IMG/VR virus record: IMGVR_UViG_3300006072_000042
Span: 1-24,495 of that record
Direction: 5' to 3' (one strand)
DNA length: 24,495 nucleotides
Origin: a virus
This document shows positions 1-24,495 of this stretch, piece by piece. How positions within the stretch are numbered: position 1 is the first letter of the stretch; each line of letters starts with the position of its first letter. Position numbers and translations under genes: made by a program. The notes under the pieces are model-generated. The model made no database searches. It had not been told where the DNA came from and saw only the letters and a list, made by a program, of their open reading frames with translations.

Positions 1-201
1 TTCGCTTGCTCCCTCACCCATGAATTCATATCTACCTTGTATGTCTATCCATGATAAGTAAAAACCATCACAAATTTCAGCACACGCCTCACGTTCTTTT
101 TCTGCTACCCGTTTGGCAAATTCGTATAAAGGTGCCATGTTTGTGAATGGATTGTCCCACCCACATTTTTTAGCCATTTCTATGATTTCATCTTTAGTCA
201 T
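1..201 (-). CDS. Small phage protein of unknown function, 3' end outside window
   Basis: The reading frame starts at an ATG at 199-201 and stays open to the window edge, giving 67 residues beginning MTKDEIIEMAKKCG; the C-terminus is missing. It contains an EKEREACAEICDG stretch that resembles a type of small charged protein often found in early phage operons. The start overlaps the stop of the upstream 59-residue gene by 8 bases, typical of translational coupling here. There is no catalytic motif and no function can be assigned. Confidence 0.6.
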   Translation of the reverse strand, partial: MTKDEIIEMAKKCGWDNPFTNMAPLYEFAKRVAEKEREACAEICDGFYLSWIDIQGRYEFMGEGASE

Positions 202-373
202 TTTTAATGTCCAAATCAAACCATTCACAAATTTCGTAGTCAATGGCTGCGTTAATAGCAATCGCAATAACCTCCGTAGATGGTTTATCGTCATGCTTTA
301 ATGCTCTGGCAATACCATACTTGATGCCGTTCTCAATACACATTTCAAGAACTTTGTACGTTTTAGGTTTCAT
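194..373 (-). CDS. Small hypothetical protein, 59 aa
   Basis: An ATG at 371-373 opens a 59-codon frame ending at TAA (194-196). The product begins MKPKTYKVLEMCIENG and ends EICEWFDLDIKND. From memory this matches a small phage protein type with a YKVxEMCxExG start and an EICEWFDxx end, supporting that it is real. It overlaps the genes on both sides (363-373 upstream, 194-201 downstream), consistent with a coupled operon. It is acidic, has no signal or membrane segment, and its function is unknown. Confidence 0.65.
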   Translation of the reverse strand: MKPKTYKVLEMCIENGIKYGIARALKHDDKPSTEVIAIAINAAIDYEICEWFDLDIKND

Positions 374-596
374 TTTTCTTCCTTAATGCTTCTTGGATAG
401 CGTCAATAAACTCTTTGTCGTAGTGAGCGTGGTAACCAAACTGTACCTCGTCAGCTACGGCTTGAATCTCATCGTTGTTTAAGTTAACCCATTCTTTCTT
501 TTTAGGGCTTCTATGGTCAGGAAATCCAAGCGACTTCAATAAGTAATCGGCTTGTTTTTTGTCTAATCTTGCAAATTCTTCGTCTTCAGTATTCAT
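363..596 (-). CDS. Small hypothetical protein, 77 aa
   Basis: The product begins MNTEDEEFARLDKKQADYLL and ends EFIDAIQEALRKKNET. A longer frame from a GTG at 662 exists, but the ATG at 594-596 is preferred: the extra N-terminal stretch lies wholly inside the upstream 52-residue gene in another frame, and ATGAATACTGA gives a compact 11-base overlap with that gene's stop. The middle contains WVNLNNDEIQ and the end is a charged helix, a pattern seen in small phage early proteins. No function is recognised. Confidence 0.6.
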   Translation of the reverse strand: MNTEDEEFARLDKKQADYLLKSLGFPDHRSPKKKEWVNLNNDEIQAVADEVQFGYHAHYDKEFIDAIQEALRKKNET

Positions 597-744
597 AATC
601 TTCCCAATCTTCATCACATTTTTCACAACCAGGGTGATCTGGGTCTCGGCAATCAGGCGCACTAGATAGTTTTTTTCTGTACTTCCGTTCAGCCATTGCG
701 TAAAACCTCAGAAACTGCTTTTCGTCTTCGTTGTCATCCATCAT
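586..744 (-). CDS. Small acidic protein with two cysteine pairs, 52 aa
   Basis: The frame runs from ATG at 742-744 to TGA at 586-588. The start forms an ATGA overlap with the ERF-family gene's stop (741-743). The product starts MMDDNEDEKQFLRFYAMAER and has a C-terminal half with CRDPDHPGCEKCDEDW, i.e. Cys-X6-Cys-X2-Cys with a His between, possibly a small metal-binding site. A shorter start at 696 (MAERKYRKK) is possible. Function unknown. Confidence 0.55.
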   Translation of the reverse strand: MMDDNEDEKQFLRFYAMAERKYRKKLSSAPDCRDPDHPGCEKCDEDWEDYEY

Positions 745-1292
745 TTGACTTTCGCTTTCATTTCATCTTTTTTGGCAATAACTCGTTTCTGCCAGTTAGG
801 ATCGGCTTTGGCAGCATTGAACGCCACTTTGTAAGCAGCAATTAAATCCTCTTGGGTAGCTACGCTGTCCATAGCAGCCAAATGATCTAACATTATCTTT
901 TCATCCAACAATGGCTTAGGCTTACTAGCCTGATTTCCATCGTCATCTTCAGGTGCAATACCACAGGCAGCCATCAAAGAATAGCGCCTAGCGTAGGTTA
1001 GTGCCGATCCATAGCCCTGTGCGTCTTGTTTGACAGCTGGGACACTTAATATTCCACACTCCACAAACTCACCTGACTCGTGAATAAACATAGTCTCGAC
1101 AGTCACACCGCCTTGGTTTTCATAGCACTTTTGCATCAAGTAAATGCCGTTGTCGTTTAATGCGTCTATAACCGCTTCCACACAGTTGGATAGGTCAGCA
1201 TAGCGTGATTTGAAATGCGGGTTTGTAGAGGTCTTTAAAGCTGGCCCAAATGCCTTTTGTGCTTTAACCAATGCTGTTGCAATTTGTTTCAT
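741..1292 (-). CDS. erf: ERF-superfamily single-strand DNA annealing protein
   Basis: The 183-residue product has the two signatures of the ERF family: NPHFKSRYADL at residues 24-34 and QDAQGYGSALTYARRYSL at 89-106, followed by an acidic PEDDDGN segment at 114-120. ERF proteins (P22 Erf type) bind single-stranded DNA, form rings and anneal complementary strands in phage recombination and genome circularisation; they act in the cytoplasm without ATP. The C-terminal third (about 125-183) is a variable basic helical region. The length fits the short end of the family. It starts in an ATGA overlap with the preceding gene, so it is likely translationally coupled within the leftward early operon. 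A VRR-NUC and a Ref-like nuclease in the opposite early operon could be functional partners. Confidence 0.93.
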   Translation of the reverse strand: MKQIATALVKAQKAFGPALKTSTNPHFKSRYADLSNCVEAVIDALNDNGIYLMQKCYENQGGVTVETMFIHESGEFVECGILSVPAVKQDAQGYGSALTYARRYSLMAACGIAPEDDDGNQASKPKPLLDEKIMLDHLAAMDSVATQEDLIAAYKVAFNAAKADPNWQKRVIAKKDEMKAKVK

Positions 1293-1492
1293 TCTTTGTC
1301 CATTTCTTCGTAAATATTGAGTTCAGCTACAACCAAATTGACCACATCGTAAGGCTTGACTTCTAAGTAATTAGAAACTCCAACCATTGTTTCAATCAAT
1401 GCGTTTAATGTTGTGCCCATATCTTGACCAATGAACAAAGCCATAATCTCATCATGCAGTTGTTCAGTTGTTTTTTGTTTAACTTTCTTCAT
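1289..1492 (-). CDS. Small hypothetical protein, about 67 aa
   Basis: The product (MKKVKQKTTEQLHDEIMALF ...) is mostly helical and acidic toward its end (IYEEMDKE). Possible starts are GTG 1501, ATG 1498 and ATG 1492. The ATG at 1490-1492 is chosen because AGGTG lies about 7 bases upstream of it, whereas the others sit on top of the ribosome binding site. Its stop forms an ATGA overlap with the ERF gene start, so it is the immediate upstream partner of that recombinase in the operon. No family recognised. Confidence 0.6.
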   Translation of the reverse strand: MKKVKQKTTEQLHDEIMALFIGQDMGTTLNALIETMVGVSNYLEVKPYDVVNLVVAELNIYEEMDKE

Positions 1493-1685
1493 TTTCATCA
1501 CCTAATTTTTCTAGTAATTTGTAATTGTCGATCTGCTCTTCATAAATCTCTATCGTCTGACAAAGATTTCGAATAATGCTCTGGTACTGCCCAATCATAA
1601 AATTGAGCTTGTAGATACCAGAATCGTGAGGATAGTAGGCTTCAGCGGTCTCTTGGACTCGCTCAATTAGATGGTAGGCTTTCAT
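1479..1685 (-). CDS. Small hypothetical protein, 68 aa
   Basis: ATG at 1683-1685, TAA at 1479-1481. The product (MKAYHLIERVQETAEAYYPH ...) looks helical with a heptad-like C-terminal half (EIYEEQIDNYKLLEKLGDENEES), so a short coiled coil is plausible. It overlaps the start region of the downstream gene, as is common in this operon. Function unknown. Confidence 0.6.
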   Translation of the reverse strand: MKAYHLIERVQETAEAYYPHDSGIYKLNFMIGQYQSIIRNLCQTIEIYEEQIDNYKLLEKLGDENEES

Positions 1686-1686
1686 C

Positions 1687-1899
1687 TCAGCACCAATAGG
1701 TCATGTTGACTATTAGCGTGACGATAGCGACTAGGTAACAAATACAAAGAATTAAGTTGTAAAAGAAACCTTGTATTGTTTTGAAGTCCCCAAGCAGTAA
1801 AGATTGGATCAGTTCTTCTTCTGGGGTGATTTTGTGTTGTTTATAGTCGATGTATTGTTTGCCAATTTCGACTTTGCCTGTGTTGTATACAGTTCTCAT
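1687..1899 (-). CDS. Small protein with a C-terminal transmembrane segment, 70 aa
   Basis: The start ATG (1897-1899) has a strong ribosome binding site, AAGGAG, about 6 bases upstream. The first 45 residues are soluble and charged. Residues about 46-67 (FFYNLILCICYLVAIVTLIV) form a single hydrophobic span, predicting a tail-anchored inner-membrane protein. The stop lies one base from the next gene's start. Early phage membrane microproteins of this kind may alter host functions or exclude other phages, but nothing here shows which. Confidence 0.6.
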   Translation of the reverse strand: MRTVYNTGKVEIGKQYIDYKQHKITPEEELIQSLLLGDFKTIQGFFYNLILCICYLVAIVTLIVNMTYWC

Positions 1900-1931
1900 T
1901 GAAGCTCCTTAGTCCCTTGCGGGCAAAAATG

Positions 1932-2165
1932 TTAATCAAAAAAGTCTTGCTCTCTCTCACCAATTCCATGCTCACGTTCTATGTCTCTAGCAAACATTCT
2001 CCAATCCATTGTGTGCCTAAACAGTTGGTAAAGGCGCTCATCAGATAAAGGCTCTTTGTGACACCTAGTGAGCAACTCATTCTTTCGTTTGAGTTCTAGA
2101 TCATACTCCATTAATAACTCTTGCAGATGCTTGAGTTCAGATTTTGTATGCTCTAACTCGTTCAT
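1932..2165 (-). CDS. Coiled-coil hypothetical protein, 77 aa
   Basis: The product begins MNELEHTKSELKHLQELLME. Residues 3-33 have heptad-spaced leucines and many charges, a clear short coiled coil. The C-terminal half has RHTMDWRMFARDIEREHGIG and an acidic end. The start is in an ATGA overlap with the 34-residue first gene of the operon, so it depends on translation of that gene. No family recognised. Confidence 0.65.
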   Translation of the reverse strand: MNELEHTKSELKHLQELLMEYDLELKRKNELLTRCHKEPLSDERLYQLFRHTMDWRMFARDIEREHGIGEREQDFFD

Positions 2166-2266
2166 AAGTCACCTGTGGTCATCAAAGCCTGGTTAACTAT
2201 ATACAAAGAATATATAGCCCCATGCTTTAAATTACTCAGAATCTTATTGGCTTCTGATCTTGTCAT
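2162..2266 (-). CDS. Leader microprotein of the leftward early operon, 34 aa
   Basis: ATG at 2264-2266 is preceded by AAAGGAGA about 5 bases upstream, one of the strongest ribosome binding sites in the window. The stop TGA (2162-2164) overlaps the next ATG as ATGA. The product starts MTRSEANKILSNLKHGAIYS and ends TTGDL. It is the first gene after the control region. From memory, similar MTRxEANKIL microproteins open other phage early operons, which supports expression. Function unknown. Confidence 0.6.
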   Translation of the reverse strand: MTRSEANKILSNLKHGAIYSLYIVNQALMTTGDL

Positions 2267-2372
2267 TGCGTTCTCCTTTTGTTAACGCAAACGAATGATA
2301 ATTCATTGTCAACATTTTTTTCTAGGGGTTTTCCCTAATATTTAATATTTTTACAACATCTAAGATAAATCT
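2267..2372. promoter_or_regulatory. Divergent early control region
   Basis: This gap lies between the leftward and rightward early operons. It contains a consensus TTGACA on the minus strand (2307-2312), although no good -10 at 16-18 bases was found. It also has two inverted repeats: AATGA-TAAT-TCATT at 2294-2307 and TAGGG-GTTTT-CCCTA at 2323-2337. The segment 2337-2375 is strongly AT-rich. The geometry suggests promoters for both directions with operator sites for a repressor encoded elsewhere. The promoter assignment is inference; the repeats are directly visible. Confidence 0.45.
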
Positions 2373-2567
2373 ATGAATTATCCAAAATGTTATAGAGATT
2401 TTGATCACTACAGGGACTGGGTAGAGCTGGCTAAGTTAGCTAGAGAGGTGATATCGCCCTGTGATGATTGTTGCGCCAGGTATGCTGCCAAAATGTCAGC
2501 GTTGGATAGATGCGACAAAAAATGGGTAAAAACAATAATTATTGGAAGCCGTAAAAAACAGCAATAA
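2373..2567 (+). CDS. Small cysteine-rich, possibly zinc-binding protein, 64 aa
   Basis: The product begins MNYPKCYRDFDHYRDWVELA and carries SPCDDCCARYAAKMSALDRC, giving Cys30-X2-Cys33-Cys34-X12-Cys47, a spacing suggestive of a small zinc-binding fold. From memory, short phage proteins with an SPCxDC...M...RC core are frequent near early control regions; a DNA- or host-polymerase-binding role is plausible but not shown. The C-terminus is basic (GSRKKQQ). There is no obvious ribosome binding site at the ATG, so a leaderless or weakly translated mRNA is possible. It is the first rightward gene and is followed by the structured non-coding stretch. Confidence 0.6.
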   Translation: MNYPKCYRDFDHYRDWVELAKLAREVISPCDDCCARYAAKMSALDRCDKKWVKTIIIGSRKKQQ

Positions 2568-2572
2568 ATGTG

Positions 2573-2578
2573 TATAAT
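2573..2578 (+). promoter_or_regulatory. Perfect -10 box (TATAAT) upstream of the RNA candidate
   Basis: TATAAT lies just after the stop of the cysteine-rich gene. Transcription would start near 2584-2586, exactly where the first hairpin of the putative RNA begins. No convincing -35 element is present at 16-18 bases upstream, so it may need an activator or be weak. Confidence 0.45.
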
Positions 2579-2584
2579 CCAAAT

Positions 2585-2738
2585 CGTCTGAGTGGCATCA
2601 GGCGAAAGAGATCAATCGTAGAACCCCATAGAATCCTGTGTGGTCTTGTCAGACGGCAAACGAACTTTTGATTGATCTCAATCGTTTGTTGTTGCTCTCG
2701 CCAAGAGCCAAGACCACAGAGAGTTTTATGGGGTTTTT
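2585..2738 (+). ncRNA. Candidate structured phage non-coding RNA, about 154 nt
   Basis: Hand folding gives a 5' hairpin, CGTCTGA (2585-2591) with TCAGGCG (2598-2604) around a 6-nt loop; a linker; and a long rod. The rod base pairs 2620-2633 with 2724-2737 (core AACCCCATA/TATGGGGTT), followed by TGTGGTCTTG (2639-2648) with CAAGACCACA (2709-2718), then CAAACGA (2657-2663) with TCGTTTG (2682-2688). The rod closes directly onto a T5 tract (2734-2738), as an intrinsic terminator would. The linker GAGATCAATC (2608-2617) is perfectly complementary to GATTGATCTC (2670-2679) at the rod tip, so a pseudoknot or an alternative fold is possible. CGTCTGA can also pair with TCAGACG (2649-2655). No protein-coding frame explains the region. 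It could instead be an attenuator leader or part of a replication origin. Confidence 0.55.
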
Positions 2739-3018
2739 GCATTTGGTGGCCGTACTCCTCACGATAGCAGCGCATCTGAATGGATGGCTAGGAGCAGAAC
2801 ACCGCACACCGACACACCCCGGTGCAAAATGTGACCAGCGTTGGTTAACCGACTGGTAAAGCACAAGGTAACTCAGGTGGCAACTAGGCCTTGTGTATAA
2901 GATGAATTAACCCCTCATGGGCACTTGGGCTTTTGTTGATGCTATTTAGATACTTTAAGACACATTAAGATTAACAGGGTTGGAGCAGGATGGATGTATA
3001 TCCACCCTAGGATAACCT
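2739..3018 (+). other. Non-coding leader of the rightward operon with further hairpins
   Basis: No convincing gene lies here. Visible structure includes a hairpin ACCA(2834-2837)-GC bulge-GTTGG/TTAA/CCGAC-TGGT(2854-2857) and, right after it, CACAAGG (2862-2868) pairing with CCTTGTG (2889-2895). A weaker CACCG/CGGTG pair is at 2800-2824. The stretch ends with an inverted repeat and the ribosome binding site of the replication-like gene. It may be a 5' untranslated leader, a replication origin or both; no tRNA features were found. Confidence 0.4.
2987..3008. repeat. Inverted repeat just upstream of the replication-like gene
   Basis: AGGATGGAT (2987-2995) and ATCCACCCT (3000-3008) are complementary with one mismatch around GTAT. 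The repeat ends two bases before the AGGA (3010-3013) that serves as the ribosome binding site for the ATG at 3019. It could be a repressor operator or an mRNA hairpin that controls access to the ribosome binding site. Confidence 0.4.
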
Positions 3019-3402
3019 ATGACTAAAGAAAAAGGGGCTGAAATGTTTGAATCTGGGTTTGATAGGTTTTGGAGAACGTGGCCAATATCTACACGAAAAG
3101 GGGGCAAGTCACAATGTATCAAGATATGGGAAAAGAACTATCTTGAGAGCTGTTGTGATTCCATCATTAAACACGTTGAATGGATGAAAACGACCGACCA
3201 ATGGCGTAAGTCAAATGGGGCGTTTATACCAGCTCCAAGCGTTTATTTGAACCAGCAACGATGGGATGGTGCTGAAGTGCCAGAAATCGCCCCTAAAGAG
3301 GTTGTAGACCCTTTCCTGAAGAAGTTTGAAGAAGATAAAAAGAACGCTGTGCCAATGCCAGAAGAAATTAAACGTAGACTGCAAGAACTTAGACAAAGAT
3401 GA
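3019..3402 (+). CDS. Replication-initiation/helicase-loader-like protein
   Basis: The 127-residue product has the layout of the C-terminal module of phage replisome organiser proteins: FDRFWRTWP near residues 14-22, KGGKSQCIKIWEKN at 27-40, and GAFIPAPSVYLNQQRWDG around 67-84. In known relatives this FxxFW...K...A...W...GxFIPxPxxYLNxxRW pattern lies in proteins that load the host helicase at the phage origin. Here it is a short stand-alone protein without an N-terminal DNA-binding domain, so it may act with another factor. The ATG has AGGA about 6 bases upstream. It heads the rightward operon and overlaps the next gene as ATGA. Exact function is inferred. Confidence 0.65.
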   Translation: MTKEKGAEMFESGFDRFWRTWPISTRKGGKSQCIKIWEKNYLESCCDSIIKHVEWMKTTDQWRKSNGAFIPAPSVYLNQQRWDGAEVPEIAPKEVVDPFLKKFEEDKKNAVPMPEEIKRRLQELRQR

Positions 3403-3590
3403 AATACATTGACATTCAGGTCATCATTGATCATTATGCTCGTATGGCCATAGAAAGCGGTTCTGTCGATCATGCTAGGTATATGGTCAGAGAGATGGAA
3501 AATCACCCCACAGGCCTGTTTAAAGGGCTTGGTAAGGCCGTTGCTGAACGTATTAAGGAAATCAATGAGAGCAGCCAAAGTGGATCGTAA
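3399..3590 (+). CDS. Small hypothetical protein, 63 aa
   Basis: It starts in an ATGA overlap with the replication-like gene. The product includes MVREMENHPTGLFKGLGKAV, a compact conserved-looking core, and a charged C-terminal helix. No enzymatic motif is visible and function is unknown. Its 3' end overlaps the nuclease gene by 26 bases in another frame. Confidence 0.6.
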   Translation: MKYIDIQVIIDHYARMAIESGSVDHARYMVREMENHPTGLFKGLGKAVAERIKEINESSQSGS

Positions 3591-3843
3591 CCATGTAGAA
3601 ATCGTCAAAGCATTGAGAGACTATGGTGCTTTTGTTGTTTCATTGGCTAGTGTTGGTAAAGGTGTACCTGATTTGCTGATTGGGTACAAACGCCATACCA
3701 TCTTGATGGAAGTTAAGTTTGGCAATAACAAACTGACTGAAGACCAGATCGTGTTCCACGGAAAATGGACAGGGGGCGTTTTGTCTGTGGTTAGTGATGT
3801 TGAATCGGCTCTTAGAGTATTAAAACTGATAGAAAACTTATGA
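3565..3843 (+). CDS. VRR-NUC-type endonuclease, 92 aa
   Basis: The product has a PD-(D/E)XK nuclease core of the VRR-NUC type: SVGKGVPDLLIG at residues 29-40 (Pro35-Asp36), MEVKFG at 48-53 (Glu49, Lys51) and a following Gln61. VRR-NUC proteins of phages are small Mg2+-dependent nucleases, proposed to cut branched or single-strand-containing DNA in recombination or replication. The ATG at 3565 is chosen because AAGGA lies 5 bases upstream and the protein then begins in the domain; a longer frame from 3472 would encode unrelated residues over the preceding gene. It starts inside the 63-residue gene and ends in an ATGA overlap with the next. Confidence 0.85.
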   Translation: MRAAKVDRNHVEIVKALRDYGAFVVSLASVGKGVPDLLIGYKRHTILMEVKFGNNKLTEDQIVFHGKWTGGVLSVVSDVESALRVLKLIENL

Positions 3844-4169
3844 TTCCAGAAGAACACGCTAACTTTATAGCCCAAAACGCACACCGGTATGCGTCTGCTA
3901 AATCGGACAGAATAGGTAAAGAATTGGGTATAAAGTCTGCTAAAGCCATCCTAATGAAACAAGCTGCACTTGATGGTTTTACTCAAATAGCAGCTCAAGA
4001 ACGTGAAGCAATGGCAGATCAGGAATATATTGATCTTATAAAGGCGTTGCAAGCGTCTATAAAGGCCGAGGAAACGCTTAAATATGAAATAGAAGCCAGT
4101 AAGTTACTTATTGATATTTGGCGCACCAGAGAGGCTTCTGAGCGCCTTGCTATACGTTCCCATGAATAG
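3840..4169 (+). CDS. Helical phage protein of unknown function, 109 aa
   Basis: The product (MIPEEHANFIAQNAHRYASA ...) is almost entirely helical, with AAQEREAMADQEYIDLIKAL in the centre and EASKLLIDIWRTREASERLA near the end. From memory this resembles a common phage protein placed beside replication or recombination genes, but no activity is known to me. It is coupled by ATGA to the nuclease upstream and overlaps the Ref-like gene by 8 bases downstream, so a role in the same recombination or replication module is inferred. Confidence 0.7.
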   Translation: MIPEEHANFIAQNAHRYASAKSDRIGKELGIKSAKAILMKQAALDGFTQIAAQEREAMADQEYIDLIKALQASIKAEETLKYEIEASKLLIDIWRTREASERLAIRSHE

Positions 4170-4428
4170 TAAGTTAACTAAGCGAGAACGCGAGTATCTA
4201 GGTAAAGTAAAAGAATTGCCTTGCTCGGTCTGTGATGCTAGTGGGCCTTCAGACGCACACCATGTAAAGCAAGGCTTAACATACACCTGTATCGCACTAT
4301 GTAAAGACTGTCACCAAGGCCCTGTAATGGGTTGGCATGGTCAAAAAAGAATGTGGGCTATCCAGAAGATGCAAGAACTGGATGCCCTAAACGTCACAAT
4401 AGAACGCTTACTTTCTCATGCTAGGTAG
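4162..4428 (+). CDS. Ref-like/HNH-type nuclease, 88 aa
   Basis: The product has CSVC at residues 21-24, a GPSDAHHV segment with His33-His34, CKDCH at 47-51 and GWHG around 57-60. This CxxC...HH...CxxCH order matches zinc-supported HNH folds and most resembles the Ref (RecA-dependent nuclease) group first described in phage P1. Ref cleaves DNA within RecA filaments; whether this protein does so is not shown. A start at 4111 is possible, but the ATG at 4162 leaves only an 8-base overlap and gives a protein beginning just before the domain. It is the last gene of the rightward operon and its 3' end overlaps a convergent gene. Confidence 0.75.
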   Translation: MNSKLTKREREYLGKVKELPCSVCDASGPSDAHHVKQGLTYTCIALCKDCHQGPVMGWHGQKRMWAIQKMQELDALNVTIERLLSHAR

Positions 4429-4626
4429 GGGCGCTTGGGATTGTCCGTGAGCTGTGGCGCTAGGTGAGTGCATAGGATGAGCGTGAGTCATATCAGTCTT
4501 CTCATGCGCTTTTAGCTCTTTCTCCAAAGCCATAACTTTTTCACGTTCCTTTTTATGCTCACGAACGATCTCGTAAACTTTGGGGTCAGTTACTTTGGCT
4601 TTTTCTCTTGTAATTGTCATCTTCAT
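4408..4626 (-). CDS. Small charged protein with His/Pro/Ser-rich tail, 72 aa
   Basis: ATG at 4624-4626 has AAGGA 5 bases upstream. The first half is helical and charged (EIVREHKKEREKVMALEKEL); the second half is low complexity with repeated His, Pro and Ser. It follows the metallophosphoesterase gene by 8 bases and ends 21 bases inside the convergent Ref-like gene, so two opposing operons overlap at their 3' ends with no terminator seen between them. Function unknown. Confidence 0.6.
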   Translation of the reverse strand: MKMTITREKAKVTDPKVYEIVREHKKEREKVMALEKELKAHEKTDMTHAHPMHSPSATAHGQSQAPLPSMRK

Positions 4627-4634
4627 ATTAATCC

Positions 4635-5585
4635 TTACACTTTTATTACTTGTCCACGAAACTCTATGTGGTCTTTATCAAACACTTTTACCATTTCAGG
4701 CCATAATAATACACCTTTATGGAATGTAAGAATAGCAAAACCTGACCGCCAATTGGTCGGTGAGTGCTCAAGGTAATTCTCAAACTGTGGGCCAGTAGGC
4801 TCGGCTAGAGTTCCTGTGTCAACTCCGTACCTAGTCCCTGTGTAATCATCGTAGGGGGTCACTTTAAGGCTATGTAAGTGTCCTGTGACCATACTAACGC
4901 CAGACGTAACTGTATTATTGTGGGTAGCGTGGATGCCACCTTTGTATCGGTGTTTGACAATTACGCTCTCATTTAACCAAACTGACCAACAGGGATGCCA
5001 AGCAGGGAAGTGGTCTTTTAGGCTAAAACCCTTGATATGCTCGTATTGGGGGGCATTGGCTGCCAATCTATTCTCAAACCGAGCATCGTGGTTGCCCATT
5101 GGCCACATTAACTTAACATTTTTGTTAACTTCTTTGGCTTCTTCTTCTATCTCAGCCAACGCCATATCACAGGCTTTTAGTTCTTCAATGAGACTAGGGG
5201 TCTTATCCCAACCAATCCTAGGAAATCGGCTTATGCTTGCCCCGTCAAATGCGTCACCATTATTGATCACCGCCTTGAGATTTTCAATGTTTTTGATTGC
5301 CCAAATTAAACCATCGTAAGCTGTTGTTCTAATACCAGGCCAAAAGTGAGCGTCTGAAAACACTATTACAGACCCATTTAAGATACCTAAATCAAGCCTA
5401 GGGGGCTTTGGATCAATCCTTTCCTTAACGGCTATTGTCTCTAATTGAACGCCGTATCGACCTTCTAAAGCGTTTCTACGGGCTATGATTCCCCTTGCTG
5501 ACATTCCTGTTTCTTGTGACATTAGAGTGGGACTTTTGTACAACCCAAAAAGCATTAAAAACTCTTCGTCAGATAAATAGCTCAT
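4635..5585 (-). CDS. Calcineurin-like metallophosphoesterase with N-terminal HTH-like segment
   Basis: Numbered from the ATG at 5585, the 316-residue product has the metal-binding motif series of the family: SDAH (77-80), GDAFD (110-114), GNHD (164-167), His residues near 219-222 and GHLH (235-238). Such enzymes use two metal ions to hydrolyse phosphoesters in nucleotides, nucleic acids or proteins; substrate is not evident here. Residues about 15-50 (SQETGMSARGIIARRNALE) look like a helix-turn-helix, suggesting nucleic acid contact. A TTG at 5600 could extend the frame by five residues, but the ATG forms an ATGA overlap with the GNAT gene and has GGAGAAAG upstream. It lies in a short accessory operon between the lysis terminator and the convergent early operon. 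Confidence 0.88.
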   Translation of the reverse strand: MSYLSDEEFLMLFGLYKSPTLMSQETGMSARGIIARRNALEGRYGVQLETIAVKERIDPKPPRLDLGILNGSVIVFSDAHFWPGIRTTAYDGLIWAIKNIENLKAVINNGDAFDGASISRFPRIGWDKTPSLIEELKACDMALAEIEEEAKEVNKNVKLMWPMGNHDARFENRLAANAPQYEHIKGFSLKDHFPAWHPCWSVWLNESVIVKHRYKGGIHATHNNTVTSGVSMVTGHLHSLKVTPYDDYTGTRYGVDTGTLAEPTGPQFENYLEHSPTNWRSGFAILTFHKGVLLWPEMVKVFDKDHIEFRGQVIKV

Positions 5586-6001
5586 AGCTTCTTTCTCCAA
5601 TATAGCGAGTGTCTACCCGCCCAAGGTTGAGAGGGATTAAACAAACGATATTGCAAGGCAATTAGGGAATTAGAAGATGGGGGATTGTCTGTGGTATCAG
5701 TAATTAGCCAGTTGAAGCCTACTCGCCTGGCCATTTTCTCTCTTGCTCGTATAAGACGCTTTTGCAGTCCTCGACCACGAAACTCTCGTACAACACCACT
5801 ACGACACAAATAACCGCAATCAGTCCAGCGGCTAGAGCAAACCAACCCAGCAAATCCACAAGGTCTATTATTTTCATAGGCTACCCACCACCATCCTTCT
5901 CGACAGTTGTATAAAGTATCGTAGGGTAAGGTTTCCTTTTGCAACCTATTTACAAGTTCAAAATTCTCTTGAACACTTGTGTCTATGAGTTTGATTTGCA
6001 T
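5582..6001 (-). CDS. GNAT-family N-acetyltransferase
   Basis: The 139-residue product shows the GNAT acetyl-CoA loop, VVREFRGRGLQKRL at residues 70-83, preceded by a beta strand (GYLCRSGV) and followed by a long helix. It contains many Trp and Cys residues. GNAT enzymes transfer acetyl groups to small molecules or protein amines; the target is unknown. In phages, proposed roles include modifying host proteins or virion components. The gene is first after the strong terminator at 6040-6063, so it probably has its own promoter in 6002-6039 or relies on read-through; no clear promoter was recognised. It is ATGA-coupled to the metallophosphoesterase. Confidence 0.82.
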   Translation of the reverse strand: MQIKLIDTSVQENFELVNRLQKETLPYDTLYNCREGWWWVAYENNRPCGFAGLVCSSRWTDCGYLCRSGVVREFRGRGLQKRLIRAREKMARRVGFNWLITDTTDNPPSSNSLIALQYRLFNPSQPWAGRHSLYWRKKL

Positions 6002-6039
6002 AGGTTTATTGTCGTTATCAATTATGACATTAATTCGAC

Positions 6040-6063
6040 AAAAAAAAGGGGGAATAATCCCCC
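6040..6063 (-). terminator. Intrinsic terminator ending the late operon
   Basis: On the minus strand GGGGGA-TTAT-TCCCCC is followed directly by eight T residues. This 6-bp GC-rich stem with a 4-nt loop lies 23 bases after the stop of the M15 peptidase gene, so it should stop late transcription before the GNAT gene. Confidence 0.92.
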
Positions 6064-6085
6064 TAAACTTCTTTGCAACTGCGCT

Positions 6086-6517
6086 TTAACTATACTTCCT
6101 AGTTCCATTTTTGTCGATAATTAAAGCCATTTTTCTGGGTTTATCGTATGGATTATTTGGAATTGATACATGAGTCCACCTATCAAACTCCCTAATCACT
6201 TGGTCGTACTCTAGGTTGGAAGCCATGATTTTCTTGACTACCTGATCAGGAGTGAGATTTGGTACACGCAAATCAGCAGCACAACCAACACGATGCTGAG
6301 AAGTATCTTTACTTCCCACAGCGTCATTAACCTGTTTAGACCGAAAAGCCGAGTTAACCATAATTGGCACGCCGCCAAGTAAGTCCTTAACTTGCTCAAG
6401 AAACTCTGCCAATCGCATGAGATTAGCCTTTTCAACTTCATTAGGCGTATTGTCAAATTCACGATGATCGGTGTGAGTCAGTTCTTCTAGGGTGAAATGG
6501 TTAGTAAGTTGTGTCAT
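6086..6517 (-). CDS. Peptidase M15-type endolysin
   Basis: The 143-residue product has the M15 signature: SAFRSKQVN at residues 56-64, SQHRVGCAADL at 73-83 with zinc ligands His75 and Asp82, and WTHVSI at 114-119 with His116. M15 phage enzymes are zinc D,D-carboxypeptidases or L-Ala-D-Glu endopeptidases that cut peptidoglycan stem peptides. It has no cell-wall-binding domain and no signal peptide, fitting the single-domain endolysins of Gram-negative phages released by a holin. It is ATGA-coupled to the holin gene upstream and is the last gene before the terminator. Confidence 0.9.
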   Translation of the reverse strand: MTQLTNHFTLEELTHTDHREFDNTPNEVEKANLMRLAEFLEQVKDLLGGVPIMVNSAFRSKQVNDAVGSKDTSQHRVGCAADLRVPNLTPDQVVKKIMASNLEYDQVIREFDRWTHVSIPNNPYDKPRKMALIIDKNGTRKYS

Positions 6518-7011
6518 TTTGCTATCGGTGTTGAGTTGTGAATCATTGAATCTTTGGCTTGGCTAGAAGCTGAAGAACCGAAATAGAAACTTATAACTCC
6601 TGTCCACGCTGTCCCAAGTGAACCTAAGAGTATCATTAATGCTTCACTAGACTGGACTTTGCCTGACATCATGCCAGTCATAATTCCAAAGAATCCGATT
6701 GTGATACCAATAGCTAAGATGGGGGGAATCATAGACTTGACAGTCATTTGCATATCCCTAGCCGACTTTCTGTCTTGTGTGGCTAAAGATTCAAAGTCTA
6801 GACCCATTTCTTGAGCTTTGGCTTTTAATGCCAACTCAGCCTGTTGTAGCCCAGCGATTTGATCTGCGGTCAATTTGTTTGAATTAATTGCCGTAGTTAC
6901 TTCCTCAGATGAAATACCTAGGGTTTTTCCAATCAATTCAGTAGCCATACCTGCTAGTGGCCCACCCAAAGCAGTAGCAATCGTAGGTGCAATTTGTCCT
7001 AACCAACTCAT
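6514..7011 (-). CDS. Holin of the phage 3TM type
   Basis: The 165-residue product begins MSWLGQIAPTIATALGGPLA, with a Gly/Ala-rich helix at residues 7-24, then a soluble helical part containing SARDMQ, then two strong membrane spans at about 94-115 and 124-145. This order matches the 3TM holin family found next to M15 lysins. Holins form inner-membrane lesions that release the endolysin. The ribosome binding site AAGGGGAT lies just upstream. The ATG also overlaps the TGA of the -1 reading frame of the preceding gene as ATGA. Confidence 0.82.
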   Translation of the reverse strand: MSWLGQIAPTIATALGGPLAGMATELIGKTLGISSEEVTTAINSNKLTADQIAGLQQAELALKAKAQEMGLDFESLATQDRKSARDMQMTVKSMIPPILAIGITIGFFGIMTGMMSGKVQSSEALMILLGSLGTAWTGVISFYFGSSASSQAKDSMIHNSTPIAK

Positions 7012-7163
7012 AATATCCCCTTACTTTTTTGATAGTCTAAGTGAATGCCATACATGAGTAGGGCAAATATAAATAACCATGTAAACAAACCTGTTGCCAA
7101 CGCCAACCGAACTTGCCACTTGTCAATAAACTGCCTACGTTTGAGAGCAGCGAGTTCCAAGGC
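7008..7163 (-). CDS. -1 frame extension encoding a transmembrane tail
   Basis: From the slippery site the -1 frame stays open for 51 codons and stops at TGA 7008-7010, overlapping the holin ATG as ATGA. It encodes a basic linker (KRRQFIDKWQVR) followed by a clear membrane span (LALATGLFTWLFIFALLMYG) and a short basic end. Joined to residues 1-131 of the upstream frame it gives a 182-residue protein, soluble coiled-coil followed by a C-terminal anchor. By contrast the 41 zero-frame residues after the site look random (Trp-, Cys- and Tyr-rich, no clear fold). I infer the -1 product is the conserved one. Confidence 0.75.
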   Translation of the reverse strand, partial: ALELAALKRRQFIDKWQVRLALATGLFTWLFIFALLMYGIHLDYQKSKGIL

Positions 7164-7555
7164 TTTTTTTGTTCACGCTCGACTTTTTCTCGCTCTTTTT
7201 TAACTATCTCACGCATTTCTGTGAATTTTTGCCATAGACCAGGCATTCCAACCTGATATATGATCATTTCTCGTAATTCCGTCTCCATTTGCTCGATCTG
7301 CTGTTGGCGCAGAATCCTATTCATGGCTTCTTCATTAATGGATACATTCTTAAGTGGCTGAAGTTTTGCCTGTTTTTCAGCTTCTTTAAACGATTCCTGA
7401 TGCGTAAAAAAGTTACCTAAATGTAAACCAACGTCATTTAATATTTCACCAACGTCTTTGCCGTCTTGTTTAAAGTTTTGGTAAAGTTCTACACACTCTT
7501 TAATACCAGCGTGAGCAGCCTTACAAGCAGCAAAGATGGTAACCGGATCAATCAT
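7037..7555 (-). CDS. Lysis-cassette coiled-coil protein, zero-frame product (172 aa)
   Basis: The product begins MIDPVTIFAACKAAHAGIKE. The central part (about 76-130) is a long charged helix, including MNRILRQQQIEQMETELREM and IVKKEREKVEREQKK, likely coiled coil. The shared part ends at Lys131 on the slippery heptamer 7163-7169. Zero-frame translation adds 41 residues to the stop at 7037; -1 translation adds a 51-residue membrane anchor. The N-terminal layout resembles a phage protein type often seen between ejection/tail genes and lysis genes; from memory those end in the membrane tail found here in the -1 frame. It is ATGA-coupled to the upstream coiled-coil/TM gene. A spanin-like or holin-accessory role is possible but unproven. 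Confidence 0.75.
   Translation of the reverse strand: MIDPVTIFAACKAAHAGIKECVELYQNFKQDGKDVGEILNDVGLHLGNFFTHQESFKEAEKQAKLQPLKNVSINEEAMNRILRQQQIEQMETELREMIIYQVGMPGLWQKFTEMREIVKKEREKVEREQKKPWNSLLSNVGSLLTSGKFGWRWQQVCLHGYLYLPYSCMAFT
7163..7169 (-). promoter_or_regulatory. A AAA AAG -1 ribosomal frameshift heptamer
   Basis: In the zero frame the codons read GAA CAA AAA AAG CCT, so A AAA AAG is in exact phase for tandem -1 slippage, the same heptamer used by E. coli dnaX. After slippage the ribosome reads GCC TTG GAA CTC. No obvious Shine-Dalgarno-like stimulator is upstream; a weak GCCT...AGGC pairing is downstream. A homopolymer indel in the assembly is the alternative explanation. Confidence 0.7.
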
Positions 7556-7752
7556 TTCAAGAACTTCTCACCCAAGAAATGAAACATAGCCCCTAGAAGA
7601 CTTGCAAATGCCATCCCCATCCATAGGCCACCCTTGGACTGGTTAGCAAGCTCTAAGAGCTTTTTAACGTCACTACGCATATTAGCCACTTCATTTTCTA
7701 AAAATTCAACTTTAGAAATGATTTGTCCATATTGGATTGGGTCAATGTCCAT
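7552..7752 (-). CDS. Coiled-coil plus transmembrane protein of the lysis cassette, 66 aa
   Basis: The product begins MDIDPIQYGQIISKVEFLEN. Residues 10-38 form a coiled coil and residues about 43-60 (LWMGMAFASLLGAMFHFL) a single membrane span, ending in Lys. This is the layout of XhlA-like haemolysin/holin-accessory proteins and of small phage lysis regulators. It opens the lysis cassette: its start overlaps the fibre gene stop as TAATG and its stop overlaps the next start as ATGA. Confidence 0.72.
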   Translation of the reverse strand: MDIDPIQYGQIISKVEFLENEVANMRSDVKKLLELANQSKGGLWMGMAFASLLGAMFHFLGEKFLK

Positions 7753-8597
7753 TACAAACCTCGTAAAAATGCTATGGAGAACGTAGTATCAGCGACTGTG
7801 CTAGGCGTAGTGCTGAGTGACCCACCTGAAGATTGTGCTACCACCCCTTGAATGTAATCAGTTGATCCATTACATTTTACGATAGTTGAACAAACTGGGG
7901 TAGAACCAAGGGCGCTTGATGCTGCCACGTTGTAATCAACCAAAGTGCTACCATTTTGCAATACACCGCAACCCACTTGGTAACCAGCGCTAGTGCTAGA
8001 AATAGTACAACTGACGTTGACTTGATAGTAACCAGGCACATTAGGAACAAAAGCATAATTACTTTGTAACCAAATGCTATTGGTGTCGTAATTTACAGTT
8101 TCATATTGAATTACAGTCACAGTAGCCGATGCAATACTCTGAGCCGTGATTTGATGAACAAAAGCCACGGGAGGGCTAGAAACCCCTGTACCACCATTTG
8201 TACGCCCTAATACACCCGAAAACGATACATTAGGGGTGCTTCCAGAAGATACGCTAATAGGTGATGTACCTGTTACCGCCGTCACCGCAGTCGATGGGCC
8301 ATAGTAACTAGACGAACCAAACACATTGTCATATGTGCCGATTAGGTTAGATGCGCTGTCGGTCAACACAAATTTATAACCATAGGCGTTATTTAACCAA
8401 ATCTCATAAGGGGGTCGGCCATCAGTCCCTAGAATGATTGGGTTTGTATTAGGAACTGAACCAGCAGAATCTGTATAACTAGCTAGTGGGGTGCTAGACC
8501 CAGCCAAATAGGTATACAAGAACCCACCATTTAAGGGAAGTCCTGTGCTGTTTGTTTGGGCTACTGCGTTAAAAATGGGGGAGAGATTGACGCTCAT
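7752..8597 (-). CDS. Tail fibre/adhesin with C1q-like C-terminal domain
   Basis: The 281-residue product has an N-terminal part (1-95) with GGFLYTYLAGSSTPLASYTD and GRPPYEIWLNNAYGYKF, a module common at the start of phage fibres and head-binding spike proteins. A Ser/Thr/Gly linker with a GRTNGGTGVS motif (131-140) follows. The C-terminal domain (about 145-281) contains NYAFVPNVPGYYQVNV, typical of C1q/TNF-like jelly rolls that trimerise and bind receptors. It likely sits on the tail and contacts the host surface. It is ATGA-coupled to the large ejection-type gene. Confidence 0.75.
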   Translation of the reverse strand: MSVNLSPIFNAVAQTNSTGLPLNGGFLYTYLAGSSTPLASYTDSAGSVPNTNPIILGTDGRPPYEIWLNNAYGYKFVLTDSASNLIGTYDNVFGSSSYYGPSTAVTAVTGTSPISVSSGSTPNVSFSGVLGRTNGGTGVSSPPVAFVHQITAQSIASATVTVIQYETVNYDTNSIWLQSNYAFVPNVPGYYQVNVSCTISSTSAGYQVGCGVLQNGSTLVDYNVAASSALGSTPVCSTIVKCNGSTDYIQGVVAQSSGGSLSTTPSTVADTTFSIAFLRGL

Positions 8598-10777
8598 TTG
8601 TTTAAGTCCTTAATTTTTGTACCAAGTTTAGCGTTGGCTTTCATTTCATTCCTTAAATTTTCAGCTTCTTTGGCAAGAGCTTTACTCTCTAAAGATTGTG
8701 CAACTTTAGCACCTGCTTTTCCTGTTAAGTAGCCACCAACACCAGCACCTAATGGCCCAGCAATTGCACCACCGGCTGCTGCTCCAGCACCTGTGGCCGC
8801 TTTTTCTATGTGACCCTCAATCAAACCTAGCCTTCTAGCTTGCAAAGCAGCACCTTCATAATGATGAACGCCTGGCATGATGTGACCCGCATAGTTCAAT
8901 GTATGGAAGTCTTGTTGGGCTTCTGGGCTAAAGCCATGTTTGATCTTTTCTGCTCTTGCATTCAATACTTTGTTTGCAGAGTTTTGATTCCAAACACCAA
9001 CCTTATTAGCGCCTTGCTCGTATACTTCTCTAGCAATATTGCCTAGCATTTCATTTTTAGCAGAAATCGCAGCAGTCTTTAACTCTTCTGGAATATCAAG
9101 TTCAAAATCTTTACCTCTGATTTTGCCTTTAGATATTAATTCCAATGTGTCGTGTATGTGTTTCCATTCATCTACAGGCATTTGGTTGAGTTTGTCAGGT
9201 ATCTTTTCGTATGGTGTGCCAGTTTGCACTCCATTAGGATCAACCTCACCAAACATGGATTTGATACCTTTAGAGCCAAAAAGTACCTTTTCTGCTTGGT
9301 GTACTTTACGACCACGCTCATAAAGACCAGGCCCACCCGCTTTGGCAATATCAGCGTCAATAGCATTGATAACTTGGCCTATTCCATAACTGTTGGCTGG
9401 AGACCATTGAGCATTCAAAGACTGCCTAATCTTTTCCAAACCTGCCAAACTGTTAGGTGTTGTGTCTTGTAAGCCTTCAGTCTTATGTAAATCCAATAGT
9501 TCTTTAACGCCATTGGTAAACTCAGGAATGCCTTTAATTTTTAATTCGGCTTTGAATTGAGGTGAGTTTATTAAGTTTTCTACAGTTTGTGAACCAATCG
9601 GATTGTCACCAACTTGTTTTTTAGCTTCCTCGTATATTTTGTTTTTCTCTGCTTTAAAGAAACCTTTAAGACCTTCGTCTCCAATTAAAGCATCGGCTAT
9701 ACGCTGGCCACGCTCATAAGGGCTTGTCAATGTTTGACTTGCACCTGTGTCATTGACTAGTTTTTGAGAAAAATCAGATAAAGCATTTTGTTCATTAGCA
9801 ATTTGTTCCTTAAGCAATTCACCCTTGGGTGTTGGATTTGCTTTTTTGGCTTCTGTGTATTCGTTTCTTAAAGTATCTTCATTTCCAGTAAGAACGCCAG
9901 TACGAACTAGATTGTTTTCACCTAAGACTTTGTTTGCAATTTGTGACCTAGTCTTTTGTTCAGATACAGGCACATCGGCAGCTATCTTAGACAATTTGAC
10001 AATAGGATATTGCCCTCTAGACTTTTCTTCCCCTGTCAAACTTGAGTAAGGGTTCATATCGGACTTGGCAGCACCAACGCCAGCCAAATCACTAACTTCT
10101 GCCCCATGCAAATCTTGCATTATTGCTTGAGGTGTTTTGCCACCAGCAAATTTGCTTTTTAAAGCATCACTAACCATCTTGGCTTCAGAGCCTATTGCTT
10201 TACCGCCTATTCCTAATGCTTTGCCAGCAGGAATAGTTAACGTACCCAACATATTTTGTACGTCTTCAACAGGCAAGCGACCGCCAGTTAATTCACTAAT
10301 CTTTTCAGCACCTAAATTAGCATACTTGCCAACAAAATCCATTAATGATCTTGATGTTTCTTGTTTGTATTCTGGTGTTTCTGTAACACCAAATGCTTTG
10401 CCAAATGGTTGGTCAATAGCGCTAGATACTGCTCCACCAATTTCTTGAGCACGTTGAGGTGTTGTAAAGGGTCTAGCAGCAGCTTGGACTACTTGACCAG
10501 CAATAGGCAATACACCTCCAACAGTAACGTCACCTAAAGACGCTAAACCTCGACCAACTCCTTTAAAGTAATCAGTAATGGTTTTATCGTGTTGCGCTTG
10601 GGGTTTGGCAGTAATTGTTGTTGATGGCTTTACTGCTTCTAAAACAGCCCTATTGATATCTTCAGAATTTAAATCTGAAGTATTTGTTTGCACAGACTCT
10701 AACTTAGGCGCTTTTACACCTAAAGTTTGTGAGACTGCGTTGTTAATCGCTTCTGGTGAAAACTCGTCATCCATCAT
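8594..10777 (-). CDS. Large ejection/internal virion-type protein, 727 aa
   Basis: No catalytic motif was found. The N-terminal 60 residues contain two related segments (FSPEAINNAV and LNSEDINRAV). Residues about 70-200 are Gly/Ala-rich amphipathic helices, the middle is charged and helical, and residues about 660-690 (AGAAAGGAIAGPLGAGVGGY) form a glycine-zipper stretch able to insert in membranes. Placement beside gp7-like and other ejection-type genes and the membrane-active C-terminus suggest a protein carried in the head and injected with DNA. It is coupled by ATGA on both sides. The function is inferred from context and composition; related phages often show poor sequence conservation here. 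Confidence 0.6.
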   Translation of the reverse strand: MMDDEFSPEAINNAVSQTLGVKAPKLESVQTNTSDLNSEDINRAVLEAVKPSTTITAKPQAQHDKTITDYFKGVGRGLASLGDVTVGGVLPIAGQVVQAAARPFTTPQRAQEIGGAVSSAIDQPFGKAFGVTETPEYKQETSRSLMDFVGKYANLGAEKISELTGGRLPVEDVQNMLGTLTIPAGKALGIGGKAIGSEAKMVSDALKSKFAGGKTPQAIMQDLHGAEVSDLAGVGAAKSDMNPYSSLTGEEKSRGQYPIVKLSKIAADVPVSEQKTRSQIANKVLGENNLVRTGVLTGNEDTLRNEYTEAKKANPTPKGELLKEQIANEQNALSDFSQKLVNDTGASQTLTSPYERGQRIADALIGDEGLKGFFKAEKNKIYEEAKKQVGDNPIGSQTVENLINSPQFKAELKIKGIPEFTNGVKELLDLHKTEGLQDTTPNSLAGLEKIRQSLNAQWSPANSYGIGQVINAIDADIAKAGGPGLYERGRKVHQAEKVLFGSKGIKSMFGEVDPNGVQTGTPYEKIPDKLNQMPVDEWKHIHDTLELISKGKIRGKDFELDIPEELKTAAISAKNEMLGNIAREVYEQGANKVGVWNQNSANKVLNARAEKIKHGFSPEAQQDFHTLNYAGHIMPGVHHYEGAALQARRLGLIEGHIEKAATGAGAAAGGAIAGPLGAGVGGYLTGKAGAKVAQSLESKALAKEAENLRNEMKANAKLGTKIKDLNK

Positions 10778-12327
10778 TGACCTTTGATTAGATTATTGAT
10801 AAAACCAGTTTTTGCCAATAATTTCTTGTACTTTTCTGAATCAACACCACCCAAGTCTTTGACAATCTTTTTAATTTCTTCTTGGTCTTTGTTTTTCACA
10901 GCATCCATTAATTTTAATGCTTCAACATCAGCAACTTGTGACCATTTGTTTCTAAAATCTTTTGCTGCCAATGGGTTATTGCCTTGCGCTTGAACCGCAT
11001 TATTGACACCACGATTAAACAAATCAATACCAGTAGACAATGCCCTGTTTGTTTTGGCTGTGTTTTTAATAGCTTCTGGTGTCCAATCAGTCTTACCAAC
11101 TACTTCATTAGCCAAACCTCTTGCTGAATCAGTACCCAAGCCAGCAGACTGAGCCAAATTAGCAGTCTCTAAAGACATGAAATGGCCTAATTGTTGTAAG
11201 TTTGTAGCGTTTCCACCGCCAATACCCAAACCATTTAGTACCGCATAACCACCTGTCAAATTACCAAGATTAGCAGCACCTCGGCCAGTTATTGCTTCAT
11301 CGGCGAGTTTAATAATTTGATTGTTATTGAATTGTGTTTCAGCGACTTTGCTTGCTCTTTGATTTGAATCAAGTTGAATAGCCCTAGCCGCTGCCAATGT
11401 ATCTTTATTTTCAAATGCTGGAATGGCTTGAGGTGCGTTTGGATTACCCATGCCCACATTACCAGACAAACCTTGCAACATACCTGGAGGCAACGGGCCA
11501 GAGCTAGAACCAGCTAAATTGCTAGGTGCTCCCAATGTTCCTTGTGGTGTCAATGGTGCTTGGATTATGTTGCCAGTAATAGGATCAGTAAATGTTTGTG
11601 TCCTAGAACTCATGGGGTTAGTTTGAGGAGTGCCCATAACCTCATATTGACCAGTAACAGGATTAACTGCCGTAGTCTGACCTGCAGCATTAACGCCAGT
11701 TTTGGGTGTTTGCAATCCTAATTGACCAGCAGCGCCCGATCCAATTCTCACAGCATTCTGATACAAAGCAGGTAATTGCTCTGGGTTTGAATCTATTTTT
11801 TGTGTAATGTGTCCAAAGCTCTCCATAGCCTCAGCACCATCTAAGCCACCTTTGACTGCTGTTTGAAAATCTTCATAATTCAATTGATGAAGACGTTTCT
11901 TGGCTTTTGAAGCAATTTCTGGGTCTTGTGATTTTGCCAATTCAGACAATTTAATTACTTCAGGATCAGTTGCTCTAGCACCAGATATTTCCAAAACCCT
12001 TTTTAGTTTTTCTCCTGACAATTTTAATTGCGCTGATTTCGTACCTGTTTGTGCTGTTTCAGCTTCTGATGTTGCTTTAGAAATTGATGGGCTTAAAACA
12101 CCTTCTGCTAATGAAGTCTTGGCTTGTTGCTCTCTTAGTGATAAAGGCATTGTTTTTTGCAATTGCTCCAACTCAAGTTGAGCCTTTTGTGCTTGCAAAG
12201 GGTTTAATTGACCGGCCTGTTGGTATGCTTGCACACCCCTAGCCATGTTAACCATGTCAGCAAGGGACATACCCTCTTTGGGAGGTTGTATCTTAGATGC
12301 TACGTCAGAAAAGTTGAAGTCTGCCAT
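10774..12327 (-). CDS. Ejection/DNA-transfer-type structural protein, 517 aa
   Basis: The product begins MADFNFSDVASKIQPPKEGM. Residues about 40-110 are a Gln/Leu/Lys-rich helical region (AQKAQLELEQLQKT), the centre (about 200-300) is Pro/Gly/Thr/Asn-rich and flexible, and the last third is helical. The position directly after the gp7-like gene and before another ejection-type gene matches the three-gene ejection block of P22-like phages (gp7, gp20, gp16), so a role in DNA transfer through the envelope is inferred. The ATG has AGGTG 6 bases upstream. There is no enzymatic signature. Confidence 0.6.
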   Translation of the reverse strand: MADFNFSDVASKIQPPKEGMSLADMVNMARGVQAYQQAGQLNPLQAQKAQLELEQLQKTMPLSLREQQAKTSLAEGVLSPSISKATSEAETAQTGTKSAQLKLSGEKLKRVLEISGARATDPEVIKLSELAKSQDPEIASKAKKRLHQLNYEDFQTAVKGGLDGAEAMESFGHITQKIDSNPEQLPALYQNAVRIGSGAAGQLGLQTPKTGVNAAGQTTAVNPVTGQYEVMGTPQTNPMSSRTQTFTDPITGNIIQAPLTPQGTLGAPSNLAGSSSGPLPPGMLQGLSGNVGMGNPNAPQAIPAFENKDTLAAARAIQLDSNQRASKVAETQFNNNQIIKLADEAITGRGAANLGNLTGGYAVLNGLGIGGGNATNLQQLGHFMSLETANLAQSAGLGTDSARGLANEVVGKTDWTPEAIKNTAKTNRALSTGIDLFNRGVNNAVQAQGNNPLAAKDFRNKWSQVADVEALKLMDAVKNKDQEEIKKIVKDLGGVDSEKYKKLLAKTGFINNLIKGQ

Positions 12328-12329
12328 GT

Positions 12330-13118
12330 TTACACCTGAGTTGAGGTTGCGCTTTGGGGTACAACTTGACCATAACCGGGCTGTTGACTATTAGTATAAG
12401 TATTGGGGTTTAACAATGTAGCCAAGTAATTAAGTTGACTAGGCGCTGTTAAGTTTGATGTTGCCCCTGTTATACCTTGACCAATTGCGTTGGCAGCGCC
12501 TACAGTACCTGCTGCCTGTGCGTTAGCAGCGCCTACACCCAACTGGGCTATGTTAGTGGCGTTGCCTGTAGCAAGGTTAGACAACCCTGTAACAGCGTTT
12601 TGACCAATCCCTGCTATGCCAGCAAGTCGGTTATAAATGTTGGTTTGTTGTGTTTGACCTTGGTTAAACGCTTGTCCTTGTTGCGTCATGTAATTGTTCA
12701 AAGCATTTTGATATGCGCCTTGTGCAGTATTTTGCGTGTAGTCTTCTAGACCTTTTAACGCATTACCACCAATCAAACCGCCAGTCGCATTGTTAGCCAA
12801 ATTGGTCGCTGCCTGACCTTGTTGCAATTGGAACTGGTAATTAGGTGCTAAATTAGCGTTCAGGTCTTGAGCCGTGAATGGCTGATAAGTGGCCTGTGGT
12901 GTTGTTAAATATTGATTCTGAGCATTCAATCCAGCCAAGCCTTGTGCCCCAGTTTGCTGATAAGGAGCATAATTGGGCGCTAGGTTTTGATAATTGGTTT
13001 GTAATTGCTGTTGAGCATTAGAAGCCGCTTGTGCTTGCGTATTGGCAGCAGACTTTGATGCCTGAGAGCCAATTAAGGCACTTCCGATTGTTGCTGCTGC
13101 TAGATATGCAAATGGCAT
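12330..13118 (-). CDS. gp7-like DNA transfer (ejection) protein, 262 aa
   Basis: The product begins MPFAYLAAATIGSALIGSQA, an Ala/Gly-rich hydrophobic helix, followed by SKSAANTQAQAASNAQQQLQ and then APYQQTGAQGLAGL, a pattern typical of phage DNA-transfer proteins of the P22 gp7 kind. The rest is Gln/Asn/Ala-rich with a TGGLIGGNAL segment and repeated helical segments. Such proteins are packaged in the head and ejected to form a conduit for DNA. The ribosome binding site AGGAG lies 6 bases before the ATG, partly in the end of the cupin gene. Confidence 0.72.
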   Translation of the reverse strand: MPFAYLAAATIGSALIGSQASKSAANTQAQAASNAQQQLQTNYQNLAPNYAPYQQTGAQGLAGLNAQNQYLTTPQATYQPFTAQDLNANLAPNYQFQLQQGQAATNLANNATGGLIGGNALKGLEDYTQNTAQGAYQNALNNYMTQQGQAFNQGQTQQTNIYNRLAGIAGIGQNAVTGLSNLATGNATNIAQLGVGAANAQAAGTVGAANAIGQGITGATSNLTAPSQLNYLATLLNPNTYTNSQQPGYGQVVPQSATSTQV

Positions 13119-13120
13119 AA

Positions 13121-13456
13121 TTAACTCCTATAAATCAAAAAATCATCGACATTTTCAGTTTCATCTGTCGCATGAATACAAAACCATACAGAATCTTCTA
13201 ATGCTTCTATTGAATGATTTTTTTCTGCTTCAATAGTAATACAAAATGGCGCAGTTACTTCTTTATTATAGTCTTCTGTAGTAATTTTGACCCTACCTTT
13301 TGCCAGAATTGACAGGTGTGAATAGTGGTGTTTGTGCATCCCAGCGACAAATCCTTTGGGGATAATCATTTGCTTAGAGTACAACCCATCGGCAAATGTG
13401 TGGCCGACTTCTGGATTGATCTCAAAAACACCTTCTAATTCTTTGTTGTAATTCAT
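13121..13456 (-). CDS. Small single-domain cupin, 111 aa
   Basis: Residues 35-65 hold a cupin motif: GFVAGMHKHHYSHLSILAKG, with His41, His43 (or His44) and His47 placed to bind a metal and Gly54 closing the strand. A second conserved-looking stretch has His81 and His95 near the end of the beta barrel. Cupins range from enzymes to sugar- or small-molecule-binding domains; no substrate is evident. It sits between a small structural gene and the gp7-like gene and is ATGA-coupled upstream, so it is expressed with virion genes. It may be a late-expressed enzyme or a virion or assembly factor. Confidence 0.75.
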   Translation of the reverse strand: MNYNKELEGVFEINPEVGHTFADGLYSKQMIIPKGFVAGMHKHHYSHLSILAKGRVKITTEDYNKEVTAPFCITIEAEKNHSIEALEDSVWFCIHATDETENVDDFLIYRS

Positions 13457-13674
13457 AGGTTGTAATAAGGTACTTTGTACTGTTTACCATTGACTGTGAC
13501 TTGCATATAACCGACTGGGCTAGATGGAAGCGCTGGGGTTGTTATAGTCGAGCTAAAGTTCACCATATTCAAAAAGAACTGCTGCCAAGGGCGTGTAGGT
13601 CTTTTAGAACTAGCATCTAAGAATTCAGCCTGTGGGTAAGGGTTGGTCTGGGGTGAACCATAGGTGTTAGCCAT
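13453..13674 (-). CDS. Small virion-associated protein, 73 aa
   Basis: The product contains YPQAEFLDASSKRPTRPWQQ, then FFLNMVN, and ends MQVTVNGKQYKVPYYNL. The TRPWxxFF and xxVNGxxYKxPxY pieces look like a small phage structural or tail-associated protein. Its start overlaps the gp10-like stop as TAATG, and its stop overlaps the cupin start as ATGA. The exact role is unknown; a neck or tail component is inferred from context. Confidence 0.6.
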   Translation of the reverse strand: MANTYGSPQTNPYPQAEFLDASSKRPTRPWQQFFLNMVNFSSTITTPALPSSPVGYMQVTVNGKQYKVPYYNL

Positions 13675-16600
13675 TAGTTCTCCCCTTGGGTCGCTTTAAG
13701 GTTAGCCGACACAATCGTTGCGTTGACTGGATCAGTTACCACCACCTCAAAAATCTTATCCCTAGACCATCCCAAACGTCTCCAAATGGCACGATTCTTG
13801 TATTTGCCAATTTTACCAATGCTGACCCAATGCTCCTTAGACCATGTTGAGCCACCATCGTTAGACCACCTGAGCATTGCTTTAGGATCAACGCCTTGTG
13901 AGCCTTCAAAAGCAGGGCTAGGAATGTTGTACTTTGGAAACTGAAGTGTTAACGCATTGAGCAAAGCCGTAGCAGTTTGTGCGCTAGTCACATTGTGATT
14001 GGCTGTGTACTGCGTAGGATACCCACCAGAGCCGTTTGTTGGCGTTCCTAGCGTGACTTGCGTAGTCGTAACCCGATTGGTCAAAGCAGTCGTTAAATTG
14101 GCTGCAAAGGGCTGAATTGACGTTGGGGGCGCTAGTGTGTCGTTGGTGTTGTACCAAATGTAGAAATGACATTTATTCGTGTAAAAGGTAGGAATAGATT
14201 CCCAACTTGTTAGCGAATAATATGGACTTGCAGCCAATGGCGTTGAGTTAGCCGTGTAAGTGTTGATCAGTCCAACTCCGAATGATCCAATAGGATTCGT
14301 AGCGTCACCAGCACCGACTGTCACCAAGTTCATTGGGCCATAAAGATTCATGCAAGCAGTTGGCCATGTTCCATTGGATTGAGCTTGGGCTATTGTGCCT
14401 TGTAGAGCCAAATAACCGCCTGCGCTGTTACCTGCCACCATCAAACCAAACTGAGCCACTTGTTGTTGTAGGCTAGTCCACAATGCGTTTTGGCTAGGCG
14501 CTGCTGAAGATGCGCCAGGGTTTAACAAGAAGTTAATCACTTGTGCAATGTCGTTAACGTCATTCGGATAGTCACCTGATGGCGTTAGTCTGTAATTAGC
14601 AGAAATAACAACGTAATTGGCCAAAACTATCGGATTGTAGATAGCTGTGTCGCTCGCTTTGTCACCGCCCGACCATCCACCGCCATGAATCCATAGGACT
14701 ACACCATTGGGCATTTGGCCATTCTTGTTGACCACATCCCATGAAGCAGGACTAATAATGTCTACTTTTTGGAGTGAATCAGTCCCATAGGGGATATCTG
14801 ATATTGTTGCGCCTAGAGCTGGAGCACCTAAAGAAACTCCTGAAAAAGAATATGGAGAACTGGAGACCAGAGTAGTGCCTTGACCTGTTTGAGTATTTCC
14901 ACTTATTGCATATCCTGAAATGGCAATACCTGCTATACCTGAAGAGGTATAACTAGCATTGGGGGTTGATAATCCCACGCCTGGCTGAAACTGAATCTGC
15001 AATTCTTCAAAATATTGACGTTGCAAATCAGAAACTAGGTGTGGTGCTCTTCTTAATCTTCTAATTTCTTGGCCGTTTTCTGTGTAATTACTAGGGTCTA
15101 ATAAATAGATATTTCCATTCTGATAGTCCCCAACGTACACAAATCCATTAAATACCGCAGAACAATTACCTCGATGACGATGGTAGACATTGTTATTGTC
15201 GACCGATAGCATTTTGTGCCACATTCCTGTCGTGTTATCCCACACCCAAGTTAAATCTAAACTAGGGAATGTAATAACATAACACTCGTGACCTTCTAGC
15301 TGATAAGTCCAAGCAATTGCGTCTGAGATATTTTGGTTAACCAAAGTTTGCTCAACTGCGTGGGTAGATATCCTAGTTGGCACATAGCCGTTCATCATGA
15401 CGATTTGGCCTTGACCACGCTGATTTCTAGATAGGTAAGCAAATGAGTTACCAACCCTAGAGACCGAGAATTTGGCAATAATGCCGTGTTGAGTTGATGT
15501 GCCAGGTATTCTTTGGAATGGGAAAGGGAATGAACCCACATCCACCCAAACCTCGCTAGACACCTCACCGAGTAGGTAAATCTCACGATGGTCAACAATC
15601 AAAGACACCAAATTATCAGGTGCGCCATCTTTACTAGAGAATTGTAAAGGTGCAGATAACGGGCTTAAAAGGTTACTAGAGCCAAATTGTTGCGTGTTAG
15701 GCCTGTTGTAAACAAATATGTTGTCTACGATGTCCACCACATCAGCGCCAGTAAATGCGCCATCTGTGCTTGGCAATACTGAAAACGCATAAGCCGTCAT
15801 GGTTGACGAATTACCCAAAGGAGAAATGTTGGCTAAAGCTGATGCCCCACCCGTACCGCTGAAACTCAACGCTGGGTTAGAAGTGTAAAAAGAGCCACCA
15901 TTGGCTATTGAATAATCGTTATTTAAGCCAAAAGTGAGCGTAATGGTAGCGTTTTTACCTGTTCCACCGCTAAATGACGCTGCACCCGTTGGAGCTTGTG
16001 TGTACGTTCCAACATTAACAATTGAAACACCAGTAATGACACCGCTAGATACTGTTGTCACTTTGAGTTGGCAAGCAGTCGTATATGTGCCACCAAAAGC
16101 CGTAATGATGTCACCGACTGTGTAACCCGTGCCACCTGATGTGATGCTTGTGCTCACAATCCCAATAGAGTTCCATGTCACCGATGCTATCGTGCCACCA
16201 TAGCCAGGGTTAGCGACTGTAACTGTAGGGGGTGTTGTATAACCTGATCCAGCGCTTAATAGGTTAATTGCTGTCACGCTACCATTAGAAACATAATTAT
16301 TAATGGAATACAAACCCAAACCATTAGCAGAAGTAGGTACTGATGTAATGATCGTGTTGGGGGGTATATTTGTGCCTGTGACGGCTTGACCAACCACCAA
16401 AGGCCCTGAAATGATGCCTGTGACGTTGATCTGATACCCTGAGACGTTACCAATAAACGATGTGGTAATAAAGGTGCTGATATAAATACTATATCTATTT
16501 ACCCCGTCTGTGATCATTACATACAGGCCATTGTCAGCAATACCGACTCGACCTGTTGTGGTTGTTAGGCTACCTAGACTGAACGTGTTACCAGAAGTGT

Positions 16601-16850
16601 CAATTGCGTACACGTTAGCGCCACATATCGCTATCAGGTACTTACCACCAGATATGGTGCGTAGTCCTCGAATCTCAGCGTTGCCTAAATTGGTGAATAA
16701 GGTAAGACCAGGTGTAGGGTAGAGAGCAACAACACCTCTTTGGCCTGGTTGCTTAAGTGGGTCAACTTCAGGCCGAAAGTTAATACACTCCTGATCATCT
16801 TGGTAGATTGATGGAGAAGTGTACGATGGGCCAACAAACCCAAAGTCCAT
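13674..16850 (-). CDS. P22 gp10-like tail-hub/DNA-stabilisation protein with inserted esterase domain
   Basis: The 1058-residue protein begins MDFGFVGPSYTSPSIYQDDQ with ECINFRPEVDP and YPTPGL, and ends with AMLRWSNDGGSTWSKEHW and WRRLGWSRDKIFEVVVTDP: the two conserved ends of gp10-like packaged-DNA stabilisation proteins, which form the hub closing the portal channel in P22. Residues about 365-626 are the beta-propeller-like body. Two foreign blocks expand it. Residues about 131-345 contain a small beta module and Gly-rich repeats such as GSGYTTPPTVTV and GGTGYTVGD. Residues about 627-985 are an alpha/beta hydrolase with HGGGW (722-726), GNSAGG (807-812), Asp904 and His952. P22 gp10 is about 470 residues, so this is more than twice the usual length. 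It overlaps both neighbours as TAATG. Confidence 0.85.
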   Translation of the reverse strand: MDFGFVGPSYTSPSIYQDDQECINFRPEVDPLKQPGQRGVVALYPTPGLTLFTNLGNAEIRGLRTISGGKYLIAICGANVYAIDTSGNTFSLGSLTTTTGRVGIADNGLYVMITDGVNRYSIYISTFITTSFIGNVSGYQINVTGIISGPLVVGQAVTGTNIPPNTIITSVPTSANGLGLYSINNYVSNGSVTAINLLSAGSGYTTPPTVTVANPGYGGTIASVTWNSIGIVSTSITSGGTGYTVGDIITAFGGTYTTACQLKVTTVSSGVITGVSIVNVGTYTQAPTGAASFSGGTGKNATITLTFGLNNDYSIANGGSFYTSNPALSFSGTGGASALANISPLGNSSTMTAYAFSVLPSTDGAFTGADVVDIVDNIFVYNRPNTQQFGSSNLLSPLSAPLQFSSKDGAPDNLVSLIVDHREIYLLGEVSSEVWVDVGSFPFPFQRIPGTSTQHGIIAKFSVSRVGNSFAYLSRNQRGQGQIVMMNGYVPTRISTHAVEQTLVNQNISDAIAWTYQLEGHECYVITFPSLDLTWVWDNTTGMWHKMLSVDNNNVYHRHRGNCSAVFNGFVYVGDYQNGNIYLLDPSNYTENGQEIRRLRRAPHLVSDLQRQYFEELQIQFQPGVGLSTPNASYTSSGIAGIAISGYAISGNTQTGQGTTLVSSSPYSFSGVSLGAPALGATISDIPYGTDSLQKVDIISPASWDVVNKNGQMPNGVVLWIHGGGWSGGDKASDTAIYNPIVLANYVVISANYRLTPSGDYPNDVNDIAQVINFLLNPGASSAAPSQNALWTSLQQQVAQFGLMVAGNSAGGYLALQGTIAQAQSNGTWPTACMNLYGPMNLVTVGAGDATNPIGSFGVGLINTYTANSTPLAASPYYSLTSWESIPTFYTNKCHFYIWYNTNDTLAPPTSIQPFAANLTTALTNRVTTTQVTLGTPTNGSGGYPTQYTANHNVTSAQTATALLNALTLQFPKYNIPSPAFEGSQGVDPKAMLRWSNDGGSTWSKEHWVSIGKIGKYKNRAIWRRLGWSRDKIFEVVVTDPVNATIVSANLKATQGEN
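13896..14972 (-). other. Inserted alpha/beta-hydrolase (esterase/deacetylase-like) domain
   Basis: Within the gp10-like protein, a low-complexity linker (residues about 627-675) leads into a hydrolase fold: DIPYGTDSLQKVDIISP (685-701), oxyanion-hole motif HGGGW (722-726), ANYRLTP (751-757), nucleophile elbow GNSAGG with Ser809 (codon 14424-14426), Asp904 in NTNDTLAPP and His952 in NHNVTS. These are the ordered elements of carboxylesterase/feruloyl-esterase-type enzymes. Immediately after it the conserved gp10 C-terminus resumes at DPKAMLRWSN (988-997). A role in deacetylating host surface polysaccharide is inference. Confidence 0.85.
16272..16460 (-). other. Small beta module inserted in the gp10-like protein
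   Basis: Residues about 131-193 read FIGNVSGYQINVTGIISG, then VTGTNIPPNTIIT and a Gly-Leu-Tyr segment. The same order of motifs (F-[VI]-G-x-[IV]-S-G, V-T-x-I-x-S-G, G-T-x-I-x-P-x-T-x-I, G-x-Y) occurs at residues 78-147 of the gp4-like protein. It appears to be a transferable beta-sandwich decoration. Confidence 0.55.
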
Positions 16851-18763
16851 TATAGGCCTGCCTTTGCAATGAGTTCTTGTACTGCTTGGATCAAATATAC
16901 CATGACAAAACTATTATCAACAGTCTGATAAACAGGTTTGCCGTTTTCATCTACCGCTGTTGCACTACCATTGACCGCTGTGGGAACTACCGCTTGGAGT
17001 TCGTCAGCAATAAAGCCAACGTCTGCTTCATTGCTAGAAATCCACTTAAATGAGCGTGGTGTCAAAGCCTTGATCTTAGAAATACCTACGCCAGACGATA
17101 GTGTTTCAATGTCAGTTTTTAGCCTACGATCTGAAGTTGTTCCATAGGTTGTAGTTGAACCATTTGTGCTAATTGCACCTACTGGAGTAATTGAACTAGG
17201 TGATCCATAACCAAAGAAAATAAGGTTACTGCTTGTACTAGCCACCACCGCAGCGATAGCGTTACTTGAAGAACTGCTTACATACGCACCAAAAGCATTA
17301 CTTGAAGACGCCGTGGATTGTGTGTACAACTCTACAGTATTGGCAAATGTACTAGCCGAACCAAAGTAAGATGCGCCTGTAATCGCCAAGCCGCCTGAAT
17401 AACTGTTACCGACCGCACAAACCGATGCTAGGCTAGGTACAGTTCCTGTAGGCGTTGTCCATTGCCCATTGTTGTTCAAGAAAGTCGATGTATTGCCAGC
17501 AGGAGCAGAAATACCATAACCATTCCAATTAAACGTGCTAGACAAGTACAAATTAGACCAAGCATAACCTGATGCCCCAAGGGTCAGAGCATTGTTACTA
17601 GCAGGAATAAATGAAGAGTTGTACAAGTAAACTTGAGTCGTATTGTTTCCAATACCGATAGTGCTTGCTGACGCTCCGATTCCATAAGTAGTACCAGCAG
17701 GGCCACTAGATGAAACCCCAACACCCACACCACCGAATGTAGAGTTAGTCGTAGTTGTGATACCGCCTGAATAAGTGCTACCAGCAGTCGCTACTTGTTG
17801 CAAAGTAGGTGTCGCTGCCGTCACAGTAGCCCAAGTACCATCACCCCTTAAATAGGTGCTAGAAGACGCTGTGCCAGTTCCTAGGTTAGCTGTGGGCACT
17901 TGGCCTGACCAACTAACAGAAAGCGTGCCATTAGACGTTAAAGGGCTACCAGAGACTGAGAATCCTGTTGGCATTGATAGACCAACTGAGGTCAAACCAG
18001 TACCTGAACCGCTTGGTACAACCCATGAGCCTTGGTTGTTCAAGAACTTAGTAGCATCGCCTGTAGATGTATTAGGTGCTGTTATTGTCGCATTGTTCCA
18101 ATAAAACGTACCAGCTACACCCAAAGATGACCACAATGAAGCAGGAGCACCCAAAGCAATACCGCTATTACTTGATGATCCATTGGAGTAAGGTAAGAAA
18201 GCAGCGCCTGATAAAAGAACTGTGTAAGGTGTGCTTCCACCAAAGTTGCTTTGGATACCGACATAATTACCAGTTGAAGTAATACCATATACAGTAGTAC
18301 CTGATGGAGCATTTAGCTGGTTACCAATACCTACACCACCAAATGATGCGTTACCAGTTAAGGTGTTAGACCAAATGCCATCACCACGCACAAAGGATGC
18401 GTTATTAGGTGTTCCACTAGCTAGATTAGCCACAGGAATTTGACCTGACCAAGTAAGTGCCAAAGTTCCACTTGTCGTAATGGGTGAGCCTGAGACTGCT
18501 AAACCTGTTGGGACACTAAGAGCAACTGAAGTAACTGTGCCACTTCCACCACCACCGCCTGATGGGGTTGCCCAAGTACCATCGTTTCTTAGAAATGTGG
18601 TTGTTGAACCTGTGGGAGCTGCAATAGAGTATCCACCCCACACCGCTGTTGTGAAAGTGATCGAGTTATTAGGAAAAATGCCGGAATAAACAGTCGAATT
18701 AACATCATTAAGCCACGATGACCTGATAACTGTTGTGCCGTCAATAAATGTAGTAGATGCCAT
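16850..18763 (-). CDS. Tail fibre with C-terminal S74 self-cleaving chaperone
   Basis: The 637-residue product begins [20 protein letters not shown], a virion-attachment-like segment, followed by Ser/Gly/Thr-rich repeats. One repeat unit occurs twice (SVPTGLAVSGSPITTSGTLA and SMPTGFSVSGSPLTSNGTLS, each ending in a WSGQ-P-ANL segment and RGDG-W). Shorter FL-N-G-W units recur four or more times. The last 94 residues are a peptidase S74 intramolecular chaperone with SDRRLKTDI (Ser544, Lys549), TPRSFKW and DVGFIADELQAVVP. S74 domains trimerise the fibre and then cleave themselves off just before the Ser. It overlaps the neighbouring genes as TAATG and is a likely receptor-binding fibre. Confidence 0.88.
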   Translation of the reverse strand: MASTTFIDGTTVIRSSWLNDVNSTVYSGIFPNNSITFTTAVWGGYSIAAPTGSTTTFLRNDGTWATPSGGGGGSGTVTSVALSVPTGLAVSGSPITTSGTLALTWSGQIPVANLASGTPNNASFVRGDGIWSNTLTGNASFGGVGIGNQLNAPSGTTVYGITSTGNYVGIQSNFGGSTPYTVLLSGAAFLPYSNGSSSNSGIALGAPASLWSSLGVAGTFYWNNATITAPNTSTGDATKFLNNQGSWVVPSGSGTGLTSVGLSMPTGFSVSGSPLTSNGTLSVSWSGQVPTANLGTGTASSSTYLRGDGTWATVTAATPTLQQVATAGSTYSGGITTTTNSTFGGVGVGVSSSGPAGTTYGIGASASTIGIGNNTTQVYLYNSSFIPASNNALTLGASGYAWSNLYLSSTFNWNGYGISAPAGNTSTFLNNNGQWTTPTGTVPSLASVCAVGNSYSGGLAITGASYFGSASTFANTVELYTQSTASSSNAFGAYVSSSSSNAIAAVVASTSSNLIFFGYGSPSSITPVGAISTNGSTTTYGTTSDRRLKTDIETLSSGVGISKIKALTPRSFKWISSNEADVGFIADELQAVVPTAVNGSATAVDENGKPVYQTVDNSFVMVYLIQAVQELIAKAGL

Positions 18764-19731
18764 TAAATGAAGCCCCCATGTAAGATAAACCCAGCATCCC
18801 TAGTCTTAGTGGATGTGAGTACATTGTCATAACGTGCCAACTGGACAGGTCGCATATTCGTACGCTTAATCGTACTCTTACCTTGGGCAGCGTAACTCTG
18901 AATCATGCCGATTTGGACCGGACTAGCCTTACCATACATAGGCATTAGTCTTTCGGCTAAACACCATCTTAAAGCCATGTTATAGCCTTCTGGAAGTGCC
19001 ATAACGTCATACATGGATGTGTTTCTAGTGAAAATGTTGTCCGCAAACAAATGGACTTCACCTTGCGCTGGGTTAGGCCATAAAAAGATATTGCCCAATA
19101 TTTCTGTGGGTTGATAGTAAACCGCTTTAGGCCAAGGGCCGTTAAGAGTTTTCAAACCGATCATTTCGTACTCTTCAACATTGAGCACAGAAACAGGGTA
19201 ATCTAGTCCACCGCCTGTAATAGCAACCCCATTTGAGGTCGTATTAACACGCACAAAAGCACTATTTAACATAAGTGGGCGCTTATAGTAGCCCACAATC
19301 GTAGTCGATGCGACAGTTTGGCTTACATTAAGTAAGTAAGTGCCCGCTTCCAATACTTGCCCACCAGCGCCTGTGCCAAATCCTACAATGGTCGTGCCTG
19401 GCGTGATGCCAGTTCCACTCAAAACCATGTTCATTGAGACCGCACCGCTATTAATGGATGTGACTGTGAGCACATTTCCACTTATTGAACCTACAAAATT
19501 GGCCTGAATTGTGCCTGTAGGGCCAATGGAGTATTGGGTTTGACCAGGTGTTACGTTAAATACTATTTCTGTCTTGTAAAAGACCATCATAGACTCGTTA
19601 GACCATTGATCTAACATATCTTGCAGCATATCAAAAGCGTCTTGTGCTGCTTCTGGCGTGGGTATTTCGCCAGCTTCTAATGCGCCTATGTCTTTTAACG
19701 CTCTGCTAATGATGTCTATGGGTTGTGTCAT
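18763..19731 (-). CDS. P22 gp4-like tail accessory/adaptor protein with inserted module
   Basis: The product begins [20 protein letters not shown], followed by [20 protein letters not shown] and DQWSNES, the helical start of gp4-like head-tail adaptors. Later [17 protein letters not shown] (205-221) and [17 protein letters not shown] (246-262) are also characteristic. P22 gp4 forms a ring under the portal that joins it to gp10. Residues about 78-147 are an extra beta module ([18 protein letters not shown], then [10 protein letters not shown]) between TIQA and YKRPLML, not present in the usual 160-220 residue proteins. The total of 322 residues is therefore long. The gene lies just before the fibre and gp10-like genes, as expected for neck assembly. 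Confidence 0.8.
19291..19503 (-). other. Small beta module inserted in the gp4-like adaptor
   Basis: Residues about 77-147 carry [18 protein letters not shown] and [14 protein letters not shown], then [17 protein letters not shown]. This block interrupts the adaptor between [10 protein letters not shown]-like and YKRPLML segments and shares its motif order with residues 131-193 of the gp10-like protein. Confidence 0.55.
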
Positions 19732-19733
19732 CT

Positions 19734-20036
19734 TTATCCACCGAAAGGTTTAAAAGTGTTGAAAACCCAAGGCAAAGCAGTTTTATCCTTTTGCACTAGC
19801 TGTTTTTCTAGGTTAGATTGTATGATATTTACACCATCTTGGGTAGTTTCTGCAATTATCCAATCAATAATATTTTGTTCTTTTACCTCTTTTAAAGGTG
19901 TTTTGAGGACTGGATTTGCAAATTGATGTGTTCCTTGTTGCTCAACTGTGTTTGTGCCATCAGTTAAAGAAACAAAAAACTCAGCATGGGTAATCAAGTC
20001 CCCATCAGTTTCTATTGATAGTATTTTAAAATTCAT
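19734..20036 (-). CDS. Hypothetical tail-region protein, 100 aa
   Basis: The start ATG at 20034-20036 is chosen because it forms ATGA with the upstream stop; a frame from 20051 would add five residues inside that gene. The product begins [20 protein letters not shown] and ends [13 protein letters not shown]. It looks like a beta-rich N-terminus and a helical C-terminal half ([20 protein letters not shown]). Its place between small fibre-associated genes and the gp4-like adaptor suggests a virion or fibre-assembly role; no family was recognised. Confidence 0.65.
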
Positions 20037-20440
20037 GCAACCAAATCCCATGCTTTAGTGGATTCGTTCCATGTATAACGCTTAGGTGCGTCTGGTGTTC
20101 CTACATCAGTTGGATAAGGAATTGGTGAATCCCATAAGCAAGTTGACTCATTCAAGACCCAAGATGCGTATGGCTTGGGAGGAATGAAAGCATCTCTGCC
20201 AGCGTCATAGGTGTATCCAAGGCCAGCGTAATTCTTACGAAAAGGCGTGCCACCCAATGTGTGAACACCGCCATGCGTGTTGTAACTGGTTTGTTTCCAG
20301 TTGCCACCAATCAATCGTTGGCAAAATGCAATACCAATGGATTCCATGTGATTGCCTTGAGCATCAGCCGTGTCAGCGTCTGCCACCACAATCACTTGGG
20401 TAACAATGTTGTTTGAATCAATTCCTGCAAAATGTGCCAT
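20033..20440 (-). CDS. Tail-associated structural protein, 135 aa
   Basis: The product (MAHFAGIDSNNIVTQVIVVA ...) has the pattern seen in small cyanophage- and aquatic-phage structural proteins: FCQRLIGGNWKQTSY, then RKNYAGLGYTYDAGRDAFIP, PPKPYASWVLNESTCLW and KRYTWNESTKAW. It is beta-rich and Tyr/Trp-rich and probably decorates a tail fibre or baseplate. Two adjacent ATGs exist (20443 and 20440); the second is preferred because GGGGGAAG is better spaced from it. The stop overlaps the next gene as ATGA. Confidence 0.72.
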   Translation of the reverse strand: MAHFAGIDSNNIVTQVIVVADADTADAQGNHMESIGIAFCQRLIGGNWKQTSYNTHGGVHTLGGTPFRKNYAGLGYTYDAGRDAFIPPKPYASWVLNESTCLWDSPIPYPTDVGTPDAPKRYTWNESTKAWDLVA

Positions 20441-20664
20441 CATCTTCCCCCTAATTCTTTAATCTGTTCGTCAGTCCAAATGGTATTGATTGAGTCTTCA
20501 AAAGCCTTTATCTTTTCCATTGTTGCATCTATTTCTTCCCATGTTGGACATGGTCTTGGATCATCCCAAATGGTAATGTCACGATTGCTAATCTGCCAAG
20601 TAGCATTTGGTCTAAGTAATTGCATGGCAGAATCAATGCCATAGAGTTGATAAATTTTTACCAT
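20440..20664 (-). CDS. Small tail protein resembling XkdW-type proteins, 74 aa
   Basis: The product contains LLRPNATWQISN, WDDPRPCPTWEEIDATMEKI and ends WTDEQIKELGGR. A beta hairpin containing 'LLRPNATW' followed by 'PTWEEI' and a helix is a recurring layout of small phage proteins near tail fibres, tentatively XkdW-like. Its start overlaps the end of the glycine-rich gene by 7 bases. Confidence 0.62.
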   Translation of the reverse strand: MVKIYQLYGIDSAMQLLRPNATWQISNRDITIWDDPRPCPTWEEIDATMEKIKAFEDSINTIWTDEQIKELGGR

Positions 20665-22265
20665 GACAAAATCACAATTCCTGATCCACCATTACCGCCC
20701 GCATATTGTGAAGAATCGTTAGTCGATGCTCCACCACCACCACCACCAGTATTAGCAGTTCCAGCATTTCCATTTCCACCATTTGTAGTGCCAGCATTAC
20801 CACCACCACCAGAACCGCCCGATCCAACAGTTCCACCATCATAAGTGCCTCCACCTCCTCCTCCAGCATAGGTTACGCTAGAGCCAGAATATGAATTGGC
20901 TGTGCCACTTCCACCATTGCCACCAACTGAACCAGCTCCATTTCCACCTATAGCATTTGCACCACCACCACCACCAGCGCCATAATTAGATCCACCTGTG
21001 GATCCATTTCCACCAGAATTTCCTTGTCCAGATGTACCTGAAGCTCCAGTTGTACTAGTTACGCCTGTTCCTCCACCGCCAGAGCCACCCGAAACTGAAG
21101 CATAATAAGTAGAATTATCAGCTCCACCACCATAACCACCACCAACTGCTCCAGTTGATCCATTGACTAATGATCCAAATTTTGAGTTTGTTCCTGATGT
21201 TCCAACATACGCTGTTACACCAGTTCCACCAGCACCAATAGTAATTGTATAAGTATTACCAGAAGTAACACTTAATCCTGTGCCAGTAAGGAATCCACCA
21301 GCACCACCGCCACCGCCTGTTCCTCTAGAAACCCCTACTCCACCACCTGCACCTCCACCACCCACTACCAAATAATTAACACTTGATACGCCTGTAGGTG
21401 CAGTCCATGAACCTGAACCAGTAAAAATAGCAGTTCTTGTTGTGCTTGGTACTTGATAAGAAATGATAACTACGCCAGAACCACCAGTAGTGCCGTTGTA
21501 ACCAGCACCACCGCCACCTCCTGCACCGCCCCCAGTATTGGCTGAACCTGCAACTGCAAGAGGAGAACCACCTTGACCACCATTACCACCACCACCTGTT
21601 CCACCAGTTCCATAAGGTTGTGCTGTGTATCCTCCTCCACCACCACCCCCAGCATAATATACAGTTGTTCCTGTAATAGTAGAAGACAATCCAGCACCAC
21701 CATTACCAGCTTGGCTACTTGTGCCTGCTACTCCTGCTGCATTAGCACCGCCTCCACCTCCACCACTAGCACCACCAACTGCTACACCTCCATTACCACC
21801 TGAATTTCCTTGACCACTAGTTCCAGATGCTCCTGTGCCTGTGTTGCCATTCCATCCCGCACCACCGCCACCAGAACCTCCTGATGCACCATTAGAATGA
21901 CCGCCTCCACCACCACCACCTACTGCTCCAGTTGAGCCATTAACAAGTGAACCAAAGGTAGAGTTACCACCATTTCCACCAACTACTGTAATGCTAGTGT
22001 TTGTTGTCCCACCTGCACCAACAGTGATGGTGTAAGAAGTACCAGGAGTTACTGATAAATTTGTACCAGCTAAAAATCCTCCTGCACCACCGCCTCCACC
22101 TCCATCAGCACCACTACCACCACCACCAGCAACAACTAAATAGTTAATGCTAGTAACACCAGCAGGAGCAGTCCAACTGCTTGTGGAATTAAATTGCTGA
22201 ATTACTGTTGAATAAGTAACTGCTTTTTTTGCCCCACTAAAGAAAAAATTAGGTGCGCCAAACAT
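20658..22265 (-). CDS. Glycine-rich tail adhesin with tandem duplication
   Basis: The product begins MFGAPNFFFSGAKKAVTYST from an ATG two bases after a TAA. A longer frame opens from TTG 22319 or ATG 22295 but would overlap the preceding fibre gene. The 535 residues contain two copies of a roughly 250-residue unit. Each starts SSWTAPAGVTSINYLVVAGG or GSWTAPTGVSSVNYLVVGGG, continues GGAGGFLAGTNLSVTPGTSY (or close) and KFGSLVNGSTGAVGGG, and then has long Gly runs (GGGGG, GGSGGGG). Such glycine-rich domains are known in phage tail tips and adhesins, where polyglycine helices pack in lattices and loops bind receptors. It lies among tail genes, so a receptor-binding role is likely. The gene uses repetitive GGT/GGA codons. 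Confidence 0.75.
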   Translation of the reverse strand: MFGAPNFFFSGAKKAVTYSTVIQQFNSTSSWTAPAGVTSINYLVVAGGGGSGADGGGGGGAGGFLAGTNLSVTPGTSYTITVGAGGTTNTSITVVGGNGGNSTFGSLVNGSTGAVGGGGGGGHSNGASGGSGGGGAGWNGNTGTGASGTSGQGNSGGNGGVAVGGASGGGGGGANAAGVAGTSSQAGNGGAGLSSTITGTTVYYAGGGGGGGYTAQPYGTGGTGGGGNGGQGGSPLAVAGSANTGGGAGGGGGAGYNGTTGGSGVVIISYQVPSTTRTAIFTGSGSWTAPTGVSSVNYLVVGGGGAGGGVGVSRGTGGGGGAGGFLTGTGLSVTSGNTYTITIGAGGTGVTAYVGTSGTNSKFGSLVNGSTGAVGGGYGGGADNSTYYASVSGGSGGGGTGVTSTTGASGTSGQGNSGGNGSTGGSNYGAGGGGGANAIGGNGAGSVGGNGGSGTANSYSGSSVTYAGGGGGGTYDGGTVGSGGSGGGGNAGTTNGGNGNAGTANTGGGGGGASTNDSSQYAGGNGGSGIVILSW

Positions 22266-22266
22266 A

Positions 22267-24495
22267 TTATGCAAACGCCTGTGCGTAAGTGCCATACCAA
22301 ACAGAGTTAATACATACAAACGAAAGTATGTCTAAGCCTGTGGAAGCAGTTGTTGTGATTGTGGGTGCTGTGCCACTAGGCCACTTAACCCCAGTAAACG
22401 TAGCAGTTCTAGAACCTGTGCCATCTTGAATTAACTTTAAAATAAACGATGTGCCTGACGTTGCAGTTGGCATGGTAAACGTACAGTTACCAGTCAATGT
22501 GTAGCTAAGAACAGTTCCTGAAGACAGAGACAAAGTAACTGCTGTACTTGAATTAGTCAAAGCAGGAGCAGTCTCTAGATACGATGTGATCGTAGGATTA
22601 GTTAAAGTCTTGTTGGTAAATGTCTCAGTACCTGCCAAAGTAGCCAAAGTGCCAGTAGTAGGCAATGTTACGTTGGTGTTTGCTGTGACTGTTAACGTAG
22701 TGGTAAATGCACCTGAAGTGGTAAATGAACCACCCAAAGTGATGGTATTTGAACCATTATTTACCCCAGTTCCACCATAAGTAGCACCAATAACTGATCC
22801 ATTCCATGTGCCAGTTGTGATAGTACCTATGGATGCTAGGCTAGACAAAGTGGTAACTGCTGTGTTAATTAATGTGCCTGACGTTGGCAAAGTAACAGAA
22901 GTGTTGCCAGTTGCTATAAATGTCTGTGTGTAAGCACCTGAATGAGTCACATTACCAGCCAAGGACAAAGTACCTGTGCCAAACGTCAAACTTGACCCTG
23001 AACCACTAAAAGCAGTTGTTGTTAGTGTTCCTGTGCTTGGGTTGTACTGTAACTTAGTAGAACTTGTGTAAATCGTTGACAAAGTGCCTGATGTTGCACT
23101 TGTAAAGTTCAGATATCGAGTGCTATTTGTACTCGTATCGTCAGTAATCGTTGTGCTTGAAGCAGTTGATGCCCATGTAGGAACACCACCTGCAAGGGTT
23201 AAAACATAGCCATTTGTGCCAGCAGAGAGCTTAGACAAGGTATTTGTAGCACTTGCATACAAAATGTCACCTGTCGCATAAGTTGTCTGCCCAGTTCCAC
23301 CATAAGTAGCGCCAATCGCTACGCCATTCCAAGTTGTATTGGTGATCGAACCAGCCCAATTTAGGGTATTTGTCGACCAAGAAGCGTTAGATGGTGCTCC
23401 ATAGTGGTAATCCCAAGTACCTGCAGCCACACTATTCGTTAACAAAGTTAAGGTTACAAACCCGCCACTCGGCACGGAAACAATCAATGTCCCTGAGTTG
23501 TTGTTAATAGTAATAGCACCGCTAGTTTGGTTGTTGTTGAATGTGTAAATAATCCCTGCGCTTAAAGTCGTGGCATCAGGCAATTTAAATGTCTGACCAC
23601 CTGACCCTGTCACCACCCAATTAGGGGTTGAACTAGCCAATAATGTGGTCGTTGTGCCCGCTGCTGCAGTATTTGTAAACCCAGCGTAAAAGATGTTAGC
23701 AGTGGCGTTAGCGTTAGTGTCTCTTAAAACCACGCTAGAAGCGCCAGAACTAGAAGTAACACCTGTACCGCCATTAGCGACTGCAAGAGTTCCTGCTAGG
23801 GTTACAGCGCCTGTTGTGGCTGTGTTTGGGGTTAAACCTGTCGTTCCAGTACTAAAAGATGATACTGTGCTGATATTACCCCAAGATGGTATTCCACCAG
23901 AGAGTGTCAAATACTGGCCATTAGACCCAGCCGCCAAAAATGACGTTGTCCCAGACCCTGTTTGGTAAGGTAAAGAACCATTAGCACCACCTGTTAGGTT
24001 AGTAGCCGTGGTAGCTGTGGTTGCAGTAGACGCATTACCTGTCAATGCGCCCACAAATGTTGTTGTGGTTAGCGTGTTGCTAGATGGGTTAAATGTTAAC
24101 CCTGTGCTGACGTTCTCTTGGGTAATTACACCGCTTGTAGCACTTGTAAACGCTAAATAGCGTGATGCGTTAGTGGTAGTGTCGGTTACGATGGTTAAAC
24201 CAGACCCACCTTGCGCCCAACTGACGTTAGTTCCATCAGTTTTTAGGAAATAACCAGCATTTCCTGTTTGACTAGGCAATAGGTTAGTCAAAGCACCAGC
24301 AGAAGATGTAGCGCCTGTACCGCCTGATCCAACCGCTAAAGTACCACCAATTGTGATTGTTCCGCTAGATACGATAGGGCCACCAGAAGTGGTTAATCCT
24401 GTTGTACCGCCTGATACTTGAACGCTCGATACACCGCCCGCAGCACTCGTAAATGGCAAGCCAGCAGGCCCAATAAACGTAATGAACGATAGTGT
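22267..24495 (-). CDS. Large repetitive tail fibre, 5' end outside window
   Basis: The frame is open to the right edge; the first visible residues are TLSFITFIGPAGLPFTSAAG, so the true start lies beyond the window and the TTG at 24459 should not be used. About 742 residues are visible. They are built from Ser/Thr/Gly-rich repeats with the motif GGTG (TLAVGSGGTGATSS, TLAVANGGTGVTSS, IGATYGGTGQTTYA, IGATYGGTGVNNGS) and repeated RYLxFTSATSG and LTLxGGxPxW units. The C-terminus (TFTGVKWPSGTAPTIT, then DILSFVCINSVWYGTYAQAF) is a compact beta domain often seen at fibre ends. It is probably a long trimeric fibre. Confidence 0.82.
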   Translation of the reverse strand, partial: TLSFITFIGPAGLPFTSAAGGVSSVQVSGGTTGLTTSGGPIVSSGTITIGGTLAVGSGGTGATSSAGALTNLLPSQTGNAGYFLKTDGTNVSWAQGGSGLTIVTDTTTNASRYLAFTSATSGVITQENVSTGLTFNPSSNTLTTTTFVGALTGNASTATTATTATNLTGGANGSLPYQTGSGTTSFLAAGSNGQYLTLSGGIPSWGNISTVSSFSTGTTGLTPNTATTGAVTLAGTLAVANGGTGVTSSSGASSVVLRDTNANATANIFYAGFTNTAAAGTTTTLLASSTPNWVVTGSGGQTFKLPDATTLSAGIIYTFNNNQTSGAITINNNSGTLIVSVPSGGFVTLTLLTNSVAAGTWDYHYGAPSNASWSTNTLNWAGSITNTTWNGVAIGATYGGTGQTTYATGDILYASATNTLSKLSAGTNGYVLTLAGGVPTWASTASSTTITDDTSTNSTRYLNFTSATSGTLSTIYTSSTKLQYNPSTGTLTTTAFSGSGSSLTFGTGTLSLAGNVTHSGAYTQTFIATGNTSVTLPTSGTLINTAVTTLSSLASIGTITTGTWNGSVIGATYGGTGVNNGSNTITLGGSFTTSGAFTTTLTVTANTNVTLPTTGTLATLAGTETFTNKTLTNPTITSYLETAPALTNSSTAVTLSLSSGTVLSYTLTGNCTFTMPTATSGTSFILKLIQDGTGSRTATFTGVKWPSGTAPTITTTASTGLDILSFVCINSVWYGTYAQAFA

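Follow-up and report, generated by a model that had tools for sequence, protein, structure and literature searches.

A predicted family of structured, self-terminating RNAs with a pseudoknot, near a replication gene of uncultured phages

A structured RNA unit ahead of an initiator-like gene

The window analyzed here is the whole 24,495-nucleotide stretch of the virus record IMGVR_UViG_3300006072_000042. Genes for an Erf-type recombination protein and a DNA-ejection protein, at 741–1292 and 12330–13118 (-), suggest a P22-like podovirus. A head-closure-like protein (phrog_578; 13674–16850, minus strand) contains an esterase-like stretch at residues 714–924, possibly an inserted domain or a fusion. 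An earlier note on this DNA had proposed that a structured phage RNA, equipped with a promoter and a terminator, lies between two early genes. The parts that it named, namely TATAAT, the 5' hairpin, a rod of 118 nt that closes with T5, and a linker complementary to the rod tip over 10 bp, all lie where it had placed them. We refer to this RNA as RNA-A, and its parts and downstream neighbors are as follows.

2573–2578, + strand: -10 promoter box TATAAT; identified by sequence and conserved in homologues at a fixed distance
2583–2738, + strand: RNA-A, predicted small structured RNA of about 155 nt, from the predicted start to the T tract (folding z -7.38; covariation; model match of 157 bits)
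2585–2604, + strand: P1 hairpin, CGTCTGA with TCAGGCG, conserved loop GAGTGGCATC (covariation)
2608–2617, + strand: pseudoknot strand 1, the linker GAGATCAATC; complementarity to the tip is kept in variants
2621–2738, + strand: rod, 118 nt including T5 (sequence, folding)
2621–2648 with 2709–2736, + strand: P2 rod, also the terminator stem (folding, covariation, distant members)
2652–2693, + strand: P3 arm, bearing the tip loop (99.1% of cells paired)
2670–2679, + strand: pseudoknot strand 2, the tip GATTGATCTC (covariation)
2694–2708, + strand: P4 hairpin, loop CGCCA (folding, covariation)
2734–2738, + strand: T tract (T5) of the predicted intrinsic terminator; the T run is kept in homologues
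2750–2937 (borders approximate), + strand: RNA-B, a second predicted structured RNA, of class B, right after the T tract (covarying stems)
3019–3402, + strand: replication-initiator-like gene, 127 aa (PHROGs phrog_9474, replication initiation, E 2e-12)

The rod is predicted to fold at -57.8 kcal/mol, with a z of -8.33; for the whole RNA, taken as 154 nt, z was -7.38. In neither case was any of 200 shuffled sequences as good, and on this count the folding check suggested by the earlier note came out clearly in favor of structure. The predicted shape is a near-continuously paired rod with a three-way junction that branches into P3 and P4.

Homologues, covariation and the pseudoknot

With the downstream initiator-like protein as query, 80 loci were found in viral metagenome contigs. 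About 50 of these gave a strong covariance-model match, on the coding strand and nearly always just upstream of the initiator-like gene. A scan with an exact 21-base piece of RNA-A returned at least 119 stretches. In total, 119 distinct RNA-A sequences were collected, all from viral metagenome contigs, and the family is larger than this set; the covariation alignment comprised 82 non-redundant, diverse sequences. RNA-A was present as one copy in 20 of 23 phage records tested and was absent from the rest. Searches of annotated phages and plasmids gave no homologue, only chance matches of 19–35 bases, and a strict pattern found none in a species collection of bacterial genomes; such empty results are not proof of absence. 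The Rfam/covariance search proposed by the earlier note matched no known family: Rfam 15 gave no hit for the window, none for 2500–3020 at E up to 10, and none in 14 related loci. Judged from these searches, RNA-A is a new RNA family, without match to known RNA families.

The expression signals are conserved among the homologues. The -10 box, which reads as sigma-70-type, matches at no fewer than five of six positions in 114 of 119 homologues. It lies a fixed 10–12 nt before the P1 loop, hence RNA-A would begin at P1. No -35 box in the window passed a consensus scan, and -35 matches are variable in the homologues (TTGACA matched at four or more of six positions in 40/119). At least four T residues follow the rod in all 119. 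Both a promoter and a terminator of its own are thus predicted for RNA-A, from signals that the homologues share. The earlier note had named a conserved protein-coding frame as evidence against an RNA; no such frame exists among the homologues, since their lengths differ modulo 3, and a coding region at RNA-A was ruled out on this ground.

RNAalifold, run on the 82 non-redundant sequences, predicted P1, the P2 rod, P3 and P4. When linker and tip were included, standard pairs made up 97.1% of pair cells (88.7% in shuffles), 26 pairs had changed on both sides (16.4 in shuffles), and 381 cells carried such both-side changes (109.4 in shuffles); none of 500 shuffles attained any of the three measures. 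Sliding the partner by one column lowered pairing to about 46%. P1 alone had 99.4% of cells paired and both-side changes at five pairs. The compensatory changes that the earlier note had advised looking for in relatives are therefore strong, in the helices and in the linker/tip pairing alike. The invariance of P2b and P4 arises in part because loci were picked by that sequence.

We also counted linker/tip pairing independently of the alignment. At least 8 contiguous pairs form in 117 of 118 variants, through 67 different helices; with tips of another type or with shuffled tips the corresponding figures were 7% and 3%. Pair entropy peaks here, at 1.93 bits compared with 0.06–0.89 in the other helices. 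By median estimates that leave loop entropy uncounted, opening costs ~3 kcal/mol and the duplex gains ~13, a net of about -10 kcal/mol. Three distant members (L060, L070 and L071) keep the rod, the P1 loop and the pseudoknot in other sequence, their pseudoknots having been read by eye. By this comparison the linker/tip complementarity is a true, conserved pseudoknot in which the sequence is free and the match is fixed. Collectively, the folding, the covariation and the signals shared by homologues bear out the structured RNA with promoter box and terminator that the earlier note had put forward, and it is almost certain, as far as sequence comparison can tell, that RNA-A is a genuine small RNA that is structured, terminates itself and contains a pseudoknot.

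Near-identical RNAs with different pseudoknots were considered as a sign of diversifying selection. In one such pair (L039 and L063), there were no differences at 141 positions elsewhere in the RNA, none at 400 downstream, and 37 at 300 upstream. Recombination within the RNA fits this pattern equally well, and the argument for selection was dropped; drift and recombination suffice to account for the pseudoknot diversity.

The earlier note had further suggested that CGTCTGA might switch between its P1 partner and a second partner at 2649–2655. The second partner is present here, but a run of 7 pairs with it is kept in only 12 of 82 homologues, compared with 79 of 82 for the P1 pairing, and we abandoned the switch on account of this poor conservation. 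The P1 loop (GUGGCA) and the P4 loop (GCCA) are invariant among homologues. UGGC of the former matches GCCA of the latter over 4 bp in the majority of variants, over 6 bp in two and over 5 bp in one, and a contact between the two loops could form. Simple counts of length would allow the rod (~25 bp), P3 with the pseudoknot (~26) and P1 with the contact and P4 to lie side by side.

The slot and its neighbors

The slot that RNA-A fills, upstream of the initiator gene, is occupied in sister phages by other terminated RNAs. One such group, which we call type II (GCCRYTTA...TAARYGGC-T run), was found at L002, L012, L018, L027, L073, L076–L079 and L202, and its 5' hairpin loop pairs with the rod over 7–8 bp in about nine different sequences. 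Further unrelated terminated RNAs sit in the slot in L038/L044, in L069 and in MW202484.1 (L201:2821-2945), and in each of them the 5' loop, as read by eye, is complementary to part of the rod. These slot RNAs are unrelated to RNA-A and share its plan, in which a 5' loop base-pairs with the rod. The immediately preceding gene in L202, L073 and others looks, by eye, like one for a Cro-type helix-turn-helix protein. A contig of a Comamonadaceae bin carries a related initiator gene and holds a type II RNA, not RNA-A, in the slot. This is the only hint of a host, and a weak one; no RNA-A homologue was found in 301 genomes from the family of that bin.

Downstream, RNA-A or a type II RNA directly precedes a second structured RNA in each of the 177 locus entries whose flank is long enough, some of these entries coming from overlapping records. 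The second RNAs fall into class B (63 entries), class C (102), class D (10) and a small fourth class (2), and none of the four matched Rfam. Class C covaries well above its control (183 compared with 59 in shuffles, shuffle maximum 76), and class B, with covarying stems, occurs both in the window and in MW202484.1. In the latter, an annotated hypothetical protein (L201:2866-3225) overlaps the class B RNA and is probably no gene. The gap between the T tract and the second RNA is too short for a promoter, so the second RNAs would be reached by read-through. Among 113 entries found via the RNA alone, 82 have the initiator gene no more than 0.7 kb downstream of RNA-A. In MW202484.1 and L060 the order is reversed, the initiator gene preceding the RNA or the second module.

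Comparison with known RNAs and possible roles

6S RNA is small and rod-like and has a promoter and a terminator of its own; its long hairpin has a large central bubble that mimics an open promoter and binds sigma-70 RNA polymerase. RNA-A is also rod-like, with a promoter box and a terminator, and the earlier note had been reminded of 6S by its rod shape and open apical region. However, its rod is near-continuously paired and lacks a large central bubble, with a three-way junction and a pseudoknot instead, and the 6S covariance model found nothing in 2500–3020 at E up to 10. Kinship to 6S was rejected for want of an Rfam match and for the wrong shape.

Closer parallels lie among phage leader RNAs. 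The P4 CI RNA halts transcription of the P4 replication genes (PMC4825925), and the c4 antisense RNAs form the Rfam family RF01695 (PMC2864571). RNA-A resembles P4 CI and the c4 RNAs of P1-like phages as a putative leader before replication genes with complementary segments in one transcript, but differs from them in its own terminator rod, its pseudoknot and the lack of an Rfam match. The pairing partner lies inside the same RNA. Unlike the case of P4 seqC, no separate target of the pairing strands stood out in the same phage contigs, where their matches were not enriched (16, control 12.2), and a trans target of the tip within the contigs is thus unlikely. IsrK of prophage Gifsy-1 is a short terminated RNA made from the same promoter as a read-through mRNA (PMC4825925). 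RNA-A likewise has its own terminator, and its downstream genes would be reachable by read-through; by contrast, it has no Rfam match, its neighbors are replication genes and it contains no protein-coding frame. GOLLD and ROOL, both of unknown function, are elaborate phage RNAs that combine pseudoknots and kissing loops (PMC12286853). They are, like RNA-A, phage-encoded structured RNAs with pseudoknots, but they are several times larger (GOLLD often >800 nt, RNA-A about 155 nt) and lie near tRNA genes, of which the window has none; their covariance models matched neither the window nor the 14 related loci.

We tentatively favor a reading in which RNA-A acts as a leader and gates the early/replication operon in a manner like that of the precedents P4 CI RNA and IsrK, kinship to either being unproven. 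This reading comes from the slot between early genes and initiator, the read-through that is needed, and the swapping of RNAs with the same plan. On this view, transcription of an early leader would yield RNA-A as its short, terminated form. Most transcripts would end at its terminator and a minority would extend into the second RNA and on to the replication genes. The ratio of termination to read-through would be fixed in cis by this short product or by the way it is folded, and perhaps also in trans, through pairing with new leader copies; the phage would thereby tune its own early/replication operon by its own RNA. The conserved structure, promoter box and terminator and the nearby initiator gene (82/113 entries) speak for this. 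Against it stand MW202484.1 and L060, with the RNA or second module 3' of the initiator gene, and the pairing strands, whose 16 matches elsewhere (control 12.2) give no enriched separate target. The strong intramolecular pseudoknot (about -10 kcal/mol net) also leaves less room for pairing in trans.

The main rival, which we consider possible, is an abundant RNA acting on its own, with a compact fold to which a protein of the host or the phage binds (candidates being RNA polymerase, an RNA chaperone, a nuclease or a defense protein, perhaps as a decoy), while the terminator just ends the RNA and the neighbors are incidental. The compact fold with its invariant loops (P1 GUGGCA, P4 GCCA) and the single RNA-A copy per phage agree with it, and RNAs that are unrelated but built alike could share one partner; yet it has no Rfam relative such as 6S to lean on, and it leaves the constant place before a second RNA, near the initiator gene, unexplained. 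We regard as somewhat unlikely that the slot is an RNA-based identity system, in which interchangeable self-terminating RNAs, their pairing diversifying under selection, each recognize only their own kind and the second RNAs are swappable; under that reading, it may serve for immunity to superinfection or for copy control over the transcription of replication genes.

A terminator or attenuator acting only in cis on the downstream operon, with a released RNA that has no role of its own, would fit the conserved terminator and its unvarying position before the second RNA. We nevertheless rate it unlikely, given that a plain terminator needs neither the conserved P1 hairpin nor the pseudoknot nor invariant loops, and that a conserved alternative (antiterminator) fold was looked for in the homologues and not found. 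Slightly less probable again is a regulator that base-pairs with host or phage mRNAs. The P1 loop GAGUGGCAUC is conserved and exposed, as such a regulator would have it, but it may be taken up by P4, and the variable strands are each other's partners, with no enrichment of matches elsewhere in the contigs. Finally, a folded DNA element, for example a replication origin or a recombination site, would suit a neighborhood that includes a replication gene. It is very improbable, however, as many pairs on the + strand alternate G-C or A-U with G-U, which argues for RNA and against folded DNA, and as the -10 box and T tract are conserved.

RNA-A represents a common, strongly structured family of uncultured phages that neither Rfam nor any annotated phage searched contains. 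The swaps between RNAs of the same plan, together with 67 pseudoknot sequences, amount to a natural experiment on the role of the slot. Should RNA-A control the replication genes, the short list of known phage regulatory systems that work by RNA only would gain an entry.

Follow-up and report, generated by a model that had tools for sequence, protein, structure and literature searches.

A predicted esterase domain within the tail hub protein of a P22-like freshwater podovirus

In short-tailed phages, the tail hub counts as a structural gate and plug, while the enzymes that act on the host surface are assigned to fibres and spikes, which are exchangeable. Because enzymes that trim bacterial surface sugars are normally carried by fibre or spike proteins of their own, the hub is an unusual place for an esterase. 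Here we address a locus that raises this question directly: IMG/VR record IMGVR_UViG_3300006072_000042, of which we analysed a stretch of 24,495 bases (the full record length; hereafter, the window). We ask whether its hub gene codes for a P22-type hub, whether the domain inside it is a complete enzyme, where on the tail that domain would stand, and what it could do there.

The hub gene (13674..16850, minus strand) is uninterrupted across all 1058 codons, and by its profile match and predicted fold the product is a P22 gp10-type tail hub or head-closure protein with two inserts. The profile match is PHROG 578, 'head closure Hc3' (E 4.8e-97); in a sequence search, a profile built from insert-free hubs recovered the solved hubs of P22, Sf6, Pam1, and Pan3. 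Modelled residues 36–608 align with P22 gp10 in situ (8eap) at Z 35.2 (rmsd 2.7, 330 residues aligned), and fold comparison also matches the propeller to the Sf6, Pan3, and Pam1 hubs and, more distantly, to phicrAss001, SU10, and GP4. Insert-free hubs from deposited phages and IMG/VR have ~487 residues and align with three parts of the protein: residues ~1–134 (16449..16850, minus strand), comprising the N-terminal platform part and the first propeller blades; residues 350–626 (14973..15803, minus strand), comprising the remaining propeller and the first C-terminal platform strand, and ending in QIQFQPGVG; and residues 986–1058 (13677..13895, minus strand), the C-terminal platform part (VDPKAMLRWSNDGGSTWS...), which matches phrog_19101.

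The neighbouring genes tell the same family. Upstream lies a likely gp4-like head–tail adaptor gene (18763..19731, minus strand; phrog_637, head-tail adaptor Ad3, a weak match at E 1.8e-4); between adaptor and hub lies a tail-fibre gene with an S74 chaperone (16850..18763, minus strand; Peptidase_S74 at E 1e-12, plus tail-fibre PHROGs); and downstream of the hub is a DNA ejection protein gene (12330..13118, minus strand; phrog_598, 'DNA ejection', E 6.8e-17), in the P22-type order that relatives share. Since the hub is surrounded by these genes, the window is a fragment of a P22-like podovirus. Core profile, propeller fold, and adaptor–hub–ejection gene order are like those of P22 gp10 and Sf6 gp8; P22 gp10 differs in its 472 residues, in a short turn at the site of the 350-residue esterase, and in lacking the N-terminal insert. 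Two further products were noted in passing. A small cupin-like protein (13121–13456; Cupin_2 at E 3e-5, below the cutoff) directly follows the hub gene, and a gene for it occupies the same place in contigs L003 and L007 and in several esterase-less relatives, with no match in L004, L005, L006, or L008. A product with a glycine-rich Pfam domain (20658–22319; E 1.4e-39) coincides with a strong GC skew, to -0.43, that differs from its surroundings.

An initial annotation of this DNA had described both gp10-like ends of the hub as intact; at the start this stands only to residue ~134, because an N-terminal insert, missed there, follows (residues ~135–349; 15804..16448, minus strand). This first insert consists of beta-rich repeats at the propeller blade 2/3 position and is modelled with pLDDT mostly 75–93 in the full-length hub; short hubs are without it, and its length among hubs falls into classes near 0, 140, 225, and 310. 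Its position is that of the Ig and nozzle domains in SU10 and phicrAss001. The SU10 nozzle and phicrAss001 muzzle proteins share the propeller (Z ~22–24) and likewise have extra domains in the hub, a principle already familiar; unlike the esterase, these are Ig-like or crass-fold domains inserted between blades 2 and 3, on the tip side, and no enzyme is reported there (PMC9509320, PMC10172136). A beta repeat is common to the first insert and the adaptor-like protein (19285–19557; 34% identity, E 3e-5), as if one small module decorates both tail rings.

The second insert is the domain in question. The interval 13896–14972 encodes hub residues 627–985, which by profile and model hold a complete esterase of the HSL/BD-FAE type: an N-side linker (residues 627–682; 14805..14972, minus strand) carrying the GIAGIAISGYAISGN motif, an alpha/beta hydrolase (residues ~683–975; 13926..14804, minus strand), and a short C-side linker (residues 976–985; 13896..13925, minus strand). 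Profile searches split the protein cleanly—the hub goes to PHROG 578, and the esterase to PHROG 3341 (E 2.6e-11), Pfam BD-FAE (E 1.6e-15; 57.7 bits against a cutoff of 26.8), and Abhydrolase_3 (E 2.7e-15; 57.2 bits against 25)—in agreement with the earlier reading of an insertion in a gp10 homologue, here between hub residues ~626 and ~986. The isolated domain, modelled using 22 aligned relatives, reached a moderate mean pLDDT of 63.6 (pTM 0.70; core blocks ~73–88) and has the strand–helix alternation of the alpha/beta-hydrolase fold that the annotation had proposed. Foldseek leads from this model to HSL-like carboxylesterases (E to 1.4e-10), and its best solved match is 3aik (VIA-align Z 21.8, rmsd 3.2, 242 aligned).

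The catalytic residues are present and in order, exactly at the residue numbers first assigned to them. Sequence alignment gives an oxyanion-hole motif of the HGG kind, HGGGW (residues 722–726; 14673..14687, minus strand), followed by Ser809 in GNSAGG (14424..14426, minus strand), Asp904 in YNTND (14139..14141, minus strand), and His952 in TANH (13995..13997, minus strand); neither the alignment nor the fold match shows a misplaced triad. Ser809 and His952 are invariant in all 22 aligned esterases, and Asp904 is conserved in the three hub variants and the phage relatives. The oxyanion motif is HAGSW instead of HGGGW in L005 and L006, and a bacterial homologue (L105) has HAGAW. The ordered, conserved triad suggests that the hub esterase would be catalytically active.

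The same fusion, at the same junction, recurs in IMG/VR in six further contigs (L003–L008), which come from five metagenomes and represent three diverged versions. Their esterases are 82–100% identical, the diverged versions standing at 89% and 82% to the window. Nei–Gojobori dN/dS for the esterase is 0.035–0.109 between variants, similar to the hub parts, and 0.25–0.49 for the N-side linker between diverged variants, which indicates relaxed constraint there; the values are rough, because synonymous sites are near saturation or saturated in several comparisons. By this measure the esterase is under purifying selection, like the hub core.

How the domain came to stand there is suggested by the hubs that lack it. 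In the close group, insert-free hubs run from QIQFQPGVG through a loop to DPQAMLRWSNDGG, with small variations. This loop has 5–51 residues in 191 of 195 distinct hubs; the other four, from one clade, carry the esterase, which bears out its presumed rarity, and no other large domain was found at this junction among the 195. On a tree of 119 hubs, built with the loop left out, the loop switches between size classes at least 21 times. The esterase-bearing rows form one branch (support 99) within a group of 13 rows, the remaining nine of which have loops of 34–37 residues. From this tree we infer that the esterase clade arose once, in phages with a 34–37-residue loop, by gain rather than loss. 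The loops of these nearest esterase-less hubs carry AVAGIAIAGLAVSGN, a motif shared with GIAGIAISGYAISGN in the N-side linker; the esterase therefore seems to have been inserted into that loop, behind the shared motif and before the following GVDP. Such frequent change marks the platform loop as a size hotspot, which fits an exposed position.

The esterase has its closest relatives on other viral contigs, namely L286 (62% and 56% identity in two pieces), followed by L283 (50%), L284 and L285 (45%), L287 (33%), and L288 (28%). The gene directly follows a tail-fibre gene in L283, lies between tail-fibre genes in L288, and follows a structural-protein gene in L284. These phage esterases branch together, apart from the included bacterial and stand-alone viral esterases (100/99), the latter grouping with the bacterial branch and not with the hub esterase. 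HSL-like and BD-FAE carboxylesterases, such as 3aik from Sulfolobus tokodaii and those of Chitinophagaceae, share the fold, the HGG motif, and the Ser-Asp-His order; they differ in being free or lipoprotein-like (the Chitinophagaceae esterases have lipoprotein-like N-termini) and are 18–30% identical. The bacterial relatives recovered, mostly Chitinophagaceae proteins, share 18–29% identity over the alignment. A recent capture directly from a bacterial gene is not supported, with phage relatives at 45–62% against 18–29% for the bacterial ones aligned and a branch of the phages' own.

Searches for nearer sources were negative within their scope. Deposited phages gave no close relatives (only partial matches of 20–40%), L283 had no close deposited relatives, and none were found in plasmids. 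A set of about 700 genomes, drawn from the two phyla to which a Caulobacterales MAG and a Chitinophagaceae MAG (G002 and G003) belong, had no match at E <= 1e-15—a weak negative, as the set included no positive control.

Several of the viral-contig relatives have architectures of their own. A fibre-like phage protein of 563 residues (L286:1209-2897; one contig only) holds an esterase whose Asp/His half precedes the half with HGGSW and GSSAGG; because the halves stand in reversed order, we read this as a circular permutation, with the triad complete and 56–62% identity to the hub domain (the halves were set in native order for the esterase tree only). Proteins of 680, >1697, and 731 residues (L283:3983-6022, L284:3899-8989, and L288:3989-6181) have a related esterase at their start; a Pfam Ig-like domain stands behind it in L288, and L283 and L288 apparently have a C-terminal region in common.

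Where on the tail would the domain lie? By alignment, the insertion site corresponds to P22 gp10 residues ~399–406, so that the esterase occupies the hairpin between the C-terminal platform strands that follow the propeller ("platform" in T7 terms). The platform faces the adaptor in T7 (PMC6702177) and in SU10 (PMC9509320), and at its level the T7 channel is ~18 Å wide (PMC6702177); six domains of ~300 residues must therefore be outside. In the full-length model the propeller and first insert are good and pLDDT falls to ~20–40 from residue 601 on, so the orientation of the hairpin rests on homology and space, which together would place six esterases laterally, on the exterior of the tail collar.

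The P22 gp10 hub is a hexamer and also binds the tail needle. If the hub here is hexameric too, the exchange of a hypervariable, surface-exposed platform hairpin for an active HSL/BD-FAE carboxylesterase would encircle the tail collar from outside with six enzymes, at the height of the adaptor and the appendage attachment zone and each on a long, flexible N-side linker. At adsorption, these esterases would remove acyl groups, most likely O-acetyl, from a host surface polysaccharide, and de-esterification would help the tail to pass through the glycan layer. We consider this reading, with an exterior six-fold ring acting on host glycan at adsorption, reasonably probable. Its substrate and adsorption role are proposed by analogy: in G7C (gp63.1), Moo19, and B2, tailspikes with esterase activity work on the polysaccharide of the host surface and are needed or act at adsorption (PMC10743462, PMC11654681). 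They are virion-borne esterases, as the hub esterase would be; in contrast, they are separate tailspike proteins, whereas here the carrier is the hub ORF itself rather than a separate spike or fibre protein.

The main rival holds that the hydrolase fold was kept and serves only to bind host glycan. The long tail fibre of DEV offers a parallel, as its gp53 has a carbohydrate-esterase-like domain for which the authors propose a role in adsorption only, and LPS hydrolase activity went undetected in the virions (PMC10925440); like our case this is an esterase-like domain on a podophage tail, but carried by a trimeric long fibre and not by the hub. The variation of the oxyanion motif in L005 and L006 would also suit a binding function. 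Against this, the triad is kept in three diverged variants and the domain is strongly constrained, and we regard pure binding as unlikely.

An enzymatic role has also been imagined on the virion axis, where the initial annotation suggested that the esterase could modify cell-surface glycans or envelope lipids at channel opening. In favour of this, the channel runs through the hub, and the long linker (residues 627–682) could allow esterases to reach down to the tail exit. The site itself speaks otherwise: the insert is in the adaptor-facing C-terminal platform hairpin, the blade 2/3 tip site is taken by the other insert, and a channel like that of T7 is too narrow for the esterase. The axial placement is thus not upheld, and we think a gate enzyme improbable. 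Even less plausible is an enzyme with an intracellular or assembly function that is joined to the hub solely so as to be packaged; some esterases of the wider family in viral contigs do look stand-alone (L290, L300), but stand-alone phage forms fall outside the hub esterase branch, and entry of the hub into the cell would be unexpected from general knowledge of P22. Finally, an assembly chimera, named at the outset as what would undo the finding, or a frame artefact is conceivable when the virus record offers only a 24.5-kb fragment; both are effectively ruled out by independent, diverged contigs with one junction, an open frame, and purifying selection.

We return, then, to the proposed ring of active esterases on the outer face of the hub. 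Its component parts are known, and the place of the esterase in the hub is new as far as we found: no precedent for an esterase in a podophage hub turned up in the open-access papers searched, and no esterase is known to us to be built into such a hub. Whether the channel-closing hub is itself enzymatic in adsorption through a loop esterase, a module that also occurs in fibre loci and once in permuted form, we hold to be evenly balanced. In this freshwater short-tailed phage, a complete esterase, as predicted, sits inside the conserved ring protein by which the tail channel is closed. The case marks a platform loop with room for a 350-residue domain in a hub whose core is strongly constrained; it would provide a hub with a built-in enzyme, through which a part for the hub's outer face in host-surface recognition or processing becomes testable.
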